From Pollutimonas harenae (lineage in GTDB: Bacteria > Pseudomonadota > Gammaproteobacteria > Burkholderiales > Burkholderiaceae_B): 64,000 nucleotides of DNA. The translations under genes were made by a program, and so were the position numbers. This document shows positions 1 to 64,000 of this stretch, piece by piece (position 1 is the first letter of the stretch; every line of letters begins with the position of its first letter). The DNA lies in contig NZ_SDQD01000001.1 in the NCBI RefSeq assembly GCF_004153685.1, forward strand, positions 1,116,001 to 1,180,000, written 5' to 3'. Under the pieces are notes generated by a model that searched no databases, had not been told where the DNA came from, and saw nothing but the letters and a program-made list of their open reading frames with translations.

Positions 1-662
1 TCGATCGCAAGGCTATTGTCGAGCGCATCATGGACGGCGTAGGCTTGCCTGCGGGCAATCTGCTGGCCTATCCGGCCTTTGGCACGTCTGAAAAACACTC
101 CAAGGCCGAGACCGTCGACGCCGAGAAGGCCAAGAAGCTGATGGCTGAAGCCGGTTACCCGAAGGGCTTCACGCTGTCGCTGGGTTCGCCTGACGGCCGC
201 TACACCAACGACAAGCGTATTGCCCAGGCCGTGGCCGCCATGTGGGCACGCATCGGTGTAAAGACCAATGTCGAGACCATGGCGCCGCCTGTTTTCTTCA
301 AGCAGCGCAATGCCTATGCTTTCAGTACTTATCTGGCAGGTTGGGCGGCCAGTTCCGGCGAAATGCTCAACCCGCTCAAATCGCTGGTGGTTACCAAAAA
401 CAAAGAGAAAGGCCTGGGCACCACCAACTGGAGCAAATACTCCAATCCTGACATGGACAAGCTCGTTGCCGAAGCCTCCGTCACACTCGATGACGACAAG
501 CGTTCGAAGCTGTTGCAGCAGGCCGGTAACCTGGTCATGGAAGACTATGGCATTTTGCCGCTGCAGTTCGAACTCTCTGTCTGGGCCATGAAGAATGATG
601 TCCGCTACGGAGGCCGTGCCGACCAAATGACGCTGGCCCAAGACATGACGATTGCCAAGTAA
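1..662 (+). CDS. ABC transporter substrate-binding protein, family 5 (DppA/OppA-like), C-terminal part
   Basis: The gene enters from the left edge and only the last 219 or so residues are present, read in frame from base 3. The fragment resembles the C-terminal half of periplasmic SBP_bac_5 proteins: GYPKGF followed by a G-x-Y-x-N-D stretch and an IGVKTNVETM segment. It would bind a peptide or similar solute in the periplasm and deliver it to the permeases that follow at once on the same strand. The stop is 12 bases before the first permease. The ligand cannot be read from this fragment. Confidence 0.88.
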   Translation, partial: DRKAIVERIMDGVGLPAGNLLAYPAFGTSEKHSKAETVDAEKAKKLMAEAGYPKGFTLSLGSPDGRYTNDKRIAQAVAAMWARIGVKTNVETMAPPVFFKQRNAYAFSTYLAGWAASSGEMLNPLKSLVVTKNKEKGLGTTNWSKYSNPDMDKLVAEASVTLDDDKRSKLLQQAGNLVMEDYGILPLQFELSVWAMKNDVRYGGRADQMTLAQDMTIAK

Positions 663-674
663 GCCAGAGTCACA

Positions 675-1649
675 GTGCTATCGACTATTGTTCGTCGTGT
701 ACTGCAGACGCTGCTTGTAGTCCTGGTCATGTCGGCCCTGGTGTTCGGGGGCCTGTATCTGGTGGGCGACCCGGTCGATATGCTGGCCAGCCCCGAAGCC
801 ACTGAGGTCCAGCGCGAGCTGATTCGTCAGTCTTTCGGGCTGGACCAGCCCTTGTGGCGGCAGTACGGCATATTCCTGGGCAAGGCGCTGCAGCTCGACT
901 TTGGCGCCAGCTTCCTGACCGGCGAGTCTGCCATGCATCTGATTCTGGAGCGCATGCCGGCCACGCTCGAGTTGGCCACCCTGGCCATGTTCCTGTCGCT
1001 GGTCATAGGCATACCGCTGGGTGTGTATGCGGGACTCAAGCCCAACAACAAGAGTGCGCGCGGCATTATGGCGGGCTCGGTGTTGGGCTTTTCCCTGCCT
1101 AATTTCTGGGTAGGCCTGATGCTCATCATGCTGTTTGCCGTCATGCTGGGCTGGCTGCCGGCGGGCGGGCGGGGTACCGTTGAAAGCTTCGGACCCATCA
1201 AACTCAGTATTTTCAATTGGGACGGCTTCAAGAACCTGATTCTGCCGGCTTCGACTATCGCAGTGGCCAAATGCGCGCTCATCATACGGGTGACGCGTGC
1301 GGCCACGCGTGAGTGCCTGCCGCAAGACTACATCAAGTTTGCCCGTGCCAAAGGCCTGCGTGAACGCCGTGTGCTGGGTGTGCATCTGATGAAGAACATT
1401 TTGATTCCCATTGTGACCATAGGCGGGCTGGAGTATGGCCAGGTGTTTGCCTTTGCCGTCGTCACAGAAACCGTGTTTTCGTGGCCGGGCATGGGTAAGC
1501 TGCTGATTGATTCCATCATTACGCTCGACCGCCCGGTTGTGGTGGCTTACCTGATGCTGACCGTGGTGTTTCTGGCTACGCTTAATTTATTGGTGGATAT
1601 TGCCTACACCGTGCTCGACCCACGTGTGCGACTGGGAGGATCGGCATGA
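675..1649 (+). CDS. ABC transporter permease, DppB/GsiC-like
   Basis: This 324-residue inner-membrane permease starts with GTG, 12 bases after the binding-protein stop. It has an N-terminal membrane anchor, a periplasmic segment, and a six-helix BPD_transp_1 core. The cytoplasmic EAA-type loop, about residues 218-228 (DYIKFARAKGL), is where the ATPases dock. Length and order match DppB of dipeptide/oligopeptide importers. It overlaps the next permease by four bases (ATGA), so translation is probably coupled. Substrate is inferred from the family only. Confidence 0.93.
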   Translation: MLSTIVRRVLQTLLVVLVMSALVFGGLYLVGDPVDMLASPEATEVQRELIRQSFGLDQPLWRQYGIFLGKALQLDFGASFLTGESAMHLILERMPATLELATLAMFLSLVIGIPLGVYAGLKPNNKSARGIMAGSVLGFSLPNFWVGLMLIMLFAVMLGWLPAGGRGTVESFGPIKLSIFNWDGFKNLILPASTIAVAKCALIIRVTRAATRECLPQDYIKFARAKGLRERRVLGVHLMKNILIPIVTIGGLEYGQVFAFAVVTETVFSWPGMGKLLIDSIITLDRPVVVAYLMLTVVFLATLNLLVDIAYTVLDPRVRLGGSA

Positions 1650-2587
1650 GCGCCCATCAGAACAGCACCGACGCCGTATTGCCTGTGGGGCAGCCCACCG
1701 CAACAGTCGTTCACGAAAGTCAGGCCAGGCTGTTTCTGGCGCAGTTTTGCTCGAGCAAGCTGGCGGTGCTGGGCTTGATACTGCTGCTGCTCTGCCTGGT
1801 CATGGCTATTTTTGCCCCATGGATTGCACCGCAAAATCCTTTCGACATCGCCACACTCGATATTTTCGACTCCAAGCTGCCGCCAGGCAGCACCAATATG
1901 GACGGCAGCCTGACGTATTGGCTGGGGACGGACGGGCAGGCGCGTGATGTGTTCTCGGCCATTCTGTATGGTTTGCGCATCAGTCTGTTCGTGGGCTTTG
2001 TGTCGGTGTCGGTGGCCTTTCTGATTGGTGCTGCGGTTGGCCTGATTTCGGCCTATTTCGGTGGCCGTATCGATGCGCTGCTGATGCGCATCGTCGACAT
2101 CCAACTGTCGTTTCCTTCCATCTTGCTGGCCTTGGTCCTGCTGGCGGTGTTGGGCAAGGGGGTGGACAAGGTCATCTATGCCCTGATTGCTGTGCAGTGG
2201 GCCTATTTTGCGCGTGCGGCGCGCGGTGCGGCCATTGTCGAGCGCAACAAAGAGTACGTGGAAGCAGCACGCTGTATGTCGTTGTCGTGGCATCGCATTT
2301 TATGGCGCCATGTTTTTCCCAACTGTATTCCGCCGCTCATGGTTATTGCCACCATAGACCTGGCTCATGCCATTGCACTAGAGGCCACCTTGTCCTTCCT
2401 GGGGGTAGGTGTGCCGGTGACCGAACCGTCGCTGGGCATGCTTATTTCCAATGGCTTTGAGTTCCTGATGTCGGGCAACTACTGGATATCCTTTTTTCCG
2501 GGCATAGCGCTGGCGCTGGTGGTGGTGGCCATCAATCTGGTTGGTGACCATCTGCGCGATATCCTTAACCCGCGCAACGAGATCTAG
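1646..2587 (+). CDS. ABC transporter permease, DppC/GsiD-like
   Basis: This is a 313-residue inner-membrane permease of the DppC/OppC type. It has a long cytoplasmic N-terminus, a first helix at about residues 35-57 of the OppC_N kind, then the transport core with an EAA loop near residues 203-213 (EYVEAARCMSL). It pairs with the preceding permease to form the channel. Its start overlaps the upstream stop as ATGA. Eight bases separate it from the first ATPase gene. Confidence 0.93.
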   Translation: MSAHQNSTDAVLPVGQPTATVVHESQARLFLAQFCSSKLAVLGLILLLLCLVMAIFAPWIAPQNPFDIATLDIFDSKLPPGSTNMDGSLTYWLGTDGQARDVFSAILYGLRISLFVGFVSVSVAFLIGAAVGLISAYFGGRIDALLMRIVDIQLSFPSILLALVLLAVLGKGVDKVIYALIAVQWAYFARAARGAAIVERNKEYVEAARCMSLSWHRILWRHVFPNCIPPLMVIATIDLAHAIALEATLSFLGVGVPVTEPSLGMLISNGFEFLMSGNYWISFFPGIALALVVVAINLVGDHLRDILNPRNEI

Positions 2588-2595
2588 GGCTGAGC

Positions 2596-3579
2596 ATGAC
2601 GACGGCAACTTCTTCTCTTTTGCTGGATGTCCAGGGCCTGAAGACCTGGTTCCATACCCGCGAGGGCATCATCAAAGCGGTAGACGGTGTGTCGCTGCAG
2701 CTAAAACATGGCGAAATATTGGGTCTGGTGGGTGAGTCGGGGTCGGGTAAGAGTATTACCGGCTTTTCCCTGATGAAGCTGATTGATGCGCCGGGGCGCA
2801 TACAGGCTGACCGCATTCACTTCAATGGCCACGATCTGCAGACTTTGCCGGCCGATGCGTACAGGCAGTTGCGTGGGCGCGATATGGCGATGATCTTTCA
2901 GGATCCGATGATGACGCTGAATCCCACCTTGCGTGTGGATACCCAGATGATAGAGGCCATACAGGCGCATAACCGGGTGTCGCGCAAGGCAGCGCGGGCG
3001 CGCGCCATACAGGTGCTGGGTATGGTGGGCATACCGTCGCCAGCCGATCGCCTGCTGGTGTATCCGCATCAATTGTCCGGCGGCATGCGCCAGCGTATTG
3101 CGATTGCCATCGCTTTGCTCAATGCACCCAAGCTGATTATTGCCGACGAGCCCACTACGGCGCTCGATGTGACGATACAGGGGCAGATTCTGTACGAGGT
3201 GCAAAAGCTGTGCCGCGAGATGGGCACGGCCCTGATCTGGATTACCCACGATTTGGCCATTGTGTCGGGGCTGGCCGACAGGCTGGCGGTGATGTATGCC
3301 GGACGCATAGTCGAAACCGGGCCCACGGGCCAGATCATAGGTGCCGCCCAGCATCCTTATACGCACGGCTTGATTTCCTCGATACCGTCGATTTCAACAC
3401 GGGGCGAGACCTTGTTCCAGATACCAGGCTCGACGCCTTCTTTGCTCAATCTGCCTCCGGGCTGTCCCTTTCAGGCGCGCTGCTATCGTGCTACAGAGCA
3501 GTGTGTCAATACGCCTGTGCTCGAGGAAGCCGCAGCAGGACACTGGGTCAGTTGCTGGCACAAGGGGGTGCAGACATGA
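2596..3579 (+). CDS. Dipeptide/oligopeptide ABC transporter ATP-binding protein, DppD-like
   Basis: This 327-residue cytoplasmic ATPase drives the importer. Walker A GESGSGKS is at residues 46-53, the signature LSGGMRQR near 160, and Walker B ending DEPTTALD near 180-191. The C-terminus has the oligopeptide/dipeptide transporter extension with the PPGCPFQARC motif and further cysteines. It overlaps the second ATPase gene by four bases (ATGA). Two different ATPases in tandem is the usual arrangement for Dpp/Opp/Gsi systems. Confidence 0.94.
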   Translation: MTTATSSLLLDVQGLKTWFHTREGIIKAVDGVSLQLKHGEILGLVGESGSGKSITGFSLMKLIDAPGRIQADRIHFNGHDLQTLPADAYRQLRGRDMAMIFQDPMMTLNPTLRVDTQMIEAIQAHNRVSRKAARARAIQVLGMVGIPSPADRLLVYPHQLSGGMRQRIAIAIALLNAPKLIIADEPTTALDVTIQGQILYEVQKLCREMGTALIWITHDLAIVSGLADRLAVMYAGRIVETGPTGQIIGAAQHPYTHGLISSIPSISTRGETLFQIPGSTPSLLNLPPGCPFQARCYRATEQCVNTPVLEEAAAGHWVSCWHKGVQT

Positions 3580-4592
3580 GCGGCAGCAACACGATATTGA
3601 GTCTGCAGGATGTGCAGCGCCGCTACAGCCAGCCGGTAGATATGGTGGAGCGGCTGGGACGCATGCTCAAGGGGAGCGCCGCGCCGCGTTCTGTGCTGGC
3701 CGTGGCTGGTGTCGACCTGGCCGTGCGGGAGGGCGAGGTGATAGGCCTGGTGGGTGAGTCAGGCTGCGGCAAGTCCACGCTGGGACGCATGTTGACGGGT
3801 ATATTGCCGCCCAGCGCTGGCCAGATTTTGTATAAGGGCACGCCGGTCAACAAGCTGACGCCGGTGCTGCGGCGCGAATACGATCTGGGCGTACAGATGA
3901 TTTTCCAGGATCCTTATTCGTCGCTCAACCCGCGCATGCGGGTGCTGGACATCATCGGTGAAGGTCCGGTGGTGCATGGTCTGGTCAAACGGTCGGGCAA
4001 AGAAGCTTATGTGTCCGAGCTGATGCAAAAAGTCGGCCTGGATCCCGCCTATCGCTTCCGCTATCCGCATCAGTTTTCGGGGGGGCAGCGCCAGCGCATA
4101 GGCGTGGCGCGTGCCCTGGCGCTGAAGCCGTCGGTGCTGGTGTGCGATGAAGCGGTGGCGGCACTCGATGTATCGATCCAGGCGCAGGTGCTGAATCTGT
4201 TCATTCAGCTACGTCACGAGTTCGCGCTGACCTATATTTTCATCAGTCACAACCTGGGTGTGGTCAGCCATATTTCCGATCGCGTGGCCATTATGTATTT
4301 GGGTCGCATCGTAGAGCTGGCCGACACCGACACCATCTTCAGCCGCGCCAACCATCCGTACACGCAGGCCTTGATCAAAGAGCTGCCTGTGCTGCGTACG
4401 GGTCAGCGCCAGTTCGATCCGATCAAGGGCGAGCTGCCTTCGCCCATCGATCCTCCGCCGGGTTGTCCCTTTCATCCACGGTGCCCGATGGCCATGGACC
4501 GATGCAAGGTAGAACGCCCCTTGTTGCGAGATATCAATAGCGGAGGCGTACAGCATTTGAGCGCCTGTCACTTGAACCAGGAGACACCATGA
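3576..4592 (+). CDS. Dipeptide/oligopeptide ABC transporter ATP-binding protein, DppF-like
   Basis: The second ATPase of the importer has 338 residues from the ATG at 3576, which overlaps the preceding stop; the open frame continues upstream but there lies over the first ATPase gene. Walker A GESGCGKS is at 60-67, the signature FSGGQRQR near 167, and Walker B near 188-198 reads DEAVAALD with Ala where Pro is commoner. A C-terminal PPGCPFHPRCP motif is present. It overlaps the following amidohydrolase gene by four bases, so all five downstream genes of this operon are tightly packed. Confidence 0.93.
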   Translation: MSGSNTILSLQDVQRRYSQPVDMVERLGRMLKGSAAPRSVLAVAGVDLAVREGEVIGLVGESGCGKSTLGRMLTGILPPSAGQILYKGTPVNKLTPVLRREYDLGVQMIFQDPYSSLNPRMRVLDIIGEGPVVHGLVKRSGKEAYVSELMQKVGLDPAYRFRYPHQFSGGQRQRIGVARALALKPSVLVCDEAVAALDVSIQAQVLNLFIQLRHEFALTYIFISHNLGVVSHISDRVAIMYLGRIVELADTDTIFSRANHPYTQALIKELPVLRTGQRQFDPIKGELPSPIDPPPGCPFHPRCPMAMDRCKVERPLLRDINSGGVQHLSACHLNQETP

Positions 4593-5449
4593 AATTTGCC
4601 GACTCGGACTTTGAGCCTTACGAACTATTGTTGCCGACTCGCAGCGCCATACCGCTGGTGTGCGATTCACCGCACAGCGGTACGACTTATCCGGCCGACT
4701 TCCAGTACAGCATACCGGTGTCTGAACTGCGTTCGGCCGAGGACACGTATGTCAATGAGCTGTGGCAGGCAATTCCGTCCGTGGGAGGCAGTTTGCTGGC
4801 GGCGAATTTCCCTCGCTCATACATAGACCCCAACCGCGACACGGACGATATCGACGTCACCCTGTTGGCCGAACCCTGGCCGACAGCGCTGCATCCCACT
4901 GAGAAAACCCGGCTGGGTCATGGGCTGATCTGGCGCAAGGGGCGTACCCAGCCCATCTACGATCGCAAATTGTGGGTCGCTGAAGTCGAGCATCGCATCG
5001 CCACTTATCACCAGCCCTATCACGCAGCGCTGGCGCGGCAAATAGAAGCCGCGCACGAACGCTTTGGCGTGGTATGGCATTTGAACCTGCATTCGATGCC
5101 CGCCAATTCCTACGAGGTGCTCGAAATCCAGACCGACAAGCCTTTGGCGGATTTTGTGCTGGGTGATCGCGATGGCACGACTTGCGACCCCACGCTGATC
5201 GGCATTATTGAAGACTTCCTGCTCGAGCGTGGCTACACCGTGGCTCGCAACGATCCTTTCAAAGGGGTGGCGCTGATTGCCCGCATGGGGCGCCCGGACG
5301 ACAACCGGCACAGTCTGCAGATCGAGGTGAACCGGGCTTTGTATATGGATGAGAAGCGCTACGAAAAGAATGCCAACTTTGAGGTGCTGCAAAACGATCT
5401 GACGCTCCTGAGCGCCAGAGTGGGCGAGTTCGTCGAATCGACGCTCTAG
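4589..5449 (+). CDS. N-formylglutamate amidohydrolase family protein
   Basis: This 286-residue cytoplasmic hydrolase of the N-formylglutamate amidohydrolase family (PF05013) is translationally coupled to the importer. SPHSG at 27-31, DPNRDTDDID at about 80-89 and HLNLHSMP near 165-172 look like the family's metal-site and substrate motifs. The family cleaves N-formyl- or N-acyl-type amides of acidic amino acids. No other histidine-pathway gene is nearby, so a role in processing whatever the importer brings in is more likely than histidine catabolism. It meets the C45 gene tail to tail with a four-base overlap. Confidence 0.87.
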   Translation: MKFADSDFEPYELLLPTRSAIPLVCDSPHSGTTYPADFQYSIPVSELRSAEDTYVNELWQAIPSVGGSLLAANFPRSYIDPNRDTDDIDVTLLAEPWPTALHPTEKTRLGHGLIWRKGRTQPIYDRKLWVAEVEHRIATYHQPYHAALARQIEAAHERFGVVWHLNLHSMPANSYEVLEIQTDKPLADFVLGDRDGTTCDPTLIGIIEDFLLERGYTVARNDPFKGVALIARMGRPDDNRHSLQIEVNRALYMDEKRYEKNANFEVLQNDLTLLSARVGEFVESTL

Positions 5450-6465
5450 GGTTTCAGCATTGCATCGGCCAGTTTGTATTGGGCAGGCTGGCCAGGCTGG
5501 GCGTAGACCGACCATTCGACGTGGCTGGCGCCGACATGAATATCAACGGTGGCCATGGTGTTTTCATTGTCGCTATCGTCGGGGGCGTTGCGATAAATAG
5601 GAAATTCCTGATTGGCCTGGTCGGCCAGAATGACGAGCGGGTCAAGCTGGCCCTGGGCCAGCAGGGCGTCGCCGCGTTCCTGCCGGCAGCGCGAGGAATC
5701 GGTAATCAACTGCGGGTGGTCTCTGAATCCTGGATGAATCAAATGGTTGGCATGCAATGCGGGTGCGGTCATGGTGTGGGCCGAGACACCCAGGGCATTG
5801 AATTCCACACTGTATAAATCGGGCTGGCCGCGCTGGGCCAGGCTAAGGTGGAAGCCACCTGATTTTGTGGCCCTGCGCAGCAAGGTCAAGGCATGATCCA
5901 CATGGGTTTGATTCAGTATGGCGCGGGTGAGCACCATGCGGGGAACACCGGCAGTGATCTGGCGCGAGCGCAGGTTGTTGACCGTCATGACCAGGCCGTG
6001 GGCGGTCACCGCGAAAGTGTGCCCCGGGATGGATGCCGGGTACACAAAGGAGGCAAAGGCGGGGCCGTTGTCGGGCGTAAACAAGCCTATGCCGCAGTGG
6101 CCGGCAAAGCCGGGGTCACCATCTTCATTGTGGGTAATGCGTGGCTGCCCTGTGCCGGGTAGCTGTACGGTGGTGCAGCCGTCGGGCGGCATGGACCACA
6201 GGTCACCACGGCAATTCCACAGAAATACGTCTTCAAAGGGTAGCTCCAGGCCGCTGGCCAGGCCTTCGAGTTCCTGGCGTATTTGCGGGAAGTGGGCATC
6301 GACCAGGGCCAGCATGGATGCTGCGGCGGCGCTGCCGCGCCAAGCCATGACGCTGTCCCACGACGGCGAATGGAGCAGGTAGCTGTGGGCTGATTCAGCA
6401 CCGAACTTGCCCAGCGCGACACCTGCGCTGAAGGGGGATCCGGAGGCTTCGACAAGTGACAACAT
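5446..6465 (-). CDS. C45 family autoproteolytic acyltransferase/hydrolase
   Basis: This 339-residue Ntn-hydrolase resembles the acyl-CoA:isopenicillin N acyltransferase/carcinine hydrolase family (peptidase C45). The probable nucleophile is Cys97 in the DGCTTV motif, where such precursors cut themselves before the cysteine. ITHNEDGDPG and NNLRSRQITAGVPR downstream match conserved C45 blocks. It lies 27 bases after the RpiR-type regulator on the same strand and probably shares its transcript. The family hydrolyses or transfers acyl-amides, which fits the N-formylglutamate amidohydrolase and importer next door; the actual substrate is unknown. Confidence 0.82.
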   Translation of the reverse strand: MLSLVEASGSPFSAGVALGKFGAESAHSYLLHSPSWDSVMAWRGSAAAASMLALVDAHFPQIRQELEGLASGLELPFEDVFLWNCRGDLWSMPPDGCTTVQLPGTGQPRITHNEDGDPGFAGHCGIGLFTPDNGPAFASFVYPASIPGHTFAVTAHGLVMTVNNLRSRQITAGVPRMVLTRAILNQTHVDHALTLLRRATKSGGFHLSLAQRGQPDLYSVEFNALGVSAHTMTAPALHANHLIHPGFRDHPQLITDSSRCRQERGDALLAQGQLDPLVILADQANQEFPIYRNAPDDSDNENTMATVDIHVGASHVEWSVYAQPGQPAQYKLADAMLKP

Positions 6466-6492
6466 AGTGATTCTCTTATGGGTTCCAGAACA

Positions 6493-7386
6493 TTACAGAT
6501 AGGCGCCGGTTTGGTGCAGCTGGTCTTCGGCGGCTTCAATGCGGGTGATGGCTTGCTTGCCTGCCTTGGCCAGCAATTGTTCTATCAGCAGCTCCACCAG
6601 CGCTGATGCGGCGGCGCTGGATGGAAAGAAGGAAGGTGTTTCGGTCGCAAACAGCAGCACGCAATCGGCTTCAAGGGCAATGGGTGCCACGGCGCTGTCG
6701 CAGATGGCCAATACACGGCTGCCTGCCCGGCGTGCGGCCCGGGCAACCTGCAGGGCCTCGTTGGAATAAGGCGCAAAACCGATGATCACCACCGCATCGT
6801 TTTTGGTAAAGGCCCGCCATTCCATTTCGAGCGTGCCGGCGTCGCCGCGCAAGAGTGTGACCGATGGCCGGAACAGACGGTACTGGTATTGAAACAGAAA
6901 GGCCGGGGCGTGCGAAGCCCGGAAGCCGGCCACATAGACTTGCTGCGCTTTGGACAGCATTTTGACGGTCAACGGCAGGTTTTCGGCGTTGCTGGTTTCG
7001 TTCAGACGAATATTATCGGCTTGCACCGCCACTATCCGACCGACGGCATGGTGCAGATTCTTGTCATGCAGCAATTCGCGGGCACGGTCGGCGTAGCGCT
7101 TGGGATTTTGTTGCATGGACCGTACGAATACGGCTTTCAGTTCCGGCCAACCGGCATAGCCCAGCAGCTTGGCCAGCCGCAGCAAGGTGGCCGGCTGCAC
7201 ACCAGCCTGGGCGGCAATTTTTCGCATGGAGGCAACCGGGACGTCAAGGGGGAAATCCAGCAAGTGGCGGGCGCCAACCTGGAATTGCGGAGTCATGTCC
7301 GCAAAGTCGCGCTGGATACGAGCGGTGAGCGCTTCCAGATTGTCGGGGGCGGTCTTTTGGCCGGAAGGTGTGGTGGATGTGGACAT
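6493..7386 (-). CDS. MurR/RpiR family transcriptional regulator
   Basis: This 297-residue DNA-binding regulator has an N-terminal RpiR helix-turn-helix at about residues 51-80 (VASMRKIAAQAGVQPATLLR) and a C-terminal SIS domain at about 130-260 that normally senses a phosphosugar or related ligand. It is divergent from the class III aminotransferase across an AT-rich 190-base gap and precedes the C45 gene. It most probably controls both directions and perhaps the importer. In proteobacteria RpiR regulators beside aminotransferases often govern amino-compound catabolism. Confidence 0.9.
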   Translation of the reverse strand: MSTSTTPSGQKTAPDNLEALTARIQRDFADMTPQFQVGARHLLDFPLDVPVASMRKIAAQAGVQPATLLRLAKLLGYAGWPELKAVFVRSMQQNPKRYADRARELLHDKNLHHAVGRIVAVQADNIRLNETSNAENLPLTVKMLSKAQQVYVAGFRASHAPAFLFQYQYRLFRPSVTLLRGDAGTLEMEWRAFTKNDAVVIIGFAPYSNEALQVARAARRAGSRVLAICDSAVAPIALEADCVLLFATETPSFFPSSAAASALVELLIEQLLAKAGKQAITRIEAAEDQLHQTGAYL

Positions 7387-7483
7387 GGTCGGGGCTGGTG
7401 TGGTTATTGCCTGCGCGGGCAGGCGACCTGCATGCAGGTGTCAACAAACTGCAACGTGAGCAAATAATGCGGGTTGCAAACAA

Positions 7484-7555
7484 GTTGATTATATTGATTT
7501 ATTTGTTGAAAAGCTTATTATTTGGGAAACAAGTGTTGAATTTGTGTTTTGTTGA
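7484..7555. promoter_or_regulatory. AT-rich divergent control region with four GTTGA repeats
   Basis: The gap between the RpiR regulator and the aminotransferase is much richer in A+T than its surroundings. It carries four direct GTTGA copies at 7484, 7505, 7535 and 7551, the first two 21 bases apart (two helix turns). This is a candidate operator and promoter region for the divergent pair. The repeats are short and could be chance in AT-rich DNA; the assignment is inference. Confidence 0.35.
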
Positions 7556-7578
7556 ACATACCTACTGAACCGAGCGCC

Positions 7579-8904
7579 ATGACCCACGTATTTCATCGCA
7601 ATCCCAAACAGCAGCTTGCCTTTGCCGTGCGTGGCCAGGGCATAGCGCTGTTCGACCAGGACAACAAGTCGTATATCGACGCATCGGGCGGCGCAGCCGT
7701 GTCCTGCCTGGGGCATGGGCATCCCGTTGTCATCCAGGCTATCAAAGATCAGCTTGACCGCATTGCCTATGCTCATTCGTCGTTCTTTACTACGCAGGCA
7801 GCCGAAGAACTGGCCGACTTCCTGGCCGAGCGCTCGCCTGGCGATCTGAATCGTATTTACTTCCTGTCGGGTGGTTCCGAAGCGGTCGAAGCCGCCTTGA
7901 AGCTGGCACGCCAGTACTTTGTTGAAATCGGGCAGCCCACGCGGCGTCATTTTATTGCGCGCCGCCAAAGCTACCACGGCAATACGCTGGGTGCGTTGGC
8001 CATAGGTGGCAATGCCTGGCGTCGCGAGCCGTTTCTGCCACTGTTGGTGCCGGCCCATCATGTGTCGCCGTGCTATGCCTACCGCGATCAGCTTGCCAAC
8101 GAAACCGAAGAGCAATATGCCGAGCGTCTGGCCCAGGAGCTCGATCAGCAAATCGAGGCGCTGGGTGCCGAGAACGTGGCCGCATTCGTGGCTGAAACAG
8201 TGGTCGGCGCTACCGCAGGTGCCCTCGCGCCGGTCAGGACGTATCTGAAGCGCATGCGTGAAGTGTGTGATCGTCATGGCGTGCTGTTGATTCTTGACGA
8301 AGTCATGTCGGGCATGGGGCGCACCGGGCATTTATTTGCTTGCGCCGAAGATGGCGTGGTGCCCGACATCATGACGATTGCCAAGGGGCTGGGCGCCGGC
8401 TATCAGCCTATAGGTGCCATGGTGGCCAGCGATCGTATTTACGATGCGGTGGTGGCGGGCAGTGGCTTCTTCCAGCACGGACATACCTATATGGGGCACG
8501 CCACGGCATGTGCTGCCGCCCTGGCGGTGCAGCGCGTCATCGAGCAGGAGCAATTGCTGAGCAATGTGCTGCAGCGTGGCGAGCAGCTGCGCGCCGAGCT
8601 GCGCAGTGTGCTGGGTGATCATCCCAATGTGGGCGATGTGCGCGGCCGTGGTTTGTTCGTGGGTGTGGAGTTTGTGCAGGACAAGGCCAGCAAGGTCACG
8701 CTGAATCCGGCGCACAAGACGCATGCCAGGCTCAAGAAGCAAGCCATGGAAAATGGCCTGCTGATGTACCCTATGGGCGGCACGATAGATGGTGTGCATG
8801 GCGATCATGTGTTGCTGGCGCCGCCGTTTATTTGTACGCCGTCTGATATCACCGAGATTGTGTCGCGTTTTGCGCGCACGGTGAGTCAGGTGTTGCCTGC
8901 CTAG
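7579..8904 (+). CDS. Class III PLP-dependent aminotransferase
   Basis: This 441-residue cytoplasmic enzyme uses pyridoxal phosphate to move an amino group, usually from an omega-amine or amino acid to a keto acid. The PLP lysine is Lys269 in TIAKGLGAGYQ, the preceding LILDEVMSGMGRTG holds the cofactor Asp, and SGGSEAVEAALKLARQY binds the phosphate. The ATG at 7579 is preferred over an in-frame TTG at 7549 because family members begin close to this point. It is divergent from the RpiR regulator. The substrate cannot be told from sequence. Confidence 0.9.
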   Translation: MTHVFHRNPKQQLAFAVRGQGIALFDQDNKSYIDASGGAAVSCLGHGHPVVIQAIKDQLDRIAYAHSSFFTTQAAEELADFLAERSPGDLNRIYFLSGGSEAVEAALKLARQYFVEIGQPTRRHFIARRQSYHGNTLGALAIGGNAWRREPFLPLLVPAHHVSPCYAYRDQLANETEEQYAERLAQELDQQIEALGAENVAAFVAETVVGATAGALAPVRTYLKRMREVCDRHGVLLILDEVMSGMGRTGHLFACAEDGVVPDIMTIAKGLGAGYQPIGAMVASDRIYDAVVAGSGFFQHGHTYMGHATACAAALAVQRVIEQEQLLSNVLQRGEQLRAELRSVLGDHPNVGDVRGRGLFVGVEFVQDKASKVTLNPAHKTHARLKKQAMENGLLMYPMGGTIDGVHGDHVLLAPPFICTPSDITEIVSRFARTVSQVLPA

Positions 8905-8990
8905 TTATTAATATGTGTTGCGCTGCTGGTGTGGTTGGCTGTTGGCGCAGTGTTTTTGCTTCTTAATGGTTTGTTCAAGGAAACCCGCCC

Positions 8991-9515
8991 ATGGCCCGTT
9001 TACCCTATGCCGATCTGACGCATCCTGAGGTCAGCCCGTTGGTGGAGCAGATTGTCGCCGAGCGCGGCAGTGTGCTGCATCTGTATCAAATGTTGTTGCA
9101 AAGTCCGCCTGTTGCGCGTGGTTGGTTGAATCATCTTACGGGTATTCGTCATCATAATTCGCTAAATGGTGCTTTGCGTGAGATGGTGATTATGCGGATT
9201 GCGCATTTGAATGGTGCGCCTTACGAGGCTGATCAGCATGCGCCGATTGCGCTGAAAGAAGGGATGACGCAGGCGCAGCTTGATGCTTTGCCGCAGTGGC
9301 AGGGCTCTGATTTGTTCAGTGAGCAAGAGAGGGCGGTGCTGGCGTATACGGATAGTATGACGCGGGAGGTGCAGGTACCTGATGCGGTGTTTGATGCGGT
9401 GCGGCCATTTTTTGAGCCCCGGCAGTTGGTGGAGTTGACGGCGACGGTGGCTACTTACAATATGGTGTCACGGTTTCTGGAGGCGCTGCAGATTCATTCG
9501 CATGATGAGCGTTGA
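8991..9515 (+). CDS. Carboxymuconolactone decarboxylase family protein
   Basis: This 174-residue AhpD/CMD-fold protein has the core REMVIMRIAHLNGAPYEADQH at about residues 60-83. It lacks the CxxC of AhpD-type peroxidase partners, so a decarboxylase-like or unknown role is more likely. It stands 86 bases after the aminotransferase and could be cotranscribed. Third codon positions are visibly T/G-rich compared with its neighbours. A giant hairpin starts 45 bases after its stop. Confidence 0.83.
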   Translation: MARLPYADLTHPEVSPLVEQIVAERGSVLHLYQMLLQSPPVARGWLNHLTGIRHHNSLNGALREMVIMRIAHLNGAPYEADQHAPIALKEGMTQAQLDALPQWQGSDLFSEQERAVLAYTDSMTREVQVPDAVFDAVRPFFEPRQLVELTATVATYNMVSRFLEALQIHSHDER

Positions 9516-9517
9516 TT

Positions 9518-9790
9518 TGCTGGCTCTTGGTTTTTCGGCTGAGCTTTTGAGTTCTTGAGCAAGGCGGGTGTATCAGGGGCTGTTTCGGCTTGGCGCGCTG
9601 CGGCCCCTGGCTTTGCCAGGGGCTTCCCGTTTCTGGCGGCCCGATCGAGGCGTGTGCGGAACTCGACCGGTCGGGCCAGTGGCCCGACACCCGTCGGTCT
9701 CGAGCAGCCGCACACTTGCATCCTCGATCGAACCGCCAGAAACGGCTTGCGCGAGGCGCCTGCACAGCCCCTGATACACCCGCCTTGTAA
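9518..9790 (+). repeat. Giant hairpin element, family 1, copy A
   Basis: A nested palindrome fills the gap after the CMD gene. The outer stem is a perfect 23 bp (9561-9583 with 9764-9786). Inside are a 13 bp stem (9627-9639/9733-9745), 9 bp (9642-9650/9722-9730), 8 bp (9652-9659/9708-9715) and a 7 bp tip (9671-9677/9681-9687). A side hairpin of 9 bp with a TTT loop sits in the left arm (9603-9623). The reverse complement of 26738-26965 is a diverged copy, and weaker similarity runs upstream almost to the CMD stop. Open frames inside are by-products of the palindrome. Confidence 0.85.
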
Positions 9791-9846
9791 GGGTGTGGTC
9801 AAGTCTGCCGGTTCAGCGCAAGGCCGCCATACCCCGTGTCCTTGTC

Positions 9847-9947
9847 ATGCGCGATGTCCACGATGCGCTGGACTATTATCGCTGGACTATTATCTGTCGG
9901 AAGCTTCTAAAAACGTAGCGCTTGAATTTCTAAACGAGCCGAAATGA
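9847..9947 (+). pseudogene. Fragment of a ParE/RelE-like toxin, frameshifted by a 14-base duplication
   Basis: Reading from ATG 9847 gives MRDVHDALDYY and then leaves frame. After the second copy of a 14-base tandem duplication (9867-9880 and 9881-9894) the other frame continues LSEASKNVALEFLNEPK and stops at 9947. Joined, this resembles the N-terminus of ParE/RelE-type toxins, where DALDYY is followed by a helix with VALxFxDE. The rest of the toxin and any antitoxin are missing. It appears to be a decayed toxin-antitoxin remnant beside the giant hairpin. Confidence 0.5.
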
Positions 9948-9981
9948 GCTTACGACCATCTTTCGCGATTTCCTGGAGTGG

Positions 9982-10491
9982 TTAAACTTCCAGCGCTGCC
10001 AGGCGCTGTAGTGCGTTGCCGGTAAGGCGGACTATGCGCCATTCGGGCAGGATGTCGGCGCCCAGGTGTTTGTAGAAGTCTATGGCGTTCTGGTTCCAAT
10101 CCAGCACGACCCATTCGAAACGTCCGCAGTCTTGTTCGATGGCCTGTCTGGCCAAGTGTTGCAGCGCCATTTTGCCCAGGCCCTCGCCGCGGTGGGCAGG
10201 CTGTATGTATAGGTCTTCAAGGTAGAGGCCGCGTTTGTCCAGGAAGCTGGAGTAATTGTGAAACCACATGATGTAGGCGACGGGCAGCTCGGGCTTGTCG
10301 CGAAGGGTGGCTATCAGGCAGTGGGCGGCCGGGCGCTCGCTGAAAAAGCTGTTGCGCAGTGTTTCTTCGGTGGCCTTGAAAATATCGGTGAGCTTCTCGA
10401 ATTCGGCCATTTCCCGCATAAGGCCTAGTATGTGGGGAAGGTCTTCGGGGCGTGCTGGCCTAAGCAGGTAACGTTCTGTTGCGCTGGACAA
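9982..10491 (-). CDS. GNAT family N-acetyltransferase (diamine acetyltransferase-like)
   Basis: This 169-residue cytoplasmic acetyltransferase has the acetyl-CoA motif Q97-xxx-RGEGLG at 101-106 and the block YLEDLYIQPAHRGEGLG typical of spermidine/spermine and thialysine acetyltransferase-like GNATs. It would transfer acetyl from acetyl-CoA to an amine. It is divergent from the CusF-like gene (56-base gap) and its 3' end faces the toxin remnant. The substrate is not certain. Confidence 0.85.
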   Translation of the reverse strand: MSSATERYLLRPARPEDLPHILGLMREMAEFEKLTDIFKATEETLRNSFFSERPAAHCLIATLRDKPELPVAYIMWFHNYSSFLDKRGLYLEDLYIQPAHRGEGLGKMALQHLARQAIEQDCGRFEWVVLDWNQNAIDFYKHLGADILPEWRIVRLTGNALQRLAALEV

Positions 10492-10547
10492 GCGGATTCC
10501 TTGATTTGGCGTTATGCTGAAGTCGTGTTTTAACAGGAGTTTAGCTT

Positions 10548-10850
10548 ATGCCTTCAGGGAATCAGCGAGCGGTGCAGGCACTGGCAGCCGCACTGGCCTT
10601 GACGTCTTTTTATTCGGTCAATGCTGTGGCACAAGAAGCCACTGCATCTGGAGAAGTGCGCAGCATTAATGCGGCTGATGGCAAAATTACCATCAAGCAT
10701 GGCGCTATTGCCGACCTTGAATTGCCGGCGATGACGCTGGTGTATCGCATAGATGTCGCGCTGTTGGCCGATATCAAGCCGGGCGACAAGGTCAAGTTCA
10801 CGGCCAAACGTGAAAACACCCAATACGTCATTACCAAGATATCAAAGTAG
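10548..10850 (+). CDS. CusF-like periplasmic copper-binding protein
   Basis: This is a 100-residue protein with a signal peptide of about 28 residues (cleavage near VNAVAQ-EA). The mature part matches the CusF_Ec family: GEVRSINAADGKITIKHG, then LELPAMTLVYRID. CusF proteins bind Cu(I)/Ag(I) through the His, the PAM methionine and a Trp. The Trp position is not obvious here and the second Met is Leu, so metal affinity may be altered. An AGGAG site lies just ahead of the start. No Cus efflux genes are in the window. Confidence 0.75.
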   Translation: MPSGNQRAVQALAAALALTSFYSVNAVAQEATASGEVRSINAADGKITIKHGAIADLELPAMTLVYRIDVALLADIKPGDKVKFTAKRENTQYVITKISK

Positions 10851-10861
10851 TTTTGCATGAG

Positions 10862-10884
10862 GGCGGCCCATCTGGGCCGCCTTT
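10862..10884 (+). terminator. Intrinsic terminator after the CusF-like gene
   Basis: A perfect 9 bp GC stem (10862-10870 with 10873-10881, loop TC) is followed by CTTTC. It lies 11 bases after the CusF-like stop and ahead of the convergent hslU end, so it may stop both transcripts. Confidence 0.7.
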
Positions 10885-10899
10885 CAATACAGATACCGC

Positions 10900-12231
<1,332 letters not shown>

Positions 12232-12252
12232 AATTAGGGGCGCATTAAAAGC

Positions 12253-12786
12253 TTAGAGTGTTTCGACGATATGGTTTTGATTTGTGTAAATGCACAAATC
12301 ACCCGCGATCTCTAGTGATTTCTTCACGATGTCGGCGGGAGCCATCTCGGTGTTTTGCAAAAGGGCCAGCGCGGCAGACTGGGCATAAGCCCCGCCCGAA
12401 CCAATCGCGGCCAGGCCGTTTTCAGGTTCGAGCACGTCGCCGTTGCCGGTCAGCACCAGTGTGTGCTCTTTGTCGGCCACGATCAGCATGGCTTCAAGGC
12501 GTCGCAACACACGGTCGGTACGCCAGTCTTTGGTCAGTTCGACTGCGGCACGCATCAGATTGCCCTGGTGCTTTTCCAGCTTGGCTTCAAAGCGTTCTTG
12601 CAGAGTGAAGGCGTCGGCCGTGGCGCCGGCAAAGCCGGCAAGTATCTTGTCGTTGTACAGGCGGCGTATTTTGCGCGCTGTGCCTTTGATGACGATGTTG
12701 CCCAGGGTGACCTGGCCGTCGCCGCCCAGGGCAACGTGTTCGCCGCGGCGAACGCAAATAATGGTGGTGGCGTGAAATTGTTCCAT
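12253..12786 (-). CDS. hslV: ATP-dependent protease peptidase subunit HslV
   Basis: This 177-residue proteasome-like threonine protease is the catalytic dodecamer of HslVU. The catalytic Thr is at residue 7, after the short leader MEQFHA, so the leader must be removed to expose the nucleophile; many homologues have only Met before Thr. GGDGQVTLG and the later [14 protein letters not shown] are conserved. It is first in the hslVU operon, downstream of a sigma32-type promoter. Confidence 0.98.
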
Positions 12787-12807
12787 GTATCTTCCTTTGA
12801 GCTATAT

Positions 12808-12835
12808 AGCTGGGGACAGCGGTGGGAATTTCAAG
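12808..12835 (-). promoter_or_regulatory. Sigma32 (heat-shock) type promoter for hslVU
   Basis: On the minus strand, a perfect CTTGAAA -35 element (12829-12835) is followed by a 13-base spacer and CCCCAGCT (12808-12815). The latter matches the sigma32 -10 consensus CCCCATNT at all positions but one. It ends 22 bases before the hslV ATG. HslVU is a classical RpoH target, so position and sequence agree. Confidence 0.78.
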
Positions 12836-12977
12836 GGCTGCCTGGCTGGGCCCGATTACGAGAAAGGTTTTGTTTCAGGAACGATGCTACACTCGGGCGG
12901 TCCTGTATGGACGACGACGCGGGGCGAGGCTCGTGCCGCCCCAGCGCCCTGAATATCAAAATAAAACAGAGGCATCC

Positions 12978-13199
12978 ATGCACTACATCATTCAGCTTTT
13001 AGCAACAATTCTTATTGGTACCGCCATTGGCGCCGTGCTTAGCCAGCGTACCAAAGCGCTGCTCATCGGCTCTGTCATAGGCATCGTACTGGGCATTGTC
13101 GCTCTGATCACGGCTTCCTGGGTGCCGCTGGCGGTGGGTACGGCCGTCTTTCTGGTGGTCCAGGGTTTGCAGCGCGACAATTATTCATCGCGCGCCTGA
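12978..13199 (+). CDS. Small two-helix membrane protein of unknown function
   Basis: The reading frame from ATG 12978 encodes 73 residues, nearly all hydrophobic. There are two predicted membrane helices, about residues 3-20 and 27-62, separated by SQRTKA, with a charged tail ending QRDNYSSRA. An in-frame upstream extension to 12822 overlaps the hslV promoter and has no membrane-protein character, so the short form is preferred. No family is recognised. It is divergent from hslV and 45 bases ahead of the VOC gene. Confidence 0.6.
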   Translation: MHYIIQLLATILIGTAIGAVLSQRTKALLIGSVIGIVLGIVALITASWVPLAVGTAVFLVVQGLQRDNYSSRA

Positions 13200-13244
13200 G
13201 CCTTACCGCGCTGCGCAGCGCAAACCAGCAAGGAATCAGACCGC

Positions 13245-13952
13245 ATGTCCATCGATTTCGATCATCTGGTCCTGATGATGCGCGATCAGCTGAACGATCG
13301 CGCGCCACGTCTGCAGAAAGATGGTTTCCATCTTACCGAGGTGTCGGTACATAACCTGGGTTCCATCAATCAGCTCATTACGCTTGAATCCTCGTATATC
13401 GAGCTTCTGGGTTGGCCTGCAGGCCAACCTCCGGCGCGCAAGGAAATCGCCGAACAGGCCTTGGGGCTGGACGCGTTGGTTTTCAGGCCACGCAATGCAG
13501 GCGACACCTACGAGCAGCTGCTCCGGGCGGGTTTCGAGGTGAATCCGGTGCAAAGGCTGGAGCGGCTGGTGCCGACCCCGACGGGCACGGGCATGGCCCG
13601 GTTCGATACCGTCCGGTTTGCGCGGCAGCCTATACCTGGCTTACGCATTTACTATTGCCAGCACCTGACCCCCGAATACATTTGGGACGAAAGCGTGATG
13701 CATCATGAAAACGGGGCACAGTCGCTGCATGACATCACGGTCAAGGCGCCCGATGCCCGCAGCGTTGCCAGCACATTGGCTGTGCTGACCGAAGGGCGGG
13801 TACAAGCGGCCGCTGATGGCAGTCATGTGCTGGATCTGCCCAATTTGCGGCTGCGAGTGCTGCCGGACCCCAGTCTTTCAGCGCCTGTCATCTGGCAAGC
13901 GGTGTTGGGCTATCGCGATGGCACGCTACGCCCCTTTGCGCCACCCTTATAA
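13245..13952 (+). CDS. VOC/glyoxalase-like domain protein (Glyoxalase_3 type)
   Basis: This 235-residue cytoplasmic protein begins FDHLVLMMRD, the usual opening of Glyoxalase_3 (PF13468) members. It continues with ITLESSYIELLGW and a second half-domain after residue 150. Such proteins carry the metal-dependent vicinal-oxygen-chelate fold, but the reaction is usually unknown. A perfect 20 bp palindrome lies inside the gene at 13410-13429. The stop overlaps the first of three TTATAAG repeats ahead of the next gene. Confidence 0.8.
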   Translation: MSIDFDHLVLMMRDQLNDRAPRLQKDGFHLTEVSVHNLGSINQLITLESSYIELLGWPAGQPPARKEIAEQALGLDALVFRPRNAGDTYEQLLRAGFEVNPVQRLERLVPTPTGTGMARFDTVRFARQPIPGLRIYYCQHLTPEYIWDESVMHHENGAQSLHDITVKAPDARSVASTLAVLTEGRVQAAADGSHVLDLPNLRLRVLPDPSLSAPVIWQAVLGYRDGTLRPFAPPL

Positions 13953-13985
13953 GTCAATTATAAGCATTCAACCATTTGTTATAAG
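13947..13985. promoter_or_regulatory. Three phased TTATAAG repeats upstream of a Bug-type binding-protein gene
   Basis: TTATAAG occurs at 13947, 13958 and 13979, start-to-start spacings of 11 and 21 bases, so all copies face the same side of the helix. They end 64 bases before the binding-protein start. A 7 bp stem (13995-14001 with 14014-14020) follows. This looks like an operator array for an unidentified regulator; the role is inferred from phasing only. Confidence 0.4.
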
Positions 13986-14049
13986 CAAAAGGCTTAAGCC
14001 GCGTTATCATTTACGGCTTAGTTGACGCATCTATAACACTGGAATTTTT

Positions 14050-15042
14050 ATGCTTAGCCATGCCAAATCAAACCTAGCGGCTGCAACATTTTTCAAGGCG
14101 GTGGCGGGTAGCTTGCTGGCCTTGTCGGCACTTTCTTTTGCACAGGCAGCCGAACAGCCGCCTATACGCCTGGTTGTACCGTTTCCTCCCGGAGGCAGCA
14201 CTGATATTGCCTCGCGCATTATTCAGCCCAAGCTGGCCGAGCTGCTGAGCCGCGACGTAGTCATCGAGAACAAGCCCGGTGCGGCCACGCAGATCGCCAG
14301 CCAATACGTACAGCGTTCCAAACCCGATGGCAATACCTTGCTGGTCAGTTTTGACAGTCATTCGCTGAATCCCATTGTGCGGCCGCTGCCCTACGATACC
14401 TTCAAGGATTTTCGCGGCATTACCTTTGCCCTGCGTTTCCCGCTGGTGGTGGGGGTGTCCAAGCATGTCGAGGCCAACTCGCTGAAAGAGTTCGTGGCCG
14501 CAGCCAAGGCCGACCCCAAAAAATACAGCTATGCATCAACCGGCCTGGGTTCGCTGAACCATTTGGCCCCGGAAGAGCTCAAGCGTATGGCTGGCATTGA
14601 AATGCTGCATGTGCCCTTTGCCGGAGGCGGGCAGGCCATGCAGTCATTGGTGGGCAATATTACCCATATGGCTTTCCTGAGCTATGCAGCATTCAAGCCG
14701 CAAATCGAGGCGGGCAATATCAAGCCTTTGGCCGTGACAGGCGCTAAGCGCATTGCTGATTTGCCAGACGTTCCCACCGTGAAGGAGTCGGGCTACCCTG
14801 ACTTCGAAGCCTATTCATGGATAGGTATTTTTGCACCTGCCGGAACGCCCGACGATATAGCCAACCCGCTCACCGATGCCTTCCAGAAAGCCTTGAATGA
14901 CAAGGAAGTCAAGGCCAAGCTGGCCAACCTGGGCTTCGAGGTCATGGCCACAGACGGCCCGACGGTAGATCGCTATGCAGTCGAGCAATACCAGCGCTGG
15001 AGCACGTTTGTGAAGGACACTGGCCTGTCGCTGGCGAAGTAA
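14050..15042 (+). CDS. Bug/TctC family tripartite tricarboxylate transporter substrate-binding protein
   Basis: This 330-residue secreted periplasmic binding protein has a signal peptide of about 34 residues ending SFAQAA. The mature start PIRLVVPFPPGGSTDIASR is the TctC signature, and later blocks (ASTGLGSLNHL, HVPFAGGGQAMQSL, DVPTVKESGYPDFEA) fit the Bug family, which is greatly expanded in Bordetella relatives. No TctA/TctB membrane genes are adjacent, as is usual for orphan Bug proteins. The ligand, probably a carboxylate, is not predictable. It ends two bases from the convergent thioesterase. Confidence 0.92.
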   Translation: MLSHAKSNLAAATFFKAVAGSLLALSALSFAQAAEQPPIRLVVPFPPGGSTDIASRIIQPKLAELLSRDVVIENKPGAATQIASQYVQRSKPDGNTLLVSFDSHSLNPIVRPLPYDTFKDFRGITFALRFPLVVGVSKHVEANSLKEFVAAAKADPKKYSYASTGLGSLNHLAPEELKRMAGIEMLHVPFAGGGQAMQSLVGNITHMAFLSYAAFKPQIEAGNIKPLAVTGAKRIADLPDVPTVKESGYPDFEAYSWIGIFAPAGTPDDIANPLTDAFQKALNDKEVKAKLANLGFEVMATDGPTVDRYAVEQYQRWSTFVKDTGLSLAK

Positions 15043-15043
15043 C

Positions 15044-15463
15044 TTACCCCGCGGGTACGTAGGCAATGGTGGCCTGCATCAAGGCAACCACTTTGCTGTT
15101 TTGGCCTGAATAAGCCAAGACCTCGCCGGTGCAAACAGCCAGTTGCTTGCCGGCGTTCTGCACTTTTCCGATGGCAAGAAAGCGGTCGCCCAGCGCTGGC
15201 CGCAGAAAATTGATCTTGAACTCGGCCGTCACCACCTCACGGCCCTGCGGCGCCCTGGTCAAGGCCGCGTAACCGCAGGCGCTGTCGACCACGCTGGTGA
15301 TGGCGCCTGCGTGTATATAGCCGAACTGCTGGGAAAGATGTTTGGAAAAAGGCAGTTCTATATGCACTTCTCCATCGACTACAGACGCAAGCCGGGCACC
15401 TAGTGTGACCATCAAGCCTTGGGCGTCAAAGCTGGCTGTTACGCGTTCATGAGCGTCATGCAT
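15044..15463 (-). CDS. PaaI family hotdog thioesterase
   Basis: This 139-residue hotdog-fold protein carries HAGAITSVVDSACGYAAL at 51-68, where Asp60 is the likely catalytic acid of PaaI-type acyl-CoA thioesterases. It would release CoA from an acyl- or aryl-CoA. Its start overlaps the end of the upstream GlxA-type regulator gene by eight bases, so the two are probably one transcript. Confidence 0.87.
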   Translation of the reverse strand: MHDAHERVTASFDAQGLMVTLGARLASVVDGEVHIELPFSKHLSQQFGYIHAGAITSVVDSACGYAALTRAPQGREVVTAEFKINFLRPALGDRFLAIGKVQNAGKQLAVCTGEVLAYSGQNSKVVALMQATIAYVPAG

Positions 15464-16448
15464 GGGAATAAGGGCCTATCGTTTGAAAGAGTTTACGGTA
15501 CGCCATGGGCGAAGTCTGGAAAACGGTCCTGAAGTGTTGCCTTAACGAAAGCGCTGACCCAAAACCTGCTTGTTGAGCGACCATCTCGATCGATACATTG
15601 GTGGTTTCAAGCATGCGTTGCGCGTGCGCCAGCCGTTGGTTCAACAGCCATTGCTTGAACGATACACCAGTCGCTTCGCGAAAGCGGCGTGTAAAGCTGC
15701 GGCGGCTCATCGCCGCACGCTGGGCCAGGGTGTCGATGGTGTGCGGTTGCTGGGGGCGGCTGGCCACCCATTGCAGCACTTCGGCGAAGCGGTTTTCGCT
15801 GTTGCTGACCGGGAGCGGCTGTTCAATGAACTGCGCCTGCCCGCCTTGACGCTGGGGAGCAATAATAAGCTGCCTGGCTACCTGGTTGGCGAGTTCTGCG
15901 CCCCCTAAGCGGCGCAGCAAATGCAGGCAGCAGTCCAGGCCGGCCGCTACACCGGCGGATGTCAGTACATCACCTTCGTCCACATAAAGCACGTCTGGAT
16001 TGACGTTGATTTTGCCGTATTGTTTTGCCAGTTTTTCAGCATAGGCCCAGTGGGTGGTTGCCGACTTGCCGTCCAGCAGACCGGCTTGGGCTAGTGGAAA
16101 CGCACCCAGGCATAAGCCCATGACCAAGGCGCCGCGCGCATGGGCGCGCTGCAAGGTTTCCAGCAAGGCGAGTGGCGCTTGCCGGCAGTCGTTATGCCAA
16201 GTCGGCACAACCACGATGCTGGCGGTTTCTGCTACATCAAGACCATGCTTTACAGCGATGTCGAAGCCTCCGGAGGTGCTCAGTGAGGTGCTGGCGGCAG
16301 CGCAGACCCGTACCTGAAAGCGAGGCGTGCGTGGGCCTGGGCGGCAAGAACCAAAAACCAGGCTGGGTACCGACAAGTGAAATGGGCTCATGCCGTCGAA
16401 TGCGATGACGGCGACCTCGTAGCGTTCGGCGGGCTTGGTGTTGTGCAT
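15456..16448 (-). CDS. GlxA family transcriptional regulator (DJ-1/PfpI plus AraC domain)
   Basis: This 330-residue regulator has an N-terminal DJ-1/PfpI amidotransferase-like domain (VAVIAFDGMSPFHLSVPS; GLCLGAF with the nucleophile-elbow Cys near residue 115) and a C-terminal AraC-type double helix-turn-helix at about 215-320 (RAAMSRRSFTRRFREATG). Such proteins sense small metabolites. It is divergent from the isochorismatase-like hydrolase across 136 bases, which makes that gene a likely target. Confidence 0.9.
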   Translation of the reverse strand: MHNTKPAERYEVAVIAFDGMSPFHLSVPSLVFGSCRPGPRTPRFQVRVCAAASTSLSTSGGFDIAVKHGLDVAETASIVVVPTWHNDCRQAPLALLETLQRAHARGALVMGLCLGAFPLAQAGLLDGKSATTHWAYAEKLAKQYGKINVNPDVLYVDEGDVLTSAGVAAGLDCCLHLLRRLGGAELANQVARQLIIAPQRQGGQAQFIEQPLPVSNSENRFAEVLQWVASRPQQPHTIDTLAQRAAMSRRSFTRRFREATGVSFKQWLLNQRLAHAQRMLETTNVSIEMVAQQAGFGSALSLRQHFRTVFQTSPMAYRKLFQTIGPYSHA

Positions 16449-16584
16449 GGCCCGATATTATCGTAGATATGCCTACAGGCCAATATGTTTCTGCGTCAGG
16501 CAAGGCCACAATAGGACATATGGGGGGCTGCGTGGTATGGCCAGGTGTTCAACCCCCATTACCCCTTTCACTCAGGAGAATTCG

Positions 16585-17217
16585 ATGTCTGAAACCTTAA
16601 ACCGTGCCTTGCTGGTAATCGATGTTCAAAATGAATATGTCACGGGAAGCCTTTTGATAGAGCATCCGCCGGTGCAGGATTCTTTGCGCAATATTGCACT
16701 TGCCATGGATGCGGCCCAGGCCGAGCAGATGCCCGTTATCGTTGTGCAGCACGATGCGCCCGAAGATTCGCCTTTGTTCGCCAAAGGTTCTGCCGCCTGG
16801 TTGTTGCACCCTACTGTGGCAAAGCGCGAGGCCGATCACCACATCCACAAATCCATGGCAAGCGTGTTTGCCGGGACTGACCTGGCGCAATGGTTGGCAC
16901 AGCACCGTATCGATACCCTGTCGGTGTGCGGATATATGACCCATAACTGCGTCGCTTCGACCATTTTTCACGCAGCGCATAATGGGCTGAAGGTGGAGTA
17001 TTTGGCAGACGCTTCAGGTGCTCCGTCGTACAGGAACGCGGCTGGCGCCGCGAGCGCCGAGGAAATTCACCGTGTGTTCAGCACGGTATTCCATACTGGT
17101 TTTGCCGCTGTTACAACAACGGAAAACTGGATCGCTGCAGTCAGTGCGGGACGCGTTATCGAGGCTGACAGCATTTATATGTCCAACCAGCGAGCCAAAG
17201 AGGCGCTTATTGCCTGA
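16585..17217 (+). CDS. Isochorismatase-like cysteine hydrolase
   Basis: This 210-residue cytoplasmic hydrolase starts at ATG 16585 behind a good AGGAG site (16574-16578). The catalytic triad is Asp13 (LLVIDVQNEY), Lys89 (HIHKSM) and Cys122 (MTHNCVAST). The family includes nicotinamidases, ureidoacrylate and N-carbamoyl amidases; the exact substrate is not clear. The longer frame upstream to 16435 lies in the control region and is not supported. It overlaps the convergent MFS gene by 11 bases. Confidence 0.9.
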   Translation: MSETLNRALLVIDVQNEYVTGSLLIEHPPVQDSLRNIALAMDAAQAEQMPVIVVQHDAPEDSPLFAKGSAAWLLHPTVAKREADHHIHKSMASVFAGTDLAQWLAQHRIDTLSVCGYMTHNCVASTIFHAAHNGLKVEYLADASGAPSYRNAAGAASAEEIHRVFSTVFHTGFAAVTTTENWIAAVSAGRVIEADSIYMSNQRAKEALIA

Positions 17218-18391
17218 TGCTAGACGCTGAAATCGTCATCAGCATCAGTGTGGCGGCCAGCCCCAGGGTGGCCGACAGCCACAAGGCTTGTACGCCGTAG
17301 GCGTCAAGGCATAGGCCGAACAGCCACGGCGCGAGCGCTTGTGCAATGCGGGCCGGTACCATGAGCATGCCCTGGCGGTGTCCGTAGCCCTGGGCGCCAA
17401 AGATCACCAGGGGTAATGTTCCCTTTGCTATGGTCAGGATGCCATTGCCGGCGCCGTGCAATATGCCGAACGCGGCGGCTGCCGGTGCGCCTATCACGCC
17501 GAAAGCCAATGCGCCTATGGGGTGCAGCAAAGCCGCGATACGGGCGGAGAGCAGTGGGTGGATTTTGCGCAGCAGGCCGAACTCGAGCAACCGGGCAGCC
17601 ACTTGAGCTGGGCCGATGAGTGCGCCGACCATGACCGCGGTGGCCAAGGTGGCGCCGCCAGCCTGCAGTAACTGAGGCAGGTGGGCGGCCATGGCCGTGC
17701 TGATGAACCAGGTGGCGGCAAAGACAAAGGCCAGCACGAACGATGGCCAGCGTTGGGACTGGGGGCTGCTGGCCGCGTGAGTGTTGTCCTTGGATGCTGC
17801 CGTGCTGACTTCAGTGTTTTGTAGTGTTTGCAGCCGGGGTAAGCTCAGATTCAGCGCCAGGCCCAGTGTCAGGTGCAGCGCGGCCCAGGTAAAGCAGGTA
17901 GCCCGCCAGCCTATGTGTGCTTCCAGAAACGTCGATAGCGGCCAGCCTACTGTGCTGGCAAAACCGGCAATTAGCGTAATGCCGGTAATGGCGCCGCGCG
18001 AACGGCTTCCGTAAAGTGCGACCAGTGTAGAAAATGCGGCCTCATACAGGCCGCTGCCCATACCTATGCCAATAATCAGCCAGGCTCCAAAGAGCCCCCA
18101 CGGACCTTGTGCACAGCCCAGGCCCGTCAGGCCCAGGGCGAAGATGACGCTGATGATTGCCAGTACGGGCCGTCCGCCATAACGGTCGATCAGATGGCCG
18201 GCGTAGGGGCCCAGCAGGGCGGAGATAATGAGCGCCGCGCTGAATGCGGCAAACACAGTAGGTGTGGAAACGCCCAGGTCTTGCGCCATGGGGGCGGCCA
18301 ACATAGCCGGAAGGTAGTAGCTGGAGGCCCAGGCCAGGGTCTGGGCAATGCCCAGTCGGGTGACGATGCCGGTGGTTGGCTCGGTGGCCAT
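17207..18391 (-). CDS. Major facilitator superfamily transporter
   Basis: This 394-residue inner-membrane transporter has twelve predicted helices and an MFS loop 2-3 motif (GHLIDRYGGRPVLA near residues 65-78). A central hydrophilic loop of about 25 residues follows helix 6. Members of this kind export or import small solutes with protons. It is convergent with the isochorismatase-like gene, and no substrate is evident. Confidence 0.9.
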   Translation of the reverse strand: MATEPTTGIVTRLGIAQTLAWASSYYLPAMLAAPMAQDLGVSTPTVFAAFSAALIISALLGPYAGHLIDRYGGRPVLAIISVIFALGLTGLGCAQGPWGLFGAWLIIGIGMGSGLYEAAFSTLVALYGSRSRGAITGITLIAGFASTVGWPLSTFLEAHIGWRATCFTWAALHLTLGLALNLSLPRLQTLQNTEVSTAASKDNTHAASSPQSQRWPSFVLAFVFAATWFISTAMAAHLPQLLQAGGATLATAVMVGALIGPAQVAARLLEFGLLRKIHPLLSARIAALLHPIGALAFGVIGAPAAAAFGILHGAGNGILTIAKGTLPLVIFGAQGYGHRQGMLMVPARIAQALAPWLFGLCLDAYGVQALWLSATLGLAATLMLMTISASSIRQ

Positions 18392-18455
18392 GTGGACTCT
18401 CTAGGGGTTTTGCAACGTCATCTGTGCTGCAGCCTTTTTACTGTACGAAGGGCCA

Positions 18456-18487
18456 CCTTGCCGCGATCTGTAAGGTTTGCGGCAAGG
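18456..18487 (-). terminator. Possible hairpin after dksA
   Basis: A 9 bp stem (18456-18464 with 18479-18487) lies 16 bases beyond the dksA stop on the minus strand. There is no clear T run, so termination is uncertain. Confidence 0.3.
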
Positions 18488-18502
18488 AAAAGCAAAAAGA
18501 GT

Positions 18503-18946
18503 TTAGTCTCCGTACAGTTTTTGACGCATTTCGCGGCGTTCTTGCGCTTCGAGTGACAAGGTGGCTGTGGGACGAGCCAGCAGGCGTGGAACGCCGATGG
18601 GTTCGCCGGTTTCTTCGCACCAGCCGTACTCGCCCGAGTCGATCAGCGTGATGGACTGCTGTACTTTCTTGAGCAGCTTGCGCTCGCGGTCGCGTGTACG
18701 CAGTTCAAGTGCGTGCTCTTCCTCGATGGTGGCACGATCGGCCGGATCGGGTACGAACTGGGTTTCGCGCAGGTTTTCGGTGGTGGCGTCGGCATTGTTC
18801 AGGATTTCCTGCTCAAGTTCTTTCAGGCGATTCCGGAAGAATGCCAGTTGATCCGCGTTCATGTATTCGGATTCGGGCATTGCCAACAACTCTTTTTCCG
18901 TCAGCAAACGACCCTGATTCTTTGTAGCGGCTGATTTGCTTGTCAT
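18503..18946 (-). CDS. dksA: RNA polymerase-binding transcription factor DksA
   Basis: This is the 147-residue partner of ppGpp that enters the RNA polymerase secondary channel. The coiled-coil tip DxxDxA is D67-D70-A72 (DPADRA). In the zinc-finger region only Cys110 of the four ligands remains; the others are Thr113, Ser131 and Ala134. The fold therefore cannot hold zinc in the usual way, a form I recall as common in Burkholderiales. The ATG at 18946 has a GAGGAAA site; an in-frame ATG at 18985 lacks one. It lies next to the zinc-homeostasis cluster. Confidence 0.95.
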   Translation of the reverse strand: MTSKSAATKNQGRLLTEKELLAMPESEYMNADQLAFFRNRLKELEQEILNNADATTENLRETQFVPDPADRATIEEEHALELRTRDRERKLLKKVQQSITLIDSGEYGWCEETGEPIGVPRLLARPTATLSLEAQERREMRQKLYGD

Positions 18947-19021
18947 GATGTTTCCTCTAATCTTGTAATGTTGGTGCCTGGTCAATCATAGTGCGCATTA
19001 ATGTTTGCGCAGTATGGCTTT

Positions 19022-20146
19022 TTAAACCAGGCAGTTTTCCAGTCCTTGGTTGAAAATGTCCTGGGGGAGTTTACGTCCGATGAATACCATTTTGGTATTA
19101 GGCTTTTCATTGGCTAGCCAAGGCTTGCCGGGTTCTGCGCCCATCATCATGTGCACGCCCTGAAAGAGCATGCGGCGATTGATACCTTTCAAATACAAAA
19201 TACCTTTGTAGCGCAGCAGATCGGGGCCATAGACCTGGACGATGCCGCCCAGAAATTCTTCGAGCCGCTCCGGATCAAAGGCTTTGTTGGATCGGAAAAC
19301 AAATGCTCCGATCTGGTCGTCGTGATGGGCGTGATGGTGATCGTGGTGGTGATGGCCGCAAGCGGGACCGCATTCGCCTTCATGATCGTGATCATGCCCG
19401 TGATCGTGGCCGTGATCGTGATCGTGGCCATGATCATGTTCATGGTCGTGCGCGGCGTCCGGGTGTACTTCGGCCAGAAATTCCGGATCGATGTCGAGAA
19501 TGGTGTTCAGATTGAAGCCGCTGATATCCAGCAAGACGGCCAGATCGGTTTCACCGAAATGGACGGGCGTAATGGAGGCGCGTGGATTGATGTGCACCAA
19601 GCGGGCACGCAGCGCCTGATAGTCTACCTCGTTGACCAGGTCTTTCTTGGAAATCAGGAGGCGATCGGCAAAGCCAACCTGCTTCTGGGCTTCTTCCTGC
19701 TTGTCCAGTGTTTCCATGCCGTGCTTGGCGTCGACCACGGTAATCACGGCGTCGAGCCGGTAGTAGTCGGCGATTTCGTCGTCCATGAAAAAGGTCTGGC
19801 ACACCGGGCCCGGATTGGCCATGCCGGTGGTTTCGATGATGACGCGCTCGAAATTCAGCTGACCCGCCTCGCGCTTGATGCGCAGGTCGTCCAGGGCGCG
19901 CATGAGGTCGCCGCGCACGGTGCAGCAGACGCAGCCGTTGCTGAGCTCGACGATTTCTTCTTCGCTGTCTTGGACCAGTAAGTCGTTATCGATGCTTTCT
20001 GGCCCGAATTCATTTTCGATGACAGCAATACGCCGGCCGTGATACTCGGTAAGAATGCGCTTGAGCAGCGTGGTTTTACCCGCACCCAAGAAACCGGTAA
20101 GGATGGTTACCGGAACCATTTTGTTTGCTTGAACAGCGGCTTTCAT
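19022..20146 (-). CDS. COG0523 (CobW/ZNG1-like) GTPase, probable zinc metallochaperone
   Basis: This is a 374-residue G3E GTPase. Walker A is G18FLGAGKT25, the metal motif CxCC is C72-V-C74-C75, SKKD stands for the guanine-specific motif, and a very long His/Asp stretch lies at about 232-280. The C-terminal CobW_C domain follows. Proteins of this set insert or deliver zinc when it is scarce. It lies immediately downstream of zur and close to znuCBA, which supports zinc over cobalt. The His tract is coded by GATCAC/CATGAT-type repeats. Confidence 0.9.
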
Positions 20147-20284
20147 CTTGTGCCTCGCGAGCGCGATCCTGAGATCAGCCTGCCACCGGGTACAGCTTGC
20201 CTAGGGGAGGTTTTCTATAGGTAGCGCAGAAAAACTTAACGTGCGATTACATCACAGCATACGCTTTAGAGCAAACATATGCTG

Positions 20285-20755
20285 TCAATGTGTGTGCGAC
20301 CGGCAGTTTGCGCACAGGGCGCGCAGCTCGGTTTCGTGGCCTGACAGGGCAAAACCGGCGCTGGCGACTTTGTCGGCCAGTTGGCGGCTGAGGGCCGGAT
20401 CGCTGAGTTCGGCGACGGTGCCGCACTGGGTGCAGACGACCAGCAGGTCGTGGGGCTCGCCGGCAGCGTCCAGGCAGGCCGTCCAGGCGTTGATGGCGTC
20501 GAGCCGGTGTACCAAGCCTTCATCAACCAGGAAATCCAGGGCGCGATACACCGTGGGAGGCGCCGCGCCCGGCTGTACGCTGCGTATCAGGTCGAGCAGC
20601 TCGTAGGCCTTGACGCTGCGGTGCTGGGCCAACAGGATCTCGAGGACTTTGCGCCGTATGGGGGTCAGCTTTTTGCCGCGCTGGGCGCATAGCGATTCGG
20701 CAGTATGCAGCTTGGCCGCCAGGGCGGATGGCTGTGTCGAATGTTTGGCAGACAT
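20285..20755 (-). CDS. zur: Zinc uptake regulator, Fur family (Zur)
   Basis: This is a 156-residue Fur-family repressor. The winged helix covers about 25-85 (GKKLTPIRRKVLEIL; PPTVYRALDFLVDEGLV) and two CxxC pairs, C108/C111 and C148/C151, form the structural zinc site. A perfect Zur box sits upstream between it and znuC, so it should repress znuCBA and itself when zinc is ample. ATG 20755 gives the usual length; an in-frame ATG at 20809 would add 18 residues. Confidence 0.93.
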   Translation of the reverse strand: MSAKHSTQPSALAAKLHTAESLCAQRGKKLTPIRRKVLEILLAQHRSVKAYELLDLIRSVQPGAAPPTVYRALDFLVDEGLVHRLDAINAWTACLDAAGEPHDLLVVCTQCGTVAELSDPALSRQLADKVASAGFALSGHETELRALCANCRSHTH

Positions 20756-20839
20756 GAGCTGGGCTCTCGTTTCAGGGTCAATAAATATGGAATGCTCAAG
20801 GTCAAGCATCGCATAAACAGGATAAACTTGCCTATCTAA

Positions 20840-20857
20840 GTTATGTTATAACATAAC
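20840..20857. promoter_or_regulatory. Zur box
   Basis: GTTATGTTATAACATAAC is a perfect 18 bp palindrome and matches the proteobacterial Zur operator pattern. It lies between divergent zur and znuC and overlaps the promoter, so zinc-loaded Zur bound here would block transcription. Confidence 0.92.
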
Positions 20858-20869
20858 CAATGCTATAAT
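20841..20869 (+). promoter_or_regulatory. Promoter of the znu operon
   Basis: A perfect TATAAT -10 is at 20864-20869. A weak TTATGT -35 at 20841-20846, 17 bases upstream, is inside the Zur box, giving a direct repression mechanism. Confidence 0.7.
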
Positions 20870-20914
20870 TCCCTAATTCAAAAGCTCATTCCTGTCCTTT
20901 TCCCGACGGCCCTC

Positions 20915-21061
20915 ATGCATCGTTCTTCTTCTCCTGTCAGCGGTTTACGCCGATATCGCGGTTCTGCGCTGCTTGCTTCCAGCCTTCAGCGCATGCTGCG
21001 GGTCTTGCCGGCGGTGCTGTGCCTGTGGGCCCTGACAGGCTGGGCCATGGAGTGGTGGTAG
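20915..21061 (+). CDS. Possible 48-residue small protein ahead of znuC
   Basis: A short frame from ATG 20915 to TAG 21061 lies in the znu leader, downstream of the promoter and six bases before the znuC ATG. It encodes a basic N-terminus (MHRSSSPVSGLRRYRGS) followed by a hydrophobic segment (LRVLPAVLCLWALTGWAMEWW) that could be one membrane helix. No clear ribosome site and no family are recognised. It could be a small membrane protein, a leader peptide coupling translation to znuC, or chance. Confidence 0.4.
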   Translation: MHRSSSPVSGLRRYRGSALLASSLQRMLRVLPAVLCLWALTGWAMEWW

Positions 21062-21067
21062 TACGCC

Positions 21068-21784
21068 ATGTGCCATACCGCGATAGAACTTGACCAGGTG
21101 TCGCTGGGATGGCGCGATCGCATCGCCGTGCGTGATATCTCCGGAACCTTCGCGCGCGGCTCCATGACGGCCATCGTGGGGCCCAACGGCGCAGGCAAGT
21201 CAACGCTGATCAAAGGCATTATGGGTATGCTGAGCCCTTTGCGCGGACACATACGTCTGGCCAATGATTCCAGCGCTCACATGGCATGTCTGCCGCAGCA
21301 GGGCGAGCTCGATCGCAGCTTTCCCATCACGACTTACGATCTGGTTGCCATGGGTGCCTGGCGGCGTACCGGGTCCTGGAAGCGCTTCAAGGCCGCCGAG
21401 CATGATCGGGTTCAAAGCGCTCTCGAAGCCGTAGGCCTGGCAGATTTCGGGGCTCGTATCGTAGGTACTTTGTCGGGCGGACAGTTGCAGCGTGCGCTGT
21501 TTGCCCGATTATTGCTGCATGATGCCGACACTTTGCTGCTCGATGAGCCTTTTTCAGCGGTAGATCGCCACACTACTGAAGATTTGATGGCGGTGCTGCA
21601 GGCCTGGCATTCGGAAGGCCGCACGGTCATTGCCGTGTTGCACGACATGGAACTGGTGCGTGCCTGCTTCCCGCAGGCCTTGCTGATGGGAGGGCAGGCC
21701 GTTGCCTGGGGGCCCACGCCGCAGGTCCTGACACCCGAAAATCTGCACTTGGCGCGGCATCTGTGCGCAGGAGACTACCTGTGA
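21068..21784 (+). CDS. znuC: Zinc ABC transporter ATP-binding protein ZnuC
   Basis: This 238-residue ATPase of the high-affinity zinc importer has Walker A GPNGAGKS at 38-45, signature LSGGQLQR near 135-142, and Walker B LLLDEPFSAVD near 157-167. It is the first recognised gene of the znu operon, under the Zur box. Its stop overlaps the znuB start. Confidence 0.92.
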   Translation: MCHTAIELDQVSLGWRDRIAVRDISGTFARGSMTAIVGPNGAGKSTLIKGIMGMLSPLRGHIRLANDSSAHMACLPQQGELDRSFPITTYDLVAMGAWRRTGSWKRFKAAEHDRVQSALEAVGLADFGARIVGTLSGGQLQRALFARLLLHDADTLLLDEPFSAVDRHTTEDLMAVLQAWHSEGRTVIAVLHDMELVRACFPQALLMGGQAVAWGPTPQVLTPENLHLARHLCAGDYL

Positions 21785-22683
21785 TGTGGCTGGTCGACCT
21801 GTTGTTCGGGCCTTTTATCGAATACAGCTTCATGCGCCGGGCGCTGGCCGGTTCGCTGGCTTTGGCGTTTGCCGCGGGTCCACTGGGCGTATTCCTGGTG
21901 CTGCGTCGTATGAGCCTGATGGGTGACGCCATGGCACATGCCATTTTGCCGGGCGTGGCTGTGGGTTTTTTGACAGCAGGCCTGTCTTTGACGGCCATGA
22001 CCATAGGCGGCATGATTACCGGCCTGGTGGTGGCCATGCTGGCGGGCGCGGTGGCACGGCTGACTCCCCAACGCGAAGATGCCAGCTTTGCTGCTTTCTA
22101 CCTGGTGTCGCTAGGCCTGGGGGTGATGCTGGTTTCGCTGCGAGGCTCGAATATGGACTTGATCCATGTGCTGTTCGGCACGGTGTTGGGTCTGGACGAT
22201 GGCGCCTTACTGCTGGTAACCGCCGCATCCAGCATTACGCTGCTGGCTCTGGCCCTGATTTTCAGGCCTCTGGTGCTGGAGTGCCTGGATCCCTTGTTCC
22301 TGCGCAGCCAGGGCGCTGCAGGGTCGTTCATCCACATGCTGTTCCTGTTGCTGCTGGTCATGACGCTGGTTGCGGGCTTTCAGGTACTGGGTACGCTGAT
22401 GGTGGTCGGGATCATGATGCTTCCCGCCACCGCCGCCCGATTCTGGGCGGGTTCAGTTGGTCGGCAAATTGTGTTGTCGGCGGCGATTGGTGCCGTGGTC
22501 TCGTATATTGGCCTATTGTTTTCGTACTATGGCAATGTGCCTGCCTCACCCGCTATTATTATTGCGGCAGGATGTGTCTATTTTCTATCTGTTTTCTTTG
22601 GCCCTCACGGAGGGTTAATGCAGGCTGCGCGCCAGGCTCGGGCCCGCCGGCAACGTCTGTCCAGAATTTCGGAGAACTTTTAA
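21784..22683 (+). CDS. znuB: Zinc ABC transporter permease ZnuB
   Basis: This is a 299-residue inner-membrane permease of the ABC-3 family with about eight helices (RRALAGSLALAFAAGPLGVFLVLRR-type opening and GDAMAHAILPG motif). The start at 21784 overlaps the znuC stop (TGATG); an in-frame GTG at 21763 is less likely. It overlaps znuA by one base as TAATG. It carries zinc across the inner membrane with ZnuA and ZnuC. Confidence 0.93.
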   Translation: MWLVDLLFGPFIEYSFMRRALAGSLALAFAAGPLGVFLVLRRMSLMGDAMAHAILPGVAVGFLTAGLSLTAMTIGGMITGLVVAMLAGAVARLTPQREDASFAAFYLVSLGLGVMLVSLRGSNMDLIHVLFGTVLGLDDGALLLVTAASSITLLALALIFRPLVLECLDPLFLRSQGAAGSFIHMLFLLLLVMTLVAGFQVLGTLMVVGIMMLPATAARFWAGSVGRQIVLSAAIGAVVSYIGLLFSYYGNVPASPAIIIAAGCVYFLSVFFGPHGGLMQAARQARARRQRLSRISENF

Positions 22684-23744
22684 TGGCTATTCGCAAGCCT
22701 ATATCCAGCATGTATTCGGCTCTTGCTTCCTTTCATATGGGCCGCCGGCTCGTACTTGGCAGCATGTTGAGTGGTCTATTGATTGCCTCGGTGCCCGTGG
22801 CGCAGGCGGCCCAGGCACTTGCGCCGGCAAAACCCGTCAAGGTGGTGGCCACTTTTTCGATCCTGGGCGATATGGTCAAGGAAATCGGTGGTGAATATGT
22901 CGAGCTGACCACCATTGTTGGGCCGAATAGTGACGCGCACACTTTCGAACCCACTCCTGCCGATGTAAAGGCCTTGGCCGATGCCCAGGTTCTGGTGCTG
23001 AACGGCCTTGATTTTGAAGCCTGGTTACCCAGACTAATCCAATCGGCCGGGTTTCAGGGACAGCAGTTGCTGGCCTCGCAAGGCGTGTCGGTGCTTCATC
23101 TGAACCCTGCAGAGCAGGCGCACGACGATCACGGCAAGCATGCTGAGGCGCCGAAAGAGGCAGATGCCGCCGATGACCACGATCATCCACAGCATACGAG
23201 CGATGTCGACCCGCATGCCTGGCAAAGCCTGCAAAACGGCATTATCTATGCCCAGAATATCAGAGAGGGCTTGATCAAGGCGGCGCCGGCTCATCGCGCC
23301 TATTTCAAGGGTAGGGCCAGTGTATTCATCGAGCAAATGAAAAAGCTGGATGCCGAAATCAAACTGGCCTTTTCGGAAATACCCAAGAATAAGCGCAAGG
23401 TGATCAGCTCGCATGACGCATTCGGCTATTTTGCACAGGCTTATGGCGTTCATTTTGTTCCTCTGGCGGGGCTGTCCAGCCAGGCCGAACCATCGGCCAA
23501 GGAAATGGCCGCCGTCATCGATACCATCAAGCAAGAAGGCATCTCGGGCGTGTTTGCCGAAAATATGACGAGCTCCAGGCTGGCCAGCCAGATCGCACGT
23601 GAAACGGGGGCTGTGGTGGGCGGCACCTTGTATTCCGATGCGCTGGACGTGCCTGGCCAGCCGGCGGCCAGCTATCTGGGCTTGATAACCTGGAATGCAG
23701 GTCAGCTCATTTACGTACTGAAGGGTGGTCTGACCAAAGGTTAG
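22683..23744 (+). CDS. znuA: Zinc ABC transporter substrate-binding protein ZnuA
   Basis: This is a 353-residue periplasmic zinc-binding protein of the cluster A-I/TroA family. The signal sequence is long, ending near VAQAAQA, and a charged His/Asp-rich loop at about 145-178 (HDDHGKHAE, DDHDHPQH) is typical of zinc-specific members. Metal ligands include the His in NSDAHTFEP, the DPHAWQS His and the SSHDAFGYF His. It is the last gene of znuCBA and ends 12 bases before the convergent xerC. Confidence 0.93.
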   Translation: MAIRKPISSMYSALASFHMGRRLVLGSMLSGLLIASVPVAQAAQALAPAKPVKVVATFSILGDMVKEIGGEYVELTTIVGPNSDAHTFEPTPADVKALADAQVLVLNGLDFEAWLPRLIQSAGFQGQQLLASQGVSVLHLNPAEQAHDDHGKHAEAPKEADAADDHDHPQHTSDVDPHAWQSLQNGIIYAQNIREGLIKAAPAHRAYFKGRASVFIEQMKKLDAEIKLAFSEIPKNKRKVISSHDAFGYFAQAYGVHFVPLAGLSSQAEPSAKEMAAVIDTIKQEGISGVFAENMTSSRLASQIARETGAVVGGTLYSDALDVPGQPAASYLGLITWNAGQLIYVLKGGLTKG

Positions 23745-23756
23745 CGTGCTGCCTGC

Positions 23757-24713
23757 CTATTGCTGGCGCTTGCGGCCAGCGCGCGGGTGAGCCTGGTCGT
23801 AGGCCTGGGCCAGGTGCTGAAAATCCAGGCGTGTATAGATTTGCGTCGTCGAAATATTGGCATGGCCCAGCAACTCCTGCACAGCGCGTAAATCCTGGGC
23901 CGATTGCAGCATGTGGCTGGCAAAGCTGTGCCGTAAACCATGTGGGTGTACATGCACAGGCAAGCCCACCAGCGTAGCCAGTTTGTTCAACTGCAGTTGC
24001 ACGACGCGAGGCGAAATACGCTTGCCCCGCGCACCCAGAAACAAGGCGGCAGAGGCATTGGGGTCGGTTGATCCGGCCAGCAATTGATCACGCTTTTGCA
24101 GCCAGCGCTCCAGGGCGGCAATGGCCTTGCCGCCCAGCGGCACGCTACGTGTCTTGCCGCCCTTACCTTTCACGATTGCTTCCTGCTCTTCGAGCTGTAT
24201 CCAGCTTTGGGACTCATATTCGCCGTTGCGCGCATAGCGCCAGTCGAGGCTGACCAGCTCGGCCAGCCGCAAGCCGCTGGAATACAGCACTTCAAACATG
24301 GCTTGGTCGCGGCAGTCGATGGCGGTATCAGGCTCGGGCAGATTGGGTCGATCGAGCAATACCTGGGTTTGCTCGACTGATAGTGCTTTGGGCAGGCTGC
24401 GGGGGATTTTTGGTGCGCGCACTCCGGCTGCGGGGTTGGATTCCATGCCGGCTTGCGGGGCCCACCACTGAAAGAAACCACGCCAGGCTGCCAGGGCGCG
24501 CGCCAGGCTGCGCGGCTTCAGGCCTTGCGCATGCAAACGTGCGACAGCCTGGCGTATATGGCTTTCTGTGCATTGATCCAGCTTCAGGTCGGCGTGGCAC
24601 AGGATCAAATGATGCAGGTCTTGTCGATAGCCCGATAGCGTGTGAACGGAATAACGGCGGTGACCTTGCAAGTGTGCAAGCCATTGCTCCATGGGGGAGG
24701 GCAGGGCATGCAT
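23757..24713 (-). CDS. xerC: Tyrosine recombinase XerC
   Basis: This 318-residue site-specific recombinase resolves chromosome dimers at dif with XerD at septation. Catalytic residues are visible: Arg149 (SSGLRLAEL), Lys184 (VKGKGGK), His258 and Arg261 (HPHGLRHS), His284 (LGHANIS) and nucleophile Tyr293 (TTQIYT). The N-terminal SAM-like core-binding domain covers about 8-95. The position after DUF484 and dapF is the conserved proteobacterial arrangement, so it is a housekeeping Xer and not an integrase. Confidence 0.95.
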   Translation of the reverse strand: MHALPSPMEQWLAHLQGHRRYSVHTLSGYRQDLHHLILCHADLKLDQCTESHIRQAVARLHAQGLKPRSLARALAAWRGFFQWWAPQAGMESNPAAGVRAPKIPRSLPKALSVEQTQVLLDRPNLPEPDTAIDCRDQAMFEVLYSSGLRLAELVSLDWRYARNGEYESQSWIQLEEQEAIVKGKGGKTRSVPLGGKAIAALERWLQKRDQLLAGSTDPNASAALFLGARGKRISPRVVQLQLNKLATLVGLPVHVHPHGLRHSFASHMLQSAQDLRAVQELLGHANISTTQIYTRLDFQHLAQAYDQAHPRAGRKRQQ

Positions 24714-24722
24714 GACCTGCCC

Positions 24723-25409
24723 TCAGGCGTAGTCGTCAGGTTTGGCGGGCCCTTGCAGACGCAGCAGGCTGGCGCTGGCCAGACGATTGATCGTGTCAAG
24801 AAAAGCCGTGCCCATGTCGGGCGTAAAGCGCTCGACGTCGTCAGAGCCCAGCACCAGCAAGCCGATGGGTTCGCCGCTGCCATGGGGTCGCAGCGCAATC
24901 ATGGCCAGTGAAGCCGGCGGCATGCCCAGCCACGTTGCGGCTTCCTGGTCGGTGTAGGGGCCGCAATAAGGTGTGGTCAGCTCGCGGGCGTAAGACCGTA
25001 TGCTGTCGGTGACGTCCTGATTGAACTCGGTGTCTTGAAGGCCGGAAAGATCCCACAGCCGCAGGGCGATCGTAGACAGGTCGAACAGGTCGCCCAAGCT
25101 GCGTACGACATGGCCGGGCAGCTGAGTGGCGTCGTCTTCGGCCAGCATGCGACAGCACCAGTCCATCAGGGTGTTGGTAATGCGTTCATTGCCGCTGGCA
25201 TTGTGCACCAGCCCCGACAGTTTCCATTCAAGATCTTTGGCGCGGGCGCGCAGCGTCAGGATCTGGCGTTCACCCAGTGAAATGGCACGGGTCTCGTTGG
25301 GATGAGGCACACGCAAATTGGCGAATACCTCGGCGTGGTCCTGAAAGAAGGAAGGGTTTTCTTGCAAGAACTGCGCAATATGCTCGGAGGAAAGGCTGTC
25401 TGCACTCAT
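24723..25409 (-). CDS. DUF484 family protein (GAF-like)
   Basis: This is a 228-residue cytoplasmic protein with the DUF484 opening ([31 protein letters not shown]) and a GAF-like C-terminal half. Function is unknown. It lies between dapF and xerC as in many gamma- and betaproteobacteria. It overlaps the dapF stop by four bases and is nine bases from xerC. Confidence 0.92.
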
Positions 25410-26299
25410 GGCTGTAAAAAATCCTTGGTGGTTAACTGTTCGGTAAGCGTGTCGATGTCGACGCTGCCGGCAAACACCGTAACCGCTGGCCCGCTCATGT
25501 GCAAGAGGTTGTCGGCCCAGGTGATGGCCAGCGGACCGCCCCGGGTATGCACCAGGACCGGGCTGTCGAGCAGGCCACGGCGTATTCCGGCCACCGCCGC
25601 CGCGCAGGCGCCGGTACCGCAGGCCAATGTTTCACCCGCTCCGCGCTCATAGACGCGCAGCTTGATGGTGTGGCGGTCGAGTACTTGCATGAAGCCCGCA
25701 TTGACGCGCTGCGCAAAGCGCGGGTGAGATTCTATGAGTGGTCCGGCTGTGCCCACTGGCGCCGTTTGTATGTCGTCGACCAGCTGGACGGCATGCGGGT
25801 TGGAGATGGCGACCAACGAGAGTTGGACGTCATTGTGGCCAGGTAGGGGCAAGGCCCACAGGGTGTCGTCTGCGCAGGGTGTGGATTGCAGGCCTTGTAC
25901 GTCGAAGGCAAGCGCTTGGGGTTCGAATCGGGTCTGGCCCATTTCGACCGAGACGTCGCCGTTGCCGGTGCTGTCGAGGGTGATGATGCCGGATTTGATT
26001 TCGGCTCGCAGGGGGTTACGGCGCGACAGGCCTTGTTCGTGCACGAAGCGTACGAAGCAGCGGGCGCCGTTGCCGCAATGTTCGACTTCGCTGCCGTCGG
26101 CGTTGAAGATGCGGTAACGGAAGTCGGCTTCGGGGTGCAGGGGGGTGTCGACGAGGAGGATTTGGTCGGCGCCGATACCGAAATGGCGGTCGGCTAGCGC
26201 CCGCGCCCGTTCGGGGGTGAGGTCGATGTTTTGTCGCACGCCGTCGAGCACGACAAAGTCGTTGCCTGCGCCGTGCATTTTTACGAAGTTCCAGATCAT
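25406..26299 (-). CDS. dapF: Diaminopimelate epimerase DapF
   Basis: This 297-residue enzyme converts LL- to meso-diaminopimelate for lysine and peptidoglycan. The two catalytic cysteines are Cys75 ([12 protein letters not shown]) and the one in ACGTGACA near residue 232. It starts at ATG 26299 ([15 protein letters not shown]); the frame is open further upstream, but that part overlaps hairpin C and is not protein-like. It is first of the dapF-DUF484-xerC operon. Confidence 0.96.
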
Positions 26300-26450
26300 G
26301 ATGCTGACATTATCGCGGATTAGGTGGGGTTTGTCCGTGATTTTTGAGTTGTTGGTGCGCAGGTTGCTGCTGATGAGAAATATGCCACTTTTTTGATCGT
26401 GGCTGTAGGTAGGTAAGTTTTCTGTTGCTGGTATCACTGCGTTCTTGCGC

Positions 26451-26668
26451 GGTGCAGTCATGTGTCCGGGATGCCGCTCCGATCGCTGCGCCCCTCCTGC
26501 GGAGGGGTGCCCTTGCCCTGGTCTCACAGCGGGGTCGGACGCGAACTCGCCTGGGACAGTCCCCCGGACTGTCCCAGGCTCAGACAGCGCGTCCTCTTAG
26601 GCCCCCGCTTTGAGACCTGGGCTGCGGCTTGCTCAAACGTCGCTTTACCCCGGACACATGACTGCACC
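26451..26668. repeat. Giant hairpin element C
   Basis: This is a 218-base nested palindrome. The outer stem is a perfect 20 bp (26451-26470 with 26649-26668). Inner stems are 26515-26525/26612-26622 (one mismatch), 26528-26534/26603-26609, 26537-26543/26588-26594, and an 11 bp tip 26551-26561/26567-26577 with loop CCCCG. A side hairpin is at 26491-26497/26501-26507. The architecture matches the A/B family (outer stem, side hairpin, stepped inner stems) but the sequence does not. It lies upstream of dapF. Confidence 0.8.
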
Positions 26669-26729
26669 GTGTCATGACGGCAGGGGTGATACCCGCTGTC
26701 AATGGATTTTTGTACCCCAAGCCTGGCTC

Positions 26730-27010
26730 ATTCCTAAAAAGGCGTATGTGACGGGGGCTGTGCAGGCGACTCGCGCAAGCCGTTTCTGGTGGCTCGATCG
26801 AGGATGCAAGTGTGCGGCTGTTTGAGACCGACGGGTGTCGGGCCATTGGCCCGACCGGTCGAGTTCCGCACACGCCTCGATCGGGCCACCAGAAACGGGA
26901 AGCCCCTGGCTTTGCCAGGGGCCGCAGCGCGCCAAGCCGGAACAGCCCCCGTCACATACGCCTTTCTTAAGAACGAATTATCAGGAGGCCAAAAATCAGA
27001 GAACCAACAC
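26730..27010 (-). repeat. Giant hairpin element, family 1, copy B
   Basis: The second copy of the family, in reverse orientation to copy A, lies just past the stop of the minus-strand Bug-type gene. The outer stem is a perfect 24 bp (26738-26761 with 26942-26965). The inner 13 bp, 9 bp and 8 bp stems and the side hairpin of copy A are all present. On the minus strand the outer stem ends in a T5 run, so it could act as a terminator. Weak similarity to the copy A upstream flank extends to about 27010. Confidence 0.85.
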
Positions 27011-27021
27011 GGCAGAACAGA

Positions 27022-28020
27022 TCAATCCAGCGAAAGGCCCAAGCGATTGATCACCTCATCCCAGCGCTTCTTCTCGCTCACTACCAGCTCGGTCAACCCC
27101 TCGGGTGTTGTCGGTGCTGGCGTGAAATAAAGCGTCGCCATCTTCTGCTTCACATCATCACGCGCCAGGATCTTTGTGATCGACTCATTCAAGCGCTGCA
27201 CCACATCATCCGGCGTACCGGCAGGCACAAAAATTGCATCCCAGGAAATCGACTCGAAACCTGGATAACCCTGCGACGCCATCGTTGGGATGCCTGGCAG
27301 CACATCGCTAGCCTCCAGGCTGGTGATCGCCAGCGCGCGTGCTTTGCCTGCCTTTACCTGCGCCATGGCGATGCCAGGCACCATGAAGCCTGCCTGCACA
27401 TCGTTGTTAAGAATCGATGTAATGATTTGTGGGAAACCAGAGTACGGGATCTGCTGCAGGCTGATGCCGGCCTCATGCTCCAGCATGGCCATGCCCAAAT
27501 GCGAAGAACTGCCCGGGCCCACCGTACCGTAGTTCAGCTCGCCCGGCTTGGACTTGGCCAGGCTCACGAATTCCTGAACATTCTTCGCTTCGAAGTCTTG
27601 TGGCACCACCAGTACGTTCGGGCTCGTGCCCACCAGTGTGATCGGCGCCAAGTCCTTCAGGGGATCGTAGCCCAGTGTCTTCTTGTACAGAGTAGGTGCC
27701 GTGACCATAGGTCCATTGATGGTCAGGAGTATCGTGTATCCATCAGGCTTGGCCTTGCTGGCAGCGCGCGTGCCGATGTTGCCGCCTGCACCCGGCTTGT
27801 TGTCAACGACTACCGGTTGACCCAGGTCTGCGGCCAAGGGCTCGGCAATGGCGCGTGCCAGAATGTCTGGCGAGGACCCGGCCGGGAAGGGCACAATCAT
27901 CTGAATGGGCCGTTCGGGCCAGGCCGCCTGCGCCACTGGCGACAAGGCGAAGAAGGCGGCACCGGCAAGCGTCAGGGCCGAGGCGTGCAGACGTCGGCGG
28001 GTTATGGAAAATCCAGTCAT
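27022..28020 (-). CDS. Bug/TctC family tripartite tricarboxylate transporter substrate-binding protein
   Basis: This is a 332-residue periplasmic protein with a twin-arginine-like start (ITRRRLHASALTLAGAA) and signal cleavage near AQAA-W. The mature part has PIQMIVPFPAGSSPDILAR and DNKPGAGGNIGTRAASK, classic Bug motifs. It lies 49 bases after gpsA in the same direction and may read through from it, but it is not a normal part of the grxC-secB-gpsA operon. It carries no TctAB partners. The ATG at 28020 is chosen because it gives the signal peptide. Confidence 0.92.
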   Translation of the reverse strand: MTGFSITRRRLHASALTLAGAAFFALSPVAQAAWPERPIQMIVPFPAGSSPDILARAIAEPLAADLGQPVVVDNKPGAGGNIGTRAASKAKPDGYTILLTINGPMVTAPTLYKKTLGYDPLKDLAPITLVGTSPNVLVVPQDFEAKNVQEFVSLAKSKPGELNYGTVGPGSSSHLGMAMLEHEAGISLQQIPYSGFPQIITSILNNDVQAGFMVPGIAMAQVKAGKARALAITSLEASDVLPGIPTMASQGYPGFESISWDAIFVPAGTPDDVVQRLNESITKILARDDVKQKMATLYFTPAPTTPEGLTELVVSEKKRWDEVINRLGLSLD

Positions 28021-28069
28021 CAGTGATTCCTTGGGCAGAAAATAACGGTATTTGAAAAGGGTCGAAATA

Positions 28070-29113
28070 TTACTCAGGCCCGGCCTCGCGCGCGAGCAGG
28101 TCGGTGACGGCTCGCCCTGGCGCCATGCCGTCGAACAACACTTTGCATACTGCTTCGGTAATGGGCAGGTTGATCTGGTGCTGGCGACCGAGCGCCAGCG
28201 CGGCTCGAGCACAGCGCACACCTTCAGCGGTCAGGCCGCCGGCCAGAATGTCGTCCAGACCCTTGCCTTGCGCCAGGGCAATGCCTACTTGCCTGTTGCG
28301 TGACAAGTCGCCGGTTGCGGTGAGCACCAGGTCGCCCAGGCCGGTCAGGCCGGCGAAAGTGGCCGCTTGTCCGCCCAGCGCCTGACCCAGTCTTTGCATT
28401 TCGGCTAGCCCACGCGTGATCAATGCGGCTCTGGCATTGGTGCCCAGCTTGAGTCCGTCGGAAATTCCGCAAGCAATCGCCATGACGTTTTTCAGTGCGC
28501 CGCCGACCTCGACGCCGATGATATCGGTGCTGGTATAGATGCGGGCACTGCTGCCGTGCAAGGCCTTGATGGCCGCCTGTGCGGTCCAATCGTGCCGGGT
28601 GGCGACAGTCAGTGCTACGGGCAGGCCTTGTGCGACCTCGAGCGCAAAAGAGGGGCCCGACAGCACGCCCAGGCCCAGTTCGGGCAGGGAGGCGAATGCC
28701 TGTTGGGCGATTTGCTGAGGAAGCAGACCCGAGTCGGGTTGGAAACCCTTACACGTCCAGACGATGCTGAGCTTGCCGCGCGGCGGTGTTGCTGCGAGCG
28801 ATTGCGCCAGCTTATGGCACAGGCTGTGCAGCCCCACTACCGGTACGCCAAGAATAATCAGGCTGTCATCGCGGCCGGTGTTGCAGACGTGATCGATGGC
28901 TTGCTGAAAATCAGCCGTGGCGTTCAGTGCCTGGGGCAGGGGCGTGTTGGGCAGATAGCGGGGGTTGGCGTGATCGTGTGCAATGCTCTGGGCAAGATCA
29001 GGATTGCGGGCCCATAGCAGGGTGTCGGCCCGTGCACTGGCCAGTACGGCCAGCGCGGTGCCCCAACTGCCGGCGCCCAGCACCGACACGCGTGGACGCT
29101 GCTGGCCGTTCAT
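28070..29113 (-). CDS. gpsA: Glycerol-3-phosphate dehydrogenase [NAD(P)+] GpsA
   Basis: This 347-residue enzyme makes sn-glycerol 3-phosphate from dihydroxyacetone phosphate for phospholipids. The nucleotide-binding GAGSWG is at 13-18 and the catalytic lysine is in [12 protein letters not shown]. The start at 29113 ([15 protein letters not shown]) is four bases after the secB stop, as in the conserved secB-gpsA pair; a longer open frame overlaps secB and is not used. Confidence 0.96.
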
Positions 29114-29117
29114 ATGC

Positions 29118-29642
29118 TTACTGACGGGTGGCGCCAGGGGGCAGGATGATGCCGGAATCATCGTTGCCGCCTTGCTGCTGCTGGGCCAGTTCGGCGATGC
29201 GCTGCTCGTACATGCTCTGGAAGTTGACTTCGGCCAAGTGCAGGGCTGGTAGCGAGGTGCGGTTGATGGCGTCGGCCACGTTGGCACGCAAATAGGGGTA
29301 AAGCATGGTGGGGCAGACGATGCCGATCAGCGGATCGAGTTGCTCGGCAGGAATGTTGGCGGCTTCAAAAATACCGGCCTGGGTCGCTTCGACCAGGTAC
29401 AGAACCTTGTCTTGAATGCGTGTGGTAACTGTGACGGTAACGGTGGCTTCGTAGACCGTTTCGGCCAGGCGCTGTCCGCCCACATTCAGGGAAACTTCAA
29501 CGGAGGGGCCTTCCTGCTCCAGGAAAATCTGAGGCGCGTTAGGCATTTCCAGTGACAAATCTTTAACGTAGGTACGTTGCAGGCTGAAGCTGGGATCCTG
29601 GCTGGCTTGTTCGCCTTGGTTGTTCTGTTGCTGTTCGGACAT
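29118..29642 (-). CDS. secB: Protein-export chaperone SecB
   Basis: This 174-residue tetrameric chaperone keeps preproteins unfolded and hands them to SecA. Conserved stretches include [13 protein letters not shown], the middle [10 protein letters not shown] and the [16 protein letters not shown] block. The ATG at 29642 gives the standard MSEQ start; an in-frame ATG four codons earlier is possible. It lies between grxC and gpsA. Confidence 0.97.
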
Positions 29643-29707
29643 GTAGTTTTCCAAAAGTGATATGGGGTAGGGCCGGGGCCGGTCAGGCTCCAGGGTTAAG
29701 TTCAGGC

Positions 29708-29965
29708 TCAGGCATTCAGCAAAGGCATCAGGCCGTCGGCCCGGTCCAGTGCTGCCAGATCGTCATAGCCGCCCACATGGGTATCACCTATGTAGATTTG
29801 CGGTACGGTACGCCGGCCAGTGCGTTCCATCATGATGGAACGCTGGTCGGGGTCCTGGTCGATCCGGACCTTCTGAATGTTGGTCACGCCTCGTTGCTTG
29901 AGCAGCATTTCAGCGCGAACGCAATATGGGCACACAGCGGTGCAATACATCGTTACTGTAGCCAT
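29708..29965 (-). CDS. grxC: Glutaredoxin 3 (GrxC)
   Basis: This is an 85-residue dithiol glutaredoxin with the active site C12-P-Y-C15 and the TVPQIYIG cis-proline loop. It reduces disulfides with glutathione. It begins at ATG 29965, 11 bases after the rhodanese-like gene, and leads to secB in the usual order. Confidence 0.95.
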
Positions 29966-29976
29966 GGAGATTCTCT

Positions 29977-30387
29977 TTAGTGCTTCTTGGATAGCAGCAT
30001 GCCACCCTGGACCCACCCATTCAGGCCTTCGTTCAGGCTCACGGCCTGATCGTAGCCTTGCTTGCGCAGGCTGGCCGCGATACGGGCTGACTCGCGGCCC
30101 TTGTCGCAAACCACGATAATAGGCTTGTCTTTGGGCAAAGAACTCAGTTTAGCCTGAACATCGGCGGCCGGCAGGTTGCGTGCTTGAGGTATGCTGCCAG
30201 TTTTAAATGCTTCGCTGCTGCGCACGTCGAGAAACAGGCCTTGTTGCTGATTGGCCATTTGGACGGCTTGCTGTACGGTTACCGTTTTGGCGCCGCCCTT
30301 CAGCAGGTTGGGCAACATCAGCATGACGCCCGATGCGATGGCAACGAACAGGAAAATCAGATTGTTTTGGTCTAGAAAAAAGTCCAC
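29977..30387 (-). CDS. Membrane-anchored rhodanese-like protein
   Basis: This is a 136-residue protein with one N-terminal membrane helix (about 8-28) and a single rhodanese domain. The loop cysteine is Cys94 in VVCDKGRES, so sulfur transfer is possible. It resembles YibN, which neighbours grxC-secB in many proteobacteria. It is divergent from gpmA across 89 bases that must hold both promoters. Confidence 0.9.
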
Positions 30388-30476
30388 GTTATATCCCGAA
30401 AACGCCCTCGGAAAAAGGGCGGAATCCAGGGATTATAAAATGGACAGCGAATTTCAACTTTTGGGCGATTCTTATC

Positions 30477-31226
30477 ATGCATAAACTTGTTCTGATGCGC
30501 CACGGCGAAAGCCAGTGGAATCTTGAAAACCGCTTTACGGGCTGGACTGACGTCGATCTGACTGATACAGGACGCGAGCAGGCCTTTCAGGCAGGCAAGC
30601 TACTGAAAGAGAAAGGGTTTGAGTTCGACCTGGCGTATACCTCGGTGCTCAAGCGGGCCATACGCACGCTCTGGATTGCTCTGGACGCCATGGATGCCAT
30701 GCATACGCCTACGGGGCTCAGCTGGCGCCTGAACGAGCGCCATTATGGTGCGCTGCAAGGGCTGAACAAGGCCGAGACCGCTGCCAAGTACGGCGACGAG
30801 CAAGTACTGATCTGGCGTCGGGCCTATGCCATTGCACCCAATCCGCTCGAGCTCGACGATCCGCGTCATCCGCGCTTTGACCGACGTTATGCCAAGATCG
30901 CAGCCGACAAGCTCCCGGCCACAGAGTGCCTGCAGGATACGGTAGCACGTGTCCTGCCGTTCTGGAACGAATCCATTGCACCGGCCATGCGTGCCGGGCG
31001 GCGAGTACTGGTTGCGGCTCACGGCAACAGCCTGCGCGCACTCATCAAGCATCTGGACGGCATTTCCGACGACGACATCGTGCACGTGAACATACCCACT
31101 GGCCAGCCGCTGGTGTACGAGCTCGACGATGATCTGCGTCCCATCCGCCATTATTATCTGGGTGACCCGGCTGAAATCGAGGCTGCGATGGCCGCGGTTG
31201 CCAACCAGGGCAAGGCAAGGAAATAA
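30477..31226 (+). CDS. gpmA: 2,3-bisphosphoglycerate-dependent phosphoglycerate mutase GpmA
   Basis: This 249-residue glycolytic enzyme interconverts 3- and 2-phosphoglycerate. It has the [16 protein letters not shown] signature with phospho-His9, and the second His in [14 protein letters not shown] 30477 matches the family start; the frame is open upstream but only into the divergent promoter region. It is first of gpmA-envC-ctpA-moeB, two bases before envC. Confidence 0.97.
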
Positions 31227-31228
31227 AC

Positions 31229-32656
31229 ATGCGGCGAGCGTTGGGCTGTTGTGCGCTTTTGTGGGCGGGTCTCGCCTGTGCAGCAGAGCCTTCGCTCACG
31301 CAAAAGCAGGCTGACGCCCAGACGCAGCGCACCGAGTTGCGCGCACGCATCGCCAGTCTTCAAGACGAAATCGATCGCAGCGAGTCTTCGCGCCGCGATG
31401 CGGCCAGCCAACTGAAAGCATCCGAAACCGCTATTTCGGCCAGCAACCGCCGGCTGGCCGAGCTGGCCGAGCGCCAACGGGCGGCAGAGCGTGAGCTGAA
31501 AGACCTCGGGGCGCAAATCGTCGAGCAAAAGCAGCAGCTGACAGTGCGCCAGCACGAGCTTGGCGAGCAGATGCGGGCTCAGTATGCGGGCGGCCTTTCG
31601 CCCTGGACGGCGCTGCTGTCGGGTGACAATCCGCAAGCCATCGGGCGCGATCTGCGTTATCTGGGCTATATCACGCAGGCCCAGGCCGATGCGGTCATTG
31701 CCGTCAATCTTGCGCTCGACAAACTTGCCAGACTGCAGGCCCGTTCCGAAGAGCAGACGCAGAAATTAGCGCAGCTGGCGCAAGAGACCACCGACGAGAA
31801 AAGCAAGCTTGAGGAGCAAAAGGCTGAACACCAGAAGGTACTCAAGCGGATTGAAACCGAACTGCAGGCGCAGCGCGGGCAGGCGGCAGGCCTGAAACAA
31901 AATGACGAACGCTTGGGCAAATTGATTTCCGGCCTGGAAGTAGCCATAGCCAAGCAGCGGGAAGCCGCCAGAATAGCTGAAGAGAAACGCCGTGCCGAAG
32001 CCGCCCGTCTGGCTGAAGCGAAGCGCCGCGCCGACGTGGCCCGGAAAGCGGAGCAGGCGCGTCAGGCCGAGGCCGCAAGACAAGCCGCTTTGGCCGAACA
32101 AAAGGCCAGAACTGAAGCTGACCGGCAGGTGGCCGAGCAAGTACGTCTGCAAGTGGAGCGGGCGCGGGCAGAGGCCCGTGCCAAGGAAGAAGCTGCCGCT
32201 GCGAAGGCCAAGACCGAGGCAGCCGCTGCCGCGCAAACGGTCCGCAGTGAGCCTGCCGGCGGCTTCCAGGGGCTGGGCAAGCGCAATCCCTATCCGGTCT
32301 CCAGCAACGATATTCTGGGGCGTTTTGGTGCGGAAAGACCCGAAGGCGGATTATGGCGTGGCATTGTGCTGCGGGCCCCGCAAGGCAGCCCCATCAAGGC
32401 CATTGCGGCAGGTCGAGTTGTCTATGCCAATTGGCTGAGTGGTTTCGGCAATATCATGATCGTGGACCATGGCGCCAAGTATCTAAGCGTGTATGCTTAC
32501 AATCAAAGCCTGCTCAAGCGTGTGGGCGATATTGTCGGCGCCGGGGACACCATCGCCACGGTGGGGGCCACAGGCGGACAGGTAGAGTCAGGTCTATACT
32601 TTGAAATCAGGCATCAGGGCGTACCAGTGAATCCCCTGCTTTGGTTAAGGCGGTAA
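31229..32656 (+). CDS. EnvC-like murein hydrolase activator (degenerate M23/LytM domain)
   Basis: This is a 475-residue exported protein with a signal peptide of about 20 residues (ending LACAA), a long coiled coil at about 22-260, an Ala/Lys/Glu-rich region to about 340, and a C-terminal LytM domain at about 375-473. The zinc ligands of active M23 peptidases are replaced: WRGIV where HxGxD is expected, YAYN for YAHN, and LYFEIR for LHFEIR. It therefore should activate amidases at the septum and not cut itself, as EnvC does. Confidence 0.92.
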   Translation: MRRALGCCALLWAGLACAAEPSLTQKQADAQTQRTELRARIASLQDEIDRSESSRRDAASQLKASETAISASNRRLAELAERQRAAERELKDLGAQIVEQKQQLTVRQHELGEQMRAQYAGGLSPWTALLSGDNPQAIGRDLRYLGYITQAQADAVIAVNLALDKLARLQARSEEQTQKLAQLAQETTDEKSKLEEQKAEHQKVLKRIETELQAQRGQAAGLKQNDERLGKLISGLEVAIAKQREAARIAEEKRRAEAARLAEAKRRADVARKAEQARQAEAARQAALAEQKARTEADRQVAEQVRLQVERARAEARAKEEAAAAKAKTEAAAAAQTVRSEPAGGFQGLGKRNPYPVSSNDILGRFGAERPEGGLWRGIVLRAPQGSPIKAIAAGRVVYANWLSGFGNIMIVDHGAKYLSVYAYNQSLLKRVGDIVGAGDTIATVGATGGQVESGLYFEIRHQGVPVNPLLWLRR

Positions 32657-32765
32657 TTTCGTTACTATTTAGTCGTAGTGCATAATTTACGCCAACTCAT
32701 GCAATGCAGTCTTGATACGTGGCGTTGAGTGCATTGACTTTATTCATACTACTTCGGGAATGTGC

Positions 32766-34271
32766 ATGAGCACTCGCAGGTTAGGCGGTTTTGGTTTGAT
32801 GTTGGTGGGCGCGTTAGGCGGTGTCCTGGTCAGTCTGGGCATCACGGCGGCGGCGCAGCGCGGCGATCCCTTGCCGCTCAAAGAACTGCAGCAGTTCGCC
32901 AACGTGTTCGCAGCCATCAAAAGCAGCTACGTCGAACCCGTTACCGACGAAAAGCTGGTCAACGATGCCATCAAGGGGCTGTTCAACGACCTCGATCCGC
33001 ATTCCACCTATCTCGATGCCGAGGCCTTCAAGGAAATGGAAGCCGTCACGCAAGGTGGCTTCGGCGGCCTGGGCATAGAAATCGGCAGCGAAGACGGCAT
33101 GCCCAAGGTGATCTCGCCAATCGAAGACACCCCTGCTGCACGCGCCGGCATTCTGGCGGGCGACCTGATCACGCACATCGATGGCAAGCCCACCAAGGGC
33201 ATGACGCTCAGCGAAGCCATCAAGCTTATGCGTGGCGAACCCAAAACATCCATTGTGCTCACCATCAAGCGGCAAAATAACGACAAGCCCATTGTGGTGA
33301 CTATCGTGCGCGACCTGATCAAGGTGCGCAGCGTGCGCAGCAAGATGCTCGACGGCAATATTGCGTATGTGCGTATTGCACAGTTCCAGGAACGCACTGT
33401 CGAAGACCTGGGCCGACAGCTTACCGAGCTTGGCAGCAAGGGCGCTCCCAAGGCGCTTATTCTCGACTTGCGCAACGACCCGGGCGGCTTGCTCGAAGGC
33501 GCCATCGGCGTGTCGTCTGCGTTCCTGAAGCCCGATGTCCTGGTGGTGTCCACCAAAGGCCGCATACCTTCGGCCAACCGCGAGTATTTCTCCAAGCAGG
33601 GCAGCTATATGCAGAACTTCCTGGGCAGCGCAGACACTCAAGACGGTGCCAAGATCGCGGCCTGGGCCAAGACCGTTCCTATGGTCGTCCTGGTCAACGT
33701 AGGTTCGGCATCGGCCTCTGAAATCGTGGCAGGTGCCTTGCAAGACTACGAGCGCGCCAAAATCATCGGCAGCCGCACTTTTGGCAAGGGCTCGGTGCAA
33801 AGCGTGTTGCCGCTCAGCGAAGATACAGGCATCAAGTTGACCACAGCGCTTTACTACACGCCCAAAGGTCGCTCCATTCAGGTAACCGGTGTCGAGCCCG
33901 ATATCGAGGTTGACGATACCGCGCAAGGCAATCTGTTCCGCCTGCCGCGCGAGGTCGATTTGCAACGCCATCTGCTGAACAGCAACTTCCAGGAAGACAA
34001 GCAGGAAGCGCCTGCCGAAGAAGAGCGTAAAGTCGAGCCCAAGATGTTCGAGTTTGGTGGCGCCGACGATTATCAACTCAAGCAGGCCATCAATTTCCTT
34101 GAAGGGCGTCCCGTCAAAAAGAATAATCCCAGCCTGGTTGCCAAGGCCGACAAACCTAAAGCCGACGGCACCAAGAGCACCGACGCTGAAAAAAAAAGTC
34201 CAGTGACGCCAAATGACCCCAACGTCGAGCGTTTCAGGATCACTGCCGACGGAGTGGTGCCGGTAGAGTAA
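32766..34271 (+). CDS. S41 family carboxy-terminal processing peptidase (CtpA-like)
   Basis: This 501-residue periplasmic serine protease has an N-terminal anchor (about 5-28) and a PDZ domain near 95-175 (GGFGGLGIEI). The S41 core has GSASASEIVAGAL at about 313-325 (catalytic Ser) and FGKGSVQ near 339-345 (catalytic Lys). A Lys/Pro-rich tail follows. The third of three nearby in-frame ATGs (32766) is preferred because GGGA lies at a proper distance; 32760 and 32712 are alternatives. Its stop overlaps the moeB start. Confidence 0.93.
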   Translation: MSTRRLGGFGLMLVGALGGVLVSLGITAAAQRGDPLPLKELQQFANVFAAIKSSYVEPVTDEKLVNDAIKGLFNDLDPHSTYLDAEAFKEMEAVTQGGFGGLGIEIGSEDGMPKVISPIEDTPAARAGILAGDLITHIDGKPTKGMTLSEAIKLMRGEPKTSIVLTIKRQNNDKPIVVTIVRDLIKVRSVRSKMLDGNIAYVRIAQFQERTVEDLGRQLTELGSKGAPKALILDLRNDPGGLLEGAIGVSSAFLKPDVLVVSTKGRIPSANREYFSKQGSYMQNFLGSADTQDGAKIAAWAKTVPMVVLVNVGSASASEIVAGALQDYERAKIIGSRTFGKGSVQSVLPLSEDTGIKLTTALYYTPKGRSIQVTGVEPDIEVDDTAQGNLFRLPREVDLQRHLLNSNFQEDKQEAPAEEERKVEPKMFEFGGADDYQLKQAINFLEGRPVKKNNPSLVAKADKPKADGTKSTDAEKKSPVTPNDPNVERFRITADGVVPVE

Positions 34272-35050
34272 TGAACGACGAAGAGCTGCTTCGCTATGCC
34301 CGGCATATTTTGCTGGATGAGTTCGGCATAGAAGGGCAAGACAGGCTGCAGGCTGCGCGGGTGCTGATTGTAGGCGCCGGAGGGCTGGGCTCCCCGGCAG
34401 CGGCTTACCTGGCCGCATCAGGGGTCGGCCACTTGGTGCTGGCCGACGACGATGAGGTAGAGCTCAGCAATCTGCAGCGTCAAATTCTGCACACCACCGA
34501 TCGTGTGGGCTGGCCCAAGGCCGAATCAGGCAAGCATATGCTGGCGGCCTTGAATCCCCAGATACACATCCAGGCCCTGGTCCAGCGCCTCGACGACGAA
34601 GCCCTGGATGAGCAGGTAGGTCTGGCTGATCTGGTGCTCGACTGTTGCGACAATTTCGCCACCCGCCATGCCGTGAATCGCGCATGCGTCAAGCATCGCA
34701 AGCCGCTGGTCTCGGGGGCGGCCATCCGTTTCTCCGGACAAATCAGTGTGTTTGATTTGCGCCGTGACGATGCCCCCTGCTATCACTGTCTTTTTCCAGA
34801 AGCAGACGATGCCGAGGAGCTGCGCTGCGCCACCACAGGTGTGCTGGCGCCTCTGGTGGGCATAGTCGGCAGTACTCAGGCGGCAGAGGCCATCAAGATA
34901 CTGACCGGCATGGGTGAGACGCTGGTGGGCCGCATGCTATGTCTGAATGCCCTGGACATGCAGTGGCAGACCCTGCGTTTCAAGCGCGATCCGGCTTGCC
35001 TGGTGTGCGCAGACCGTGACGGCCAGCCAGCAGCTGTCCCACCGAATTAA
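34271..35050 (+). CDS. MoeB/ThiF family adenylyltransferase (HesA/MoeB/ThiF)
   Basis: This is a 259-residue E1-like enzyme that adenylates the C-terminal glycine of a ubiquitin-like sulfur carrier (MoaD or ThiS). The ATP site is GAGGLGS at 35-41 with DDDEVELSNLQRQ, and two zinc CxxC pairs are CYHC near 170 and CLVC near 242. No MoaD or ThiS gene is close, so the partner is open. Its last 71 bases overlap the convergent nucleotidase gene. Confidence 0.92.
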   Translation: MNDEELLRYARHILLDEFGIEGQDRLQAARVLIVGAGGLGSPAAAYLAASGVGHLVLADDDEVELSNLQRQILHTTDRVGWPKAESGKHMLAALNPQIHIQALVQRLDDEALDEQVGLADLVLDCCDNFATRHAVNRACVKHRKPLVSGAAIRFSGQISVFDLRRDDAPCYHCLFPEADDAEELRCATTGVLAPLVGIVGSTQAAEAIKILTGMGETLVGRMLCLNALDMQWQTLRFKRDPACLVCADRDGQPAAVPPN

Positions 35051-35741
35051 CGCGCAAGTTCACATACAGATTGCGTCCACCGTGCAGGGCTGAAAACGGT
35101 GTGCCGGGATGAAACACATGCACGGTGCGCATGCCTACCTGACGCGCACTTTTCAGGTTGCGTAAGGTGTCTTCCACCAAAACCACCTGGCGGGCCGGCA
35201 CTGACAGTCGGGCCAGCACCTGGCGCATCAGTGAAAGCGATGGCTTGGGCCGCATTTGTCCTTGCATGGTCATCTGATCAATAGCCCATACATGCTCGAA
35301 ATGATGCAGTATGCCCAGGGTCTTTAACACCTCGCGGGCATAGAACAGTGGCGCATTGGTCAGCAAAATCTTGCGGCCCTTCAGCAATTTGAGCTTGCGG
35401 TTCAGGCCACTTTCGGCATGCACCAATGGTGCAATTTGAAAGTCGTGACTGAGAGCGAGGAAATTGTCGGCGTTGACGCCGTGATGGCGCACCATGCCTA
35501 TGACGGTGGCGCCATAGCGTTGCCAGTAGGTTTTGCGCAAGGCATTGGCTGCATCGGAATCCAGACCCAGGGTCGTGGCCACGGCACGGCCCATCGAGCC
35601 GTCTATGGCCTTGAAGATACCTTTGGAACAATCGTGCAGCGTGTTGTCTAGGTCGAACAGCCACACGGTTTCTTTTGCTTGCGTGCGGCTTGCTGGCCGT
35701 CGCGGGTAAGCCGCAGCCCTGGCTGCATGAGCCGACTGCAT
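34980..35741 (-). CDS. Pyrimidine 5'-nucleotidase (HAD superfamily)
   Basis: This is a 253-residue HAD phosphatase of the SDT1/pyrimidine 5'-nucleotidase type. Motif I DLDNTLHD is at 30-37, motif II ILLTNAP, and motif III VEDTLRN. It dephosphorylates nucleotides or similar phosphates in the cytoplasm. The start follows the argB stop directly (TGAATG), a pairing common in betaproteobacteria. The 3' end runs 71 bases into convergent moeB. Confidence 0.88.
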   Translation of the reverse strand: MQSAHAARAAAYPRRPASRTQAKETVWLFDLDNTLHDCSKGIFKAIDGSMGRAVATTLGLDSDAANALRKTYWQRYGATVIGMVRHHGVNADNFLALSHDFQIAPLVHAESGLNRKLKLLKGRKILLTNAPLFYAREVLKTLGILHHFEHVWAIDQMTMQGQMRPKPSLSLMRQVLARLSVPARQVVLVEDTLRNLKSARQVGMRTVHVFHPGTPFSALHGGRNLYVNLRVNSVGQLLAGRHGLRTPGKPDRA

Positions 35742-36644
35742 TCAGTGCGAGCTGATCATGGTTCCTACGCCCTGGTCGGTCAGGATTTCGAGCAGCAGGC
35801 AATGCGGTACACGGCCATCGACAACATGCACCGACGTGACGCCATTACGTGCGGCGTCGAGCGCCGACGAGATCTTGGGCAGCATGCCGCCAGAGATCGT
35901 ACCGTCTTGAAAGAGTTCGTCTATGGTTTGCGCTGAGAGGCTGCGCAGCAACTGACCATTTTTGTCGAGTACGCCGGGGGTGTTGGTCATCATGACGAGT
36001 TTCTCGGCGCCCAGGACCTCGGCCATTTTTCCGGCAACCACATCGGCGTTGATGTTGTAGGCCCGGCCGTCTTCGCCGTAGCCTATGGACGAAATGACGG
36101 GAATGAACTGATCGTCTTGCAAAGCCTTGACGACAGCCGGTTCGATGCGGGTGATATCGCCCACGTAGCCGATGTCAAGCCACTGGCCCGGGTTGTCGTT
36201 GTCGGCGAGCATTTTCTTGCGTGTCTGGATGAGGCAGCCGTCTTTACCTGTGAGGCCTACAGCCTTGCCGCCAGCTTCGTTGATCATCATGACGATGTCT
36301 TGCTGTACCTGGCCGCCCAACACCCATTCCACGACTTCCATTGTTTCGGCATCGGTAATGCGCATGCCCTGCACGAATGAGCCTTCTTTGCCTATGCGTT
36401 TGAGGGCGGCATTGATTTGCGGGCCGCCGCCGTGCACGACAACAGGATTGAGCCCCACCAGTTTGAGCAGCACCACATCGTGGGCAAAGCTGCGTTGCAG
36501 GGCTTCTTCGGTCATGGCGTTGCCGCCGTACTTGATGACGACAGTTTTGCCATGAAAACGTCGTATGTAGGGCAGGGCCTCGGCCAGCACGTCAGCTTTC
36601 ACTGTTGCGGACAGACTGGCGGGGAGGTCGGGGGAAGTGGTCAT
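35742..36644 (-). CDS. argB: Acetylglutamate kinase ArgB
   Basis: This 300-residue enzyme phosphorylates N-acetylglutamate, the second step of arginine synthesis. The amino acid kinase motifs are VIKYGGNAM (37-44 region), VHGGGPQIN and the C-terminal GTMISSH. The N-terminal helix typical of arginine-sensitive hexameric forms is present (about 1-30), suggesting feedback control by arginine. It precedes the nucleotidase with no gap. Confidence 0.97.
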
Positions 36645-36678
36645 ACCTTCGCGACTCCTTTAATAGTGTTAGCAGGCC

Positions 36679-37173
36679 CTAGCTGGCCAATGCCTTGTTG
36701 ACGGTGCTGAGGAATGCTTGCTTGTCGTAGTTGCCAAGATAGCGTTTGATGATATTGCCTTGCTTGTCGATAAGAAAGGCAGTGGGGGTGAGCTGTACAT
36801 CGCCGAAAGCCTTGGCGATCTCGCCCTGCGCATCGATGGCTACGGTAAAGGGCAAATGCCGTGTTTCGGCATAGTTCTTTACGTAGTTGGCGGGATCATA
36901 CTGCATGGCCACGGCAATGGTGTCAAAACCCTTGGGCGACAGGTCGTTGTAATGCTGAATGGTGTCCGGCATTTGCGCAATACAGGTAACGCAACTGGTG
37001 GCCCAGAACTTGACCAGCACGACTTTGCCGCGCAGGTCCTGCATAGTGGTTTTTTCGCCGGTGAGCGACGTGAAGGTGACGTTCGGGGCAGCCTTGGCCG
37101 AGCCGGAAAACTGCCAGATGCCGATTCCGGCCAGGGCTAATGCGGCGATTACGCCAATAAGTGCTTTTTTCAT
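36679..37173 (-). CDS. TlpA-like periplasmic thiol-disulfide protein
   Basis: This is a 164-residue thioredoxin-fold protein with an N-terminal membrane anchor or signal (about 4-28). The redox site is C61-V-T-C64 in FWATSCVTCIAQMP, and TPTAFLIDKQG is the cis-Pro region. It probably reduces or isomerises disulfides in the periplasm, for example in cytochrome maturation. Its start overlaps the stop of the BON lipoprotein gene (ATGA). Confidence 0.9.
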   Translation of the reverse strand: MKKALIGVIAALALAGIGIWQFSGSAKAAPNVTFTSLTGEKTTMQDLRGKVVLVKFWATSCVTCIAQMPDTIQHYNDLSPKGFDTIAVAMQYDPANYVKNYAETRHLPFTVAIDAQGEIAKAFGDVQLTPTAFLIDKQGNIIKRYLGNYDKQAFLSTVNKALAS

Positions 37174-37871
37174 TGGACAGGCATGGTTTCTACGCCGCTG
37201 GAAGACTCTGGCGTATTGGTTGAGCCCGTGTTGGATGCATCATCGACGGGAGCCGGTGATGTGTCTGCTGCAATACTTTCGGGCGAAACGATCTGGAACA
37301 ATTTTACTACTTTGTTGACGCCGGTGACGCTGGCGGCGACTTTGCCGGCACGCTGGCTTTCTTCTTCGGTGACCTTGCCCATCAGGTAGACGATGCCACG
37401 CTCGGTGGTGACATTGATGGTGCGGCTGGGCACTTCTTTGGTGTTGATCAGGGATGTCTTGACCTTGGATGTGAGCCAGGTGTCGTTGCTGCGCACGCTG
37501 ATGGGGGTGACGTCGCCCACACGAATCTGGTTGACAACGCGGCGCACTTTCTCGACACCTTGTGCGGCGGTTTCGGCTTTTTGCTTGTCTTGCTCAGTGG
37601 GGACATCGCCGGTCAGCAGCAATAAGCCGGCGTACGATGTGGCATTGACACGGGCTTTTTCTTCGCCGAACAGCCTGCGCATTTCAGCTGCTGTCTTCAG
37701 TTCAATGGCCTGATCTTCGACCTGCTCGCCTGTAGTGCGGCGATCAGTGGCCACTACGGCGGTGGCGGCAGCGCCGCCCAGGACTACGGCGCCACAGCCC
37801 GCAAGTGTGGTGAGGCTTGCCAGGGCAAGGCTGGCCAGAATAAGACGTTGTGAAAATTGCTTTGTAGACAT
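37170..37871 (-). CDS. BON-domain lipoprotein (DolP/YraP-like)
   Basis: This is a 233-residue outer-membrane lipoprotein. The lipobox is LAGC with Cys26, followed by two BON domains (about 55-120 and 130-200) and a Ser/Thr/Pro-rich tail. DolP/YraP proteins support outer-membrane integrity. It follows the SIS gene directly and sits in the conserved rsmI-yraN-diaA-yraP neighbourhood. Confidence 0.92.
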   Translation of the reverse strand: MSTKQFSQRLILASLALASLTTLAGCGAVVLGGAAATAVVATDRRTTGEQVEDQAIELKTAAEMRRLFGEEKARVNATSYAGLLLLTGDVPTEQDKQKAETAAQGVEKVRRVVNQIRVGDVTPISVRSNDTWLTSKVKTSLINTKEVPSRTINVTTERGIVYLMGKVTEEESQRAGKVAASVTGVNKVVKLFQIVSPESIAADTSPAPVDDASNTGSTNTPESSSGVETMPVQ

Positions 37872-38464
37872 TAAAGAGTGTCTCCGAGTAGTAGGGCATC
37901 GATGCCATCGCACAGAGCATGCAACAGCACGATGTGAACTTCCTGGATGCGCATGGTCCGGTCGTGTGGAACGCACAAGTGGATATCGGCGTCGGTAAGG
38001 AGTTCGCCAATCTGGCCGCCGCCTTTTCCGGTCAGGGCGATGACGGCCATTTCGCGATCGTGCGCCGCTTCGATAGACCGGATAACGTTGGAAGAGTTCC
38101 CGCTGGTGGAAATAGCCACCAGTACGTCGCCGGGCTGTCCCAGGGCAGTGACCTGGCGTTCAAAGACAGTATCGAAGCCATAATCGTTGCCGACAGCCGT
38201 CAGAATGGATGTGTCGGTATTCAGTGCTATGCCTGCCAGGGGCAGGCGATCGCGCTCAAAGCGGCCGACGAGCTCAGCGATGAAGTGCTGGGCGTCGGCA
38301 GCCGAGCCGCCATTGCCGCAGGCCAGAATTTTGCCGTTGTTGGCCAGCGCACCGAATAATAGATCTACCCCGGCTGATAATGGCTGGGCCAGTTCGCGGG
38401 AGCTGGTCTTGAAAGTGTCGATTGCATCGTCAAAGTGCGATGCCATGAGAGATGTCATGTCCAT
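37871..38464 (-). CDS. SIS-domain protein, GmhA/DiaA family phosphoheptose isomerase
   Basis: This is a 197-residue SIS protein with GNGGSAADAQHF at about 49-60 and STSGNSSNV at about 113-121, typical of sedoheptulose-7-phosphate isomerases and DiaA. The neighbourhood (yraN, BON lipoprotein, rsmI) is the DiaA one, where the protein helps DnaA at oriC. An isomerase role for LPS heptose is the alternative. Its stop touches the start of the lipoprotein gene. Confidence 0.88.
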   Translation of the reverse strand: MDMTSLMASHFDDAIDTFKTSSRELAQPLSAGVDLLFGALANNGKILACGNGGSAADAQHFIAELVGRFERDRLPLAGIALNTDTSILTAVGNDYGFDTVFERQVTALGQPGDVLVAISTSGNSSNVIRSIEAAHDREMAVIALTGKGGGQIGELLTDADIHLCVPHDRTMRIQEVHIVLLHALCDGIDALLLGDTL

Positions 38465-38533
38465 GGGCCTGATTATCTCATGACCCGCTTGAAAAATTAC
38501 AGCAAACCATTACAGTCGGTGTCGTGGCTGGGC

Positions 38534-39016
38534 TTACTCGCCAAATGCGCCGCGTATCCAGCTCAGGCTGAGTGGTTCGACGGCCACAACATCGAAACGG
38601 CAGGCCGGCACTCTGCCCCGAAAGAAGCGCCTGGCCAGCATGGGCAAAAAATATTGCGCCGTTCTGGTCAAACGCTGTTGCTTGTCGCGGTTTACACTGG
38701 CAGCAGCGCCGCCATACCGGCGGCTGCAGCGGTGACGTACCTCTATAAACACCAGAATCCCGTGATCGTTCGCAATCAGGTCTATTTCGCCTGTTTTGCT
38801 GTGCAGGTTGCGGGCCAGTACAACCAGGCCGCGAGCCTGCAAATACTGGCAAGCCAGCTCCTCTGCCCGGCGTCCGGTTTTTTGGCTGGGAGACCACTGC
38901 GGTTCGGTTCCTGTTGCCGCAGTGGTGGGTGGTAGTGCCTGTTTGCGGCGTCGGGCCCGGATGGTTTTTTGCTGCGCGGCCCTGGCCAGTTGATAAGGTA
39001 GTGTTTCATCGTCCAT
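38534..39016 (-). CDS. YraN family (UPF0102) nuclease-like protein
   Basis: This is a 160-residue protein with the UPF0102 core from about residue 45: GRRAEELACQYLQARG, then NLHSKTGEIDLIA and ILVFIEVRHR, a PD-(D/E)xK-like arrangement. The first 40 residues, rich in Arg, Ala and Gln, are an extension beyond the usual family length of about 120. It is divergent from rsmI with a 39-base gap, as in many genomes. Function is unknown. Confidence 0.9.
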   Translation of the reverse strand: MDDETLPYQLARAAQQKTIRARRRKQALPPTTAATGTEPQWSPSQKTGRRAEELACQYLQARGLVVLARNLHSKTGEIDLIANDHGILVFIEVRHRCSRRYGGAAASVNRDKQQRLTRTAQYFLPMLARRFFRGRVPACRFDVVAVEPLSLSWIRGAFGE

Positions 39017-39055
39017 GCGTTACCCACCCGTTTTACAAGTTTTTTAGGTCCTAGT

Positions 39056-39988
39056 ATGAGCGAGATACGCGAATTTTCAGACTCCCAGGCGACATGGAAA
39101 CGTCTCACCGAGCGTGTGGAAGGGCAGAATTGGCCTGTCTCCAGTCTTTATGTGATCGCCACGCCCATCGGTAATCTGGGCGACTTGAGCCTGCGTGCCT
39201 GGCAAGCCCTGGCACGCTGTGATGTGATCGCAGCCGAAGATACCCGTGCGAGCAGGGCCTTGATGGATGCCTGGGGCATTTCCACGCCGATGGTGGCCGC
39301 GCATCGCCATAATGAAGCCGCCGCTGCACAGGCCATCGTGACGCGGCTGGCGGCTGGCCAACGGGTTGCGCTGGTGTCCGATGCTGGCGCGCCGGCGGTG
39401 AGCGACCCGGGCGCGCGTATCGTGCGGGCGGTGCGAGAAGCTGGCTACCCCGTCATACCCATACCCGGTGCCAGTGCGGTTATTGCCGCGCTGATGGCCA
39501 GCGGGGTTACCTCCGACGAAAATCCCGCTTTTGTATTTGCAGGTTTCATGCCGCCCAAGGCCGGTGCCCGGCAAAAATGGCTCAAGCAATGGTGTGCGGT
39601 CCCGGCGCCCATCATTATGTATGAGTCGCCTCACCGGCTGGCGGCTGCCATCAAGGATATGGCACAGGTTTGCGGTCCTGAGCGCATGCTGACGATCGCA
39701 CGCGAACTGACCAAGCGTTTCGAGCAAGTGCATACCCTGCGGATGGATGAGGCGGCCGACTGGCTGGCGCAAGATACACACCGGAGCCAGGGCGAGTTTG
39801 TGCTGATCGTGCACGAGGCCGCGCAACAGGCGGTGGATAGCGATGTGGACCCGGCCATCATAGTGCTGCTGGATGCTTTGCTGGAAAACATGTCGGTTCG
39901 TGACGCCGCACGCGTGGCCGCCAAGGTATCAGGCCTGCAGCGCGATGTCTTGTACACGCTGGCACTGGCCCGCAAGGACTCAGTTTAA
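39056..39988 (+). CDS. rsmI: 16S rRNA (cytidine(1402)-2'-O)-methyltransferase RsmI
   Basis: This is a 310-residue tetrapyrrole-methylase-fold enzyme that 2'-O-methylates C1402 of 16S rRNA. LYVIATPIGNLGDLSLRA at 31-48, AAEDTRAS and VSDAGAPAVSDPGARIV are family hallmarks. The first 30 residues are an extension. It is divergent from yraN and overlaps convergent rlpA by nine bases. Confidence 0.96.
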   Translation: MSEIREFSDSQATWKRLTERVEGQNWPVSSLYVIATPIGNLGDLSLRAWQALARCDVIAAEDTRASRALMDAWGISTPMVAAHRHNEAAAAQAIVTRLAAGQRVALVSDAGAPAVSDPGARIVRAVREAGYPVIPIPGASAVIAALMASGVTSDENPAFVFAGFMPPKAGARQKWLKQWCAVPAPIIMYESPHRLAAAIKDMAQVCGPERMLTIARELTKRFEQVHTLRMDEAADWLAQDTHRSQGEFVLIVHEAAQQAVDSDVDPAIIVLLDALLENMSVRDAARVAAKVSGLQRDVLYTLALARKDSV

Positions 39989-41041
39989 GGCAATGGCAGG
40001 CTGACGCCCGGTTTCCTGCTGTATGCGCATTGCTGCGTTCACGGCTTCCGTGCGCGAAGCATAGGGCCCGACCCTGACCCGATATAACTGCTTTGATTCC
40101 TGCACCTTTGCCGGCCGGCTTTCCACGCTTTGAATTTGCGAACTGATTTTTTGCGCCAGATTTTCAGCGGTATGTGCTGCTGAAAATGCGCCGAATTGCA
40201 GGTAGATCTGGCCGCTGGGCGTTGCGGCGGCTGTGGACGCTGTGCTGCTGATGACGGCGGCGCGTGCTTCTGTGCCGGGTATGTGGACGGGGTCGGTGTC
40301 GGGTGGACTGATGTCCAGACCCCGGCCATCATTGTGCTGCAGTGCGGCCATTGCGTCCGGCGTAGCCGGGAGCGCGGGCGCTGGAGCCTCGGTCTGAGTG
40401 ACTAATACCGGCTTGGGTTGCACGGGGGGCGCGCTGGGGATGGGCTTGGGCTTGGCTTGTTCAACGTTATTGCTGCGTATGTCCTGATTGGTGATGGCCT
40501 CGACGATGACCTGGCCGCTGCCGGGGCCGATCAGGCCCAGCTTGGCCGCCGCCACGTATGACAGGTCTATGATGCGCGAACTGTGGAAGGGGCCGCGGTC
40601 ATTGATACGCACAATCACCGATTTGCCTGAGGAGGCGCGCGTTACCCGCGCATAGCTGGGTAGCGGCAGTGTGGGATGAGCGGCAGACATGGCGTACATG
40701 TCGTAGGTTTCGCCGTTGGCTGTTTTCTTGCCATGAAACTTGCGTCCATACCAGGACGCCTTGCCTTCCTGACGGAAGGGTTTTTCGTCGCTGACGGGTA
40801 CGTAGCGTTTGCCGAAAACCACGTAAGGTCGGAAGTTGGCCTTTGCATGTTTTTCGATGCGTGGTACGGCGTTGGGTATGGCTTCGATATTGGCGGGGAT
40901 GTTGCTGCCAGGGCCGTCGTCCTTGTAATAGCCCCCGCCTTTTCCACTACTGCCACTGTCGCTACCCGAGGTCCCGCAGCCGGCCAGGACCAGCAGCCCT
41001 GCGCTCAGCACGATGGTGACGGCAGCGCGCAAACTGCTCAT
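39980..41041 (-). CDS. rlpA: RlpA-like septal ring lytic transglycosylase
   Basis: This is a 353-residue lipoprotein (lipobox LAGC, Cys22). The double-psi beta-barrel domain is at about 90-185 (ASWYGRKFHGKKTANGETYDM; RINDRGPFHSSRIIDLS), followed by a Pro-rich linker and a C-terminal SPOR domain at about 275-352 that binds denuded peptidoglycan at the septum. RlpA cuts glycan strands lacking stems. It overlaps the rapZ stop by four bases. Confidence 0.93.
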   Translation of the reverse strand: MSSLRAAVTIVLSAGLLVLAGCGTSGSDSGSSGKGGGYYKDDGPGSNIPANIEAIPNAVPRIEKHAKANFRPYVVFGKRYVPVSDEKPFRQEGKASWYGRKFHGKKTANGETYDMYAMSAAHPTLPLPSYARVTRASSGKSVIVRINDRGPFHSSRIIDLSYVAAAKLGLIGPGSGQVIVEAITNQDIRSNNVEQAKPKPIPSAPPVQPKPVLVTQTEAPAPALPATPDAMAALQHNDGRGLDISPPDTDPVHIPGTEARAAVISSTASTAAATPSGQIYLQFGAFSAAHTAENLAQKISSQIQSVESRPAKVQESKQLYRVRVGPYASRTEAVNAAMRIQQETGRQPAIALN

Positions 41042-41910
41042 GGGAGATCGGGGGGAGGTTGGTTACGGTGGCGCACGAGCAGCGGAGAGTGATCGGCAAA
41101 GCGTTGTGCCAGTTGCTCTATGACATAGACCGATCGGTGTTTTCCGCCCGTGCAGCCTACGGCCACAGTCAGGTAGTTGCGTGTGTCCTGCATATAAAGC
41201 GGCAGCCAGCGCCGGATAAAGCCGGCGATGTCTTCAATCATGGTCTCCACGCTACCGAACTGCGCCAGCCATTCAGCCACGGGTGCATCGCGGCCCGTCA
41301 TGGGACGCAAGGTGCTGTCGTAGTGGGGGTTGGGCAGACAGCGCACATCGAACACCAGGTCGGCATCGCCTGGTACGCCTCGCTTGTAGGCAAACGACTC
41401 GAAGGTCAGCACGACGGGAGCCCGGTCGGCCTGTACCAGGTCGCGTACCCATGCGCGCAGCTGGCCGGGGGTCAGGTCGGACGTGTCGATCACGTGCTCT
41501 TGTTCGCGCAGAGGCGCCAGTAATTCTCTTTCGGTATCTATGCATTCTTGCAATGAGGGTGATTTCCCTCCTTGCTGCAGACGATCAGTGAGTGGGTGGC
41601 GGCGCCTTGATTCAGAGTAGCGCTGTTTGAGCGTGTGGTCGTTGGCATCCAGGAAAATAACCCTGAAGGCCGTGCCCATGGCGCGCAGGCCGGTGATGAC
41701 ATCGGGCAGTTCGGCCAATTCGCCTGGCGAACGAACGTCTATGGCTACGGCGACGCGTTCGAGCTTACTTTCACGGGTGCTGGCGATGAACTCATGCAAA
41801 AATCGAACAGGCAGGTTGTCGACGCATGTGTAACCTGCGTCTTCGAGCAGGCGCAAGGCAACAGATTTGCCGGAGCCTGAAATGCCTGTGATCAGAACTA
41901 TTTTGAACAT
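41038..41910 (-). CDS. rapZ: RNase adapter protein RapZ
   Basis: This is a 290-residue protein with Walker A GISGSGKS at 9-16 and the C-terminal RNA-binding region with VGCTGGKHRSVYV. In E. coli RapZ guides RNase E to the sRNA GlmZ and controls GlmS. It lies at the end of the hpf-ptsN-hprK series, as in other proteobacteria. A 72-base gap separates it from hprK. Confidence 0.95.
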   Translation of the reverse strand: MFKIVLITGISGSGKSVALRLLEDAGYTCVDNLPVRFLHEFIASTRESKLERVAVAIDVRSPGELAELPDVITGLRAMGTAFRVIFLDANDHTLKQRYSESRRRHPLTDRLQQGGKSPSLQECIDTERELLAPLREQEHVIDTSDLTPGQLRAWVRDLVQADRAPVVLTFESFAYKRGVPGDADLVFDVRCLPNPHYDSTLRPMTGRDAPVAEWLAQFGSVETMIEDIAGFIRRWLPLYMQDTRNYLTVAVGCTGGKHRSVYVIEQLAQRFADHSPLLVRHRNQPPPDLP

Positions 41911-41982
41911 GGTTGAAGGGTCCTGCAGTATGTACTGCTAAAAACTTTGTGGCCAGGATCTGTTGTGGCGAGCTGAAAGATC

Positions 41983-42912
41983 CTAGTCTTGACGGCTACT
42001 CTCCATAATGGCCAGTGCCTGGCGTTCGATGAACTCGCCCATGGTGTCGATGCCCCGCAAGGTAAGAATGGTATTGCGTACGGCGGCCTCGACCAGCACG
42101 GCCAGGTTGCGGCCCGCGGCAACCTGCAGCATGACACGCCGTATGGGAATACCCAGGATGTCTTCGGTCTGATCCTGAACCGGCAGCCTTTCAAAGGCTT
42201 CGGGCGAAGAGCGTATCAGCTTGACGACCAGTTTGAGCTTCATTTTGCGACGCACTGACGTTTCGCCAAAGATCGTACGTATGTCGAGCAGGCCCAGGCC
42301 CCGGACTTCAAGCAGGTTTTGCAACAGCGACGGGCACTGGCCCTCGATGATGTTGGGCGCTGTACGCGAGAGTTCTACGGCATCGTCGGCAACCAGGCCG
42401 TGCCCGCGTGAAATCAGTTCAAGGGCCAGTTCGCTTTTGCCCAGACCGGATTCGCCCATGATCAGTACGCCCAGCCCCAGGACGTCCATGAACACCCCAT
42501 GCGCTGTGGTTTTTGGGGCCAGCCGCTTGCCCAGGTAAATACGCAACAAATCAATGAGCTGGGCGGCATCTATGGTGGTCGACAGCAGGGGAATCTGCTG
42601 TTTGTTGCAGAACTCGCTCAAGTCGGCGGGGGCCTGCATGTTTTCGGCCAGCAATATGGCGGGCACGCCGCCTGCAACCAGGTCTTCGAGGTGATGGATG
42701 CGCCGCTTGACATCGAAGCGGGTGTAATACGAAAGCTCTTCTTTGCCGAACACCTGAATACGCGACGAGTGGATGAGGTTCAGGTGCCCCACCAGGTCGG
42801 CGCCGGACATGCCCAGGTCGGGAATAAGCCTGTGCGCAGCGCTCAGGCCAGCTACCCAGGTGAACGGAATTTTGTCCGCGTTATCACTGACGAGTTCCTG
42901 GATAGTCAGCAT
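41983..42912 (-). CDS. hprK: HPr kinase/phosphorylase HprK
   Basis: This 309-residue enzyme phosphorylates a serine of HPr. The catalytic His is His138, Walker A is GESGLGKS at 153-160, and the HprK signature [17 protein letters not shown] is present. In betaproteobacteria it belongs to an incomplete PTS used for regulation, not sugar uptake. It follows ptsN by nine bases. Confidence 0.96.
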
Positions 42913-42921
42913 GGCTCTCTC

Positions 42922-43377
42922 TTATTCGGGCGAGCTGGTCAGAAGCCGATGTATGACTGCCGGATCGGTTTCTGTGTTGAGGGCCTGGCGCAAGCTGGGG
43001 TCGGACATCAGGCGGGCAATTTCTGCAAGCAGGTCGAGGTGCAGCTGGGTGGCGGTTTCAGGGACCAGCAGAATGAACAGCATGCTGGCCATGCGGCCGT
43101 CGGAGGCGTCGAAGCGTACCGGATCGGCCAAGCGTATGAATGCGGCGCAGGGCTCTTTCAAGTCTTTGATGCGGCCATGTGGAACGGCCACATGGTGGCC
43201 GAGTGCCGTCGAACCGAGGCGTTCGCGAGCTATCAGGCTTTGAAAGACAGCGGTGCGGGCAATGCCGTGGTGGTTCTCGAAGAGCAGGCCGGCCTGTTCG
43301 AACGCCCGCTTTTTGCTGGTAGCAGCCAGATCAAGCACAACATTCGACAGCGGCAAGATACGCGACAATAAATTCAT
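42922..43377 (-). CDS. ptsN: PTS IIA-like nitrogen-regulatory protein PtsN
   Basis: This is a 151-residue EIIA-Ntr/fructose-type domain protein with phosphorylatable His67 in HHVAVPHGR. It takes phosphate from NPr/HPr and regulates potassium and nitrogen functions. The start at 43377 (MNLLSRILPL) is preferred over one three codons earlier. rpoN, its usual distant neighbour, is absent here. Confidence 0.93.
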   Translation of the reverse strand: MNLLSRILPLSNVVLDLAATSKKRAFEQAGLLFENHHGIARTAVFQSLIARERLGSTALGHHVAVPHGRIKDLKEPCAAFIRLADPVRFDASDGRMASMLFILLVPETATQLHLDLLAEIARLMSDPSLRQALNTETDPAVIHRLLTSSPE

Positions 43378-43428
43378 AGCAATCATTATATGGGCTTTGG
43401 CACCGGCCTATGCAAGTGCCATAACTAA

Positions 43429-43505
43429 GGCCTCAATCACGCAAGGCAATTGAGGCCGGTTACCGGTACGCCAGAGGCATTATATGGGCAGGGCTTGAAC
43501 CCTGC
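43429..43505 (-). promoter_or_regulatory. Two hairpins between hpf and ptsN
   Basis: The 151-base gap holds a 9 bp stem (43429-43437 with 43449-43457) and a 6 bp stem (43488-43493 with 43500-43505). They may attenuate read-through or set transcript ends between hpf and ptsN. No T run is evident, so this is a tentative call. Confidence 0.35.
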
Positions 43506-43528
43506 AGGCATGGCGAAACAGCGGGGAG

Positions 43529-43858
43529 TTACTCGGTGGCGGGTAGTTCTTGTCGCTTTACCGGCTCGTGAGCGTGGTTCTGCATTTTGGTTTTGTACTT
43601 GATGACCTGGCGGTCGATTTTGTCGGCCAGCAAGTCAATGGCAGAGTAGAGGTTTTCGTCGACGGCCTCGCAGTGGATGTCTTTGCCACGCAGTCGCATG
43701 GTGACTTCGGCGGTATGCTTGAGGCGGTCTATCGAGAGTATGACCTGTGTGTCGATAACATTATCAAAATGTCGAGATACCCGTGCCATTTTATTCATAA
43801 CGTATTCACGAATGGCTGGGGTTACTTCCAGATGACGACCAGTGATGCTCAGGTTCAT
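43529..43858 (-). CDS. hpf: Ribosome hibernation-promoting factor, short form (HPF)
   Basis: This is a 109-residue HPF/YfiA protein (MNLSITGRHLEVTPAIREYV) that dimerises or silences ribosomes in stationary phase. It lacks the C-terminal domain of long HPF. The ATG at 43858 is preferred over an in-frame one six codons earlier by homology. In most proteobacteria rpoN precedes it; here lptB is next with only a 226-base gap. Confidence 0.94.
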   Translation of the reverse strand: MNLSITGRHLEVTPAIREYVMNKMARVSRHFDNVIDTQVILSIDRLKHTAEVTMRLRGKDIHCEAVDENLYSAIDLLADKIDRQVIKYKTKMQNHAHEPVKRQELPATE

Positions 43859-44047
43859 ATTGGGCTCTCCTTGCAAGAAAATGAATTGCGCTTGCGCGCG
43901 GTTTGCTAAATAAAAAATCCTCCTTAATAAGTTCGTAATGATTTCAGTGTATAGATTGTGCTGGGTAAATCAAGTGAGCTGGATCAAATTTTGACGTTTT
44001 TGATGAAGCACGGACTAAATGCTTGCTGCGGACGCCTTGTTTTAAAT

Positions 44048-44080
44048 CTTTGAAATCAGCAGCTTGTGCTGATTTCAAAG
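44048..44080 (-). terminator. Terminator of the lpt operon
   Basis: A perfect 14 bp stem (44048-44061 with 44067-44080, 5-base loop) follows the lptB stop on the minus strand, with an A/T-rich tail. It separates the kds-lpt operon from hpf. Confidence 0.7.
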
Positions 44081-44084
44081 GCAA

Positions 44085-44879
44085 CTACATTTTGAAGTTC
44101 TTGCCCAGGTAGACCTTGCGTACGGCCTCGTTGTCGATGATTTCGCTGGGGTGGCCATTGGTCAGTACCTTGCCTTCGCTGATGATGTAGGCGCGGTCGC
44201 AAATGCCCAGGGTTTCGCGTACGTTGTGGTCGGTGATCAGCACGCCAATATTGCGGCTTTTCAGAAACTGTACGATGCGCTGGATTTCGATGACGGCAAT
44301 GGGGTCGACCCCAGCAAAGGGTTCGTCCAGCAGGATGAAGCGCGGATGTGTAGCCAGTGCCCTGGCGATTTCCACCCGCCTGCGCTCGCCACCCGACAGC
44401 GATATGGCGGTATTGCGCCGTATGTGCCCGATTTGCAGTTCGTCGATCAGTGATTCCAGGTTTTCGCCAATTTTGGCTGAACTCAGTTGTCGCCCGTTTT
44501 CGTCTACTTGCAATTCAAGTACGGCACGTATGTTTTCTTCGACGGTCAGCCGTCGAAAGACCGAAGCGTCTTGGGGCAGGTAAGAAAGCCCCAGGCGCGC
44601 ACGCTTGTGCATGGGCATGCTGGTGATGGGTGTGCCGTCAATTTCGATGCGGCCCGTATCGGTGGGGATGATGCCCACGATCATATAGAAACTGGTGGTT
44701 TTTCCCGCTCCGTTGGGACCGAGCAAGCCGACGACTTCGCCGCTGTCGACTGATAAGGAGACGTCGTGCACGACGGTACGCTTGCCGTAGGTTTTACGCA
44801 GGCCTGTAGCGTGCAAACTCCCGTGTGCGGCATTGGGAGAGCGGGTAGGAGTTTGCTTGGACGTGTGGTCAGGGTGCAT
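44085..44879 (-). CDS. lptB: LPS export ABC transporter ATP-binding protein LptB
   Basis: This 264-residue ATPase drives LPS extraction with LptFG. Walker A GPNGAGKT is at 54-61, the signature LSGGERRR near 161, and Walker [13 protein letters not shown] follows. The first 20-25 residues are an extension. It is the last gene of kdsD-kdsC-lptC-lptA-lptB. Confidence 0.96.
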
Positions 44880-44921
44880 ATCAAGAATGGATTCGGCCAG
44901 GGTCGGCGGGCTGGTGGATGG

Positions 44922-45554
44922 CTATTGGGATTTCTGCTTGCATTCTGCGGCGGCTTTCTCGGAGCTGGCACGCGGTTTTGCCAGTGAGCGTACGCGTCCG
45001 CCGGCAGCGGCTGAATTGGGGCCGCCAAAGGCTTGGTAGGTGTCGGACTTTTGCTTGTAGATGACGCGTTCGCCGCGGATGCTGTCAAATGGCTTGCCAC
45101 AGACGTAGCGGGTGATCACGGCCTGGCCAATCATTTCAAGTTCTTCGGTCTTGCCGTTGTACTCGGCGCGCAGGCCTTCGGCTTTGATGACTTCAAACCC
45201 CTCGGGCTTTTCCTGGCGTATGCGAACCAGCTTGCCTTTTTCGACGGTGGCCGTGCCGTATTGAAAGCCTTCGGCGTCTTCCCGCATGGTGAGCTTATCG
45301 GAATGCAGCGTCATGGGGCCACGCGTCATGATGACATTGCCGGTAAAAACACTTTCTTTCTTAACGTCGTCGTAATCGAGCGTGTCGGACAGAATCAGCG
45401 TGTCGGGTTCTGCGGCAGGTTGCTCGCCGCTGGTTGGCGCAGCGGCGTTTTGTGCGCCGGACTGCGATGTTTGCGCCAGGGTGGGCAGGGTCATGCAAGC
45501 CATGGCTACGGTCAGCAGCCATGCGACGCTAGAGCGGGGGCGTTGTAATGTCAT
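44922..45554 (-). CDS. lptA: LPS transport periplasmic protein LptA
   Basis: This is a 210-residue periplasmic beta-jellyroll protein that bridges inner and outer membrane for LPS. The signal peptide ends near LPTLAQ. Repeats of the OstA_N type follow (ILSDTLDYDDVKKESVFTGNVIMTRG). The start overlaps the lptC stop by four bases. The C-terminus is Lys/Arg/Ala-rich. Confidence 0.94.
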   Translation of the reverse strand: MTLQRPRSSVAWLLTVAMACMTLPTLAQTSQSGAQNAAAPTSGEQPAAEPDTLILSDTLDYDDVKKESVFTGNVIMTRGPMTLHSDKLTMREDAEGFQYGTATVEKGKLVRIRQEKPEGFEVIKAEGLRAEYNGKTEELEMIGQAVITRYVCGKPFDSIRGERVIYKQKSDTYQAFGGPNSAAAGGRVRSLAKPRASSEKAAAECKQKSQ

Positions 45555-46174
45555 GGTTTTTCTTCTGTGGTGTCGGATTTTTCGGATTGCTTGGGCAGGG
45601 AATCCTGGCCTGAAATCTTGACATCTGTTGCGGAAAACACCTGCAACTGCCGAGTGCTGTTATCGTAACGCATGCCCTTGCCATGCATGGTCGAGCGCCC
45701 GTTGACGACCAGGGCGGGTAAGTCGGTAAATACCACGTCTTCGTCGGGCAGCAGGGTCAGTTGCTCGCTGCTTACATCGATGGCCGAGCGGTCGGGGCCG
45801 GGCTGGCGATGTACATGGGCGTTGCCCTTCATGATGATGCGGGCGCCGTCCTGATCCATGATGGCGATATCGGACGTGCCTATGGTAATGGGTGAGTCGG
45901 GCCTTTGCCCGATGGCTTTAGCCTGAGTGATTTCATAGGAGTCGTCATCAGGATAATGCTTCATGGTCTCGCCCTCAAGGCGGTTGTTCGCCACCCCTTG
46001 CGGGTCTGTGCGTACCATGACGAAATTACGTGCCCAGGAGTCAGGCTCGTGGGTGACCCGGCGCGGTGGATCGATAGGGATGGCGCGTTGGGCAAACTCG
46101 GCGGCCCACCATGTGCCTATGACCAGGACCACAAGCAGCAGCAAAGCGACCAGCGCGGGGGCTCGTTCTCTCAT
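45551..46174 (-). CDS. lptC: LPS export system protein LptC
   Basis: This is a 207-residue inner-membrane-anchored protein (helix at about 7-27) with a periplasmic jellyroll that receives LPS from LptB2FG. The start at 46174 (MRERAPALVALLLL) overlaps the kdsC stop (ATGA); a longer frame reaching 46258 lies within kdsC. It fits the conserved order kdsC-lptC-lptA. Confidence 0.93.
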   Translation of the reverse strand: MRERAPALVALLLLVVLVIGTWWAAEFAQRAIPIDPPRRVTHEPDSWARNFVMVRTDPQGVANNRLEGETMKHYPDDDSYEITQAKAIGQRPDSPITIGTSDIAIMDQDGARIIMKGNAHVHRQPGPDRSAIDVSSEQLTLLPDEDVVFTDLPALVVNGRSTMHGKGMRYDNSTRQLQVFSATDVKISGQDSLPKQSEKSDTTEEKP

Positions 46175-46770
46175 TGTATGACGCCGCTCATGCGTGTGGC
46201 GCCCGGATTGAAAAAGGCGCTGAGCTGACCTTGTGCGGCCAGGATCAGGTCGCAACATTCGCGTACCGCACCGGAGCCACCGGGCCGCGTTGAAACCCAG
46301 TGGGCGACTTGTGCGACGTAAGGCGGTGCATTGGGTACGCTGGCGGCAAAACCCACTCGTTGGAGTGCGACCAGGTCGATGATATCGTCGCCCATATAGC
46401 CAGTTTCAGCGAGCGAGCAACCCTGCTCTTGCGCCAGTTCGGCAATGACCCGGGCTTTGTCGCGCACGCCCTGGCGTACCAGGGCGATACCCAGTTCAGC
46501 TGCGCGGCGGTCTATGATGGGCCCTGAGCGGCCGGTTACCAAGGCCACAGCAATACCGCTTTCGCCCATCAGGCGCAGACCATGGCCATCGAGTGCATTG
46601 AAGCGTTTGATGAGTTCACCCTGTTCGCCATACCACAGGCTTCCGTCTGTAAGGATGCCGTCGACATCGAAGGCCATCAAGCGCAGTTGTTTGGCCCGCT
46701 CTATGACGGCGGGAGCGACTTTTGCCAGAATCAGAGCCTCGGCGGGATGGGGCAGATGAGGTAGGTTCAT
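46171..46770 (-). CDS. kdsC: 3-deoxy-D-manno-octulosonate 8-phosphate phosphatase KdsC
   Basis: This 199-residue HAD C0 phosphatase releases Kdo from its 8-phosphate for LPS. Motif I DVDGILTDG is at 35-43 and YMGDDIIDL is motif IV. It lies two bases after kdsD. Confidence 0.95.
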   Translation of the reverse strand: MNLPHLPHPAEALILAKVAPAVIERAKQLRLMAFDVDGILTDGSLWYGEQGELIKRFNALDGHGLRLMGESGIAVALVTGRSGPIIDRRAAELGIALVRQGVRDKARVIAELAQEQGCSLAETGYMGDDIIDLVALQRVGFAASVPNAPPYVAQVAHWVSTRPGGSGAVRECCDLILAAQGQLSAFFNPGATRMSGVIQ

Positions 46771-46772
46771 GA

Positions 46773-47762
46773 TCAGATCACTTTTGCAGCCAGCAGGTCG
46801 TGCATGTGTAAAGCGCCTAATAATAGCCCGCTATCGTCCACTACGAGCATCTGGTTCAGTCGCCCGGCATCCATTTGGGTTGCGGCTTCGACAGCCAGCG
46901 CGTCTGGCTCTATGGTTTTTGGATTGCGGCTCATGCCCTGGGCGACACTCAGGGGGCGGATGTCGCCGTGGCGGGCAATCAGGCGGCGCAAGTCGCCGTC
47001 GGTGAATATGCCCACGGGTTTGTGGTTGTCGTCGAGCACGATGGCCATGCCCATGCCTTTGGATGACATTTCGATCAGCGCTTCGGCAACCGGTGTGTTG
47101 GCCTGGACGATGGGCAAAGCATCGCCGCGGCGCATGATGTCGTGCACGAAGGTCAGCAGGCGTCGGCCCAGTGCGCCGCCAGGGTGCGAGCGCGCAAAGT
47201 CTTCGCGGCTGAAGCCACGAGCCTCAAGACAGGCTACCGCCAGGGCATCGCCCAGAACCAACGCCGCCGTTGTGCTGGCGGTGGGGGCCAGGTTCAGCGG
47301 GCAGGCTTCGTGTTCAACGTGTGCGTCCAGATGCAGGTCGGCGCTGAGCGCAAGCTCAGACTGCGGATTGCCAGTCATGGAAATGAGTTGGGCTCCCATT
47401 CTTTTAACGACCGACAGGACGGTGATAAGTTCAGCTGCCGTGCCTGAATAAGAGAGGGCCAGCACGATATCGTGACCGGTCAGCATGCCCAGGTCGCCGT
47501 GTATGGCTTCTGCGCCATGCATGAAGAAGGCGGGGGTGCCGGTTGATGCGAGCGTAGCCGCGATTTTGCGGGCAATGTGCCCCGATTTGCCTATGCCTGT
47601 GACTACGATTCGGCCCTGGCAGGCGAGCAGCATGCTCACCGCTTTCTGGAAGCTGCCGTTCAGGCGCGCATCAAGCGCCTGCAACGCCTGGATTTCTGTG
47701 GCGAAGGTGCGATGGGCCGAAGCCAGGGGGCTATGGTCGGCAGTCGAGGGTGTTGTATTCAT
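46773..47762 (-). CDS. kdsD: Arabinose-5-phosphate isomerase KdsD
   Basis: This 329-residue enzyme converts ribulose 5-phosphate to arabinose 5-phosphate, the first step of Kdo synthesis. It has an N-terminal SIS domain (about 40-190; VTGIGKSGHIARKIAATLASTG) and two CBS domains (about 210-325). It heads the LPS operon and is divergent from apt. Confidence 0.95.
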   Translation of the reverse strand: MNTTPSTADHSPLASAHRTFATEIQALQALDARLNGSFQKAVSMLLACQGRIVVTGIGKSGHIARKIAATLASTGTPAFFMHGAEAIHGDLGMLTGHDIVLALSYSGTAAELITVLSVVKRMGAQLISMTGNPQSELALSADLHLDAHVEHEACPLNLAPTASTTAALVLGDALAVACLEARGFSREDFARSHPGGALGRRLLTFVHDIMRRGDALPIVQANTPVAEALIEMSSKGMGMAIVLDDNHKPVGIFTDGDLRRLIARHGDIRPLSVAQGMSRNPKTIEPDALAVEAATQMDAGRLNQMLVVDDSGLLLGALHMHDLLAAKVI

Positions 47763-47973
47763 TTGTTGATTTTAAACGCACAGAGGCTGCATGCCACATT
47801 GTTGCAGAATTGTGTTTGATTCGTGAATTGTTTGCACCAGCCGGTTGGCTCTGTCGATAGTGGCTGCAATCTTGTAAACTCTCTGATGTCACCACGCCCA
47901 AACCTGGGGTGGGCTGGGCCGCAGGGCATGCCGCCGTGCTTCGCTCCCGAATTCTCCTGTTTTGGCGTTTTAC

Positions 47974-48525
47974 ATGCACATTGATCCCGCCGTTTATGTA
48001 CGCAACACGATACGTAGCGTTCCCGACTGGCCCAAACCCGGTGTCACTTTCCGCGATATCACTCCGGTACTGCAAGATCCGCGTTCATTTCGGGTACTGA
48101 TTGATTTATTCGTTTACCGCTATATGCGGCACAGGCTTGATTTGGTGGCGGGTGTTGATGCTCGCGGTTTTATCCTGGGGTCTGTGCTGGCCTATGAGTT
48201 GAATCTGGGTTTTGTGCCGGTGCGCAAGAAGGGCAAGCTGCCTTTCCGGACGGTGGCTGAGGAGTATTCGCTGGAGTACGGGAATGCTTCGGTCGAAATG
48301 CATACTGATTCTGTGCGGCCGGGTCAGCGGGTGTTGCTGATCGATGATCTGATTGCGACGGGCGGTACCATGTTGGCGGCGTCCAAGTTGTTGCAGCGCT
48401 TGGGTGCCAATGTTATTGAGGCCGCGGCGATTATCGATCTGCCTTATCTGGGTGGCTCTGCAGCCATGAAGGAGACGGGGCTTGATATTTATACGGTGTG
48501 CAGTTTTGATGCGGGCGATGCCTGA
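47974..48525 (+). CDS. apt: Adenine phosphoribosyltransferase Apt
   Basis: This 183-residue salvage enzyme makes AMP from adenine and PRPP. The PRPP motif [13 protein letters not shown] is at about 120-132 and [11 protein letters not shown] near 62-72. The ATG at 47974 ([20 protein letters not shown]) is preferred to a TTG four codons earlier. Hairpin D starts 60 bases after its stop. Confidence 0.95.
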
Positions 48526-48585
48526 TCTCACGGTACGCTGATCGCCATCCACGCACGCGTTCCTGCTTGATGGTGCCACCCACCA

Positions 48586-48840
48586 TAGGCCGTTTATATC
48601 CCCGTGAGACCCCTCCGTACACGTTGTCTGGTGTGGCAAGGGGGGGTGGACCGGCACGGCGTGCTTGTTTCCGCCTCTTCCTCGTCCAGCCGGGCGTCGG
48701 CCGAACTCGCTCGCTGCGCTCACTCAGACAGCGGCCGACGAATACCCCCGGCCTCCCTTCGGAAGCAGGCGGCGCACGCCTGACCGCCGGCCCACCCCCC
48801 TTGCCACACCAGACAATATGCATGGATCACAACGGGCCTA
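48586..48840. repeat. Giant hairpin element D between convergent genes
   Basis: This nested palindrome fills the gap between apt and the FAD/Fe-S oxidoreductase ends. The main stem is a perfect 22 bp (48624-48645 with 48795-48816). Inner stems are 48651-48655/48786-48790, 48658-48664/48774-48780 and 9 bp 48695-48703/48732-48740. A weak outer pairing is 48586-48594 with 48831-48840. Between these the 48526-48934 gap contains no gene. The sequence is unrelated to hairpins A, B and C although the layout is alike. Confidence 0.78.
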
Positions 48841-48934
48841 ATATTTGACGAGCCCGCACCGCCTGGCCGAAAGACGCTGGGATTGCCAGCCCAGCGCTGC
48901 CGGCAATGTTGCTGCCGGCTGCACCTTGCTTTAG

Positions 48935-51900
48935 TTAAACCAGAACGCGTTCTATGCCGCCGGCGTTGGCGTCACGAACGTAGTCCTGCATCCAGCTTTC
49001 GCCCAGAATATGGCGAGCCATTTCGACCACGATGTAGTCGGCGTCCATGCCGGTTTCGCCTTCGTAGCGGGACAGGCCTTGCAGACATGAGGGACAGGAT
49101 GTGAGCATCTTGACCTCGCCGGTATAGCCGTCGGCACGTATCGTGGCCGTGTTCTTGACGAGCTCTTCAGACTTGCGGAAGCGGACCTGGGTGGAGATGT
49201 CGGGGCGCGACACGGCCAGCGTACCCGACTCGCCGCAACAACGGTCTGTCTTGATGGTTGTATCGCCCACCAGTGACTTGACCGTTTTCATGGGGTCCTG
49301 CAGCTTCATGGGCGTATGGCAGGGGTCGTGGTACATGTAGCGCACGCCTTGCACACCCTCAAGCTGTATGCCTTTCTCAAGCAGATACTCGTGGATGTCG
49401 ATCAGGCGACAGCCGGGGAATATTTTTTCGAATTCGTAGCCAGCCAACTGGTCGTAGCAGGTGCCGCAGCTGACCACCACGGTTTTGATGTCGAGGTAGT
49501 TCAGGGTGGTGGCCATGCGATGGAACAGCACGCGGTTGTCGGTGATGATTTTCTCGGCCTTGTCGGTCATGCCGTTACCGCGCTGTGGATATCCGCAGCA
49601 CAGGTAGCCGGGTGGCAGCACGGTTTGCACGCCGGCGTGCCACAGCATGGCCTGGGTGGCCAGCCCTACCTGTGAGAACAGGCGCTCGGAGCCGCAGCCA
49701 GGAAAGTAGAACACCGCTTCCGTGTCGGCCGATGTAGCGGCCGGGTTGCGGATGATGGGCACGTAGTCAGGGTCTTCGATATCGAGCAGCTTGCGCGCGG
49801 TTTGCTTGGGTAGCCCACCCGGCATTTTCTTGTTGATGAAGTGAATCACCTGTTCGCGTATGGGCGCCTTGCCTACGGTGGCGGGAGGCTGGTCAGTCTG
49901 TTTGTGCGACGGAGCCGTCAGAACATCGTGCGCCATCCGCTGTGCCTTGTAGCCCACGTCTATCATGGCCTTGCGGGTGGCCTTGATGACGCGCGGGTCT
50001 TTGGCGTTCAGAAAGAACATGGCGGCGGTGGTGCCGGGGTTGAAGGATTTTTTACCCATGCGACGCAGCAGCGAGCGCATTTCCATCGAGACATCACCAA
50101 AGTCGATATCTACCGGACAGGGGTTGTAGCACTTGTGGCATACCGTGCAGTGGTCGGCGACATCTTCAAATTCTTCCCAGTGCTTCAGGCTGACGCCGCG
50201 CCGGGTCTGCTCTTCGTATAGAAATGCTTCGATGAGCAAGGAGGTAGCCAGGATTTTATTGCGGGGCGAGTACAGCAAGTTGGCGCGCGGTACGTGGGTG
50301 GCGCATACCGGCTTGCACTTGCCACAGCGCAAGCAGTCTTTGATGGCGTTGGAGATCGAGCCGATTTCGCTGCGCTGCATGATCAGGGATTCATGACCCA
50401 ACAGGTTGAAACTGGGTGTCCAGGCGTGGCGCAGATCGGCGCCGGGCAGGAGTTTGCCGGCGTTGAAGCGCCCGGTCGGGTCGACTCGCTGCTTGTAGTC
50501 CTGGAAGGGGGCGAGCTCTTCTTGCGTCAGGAATTCGTATTTAGTCAGCCCTATGCCGTGCTCACCTGAAATCACACCATCAAGGTTGCGAGCGATCTGC
50601 ATGATGCGGGCAACGGTTTCGTTGGCCTCGCGCAGCATCTCGTAGTCGTCGGAGTTGACGGGGATGTTGGTGTGTACATTGCCGTCGCCGGCATGCATGT
50701 GCAGGGCCACGAAAACACGGCTTTTCAGTATGCGGTCGTGTGTGGCCTGGATTTCTGCCAGCACGGCGGCGCAGTCGGCGCCTGCGAAATAGCGCTCCAT
50801 CTGCGAGCGGACTTCGGTCTTCCAGGATATGCGGATGGTGTGATCCTGGACTACGTCGAAGATGGTGGCTTCAGGCTGCTGTGCCAGGCGCTCGGAGAGG
50901 GCGGTTTCCAGGTCTTGCAAACCGAGGGACGACAGGGCTTGCAAACCCTGGGCCAGTGGCATGTCGAGATTGTTGAGCAACCAGTGCCAGCGTGTGCGCA
51001 CAGCTTGCAGGCATAGCGCGGCGTCGTGGGTGCGTTCGGCCAGTATCTCTTCGCGGGTATGCTCGGCGTCGTCGTGGTCTTCGGTTTTACCTATGGGCAG
51101 ATCACCTTGCAAGAAGCGTTCCAGCGCGTCCAGCAGCTTTAGCTTGTTGCGCGTGGATAGCTCTATGTTGATGCGCTCGATGGCGTCGGTGTATTCGCCC
51201 ATGCGATTGAGCGGGATGACCACGTCTTCGTTGATTTTGAAGGCGTTGGTGTGGCGGGCAATGGCGGCGGTGCGTGAGCGGTCGAGCCAGAAGCGTTTGC
51301 GGGCCTCGGCACTGACGGCCACAAAGCCTTCGCCGTGGCGGGTATTGGCAATGCGCACGACTTCGCTGGCGGCCAGTGCCACTGCGTCGGGATCGTCGCC
51401 GACGATATCGCCAATAAGCACCATCTTGGGCAGGCCGCCGCGCTTGCTTTTGGTGGCATAGCCGACGGCGCGCAGATAGCGCTCGTCCAGATGCTCCAGG
51501 CCTGCCAGGATGGCGCCCTGCTGGCGCCCCGCTCCGTCGAGGTAGTTCTTGACCTCGACGATGGATGGCACGGCATTACGTGCCTGGCCGAAGAACTCCA
51601 TACAGACGGTGCGCGTATGGGCAGGAATACGATGCAAAACCCAGCGGGCCGAGGTGATCAGGCCGTCGCAGCCTTCCTTCTGGACTCCGGGCAGACCGGA
51701 CAGGAATTTGTCGGTCACGTCTTTGCCCAGGCCCGCCTTGCGAAAGCGTGCACCTTCGATGACCAGGGTTTCGCTGCGCAGCAACACGGCGCCCGGTGCG
51801 GCCTTGCCGTCGAACCATTTGAGTTCGAAGCTGGCTTGCTGGACATCGTGTATTTTGCCCAGATTGTGCTCCAGCCGGGTGACTTCCAGCCAGTTGCCGT

Positions 51901-52873
51901 CGGGGTCGACCATGCGCCACCAGGCCAGGTTGTCGAGCGCAGTGCCCCACAAAACGGCCTTTTTGCCGCCGGCATTCATGGCGACGTTGCCGCCCACACA
52001 GGATGCGTCGGCAGAGGTAGGGTCAACCGCAAATACCTGGCCGGCCGCTTCGGCGGCTTCGGCTACGCGTCGGGTTACAACCCCTGCGCCTGTCAGCACG
52101 GTGTGTACAGGCTCGGCCACGCCGGGAAGCTGGGTGACTTCGACGGCGCCCAGCGTATCCAGCTTTTCGGTATTGATGACGGCCGATTGCGCGCTCAGTG
52201 GAATGGCGCCGCCTGTATAACCGGTGCCGCCGCCGCGCGGAATAATAGTCAGGTCCAGCTCTATGCAGCCTTGTACCAGTGCGGCAATTTCACTTTCGTT
52301 GTCGGGCGTCAGTACCACGAAGGGGTATTCGACGCGCCAGTCTGTGGCATCGGTCACGTGCGACACGCGCGACAGGCCATCGAACTTGATATTGTTTTTG
52401 TGGGTAATGCGTCCCAGGCGCTTCAGAACTTTTTTGCGTAGTTCGCGGGTAGTGATGAACTCGTGCTCGAAGGCGGCGACAGCGGACTGGGCCGCGCCCA
52501 GCAGACGTGCAACCTTGGTATCACGTTCGGCAACGTCGGTATCGCGACGCTTGTCGATTTCGCCCAGCCGGTGCTTCAGGGCGTGCACCAGCAGATGCTG
52601 GCGCTTGGGGTTGTCGAGCAGGTCGTCATGCAAATAGGGGTTGCGCTTTACCACCCAGATATCGCCCAATACTTCGAACAGCATGCGCGCCGATCGCCCG
52701 GTGCGGCGTTCGCCGCGCAGCTCGGACAGCAGCTGCCAGGCTTCGTCGCCGAGCAGTCGGACAACAATCTCGCGGTCGGCGTATGAGGTGTAGTTGTATG
52801 GGATTTCGCGCAGGCGCGATGTGGTGGCAGGTGCCTGGGTGGCAAGCAGGTGACTGGCTACAGGGGCGTTCAT
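48935..52873 (-). CDS. Giant FAD-linked/4Fe-4S oxidoreductase with DUF3683 (lactate/glycolate oxidase-like fusion)
   Basis: This is a 1312-residue protein. It has an N-terminal DUF3683-type segment (about 1-160), a PCMH-type FAD domain (GGGTGYTGG near 214), and a FAD-oxidase C-terminal domain with [10 protein letters not shown]. Two 4Fe-4S motifs follow ([11 protein letters not shown] near 843, [12 protein letters not shown] near 909), then two CCG domains ([10 protein letters not shown] with CCGYP near 1090; CCGESG near 1215). This joins what in E. coli GlcD, GlcF or DLD systems are separate proteins. It probably oxidises a 2-hydroxy acid and passes electrons to the quinone pool. Substrate unproven. 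Confidence 0.88.
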
Positions 52874-52950
52874 GGCAGATAAAAAGGAGGGCCCTTAAAG
52901 CATTAGTGTAAGGGATAACGCTGGGTTTATCTTGTGTGGCAGCTGTGAAG

Positions 52951-53490
52951 CTAGTGGGTGTCAGGAAATATCCATAGCAAGGCAGCCGTCATGGTCAGGT
53001 AGCGCAAGAACTTTCCGACAGCCATATAGAACATACACGGCCAGAACGATAAGCGCAGCCATCCGGCGACTGCGCACAAGGGATCACCGACCACAGGCAG
53101 CCACGAAAACAGCAATGCGGGAGGCCCCATTCGGTGCAGCCAGTAGCTAACATAGTCATGCCAGCGCCCACCCGTTTTGCTACGTGGCGCATCGGAACTT
53201 CCTTCCTCGTGGGCGCGTTTGTGTTTCCAGTGCTCGTAGGCTTTCTCGGCACCCAGCCCCATGACATAGCTGATGGCCCCGCCCGTGGTGTTGCCCAGCG
53301 TGGCAACCAGTATGGCGGGCCAGAACATGTCGGGTGCCAGCTTGAGATAGCCGAATACCGCAGGTTCGGAACCCAGCGGTAGCAAGGTGGCTGACAGCAG
53401 GCTGATCAGGAAAATGGTACTTAGCCCCACCTTGGGCAACGCCAGGGTAAGGAGTAGCCAATGCACCGATGCTTGCAACCATGCTTCCAT
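52951..53490 (-). CDS. YqaA/DedA-like (SNARE-associated) membrane protein
   Basis: This is a 179-residue inner-membrane protein with the DedA-like motif GNTTGGAISYVMG and the later FSWLPVVGDPLCAVAGWLRL. It is similar to YqaA. DedA-family proteins move or flip lipids, but this branch is poorly understood. It is divergent from ilvA, leaving about 106 bases for promoters. Confidence 0.87.
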   Translation of the reverse strand: MEAWLQASVHWLLLTLALPKVGLSTIFLISLLSATLLPLGSEPAVFGYLKLAPDMFWPAILVATLGNTTGGAISYVMGLGAEKAYEHWKHKRAHEEGSSDAPRSKTGGRWHDYVSYWLHRMGPPALLFSWLPVVGDPLCAVAGWLRLSFWPCMFYMAVGKFLRYLTMTAALLWIFPDTH

Positions 53491-53596
53491 ACTGCCTGAG
53501 TCCGTTAATGCTGAAGTTGCGCTATGTTATTCTGTTTCTGCATTTTTACTAGCTTTTTTCAGCCGTTCGGCAACCCACCTCTCCCCTCTCCGCATC

Positions 53597-55105
53597 ATGT
53601 CAACAGACTATCTAAAGCGCATTCTTACATCCAAGGTTTACGACGTCGCCGTTGAATCACCCCTGGAGTTCGCTCCCCAGGTTTCGGCACGCATACACAA
53701 CAAGGTTTACCTCAAGCGCGAAGATACTCAGGCTGTTTTCAGCTTCAAACTGCGTGGCGCCTATAACAAGATGGCCAATCTCAGCAGCGCCGACCTCAAG
53801 CGCGGCGTGATCGCCGCGTCAGCGGGCAATCACGCTCAGGGGGTGGCTTTGTCGGCCCGCAAGCTTGACTGCCGCGCAGTCATCGTCATGCCGGTCACTT
53901 CGCCCCAGGTCAAGGTCGATGCGGTACGTGCGCTGGGCGGTGAGGTTGTGCTAGAGGGCGAAAGCTTTACCGAAGCCTACGAGCATGCCAGGGAGCTCGA
54001 AAAAAAGGAAAAGCTCACCTTTGTCCATCCCTTTGACGATCCAGATGTGATCGCTGGTCAAGGCACCATAGGTATGGAGATCCTGCGCCAGCGCCCTGGC
54101 CCCATCGATGCTGTGTTCATTTCCATAGGCGGCGGCGGTCTGATCGCCGGCGTGGCGGCCTATATCAAGCAACTGCGTCCTGAAATCAAGGTAATAGGTG
54201 TGCAGACGGTCGATTCCGCAGCCATGGCGCGCAGTGTGCAGGCGGGGCGGCGTATAACCCTGAATGATGTGGGCCTGTTCTCGGATGGCACTGCAGTCAA
54301 GCAGGTGGGCCTCGAAAATTTCAAGCTGGTGCGCCAATACGTTGACGACTTTGTGTTGGTCGATACCGATGCCATCGCCGCCGCGATCAAGGATGTCTTC
54401 CAGGATACCCGCAGCGTGCTCGAGCCGGCCGGTGCCCTGGCCCTGGCCGGCGCCAAGCGCTATGCCATGCAGAACAAATGGAAAGACAAACACCTGGTGG
54501 CCATTGCCAGTGGCGCCAACATGAATTTCGATCGCTTGCGCTTTGTGGCCGAGCGTGCCGATGTGGGCGAGGCGCGCGAAGCACTGTTTGCCTTGTCCAT
54601 ACCGGAAAAGCGGGGCAGCTTCCTGCGTCTGTGCGAGGCGGTGGGCAGCCGCAGCGTAACAGAGTTCAATTATCGTATTTCCGATGCCGAACAAGCCCAC
54701 GTTTTCGTCGGTTTGCAGATCAGCGCCGAGGCCGAGATCGAAAAGCTGGCCAATGCTTTTCGCAAGAAGGGCTTTGCCACGCTCGACCTGACCGGCAACG
54801 AAATGGCCAAGACGCATTTGCGCTATATGGTGGGTGGTCACTCCAATCTGGCCGAACATGAGCTGTTGTTTCGCTTCGAGTTTCCTGAAAGGCCGGGGGC
54901 CTTGATGAAGTTTCTGGGCGCCATGAGCCCCGACTGGAACATCAGCCTGTTCCATTACCGTAATCAGGGTGACGACTATGGCCGCATTCTGGTAGGCATA
55001 CAGGTGCCGCCCGCCGATAAAAAAACATTCAAGGCATTTCTGGATGGGTTGGGCTATCCGCACTGGAATGAAAGTGACAATCCCGCCTACCGGCTCTTCC
55101 TCTAG
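53597..55105 (+). CDS. ilvA: Threonine ammonia-lyase, biosynthetic (IlvA)
   Basis: This 502-residue PLP enzyme turns threonine into 2-oxobutanoate, the first step of isoleucine synthesis. The PLP lysine is Lys51 (FSFKLRGAYNK), SAGNHAQGVA binds the phosphate, and two ACT-like regulatory modules occupy about 325-500, so isoleucine feedback is expected. The ATG at 53597 is chosen; the open frame continues upstream through the divergent promoter without homology. Confidence 0.96.
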   Translation: MSTDYLKRILTSKVYDVAVESPLEFAPQVSARIHNKVYLKREDTQAVFSFKLRGAYNKMANLSSADLKRGVIAASAGNHAQGVALSARKLDCRAVIVMPVTSPQVKVDAVRALGGEVVLEGESFTEAYEHARELEKKEKLTFVHPFDDPDVIAGQGTIGMEILRQRPGPIDAVFISIGGGGLIAGVAAYIKQLRPEIKVIGVQTVDSAAMARSVQAGRRITLNDVGLFSDGTAVKQVGLENFKLVRQYVDDFVLVDTDAIAAAIKDVFQDTRSVLEPAGALALAGAKRYAMQNKWKDKHLVAIASGANMNFDRLRFVAERADVGEAREALFALSIPEKRGSFLRLCEAVGSRSVTEFNYRISDAEQAHVFVGLQISAEAEIEKLANAFRKKGFATLDLTGNEMAKTHLRYMVGGHSNLAEHELLFRFEFPERPGALMKFLGAMSPDWNISLFHYRNQGDDYGRILVGIQVPPADKKTFKAFLDGLGYPHWNESDNPAYRLFL

Positions 55106-55131
55106 CGCTTTTCAAACAAAAAAACGAGCCC

Positions 55132-55887
55132 ATGGCGCCAGACGGCCTGTACCTCCAGATAGTGAACAGCATGCCGGCATTGCGTTCGGCCGGCATGCGG
55201 GTCGCACCCGGGCATGTGCGGGCTTGGCTGTACCAATTTGTGGATGATGCCGGGACGCAGGAAGCACTGCTTTCGCTGTTGTCCAAAGACGAGTTGGAAC
55301 GCGCCCGGGCTTTTATAGCGCCGGCGGCTCGCCGGCACTATATCCAGGCCCGGGCGGTCCTGCGCATGCTGCTGGGGGAGGTGCTTGAGACGTCCCCCCA
55401 GGAGCTGGTTTTTGATTATGGTTGTTATGGTAAGCCGTCGCTGCGCGACGCCGCCGCTTGTTGCTTCAATATCGCTCATTCGGGCGACTATGCGCTGCTG
55501 GCGGTTGCCCAAGGCTTGTCGGTTGGCGTGGATATCGAGCGGCAACGCGAAACGGCAGACCTGGATGCTTTGGCGCGCATGGTGTTGTCGCCCGCCGAGA
55601 CAGACAGTTGGGCTGTCCTGCCGCCTGCCGATCGTGCCCCTGTGTTTTTTTCCACCTGGACAGCCAAGGAGGCTTTGGTCAAGGCGACAGGTCGAGGTCT
55701 GGGGCTGGGCCTGTCAGCGTTGGAGGTGGGCCGTTTTCCAGGCGGTGTTCCTGACGCGGGCTGCTGTGTTCAGATGGGCGAGTCTGGCGTTTTCCGCCTG
55801 GTGCCGCTGGATGCGCCCTTGGGCTATGCGGCGGCCCTGGCGGTGCATGAGCCCTCGCTCGGCCTTTCAGGCAAACAGCTCGCGTAG
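55132..55887 (+). CDS. 4'-phosphopantetheinyl transferase, Sfp type
   Basis: This 251-residue enzyme attaches phosphopantetheine from CoA to carrier proteins. The Mg-binding motif VGVDIERQ is at about 132-139 and FSTWTAKEALVKATGRGL near 174-191. It could serve a siderophore, polyketide or other carrier system, none of which is in the window. It lies 26 bases after ilvA and overlaps the convergent pxpC gene by 21 bases. Confidence 0.92.
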   Translation: MAPDGLYLQIVNSMPALRSAGMRVAPGHVRAWLYQFVDDAGTQEALLSLLSKDELERARAFIAPAARRHYIQARAVLRMLLGEVLETSPQELVFDYGCYGKPSLRDAAACCFNIAHSGDYALLAVAQGLSVGVDIERQRETADLDALARMVLSPAETDSWAVLPPADRAPVFFSTWTAKEALVKATGRGLGLGLSALEVGRFPGGVPDAGCCVQMGESGVFRLVPLDAPLGYAAALAVHEPSLGLSGKQLA

Positions 55888-56853
55888 TGGCGCCAGGCTC
55901 AGCCTGAGGTGGGCAAAAGCGTCTTCGTGCCGGGCGTCCAGTTGCTGAGCCTGTTCCAGGCTGATTTCCATAAAACGCAGGGTTTCGCCGGGCATGCCCT
56001 GGGCAATAAAAGGCAGGTCTACGGTGGCGACATGGGCTATCTTGGCATATCCGCCCGTGGTCTGGCGGTCGGCCATCAAAATAATGGGCTTGCCGTCTGG
56101 CGGTACCTGCACGCTGCCGAAACTGGTTGCCTCAGACAGCAGTTGGGTGGTGCTGAGCAGTTTCAGTGCGGTGCCTTGCAGCCGGTAGCCCATACGCTCG
56201 GATTGCGGACTTATCTGATACTCGTCCGAAAAAAAACTCTGGACGGACGCATCCGTAAAAAGAGGTGCATGAGCGCCACGCACAGTCCGTATGGCCGACT
56301 TTGGATTCATGCCCAATATGCTTGGCAGATAGACCTTGATTTGCCATAACTCGTGCGCCAGCTCGTCCAGATTATGTTTGCGCAGATCGACATTGAGCGT
56401 CAGCGTGTCATCCTTGCGCAAGGCGCGTCCCTGGTAGCCGCCAAAGCCGCCGCGCAGATATGTGCTGTGGCTGGCCATTACAGACGTCAATGCGATGCCA
56501 CCATGCCAGGCAATATAGGCACGCAATCCTATTGCCCTGGCGCCAAATGCCAGGATGTCGCCGCGTCGAACAATCAATGGGCGATTATTGGGTACGGGTT
56601 CTTTATTTAGCGTTGGGTTTAGCTGGGCGCCGCAGATCGCGATGCAGGCGGGTGCATCGAAACGCAGCGTGGGCCCGGTCAGTGTGACCTCCAGCGTTGC
56701 CTCGTTTTCGTCGTTGCCTACCAGCAGGTTGGCCAAGCGATGAGCCCGGCTGTCCATGGCCCCGCCTACCGGCACGCCCAGATGCTGGTAGCCTGTACGC
56801 CCCAGGTCTTGAAAGCTGGACAGCATGCCGGGCTTGATAACCAGTATGCTCAT
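55867..56853 (-). CDS. pxpC: 5-oxoprolinase subunit C (PxpC/KipA family)
   Basis: This 328-residue member of the KipA/biotin-dependent carboxyltransferase family is known as PxpC when it acts with PxpA and PxpB to hydrolyse 5-oxoproline. It begins ILVIKPGMLSSFQDLGRTGYQHLGVPVGGAMD, the family signature. ATG 56853 overlaps the pxpB stop; the long upstream frame lies over pxpB and is not used. pxpA is not in this window. Confidence 0.92.
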   Translation of the reverse strand: MSILVIKPGMLSSFQDLGRTGYQHLGVPVGGAMDSRAHRLANLLVGNDENEATLEVTLTGPTLRFDAPACIAICGAQLNPTLNKEPVPNNRPLIVRRGDILAFGARAIGLRAYIAWHGGIALTSVMASHSTYLRGGFGGYQGRALRKDDTLTLNVDLRKHNLDELAHELWQIKVYLPSILGMNPKSAIRTVRGAHAPLFTDASVQSFFSDEYQISPQSERMGYRLQGTALKLLSTTQLLSEATSFGSVQVPPDGKPIILMADRQTTGGYAKIAHVATVDLPFIAQGMPGETLRFMEISLEQAQQLDARHEDAFAHLRLSLAPLRELFA

Positions 56854-57581
56854 GTCTGCTTGTCCTTCAAGGCCTGGAATTCCGTTGGGCTGATGGGAAC
56901 AAAGCTTACCGTATCGCCAGGCGCTAACAAGGTGGGTGGTTCTTGTTCCGGATCGAACAGCACGGCTGGCGTCGCGCCTATGACATGCCAGCCGCCCGGC
57001 GAGGCGTTGGGGTAGATCATGGTCTGAAGGTTGGCAATGGCGACCGAGCCGGCCGGCAGCAAAGTGCGCGGTGTGGCGCGACGGCCTATGGCCAGCCTTG
57101 TGTCGTGCACGCCGATATAGGGTGCGCCCGGAGCAAAGCCCAGCATGAATACATACGCCGGCTGATGACTGTGCAAATGGATGACTTGCTCTGGAGTCAG
57201 CCCACAATGCTCTGCCACATGCTCCAGATCGGGGCCATGTTCGCCACCGTAGCAGACAGGGATCTTTATTTGGCGTGAGGTGTCGGCCTGGGCTGGGTCC
57301 GCGAGTGCCGCCAGCAGTGGTTTTTGTATGGCCGATATCAGCTGCGTATGGCGATCGATGGTGTCGGGCAGGCCCGGTTGATAATGCAGGGCAAGCTGAT
57401 TGAATGAAGGCACGATATCGCTGACGCCCGGAATATTGGCTGCGCGCAGGGCGGCAGCCGCCCGAGCGCAACGACGTCCCGTCTCGATATCGATCTGCTC
57501 GCCAAAGACCAGCAGCAGGGTCCGGTCGCCCTGAGGGACGATGCGCCAGTCAGGTTTGCCGGTTTCGGTGAGACCAGCCAT
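56850..57581 (-). CDS. pxpB: 5-oxoprolinase subunit B (PxpB/KipI family)
   Basis: This is a 243-residue KipI-type protein with the conserved FMLGFAPGAPYIGVHD block and AGSVAIANLQTMIYPNASPGGWHVIG. It forms a complex with PxpC. The start at 57581 (MAGLTETGKPDW) is seven bases after the VOC gene, so the three may be one transcript. No pxpA lies upstream. Confidence 0.92.
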   Translation of the reverse strand: MAGLTETGKPDWRIVPQGDRTLLLVFGEQIDIETGRRCARAAAALRAANIPGVSDIVPSFNQLALHYQPGLPDTIDRHTQLISAIQKPLLAALADPAQADTSRQIKIPVCYGGEHGPDLEHVAEHCGLTPEQVIHLHSHQPAYVFMLGFAPGAPYIGVHDTRLAIGRRATPRTLLPAGSVAIANLQTMIYPNASPGGWHVIGATPAVLFDPEQEPPTLLAPGDTVSFVPISPTEFQALKDKQT

Positions 57582-57588
57582 GCGTGCT

Positions 57589-58020
57589 TTATTTTGCGAA
57601 CAGGGAGTCGAGGTCTTTGAAGGACTTGAACTCCAGCGCGTTGCCCGATGGGTCGAGGAAGAACATGGTGGCTTGTTCGCCCGCTTCGCCCTTGAAGCGC
57701 ACATAAGGTTCGATCACGAACTTGGTACCGGCATCTTGCAGCTTCTTGGCCAGCGCTTGCCAGACAGACATTTCGAGCACTGCGCCAAAGTGGCGTACAG
57801 GCACGTTGTGCTCGTCGACACTGCTGGTTTGCGTACTGCCGCATTCGTCGGGCGACAGGTGGGCAACAATTTGATGGCCGTGGAAATTGAAGTCCACCCA
57901 TTGATCGGATGAACGCCCTTCGGGGCAGCCCAGCAAGTCGCCGTAAAAGGCGCGCGCCGCAGCCAGATCGTGTACGGGAAAGGCCAAGTGGAAGGGTGGC
58001 AAAGTAGTGCTTGCGGACAT
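57589..58020 (-). CDS. VOC family protein (glyoxalase/dioxygenase fold)
   Basis: This is a 143-residue single-domain vicinal-oxygen-chelate protein. [28 protein letters not shown] is the usual first half and [18 protein letters not shown] the second. It resembles YcaO-unrelated VOC dioxygenase-like proteins of unknown substrate. It is the first gene in front of pxpBC. Confidence 0.88.
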
Positions 58021-58141
58021 AAGATGCTCCATCTAGGGGTGGGTCGCCGGCGTCGTGAGTCCAACGGCGTGCAGGCAGTCATTTTATGTGTTTTTGCGCA
58101 GCTTTGCCCCATGCCTTTTTATGGGCGATGGGCCTGGTCAG

Positions 58142-59437
58142 TCAGTCGGCCTTGCTGACCCGGGTTGGCGGGAAAATTACCGAAAACAGGCTGCCGGCGC
58201 CAAAGCGGCTATGTATGCTTAGTTCGGCATTGTGCCGCATGGCCACGTGCTTGGTAATGGCCAGGCCCAGCCCGGTACCACCGGTTGCCCGGGAGCGTCC
58301 GCGATCTACGCGGTAAAAGCGTTCAGTAAGTCGGGGAATGTCTTGTGCCGCAATGCCGATGCCGGTGTCTTGTACTGAATAACAGGCGTGACCCTGTTCC
58401 GTGACATACCAGCTTACGGTAATTGTGCCGTCTTTCGGCGTGTAGCGGATGGCGTTGGTGAGCAAATTCGATACCGCCGAGGCAAGTTCGGTTTCTATGC
58501 CGTCCACGCAAAGAGTGTCGTCTATGTTTTCAATGAAGACATGCTGGCCGTTCGATAGGACACGGCCTTGTTGCAAGGTGTTGTGGATGATCGCGCTCAG
58601 GCGTACCGGCCTGCCTTCGGCCGAGGGCGAGGATTCCAGTGTAGACAGGGTCAGCAGGTCTTCCACGATTGCCTGCATTCTTTGTGCCTGTTCCAGCATC
58701 ATCGCCAGGTAGCGCTGCCGCTGTTCATCGCTCAAGGATTCGTCCGGCATATCGTGCAGGGTTTCCAGGAAGCCGGACAGCACCGTCAGGGGCGTACGGA
58801 GTTCGTGCGACACATTGGCGACGAAATCCTTGCGCGTGGTTTCCAGCTTTTCTACCTGGGTGACGTCGCGGGTGACAACCAGGAACTGCCCCAGGCCGTA
58901 GCGTGTGAGCTGTACCAGCAGCGCTTTTTCGTGACCATCGCTGGTCAAGTGCAGCAACAGGGGTGCAGGCCAGTCCATCTGGCGGGCGTAGCGTGCAAAC
59001 TCCGGTGCGCGCAGTATGTTGAAAATGCTGTAGTTGCGGTCAGATTTCAGGTCGAGGCCCAGATGTTCGCTGGCCATTTTGTTGCCCCAGATGAGGTGCA
59101 TGGACTCGTCCAGGGTGATGGCGCCGTCGGGCAAGGCCTCGGCTGCCAGCATAATGCTATCGACATACCGGTTCAGCGAGTCGATTTCATGCTTGTCTTT
59201 ACGCAGCTTGCGATAAATGGTGGCCAGGATGTTGTCCCAGGGCCCTACCGATGGGGGGGGCGGGGCTTCGATGCTGGCTGTCCAGCGTTCTATCAGTGCC
59301 AGTTGCCAACCACTGATCAGAATCATGCAGACCAGCCCCAGGGCGAAAATGCCCCAGCCCACATGGACTCCTAGCCAGGACCCGCAAGCCCAGCCAAGTA
59401 TTGCCCACAAACCTATGGAAATAACGGTTTTTATCAT
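58142..59437 (-). CDS. phoR: Phosphate regulon sensor kinase PhoR
   Basis: This is a 431-residue membrane histidine kinase. It has two N-terminal helices (about 5-48), a PAS domain near 90-190, a HisKA site FVANVSHELRTPLTVL near 203-218, and HATPase motifs (NLLTNAIRYTP, DTGIGIA, GGTGLGLAI). It phosphorylates PhoB when phosphate is low. It follows phoB by 59 bases. No pst or phoU genes are in the window. Confidence 0.93.
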   Translation of the reverse strand: MIKTVISIGLWAILGWACGSWLGVHVGWGIFALGLVCMILISGWQLALIERWTASIEAPPPPSVGPWDNILATIYRKLRKDKHEIDSLNRYVDSIMLAAEALPDGAITLDESMHLIWGNKMASEHLGLDLKSDRNYSIFNILRAPEFARYARQMDWPAPLLLHLTSDGHEKALLVQLTRYGLGQFLVVTRDVTQVEKLETTRKDFVANVSHELRTPLTVLSGFLETLHDMPDESLSDEQRQRYLAMMLEQAQRMQAIVEDLLTLSTLESSPSAEGRPVRLSAIIHNTLQQGRVLSNGQHVFIENIDDTLCVDGIETELASAVSNLLTNAIRYTPKDGTITVSWYVTEQGHACYSVQDTGIGIAAQDIPRLTERFYRVDRGRSRATGGTGLGLAITKHVAMRHNAELSIHSRFGAGSLFSVIFPPTRVSKAD

Positions 59438-59496
59438 GATGACAACGGTTCAGGCCCCAGGGCAAGTGCTTTCGGCAGGGTGCTTCCGGGTAATGC

Positions 59497-60198
59497 TCAG
59501 GAGGGGTTGGGCAATTGTGCAGTGAAGCGGTACCCGGCTCCGCGTACTGTTTCGATGTGGTTCTCGAGCTTGGCGGGCTCCAGGGCTTTGCGCAGGCGGC
59601 GTATATGGACATCCACCGTGCGCTCTTCCACAAAAACATGGTCGCCCCAGACCTGATCCAGCAACTGGGCGCGCGAAAACACTCTTTCAGTATGCGTCAT
59701 GAAAAAGTGTAGCAGACGGAACTCGGTTGGTCCGACGGTCAGCGCGTGCCCTTCACCTGTTACACGGTGAGTGGCCGGATCCAGTTTGAGGCCACCAATC
59801 TGGATGAGGTCATCGGTCAGTTGAGGGGCGCGCCGACGCAGCACGGCTTTGATGCGTGCTATCAGCTCTTTGGGTGAAAAAGGCTTGGTGATGTAGTCAT
59901 CGGCGCCAGCTTCCAGGCCTTCGACCTTGTCATGTTCAGCGCCCTTGGCTGTGAGCATGATGACCGGCACATGCCGTGTACGCTCGTCGGAGCGGAGTGT
60001 GCGGGCCAGAGTAATACCTGACGCACCCGGCAGCATCCAGTCCAGCAGTATCAAATCGGGAAGTTCCGCCCTGATCAGGGTCTGGGCTTGCTCGGCGTCA
60101 AAGGCGCGCAGCACCTTGTGACCGGCAAAAGACAGATTCACGGAAATAAGCTCCTGGATGGCAGGCTCATCTTCTACAACGAGTATGGTAGTGCTCAT
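59497..60198 (-). CDS. phoB: Phosphate regulon response regulator PhoB
   Basis: This is a 233-residue OmpR-type regulator with phospho-acceptor Asp53 (LILLDWMLPG), acidic pocket VVEDEPAI and a C-terminal winged helix (VEERTVDVHIRRLRKAL). It activates genes with Pho boxes, and one lies about 117 bases upstream of its own start, so it should activate itself. Confidence 0.96.
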   Translation of the reverse strand: MSTTILVVEDEPAIQELISVNLSFAGHKVLRAFDAEQAQTLIRAELPDLILLDWMLPGASGITLARTLRSDERTRHVPVIMLTAKGAEHDKVEGLEAGADDYITKPFSPKELIARIKAVLRRRAPQLTDDLIQIGGLKLDPATHRVTGEGHALTVGPTEFRLLHFFMTHTERVFSRAQLLDQVWGDHVFVEERTVDVHIRRLRKALEPAKLENHIETVRGAGYRFTAQLPNPS

Positions 60199-60314
60199 GG
60201 CGCGTGTTAATAGTACGTTAGGTAAACAGGTTCTGATGAAAGCCGCTAATGGCGGAACGCCCGGACCCCTGAGGGACGGCTACGCTGCGATGCCTCACAT
60301 AATATGGCGTGATT

Positions 60315-60332
60315 GTGACAGGTTTGTGAAAA
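60315..60332 (-). promoter_or_regulatory. Pho box upstream of phoB
   Basis: On the minus strand two 7-base half-sites, TTTTCAC (60326-60332) and CTGTCAC (60315-60321), are separated by AAAC. The consensus is CTGTCAT repeated with four A/T-rich bases between. The second half-site is perfect and the first has two mismatches. Position and direction fit PhoB autoactivation. Confidence 0.7.
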
Positions 60333-60426
60333 TTGTTGGGCTGGGCGGCCGAGCGTGGCATTTTGACGCCCCGGGCCTGACTTGCATCACGACCCGGTAC
60401 GGATAATGATGTACGATTAACAAACC

Positions 60427-61212
60427 ATGCAAAATACCCATTCTTCTTCTCAGGCCGACGCAACGGCAGACCCGTCCCAGGCCAGTACGCACTTTGGCTT
60501 TCAAACCGTAGCTGAAACAGAAAAGGCCGGCAAGGTGGCCGAGGTTTTCCATTCGGTGGCCCAGCGCTACGACGTCATGAACGACTTGATGTCAATGGGC
60601 CTGCATCGCGCCTGGAAAGTCTTTACGGTAGGCCGTGCCGACGTGCGGCCAGGCATGAAAGTCCTGGATATCGCCGGCGGTACCGGCGACCTGGCCCGTG
60701 CGTTTGCCAAGAAGGCGGGCGCCAGCGGCGAGGTCTGGCTGACCGATATCAATGACTCCATGCTGCGTGTGGGCCGCGATCGCCTGGCCGACCAGGGCCT
60801 GTTGCTGCCCACCACTGTCTGCGACGCCGAAAAACTGCCGTTTCCCTCGGGCTACTTCGATCGGGTCAGCGTGGCGTTTGGCTTGCGCAACATGACGCAC
60901 AAAGAGCATGCGTTGGCCGAGATGCGACGTGTATTGAAGCCGGGTGGCAAATTGCTGGTACTGGAATTTTCACGGGTGGCCAAGCCGCTGTCGCCCGTCT
61001 ACGACTGGTATTCCTTCAATATTCTGCCCTGGCTGGGCCAGAAAGTAGCAGGCGATAAAGAAAGCTACCGTTACCTGGCCGAGTCCATACGCATGCACCC
61101 CGACCAGGATACGCTGGCTGGCATGCTCGAAGACGCGGGTTTGTCGCGCGTGCGGTATTTCAACCTGAGCGCCGGGGTAGTTGCCCTGCACGAAGGCGTG
61201 AACCTGGGCTAG
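60427..61212 (+). CDS. ubiE: Ubiquinone/menaquinone biosynthesis C-methyltransferase UbiE
   Basis: This is a 261-residue SAM-dependent methyltransferase. Motif I is [12 protein letters not shown] at 79-90, and [15 protein letters not shown] and the [14 protein letters not shown] block are conserved. It C-methylates the benzoquinol ring of ubiquinone. It is followed by a Tim44-like gene, ubiJ and ubiB, so the ubiquinone set is clustered. Confidence 0.96.
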
Positions 61213-61218
61213 GCACTT

Positions 61219-61243
61219 GCGGGTGCATGGTGCCCGCGTTTTT
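61219..61243 (+). terminator. Probable terminator after ubiE
   Basis: A 7 bp stem with two G-T pairs (61219-61225/61231-61237) is followed by a T5 run. It lies six bases after the ubiE stop. Confidence 0.55.
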
Positions 61244-61391
61244 CCCGCTTGTGAACTAATTTTCTGCCAGCGTGTCCAACTTTGTGCTAATGTTCAGCTT
61301 CCAGTAAGCTTGGCCGTCAGGCAACAACTGCGGCGGCTTAAATCAAATATATCTGCATTGCGCCGGGGCGCGATGCATAAAGGAGCACTAC

Positions 61392-62321
61392 ATGTCCCAG
61401 CGATTTTCCCGGCTGCTCGCGGTAGCCATGCTTGTCTTTTCGGCGGGGGCGATGCTGACGGCTTCGTTCGACGCTGAAGCGCGCCGGATGGGCGGCGGCG
61501 GCAGCTTTGGTCGTCAATCGTCCAATATTACCCAGCAGCGCCAGGCTGTCACGCCTCCCACTACTTCCACGACAACACGCAGCACCGCGGCTGCGGCAGG
61601 CACGACGGCCAAAAGCGGTATGTCGCGCTTTCTGGGGCCTATTGCCGGCATAGCCGCTGGCCTGGGTATTGCGGCCTTGCTGTCCAGCATGGGCCTGTCG
61701 GGCGCGTTTCTTGAGTTCATGTCCAGCCTGGTGCTGATCGGCTTGCTGGTCTTTGGCGTCATGTACATCGTGCGTCGCCTGCGTGGTGATGCTGCGCGTC
61801 CCGCCATGCAGCAGGCAGGCATGAACCGCGAAAACGCACCATCGCAAAATGCCTGGCAACAGGCCGGCCAGCCCGCTGCATCGGCAGCCACAGCGGCTGC
61901 GGCTGCTGTGCCGGCAGCCCCCGTCGATCAAAGCTGGTTCATTCCTGGCGATTTCGATACGCCCACCTTTTTGGCCAATGCCAAGGCCCAGTTCATTGAA
62001 ATCCAGGCAGTCTGGGATAGCGGCGACCTGACCCGGCTGACCGACTACATGACTGACGATCTTGTTGCCGAGATCAAACCTGAACTGATGACACGCACCG
62101 AAGGCAATGTGACCGAGGTCGTCTTGCTTAATGCAGAACTCCTGGGCATAGAAGCGGTATCGGGTGGTCACTTGGCCAGCGTCCGTTATTCCGGCATGCT
62201 GCGCGAGTCCAAAGACGCCGAAGCCTTCCGCTTCGAAGAGGTCTGGAATCTGTACAAGGCCGATAACGCAGGCTGGTTGCTGGCCGGCATTCAGCAAATA
62301 CCGCTAGAGTACGCCAGCTAA
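61392..62321 (+). CDS. Tim44-like domain protein
   Basis: This is a 309-residue protein with a signal or anchor (about 10-28), a Gly/Ser/Thr-rich segment (MGGGGSFGRQ), two hydrophobic helices at about 77-118, an Ala/Gln-rich linker, and a C-terminal Tim44 domain (about 185-305; FIPGDFDTPTFLANAKAQFIEIQAVWDSGDL). The bacterial role is unknown. It is often found near ubi genes in betaproteobacteria and sits between ubiE and ubiJ here. Confidence 0.88.
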   Translation: MSQRFSRLLAVAMLVFSAGAMLTASFDAEARRMGGGGSFGRQSSNITQQRQAVTPPTTSTTTRSTAAAAGTTAKSGMSRFLGPIAGIAAGLGIAALLSSMGLSGAFLEFMSSLVLIGLLVFGVMYIVRRLRGDAARPAMQQAGMNRENAPSQNAWQQAGQPAASAATAAAAAVPAAPVDQSWFIPGDFDTPTFLANAKAQFIEIQAVWDSGDLTRLTDYMTDDLVAEIKPELMTRTEGNVTEVVLLNAELLGIEAVSGGHLASVRYSGMLRESKDAEAFRFEEVWNLYKADNAGWLLAGIQQIPLEYAS

Positions 62322-62379
62322 GCAGGTTCAAGCGGTATTTGCCAGGGTCTATCAAGGGCAACAGATACCAGGAGCAAGA

Positions 62380-62410
62380 ATGGGTCGCCGCTGGGCGGCC
62401 CATTGTTTCT
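62380..62410 (+). terminator. Terminator after the Tim44-like gene
   Basis: A 10 bp stem with one G-T pair (62380-62389/62394-62403) is followed by a T-rich tail. It lies 58 bases after the stop and ahead of ubiJ. Confidence 0.65.
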
Positions 62411-62469
62411 TCTTAAAACCGTTAAACTGGGACTCTTGCCTGCAACACGGTTTGTCCGCCACTCATACC

Positions 62470-63096
62470 ATGCTTTCTTTGCCGTCCTTTCTTACCCCTG
62501 CAGCTGTCTATGCGCGCATGCTGAACAAGCTCTTGCAACGCGAGAGTTGGGCGCGCGACCGGCTAAGCCGACATGCGGGGAAAACCGTCGGCTTCAAAGT
62601 GGGCAGCATCACCATGGGTTTGTCCATACAGGCAGATGGTCTGGTTCAGGCATCCGATAGGGCGGTGGTGCCTAACGTTACGCTCACCATTCCCGCAAAC
62701 CAGTTGGCCGAATTGCCAGGCGTATTGCGCGCCCGCGATCCTTCACTGTTGACTGAGCTGCTGCATGTCGAAGGCGATGCCGGACTGGCGCAAGTGGTGT
62801 CTGAGCTGGCTCGGGATCTACGCTGGGACATAGAAGACGACTTGTCGCAGGTGGTGGGCGATGTTGCCGCAGCCCGTATGGTGCAAGCCGCCGATGCATT
62901 AAAAACAGGTGTGCAGACGGCGACGTCGCGCCTGGCGGGCAATGCCAGCGAATACCTGATCGAAGAAAGCGCCTTGCTGGCCAATCGGCCGGCGTATGAC
63001 GACTGGTCGGAAAAGCTGCAGGCCATACGCCTTCGGCTCGACCAGCTCGATCGTCGTGTTTCGGCCGTTGCGCCGCATTCGGTACGCGAGGCCTGA
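62470..63096 (+). CDS. ubiJ: Ubiquinone biosynthesis accessory factor UbiJ (SCP2 domain)
   Basis: This is a 208-residue protein with an SCP2-like lipid-binding domain (about 15-120; VGFKVGSITMGLSIQADGLVQ) and a helical C-terminus. UbiJ scaffolds the soluble Ubi complex with UbiK and binds quinone precursors. The start at 62470 is chosen because upstream residues lie in the terminator. Three bases separate it from ubiB. Confidence 0.9.
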   Translation: MLSLPSFLTPAAVYARMLNKLLQRESWARDRLSRHAGKTVGFKVGSITMGLSIQADGLVQASDRAVVPNVTLTIPANQLAELPGVLRARDPSLLTELLHVEGDAGLAQVVSELARDLRWDIEDDLSQVVGDVAAARMVQAADALKTGVQTATSRLAGNASEYLIEESALLANRPAYDDWSEKLQAIRLRLDQLDRRVSAVAPHSVREA

Positions 63097-63099
63097 CTC

Positions 63100-64000
63100 A
63101 TGTTCACCTTGTTCCGTCTGCTGCATATTCTTTTCGTTGCCCTCAGATACCGTCTCGATGAACTGGTACTGTCTGGAATCAAGCATCCCGTCGCCTATGG
63201 GTTGTTGCGCGTCGTCCGCTTTGGCAGGGCACCCAAAACGCCGCGCGGCGTGCGTTTGCGCCTGGCACTTGAGTCGCTGGGTCCCATTTTCGTCAAATTC
63301 GGCCAGGTACTGTCTACACGGCGAGACCTGATCCCGCTCGATATCGCCATTGAACTGGCCTTGCTACAAGATCGTGTGCCGCCTTTTCCGTCCGACAAGG
63401 CGGCCGCCATGATCGAAGAGGCACTCGGTGCATCGCCTCATACACTGTTCAGGCACTTTGAAACCGACCCGGTCGCGTCGGCCTCGATTGCTCAAGTGCA
63501 TTTTGCGGTCTTGCATGACGGCCGCGAGGTTGCGGTCAAAGTCTTGCGTCCGGGCATGCGCGACATCATCGAAAAAGACTTGTCCCTGCTGCGTGTACTG
63601 GCTGGGCTGGTCGAGCGCCTGGCCGCTGATGGGCGGCGCCTGAAACCGCGCCAGGTCGTCGCTGAATTCGACAACTACCTGCATGATGAACTTGATCTGA
63701 TACGCGAAGCGTCCAATTGCAGCCAGTTACGGCGCAATTTTTCGCCCGAAACAGGCCGCGAACATCTGCTGCTGATTCCAGAAGTTGTGTGGGAGTTCTG
63801 TGCCACCACCGTCTTCACCATGGAGCGCATGCGGGGTATACCAGTCAGCCAGGTCGAACGCCTGAAGCAGGCCAATATCGATACCCGCGAGCTGGGCCGA
63901 AAAGGGGTCGAGATATTCTTCATGCAAGTCTTCTCCGATGGCTTTTTTCATGCGGACATGCACCCCGGCAATATATTCGTTTCCGACGAACCCGCCACCC
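63100..64000 (+). CDS. ubiB: Ubiquinone biosynthesis kinase-like protein UbiB (5' part)
   Basis: The ATG at 63100 opens a frame running off the right edge (300 codons present of about 520). The KxGQ motif is K66FGQ69, the ATP-site lysine is in VAVKVLRPG, and the catalytic HADMHPGN is near 284-291. UbiB is an atypical ADCK-type ATPase needed for ubiquinone synthesis; C-terminal membrane helices would be beyond the window. Confidence 0.95.

Follow-up and report, generated by a model that had tools for sequence, protein, structure and literature searches.

Genomic context and fold of the hairpins

The window, i.e. the whole stretch of 64,000 nucleotides that was analysed, carries two adjacent giant hairpins, C and B, between dapF and a gene of the Bug type. 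Two further giant hairpins, A and D, were detected by a scan of the window for long inverted repeats. The features are as follows.

25409-26299, - strand: dapF (DAP_epimerase), flanking gene outside the element
26450-26669, + strand: giant hairpin C, half-unit with the core motif on the + strand
26450-26470, + strand: outer stem of C, 5' arm, pairing perfectly with 26649-26669 (21 bp)
26649-26669, + strand: outer stem of C, 3' arm (inverted-repeat arm)
26488-26510, + strand: side hairpin of C (GCGCCCCTCC/GGAGGGGTGC), from the fold
26543-26587, + strand: core of C, GAACTCG - inner hairpin - CTCAGACAG, the shared motif
26549-26579, + strand: inner hairpin of C, arms 26549-26562 and 26566-26579, 14 perfect pairs
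26670-26737: spacer between C and B, 68 bp, without cargo gene
26738-26965, - strand: giant hairpin B, inverted partner half-unit, long arms starting at 26738
26818-26866, - strand: core of B, GAACTCG - inner hairpin - CTCAAACAG
27025-28221, - strand: Bug/TctC gene, flanking gene outside the element
9560-9787, + strand: giant hairpin A, of the B type (90% identity to B)
9659-9707: core of A, with 2 mismatches
48614-48826, + strand: giant hairpin D, with its core at 48703-48731

A sits between a CMD gene and a GNAT gene, and D between a phosphoribosyltransferase gene and an FAD-oxidase gene; in both cases the two genes face each other. When the window was scanned for folding, A-D were recovered plus one weaker stretch at 55161-55380. 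This fifth low-energy stretch (-126 kcal/mol per 220 nt) is without the core motif.

Hairpin C folds on itself over the full length of 26450-26669. The RNA fold of 26451-26668 was calculated as -149.2 kcal/mol for the + strand (z -12.2) and -152.2 kcal/mol for the - strand (z -12.6), and on each strand 0 of 200 shuffles was as good. The giant hairpin that an earlier note had described here from the letters alone is thus real, and its fold is strong on + and - alike (z about -12). The perfect outer stem was also borne out, with 21 bp where 20 bp had been read, as was the closeness of C to B (68 bases between the arms, 69 in the note), and the neighbours dapF (DAP_epimerase) and the Bug-type gene (TctC) are those that had been named. 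No Rfam match was obtained up to E 1 in 25500-28500 (covariance models, 4227 families), and no intrinsic terminator (G+C stem followed by a T run) was seen in 26200-27200, where the number of terminator-like sites was 0. A spurious protein family was considered and rejected, six translated hairpin frames being without NCBIfam or Pfam match.

Common core and inverted pairing

Comparison of the four hairpins revealed a common core, consisting of GAACTCG, an inner hairpin whose length and sequence are free, and CTCARACAG. The window has three exact cores, those of C and D on the + strand and that of B on the - strand, compared with 0 in 100 shuffles, a result which is not independent because the pattern was defined after viewing these hairpins. 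The shared core contradicts the idea that B and C are different, unrelated sequences: it is common to both, with B on the opposite strand. What stands of that description is the shared design with differing stems; the unpaired joints, however, are identical. The suggestion of a class of elements, not a single repeat, was confirmed by the four hairpins in the window and by further copies, which occur in other genera as well as in three sister genomes.

As judged from the sequence, C (+) and B (-) are one unit, an inverted pair. The orientation of 118 distinct adjacent core pairs less than 4 kb apart was +- in 103, -+ in 6, ++ in 5 and -- in 4, counts that lean to pairs because some stretches had been picked for the matches or pairs that searches showed there. 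A fairer set is formed by 120 genome_contigs stretches from the motif scan alone, among the matches listed. Among these listed matches, 35 of 43 pairs were +-, with gaps of 158-308 bp (24 pairs) or 891-1663 bp (11 pairs), and a +- partner within 2 kb was present at 34 of the 120 loci; the cores point past the edge of the available sequence in 34 of the 120. Some copies are inherited and shared by related genomes, e.g. L357 and L360, so that binomial values calculated for the units are nominal.

The gap between the cores falls into two classes, either about 140-390 bp, with no cargo, or 0.5-1.7 kb, mostly with cargo. With a gap of about 230 bases, C-B belongs to the cargo-less class. No partner for A or D was detected in the window. 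A different arrangement was observed at L197 (3034-3508), where three cores lie in the same orientation with uneven spacing, unlike the usual inverted pair.

Variable stems and constant joints

The length and sequence of the inner hairpin are free between copies and its pairing is kept. For pairs 2-8 of 63 distinct cores, which include some chance matches inside genes, 228 of 326 were Watson-Crick, while shuffles gave a mean of 116 and a maximum of 139. Watson-Crick pairs occupied 241 of 243 aligned positions of the inner hairpins in 33 elements, and 885 of 960 in a wider set.

The C type was aligned with 17 copies, collected by similarity from four genomes in two genera, and the structure was that of the first row, i.e. 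the window's own fold. The joints GAACTC, TCARACA and GCGGCTTGCTC are kept in the 17 copies with few exceptions, and the stems vary. It was found that 84.7% of the cells are paired, against 69.5% in shuffled alignments, and 15% are unpaired. Two-sided changes amounted to 196 cells (64 when shuffled, at most 48 with slid partners) and one-sided changes to 21 cells. The outer helix of C showed two-sided changes at 16 of its 20 modelled pairs. Further pair types were not above the shuffles in this alignment (71 vs 71.4).

Isolated mispairs in the arms of 100 units, read on the motif strand, were A.C in 47 contexts and G.T in 21. Seen from the complementary strand, which reads outward from the pair, the A.C mispairs of the motif strand become wobble pairs. 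This makes an outward RNA possible, and the lean hints that the complementary strand is the one that folds. In the C-type alignment the ratio of G.U to A.C cells was 15 vs 68 without four G.U-dominated columns and 70 vs 68 with them; this polarity count is weak because it depends on setting those columns aside, and the mispairs of the 100 units are the better test. Two G.U columns are constant in all 17 C-type copies.

Empty, filled and unrelated sites

The region upstream of dapF was compared in relatives. The hairpin pair is present at this site in G000, G002 and G003. It is absent in G001, where about 109 bp separate dapF (91% identical) from the Bug gene, with no core and no hairpin. Thus the pair does not show what had been expected of a local feature, namely the same synteny and sequence in every relative and no hairpin elsewhere: the G001 site is empty and copies occur at other places. 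It had also been supposed that the hairpins lie where the usual dapF neighbours are lost. This link was not supported, as the same Bug frame stands beside dapF in all four compared genomes of the genus, the hairpin-free G001 included; the frame is TctC by Pfam in G000 and G001, and was recognised in G002 and G003 by its near-identical end. In G021 a lipid A acyltransferase lies beside dapF. The hairpin pair upstream of dapF is probably a passenger.

Empty sites in relatives were found at three loci, namely dapF, D and lnt/GIY-YIG. The D site is without hairpin in G001, G005 and G021, with gaps of 20, 19 and 27 bp, respectively. At the same site G002 has a B-type hairpin on the + strand and a C-type hairpin on the - strand, and G003 has the outer half of one hairpin at a contig end and the other hairpin at a contig start. 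The lnt site, whose GIY-YIG-like gene was named by sight, was followed in the genus of G184 (L313 1280-3200 and relatives L314-L324; 11 relatives examined out of 20 listed). It is empty in 8 of the 11, with 19-64 bp between matching flanks, and filled in G184, G201, G202 and G208, the main cargo frame being different in each. No target-site duplication was readable at the lnt or the dapF site.

Two RES cassettes from different genera, L291 and L362, align along 1364-2674 of L291 (75.5%), and their flanks gave no match over 60 bases. The flanking genes are a dihydroorotate dehydrogenase (DHO_dh) in one, and AcrB and MgtE in the other. The match starts at the end sequence AAAACCGTCGGGGG, and the similarity is confined from hairpin end to hairpin end, at unrelated sites. 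Of 339 units, 152 have an end hairpin of the AAAACCGTCGGGGG kind, which in 143 of them lies 119-133 nt outside the core.

Other structures were seen close to the units. L313 and L322 have another repeat (CCGTTCGTCCTGAG...CGAAGGATGGGCGAAGCCCGC) outside the hairpin ends, which in L322 forms an inverted pair, as if nested. On the outer side of many units, e.g. L193 at ~1530 and L240 at ~2480, there is an AT-rich side hairpin (AGTTACTTTTCTT...AAGAAAAGTAACC); after it comes AAAAGAA, a third purine tract with the potential for an intrastrand triplex.

Cargo of the paired hairpins

In 36 +- pairs the gap measures 486-1663 bp, and most of these enclose one or two ORFs, different between loci; L346 and L366 have no frame of at least 80 aa between the hairpins. 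The GC content of the cargo was lower than that of the flanks in 35 of the 36 pairs, the exception being L080, with the qualification that only 57 flank bases were available for L286 and that L363 and L366 differ little.

Thirty cargo proteins from 29 cassettes were scanned (L080, L144, L164, L353, L357, L368 and L376 being left out), and 13 of the 30 passed the Pfam cut-off. The domains were RelA_SpoT (2), RES (2), Mrr_N, DUF3800, DUF2971, DUF4238, DUF2441, HEPN_RiboL-PSP, 8xMP, BRCT and LprI. None of the 30 proteins matched a transposase or recombinase family (Pfam, E 0.01). Among the flanking genes, 9 of 10 had a Pfam domain over the cut-off, nearly all of them household functions (lipoprotein acyltransferase, IlvD, ArgJ and others), and one of the ten is a phage-integrase-family recombinase. 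Strong PADLOC matches were obtained for 3 of 30 cargo proteins (PDC-S33 twice, PDC-S31) vs 1 of 10 flanking genes, so that no enrichment in defence is shown; weak matches were found in three further cargo proteins. The defence flavour of the cargo comes from the Pfam names and from general knowledge.

Genes of recombinase type were noticed at two places. A XerC-like frame, recognised by sight, lies at 23757-24713 of the window, two genes past dapF, and the L223 cassette adjoins a phage-integrase-family gene at 4948-5844. Both may be coincidence, or a hint that points to the missing enzyme.

Relation of the window to the cassettes and distribution

The half-units of the window have no whole-length match to the cassette ends, and they are without the end hairpin and without the TCCTCGCC word after the core. 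A further joint, NCCC[TG], lay outside all search patterns. Of the 50 units in the window's family, 43 have it 26-38 nt ahead of the core, as do 231 of 296 others; the same word 20 nt further out occurs in 25 of 50 and 118 of 296. The tie between window and cassettes lies in the core, in the inverted pairing with its short spacing class and in this one further joint. A pair with cargo was not detected in the genus of the window. In the window's family one cargo-sized pair was seen, L144, upstream of dapF in G005, with a gap of 1087.

The short core pattern gave 99 matches in 39 of 150 genomes of the order and its reversed control 37 matches in 32 genomes; because the control occurs in nearly as many genomes, the pattern is a poor tracer and only genomes with multiple paired matches count for much. 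A longer pattern is absent from the window's own genome and gave no control match. One family had it in 16 of 30 genomes and one genus in 29 of 34, while among 185 genomes drawn from the class it was detected in 1. The genome_contigs matches listed include some from Gallionella, Dechloromonas, Thauera, Nitrospira and a few odd metagenome bins. The longer pattern was also seen (L148-L227) in bins labelled Barnesiella, Bacteroidaceae, Coriobacteriaceae, Nitrospira and Myxococcota, which may reflect binning error or transfer.

Carriage by plasmids was considered and rejected, as neither C nor B nor the L193 cassette gave a blastn match. Carriage by phages was likewise set aside, with one exact match only of the longer pattern in viral_contigs. 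This sole match, L298 (9046-10268), represents a cassette, and its cargo gave matches to DUF2971 and PADLOC PDC-S31.

Proposed nature of the element

C and B are best explained as the two ends of one cargo-less, non-autonomous mobile element, a reading drawn from comparison of sequences and held with moderate confidence. The element would measure ~0.5 kb and consist of two structured half-units in inverted order, and its relatives would carry one or two genes between like ends. Its basis in the comparison is a core common to the units, their pairing in inverted order, gaps of two size classes, cargo of foreign-looking composition and empty sites, and furthermore the varied cargo at one site and a single cassette that occurs at two unrelated places, where the match stops at the hairpin ends. 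Against this explanation stand the lack of a mobilising enzyme among the cargo, the lack of Y1 in G000 and the fact that no target-site duplication could be read.

As to the mechanism, a folded single strand, either extruded or on the lagging-strand template, would be recognised by an enzyme supplied in trans. IS200/IS605 and REP systems move through folded single-stranded DNA. The unpaired joints would be the contacts of the enzyme and the stems only a scaffold, and selection would act on the joints. The two halves of the motif are 4 to about 40 bases apart and are linked by nothing but a helix of free sequence. They are thus not side by side in double-stranded DNA but only in the folded strand, which argues for recognition as folded DNA or RNA. 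The stems may stay matched through drift if template switching renews one arm as a copy of the other, as is suggested by the scarcity of half-changed pairs.

A wider reading, which is put forward tentatively and is itself rather doubtful, is that of an unnamed cassette system in Burkholderiales, in which mirror-image half-units load and exchange single genes and insert them into the chromosome; B-C would be an unloaded cassette. The fixed single-stranded joints and the free stems would then be ends for an enzyme reading folded DNA, several cargo genes would be of toxin or defence type, and the system would be independent of integron integrases and RAYTs.

The hairpins could instead be structured RNAs that act in transcripts as stability element, RNase III site, attenuator or small RNA. 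Such a role has been proposed for ERIC, NEMIS and other stem-loop repeat families, and here it would agree with the strong fold on both strands, the constant unpaired joints, the two-sided changes and the intergenic place; the lean to A.C mispairs (47 vs 21) permits an outward RNA and two G.U columns are constant. However, each pair bears the motif once per orientation, so that no transcript holds both in the same sense, and half-compensated changes are rare (21 cells vs 196). Terminator-like sites are also lacking in 26200-27200, as are Rfam matches in 25500-28500, and the hairpins are absent at the same site in G001. Cargo cassettes would remain unexplained; in particular, an outward RNA does not account for cassettes at unrelated sites, and an enzyme acting in trans via folded single-stranded DNA is therefore favoured over an RNA function, which is regarded as unlikely. 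It is improbable, too, that a large REP/REPIN- or MITE-like repeat is moved here by a RAYT (Y1) or another known transposase. Inverted palindrome pairs with a constant unpaired motif do have the REPIN layout, and G002, G003 and G005 possess one Y1 gene each, but the Y1 genes of G002 and G003 adjoin a different hairpin (TGGGGTCAGACACG...), no core pair lies near the Y1 gene of G002, G003 or G005, and G000 is without Y1_Tnp match. Of the tetranucleotide tags of REPs, GTAG or CGTC, GTAG is absent from A-D on either strand, and the units have ~220 bp compared with the 20-40 bp given for REPs in PMC3733652. A RAYT as mobiliser was rejected: 11 of the 26 genomes searched have Y1, but G000 is not among them, and another hairpin stands beside it in G002 and G003. 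In these two genomes (L124 of G003, L125 of G002) the Y1 transposase gene, a 243-aa frame, lies with three near-perfect hairpins TGGGGTCAGACACGATTA... in a 3.3-kb stretch, which is a separate REP-like system of the same genus.

Recopying alone, without function or enzyme, would leave old quasi-palindromes whose arms stay matched through template switching and which spread when the flanking DNA recombines in the ordinary way. Template switching has been proposed to create and maintain hairpins (PMC8794818), and the few half-changes and the very high Watson-Crick share of the inner hairpins fit with it. Nevertheless, recopying would symmetrise the joints, and asymmetric joints persist in the copies that similarity revealed in two genera; the joint outside the search pattern persists more widely, and a cassette is found at unrelated sites with sharp ends. 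This possibility is considered very improbable.

Returning to the preferred mobile element, if the cassettes move, the core occurring twice in inverted orientation would be a simple rule for finding small cassettes that annotation may miss. A list of single-gene candidates for toxins and phage defence would then be available, and the question posed would be which enzyme reads the hairpin ends. Stems that change in both arms while the joints stand still offer a test case for pairing selection against template-switch recopying.

Comparison with known systems

In the open-licence full-text literature on repeats, cassettes and host groups no description of the element was recognised, and the letters of the motif led to unrelated papers only. 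Bor-1 and Bor-2 of Bordetella are two stem-loop families (Cozzuto et al. 2008, PMC2267715). Like the present hairpins they are intergenic structured repeats of a betaproteobacterium, of 93-167 bp and in 17 to 196 copies; the available text of PMC2267715 mentions no pairs or cargo. Compared by description only, Bor-1 and Bor-2 could be related to the present element and thus be an earlier description of it. The intrastrand triplex repeats of E. coli comprise two motif types in close inverted pairs, one of each, and differ in their short, G/C-rich motif (BoxC), according to the available text of PMC4666352, in which the words Burkholderia and Bordetella are absent. The host names gave no match in the corresponding text of PMC6006769.

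The likeness to REPIN/RAYT systems lies in the inverted palindrome pair (C on the + strand, B on the - strand), its constant unpaired bases and its intergenic, dispersed and non-autonomous occurrence. The present units are, in contrast, several times longer, some relatives of the element carry cargo, and there is neither a GTAG-tagged palindrome of 20-40 bp nor a linked RAYT gene flanked by the same repeat.

Mobile insertion cassettes (MICs) and MITEs have two inverted ends with a passenger gene or nothing between them and no transposase; their ends match those of a full IS and are accompanied by a target-site duplication. The present element likewise has inverted ends around a passenger gene or none, without transposase, C-B being the cargo-less form. 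It differs in having as ends long hairpins that fold with variable stems around constant joints; no autonomous parent was seen, and a target duplication could not be read at the lnt or dapF site.

Integron cassettes combine small cargo genes with a structured attC end, whose terminal stem is free around unpaired bases, and the attC consensus boxes are RYYYAAC ... GTTRRRY. Integron integrases, which act on attC hairpins, are related to recombinases of the XerC/XerD type. Neither box is present in A, B, C or D, and since the boxes are each other's reverse complement, reading the + strand covers both strands. Common to both systems are the small cargo genes and the structured end with a variable stem around unpaired bases, whereas the present cassettes have two inverted ends instead of one and occur as scattered single cassettes.
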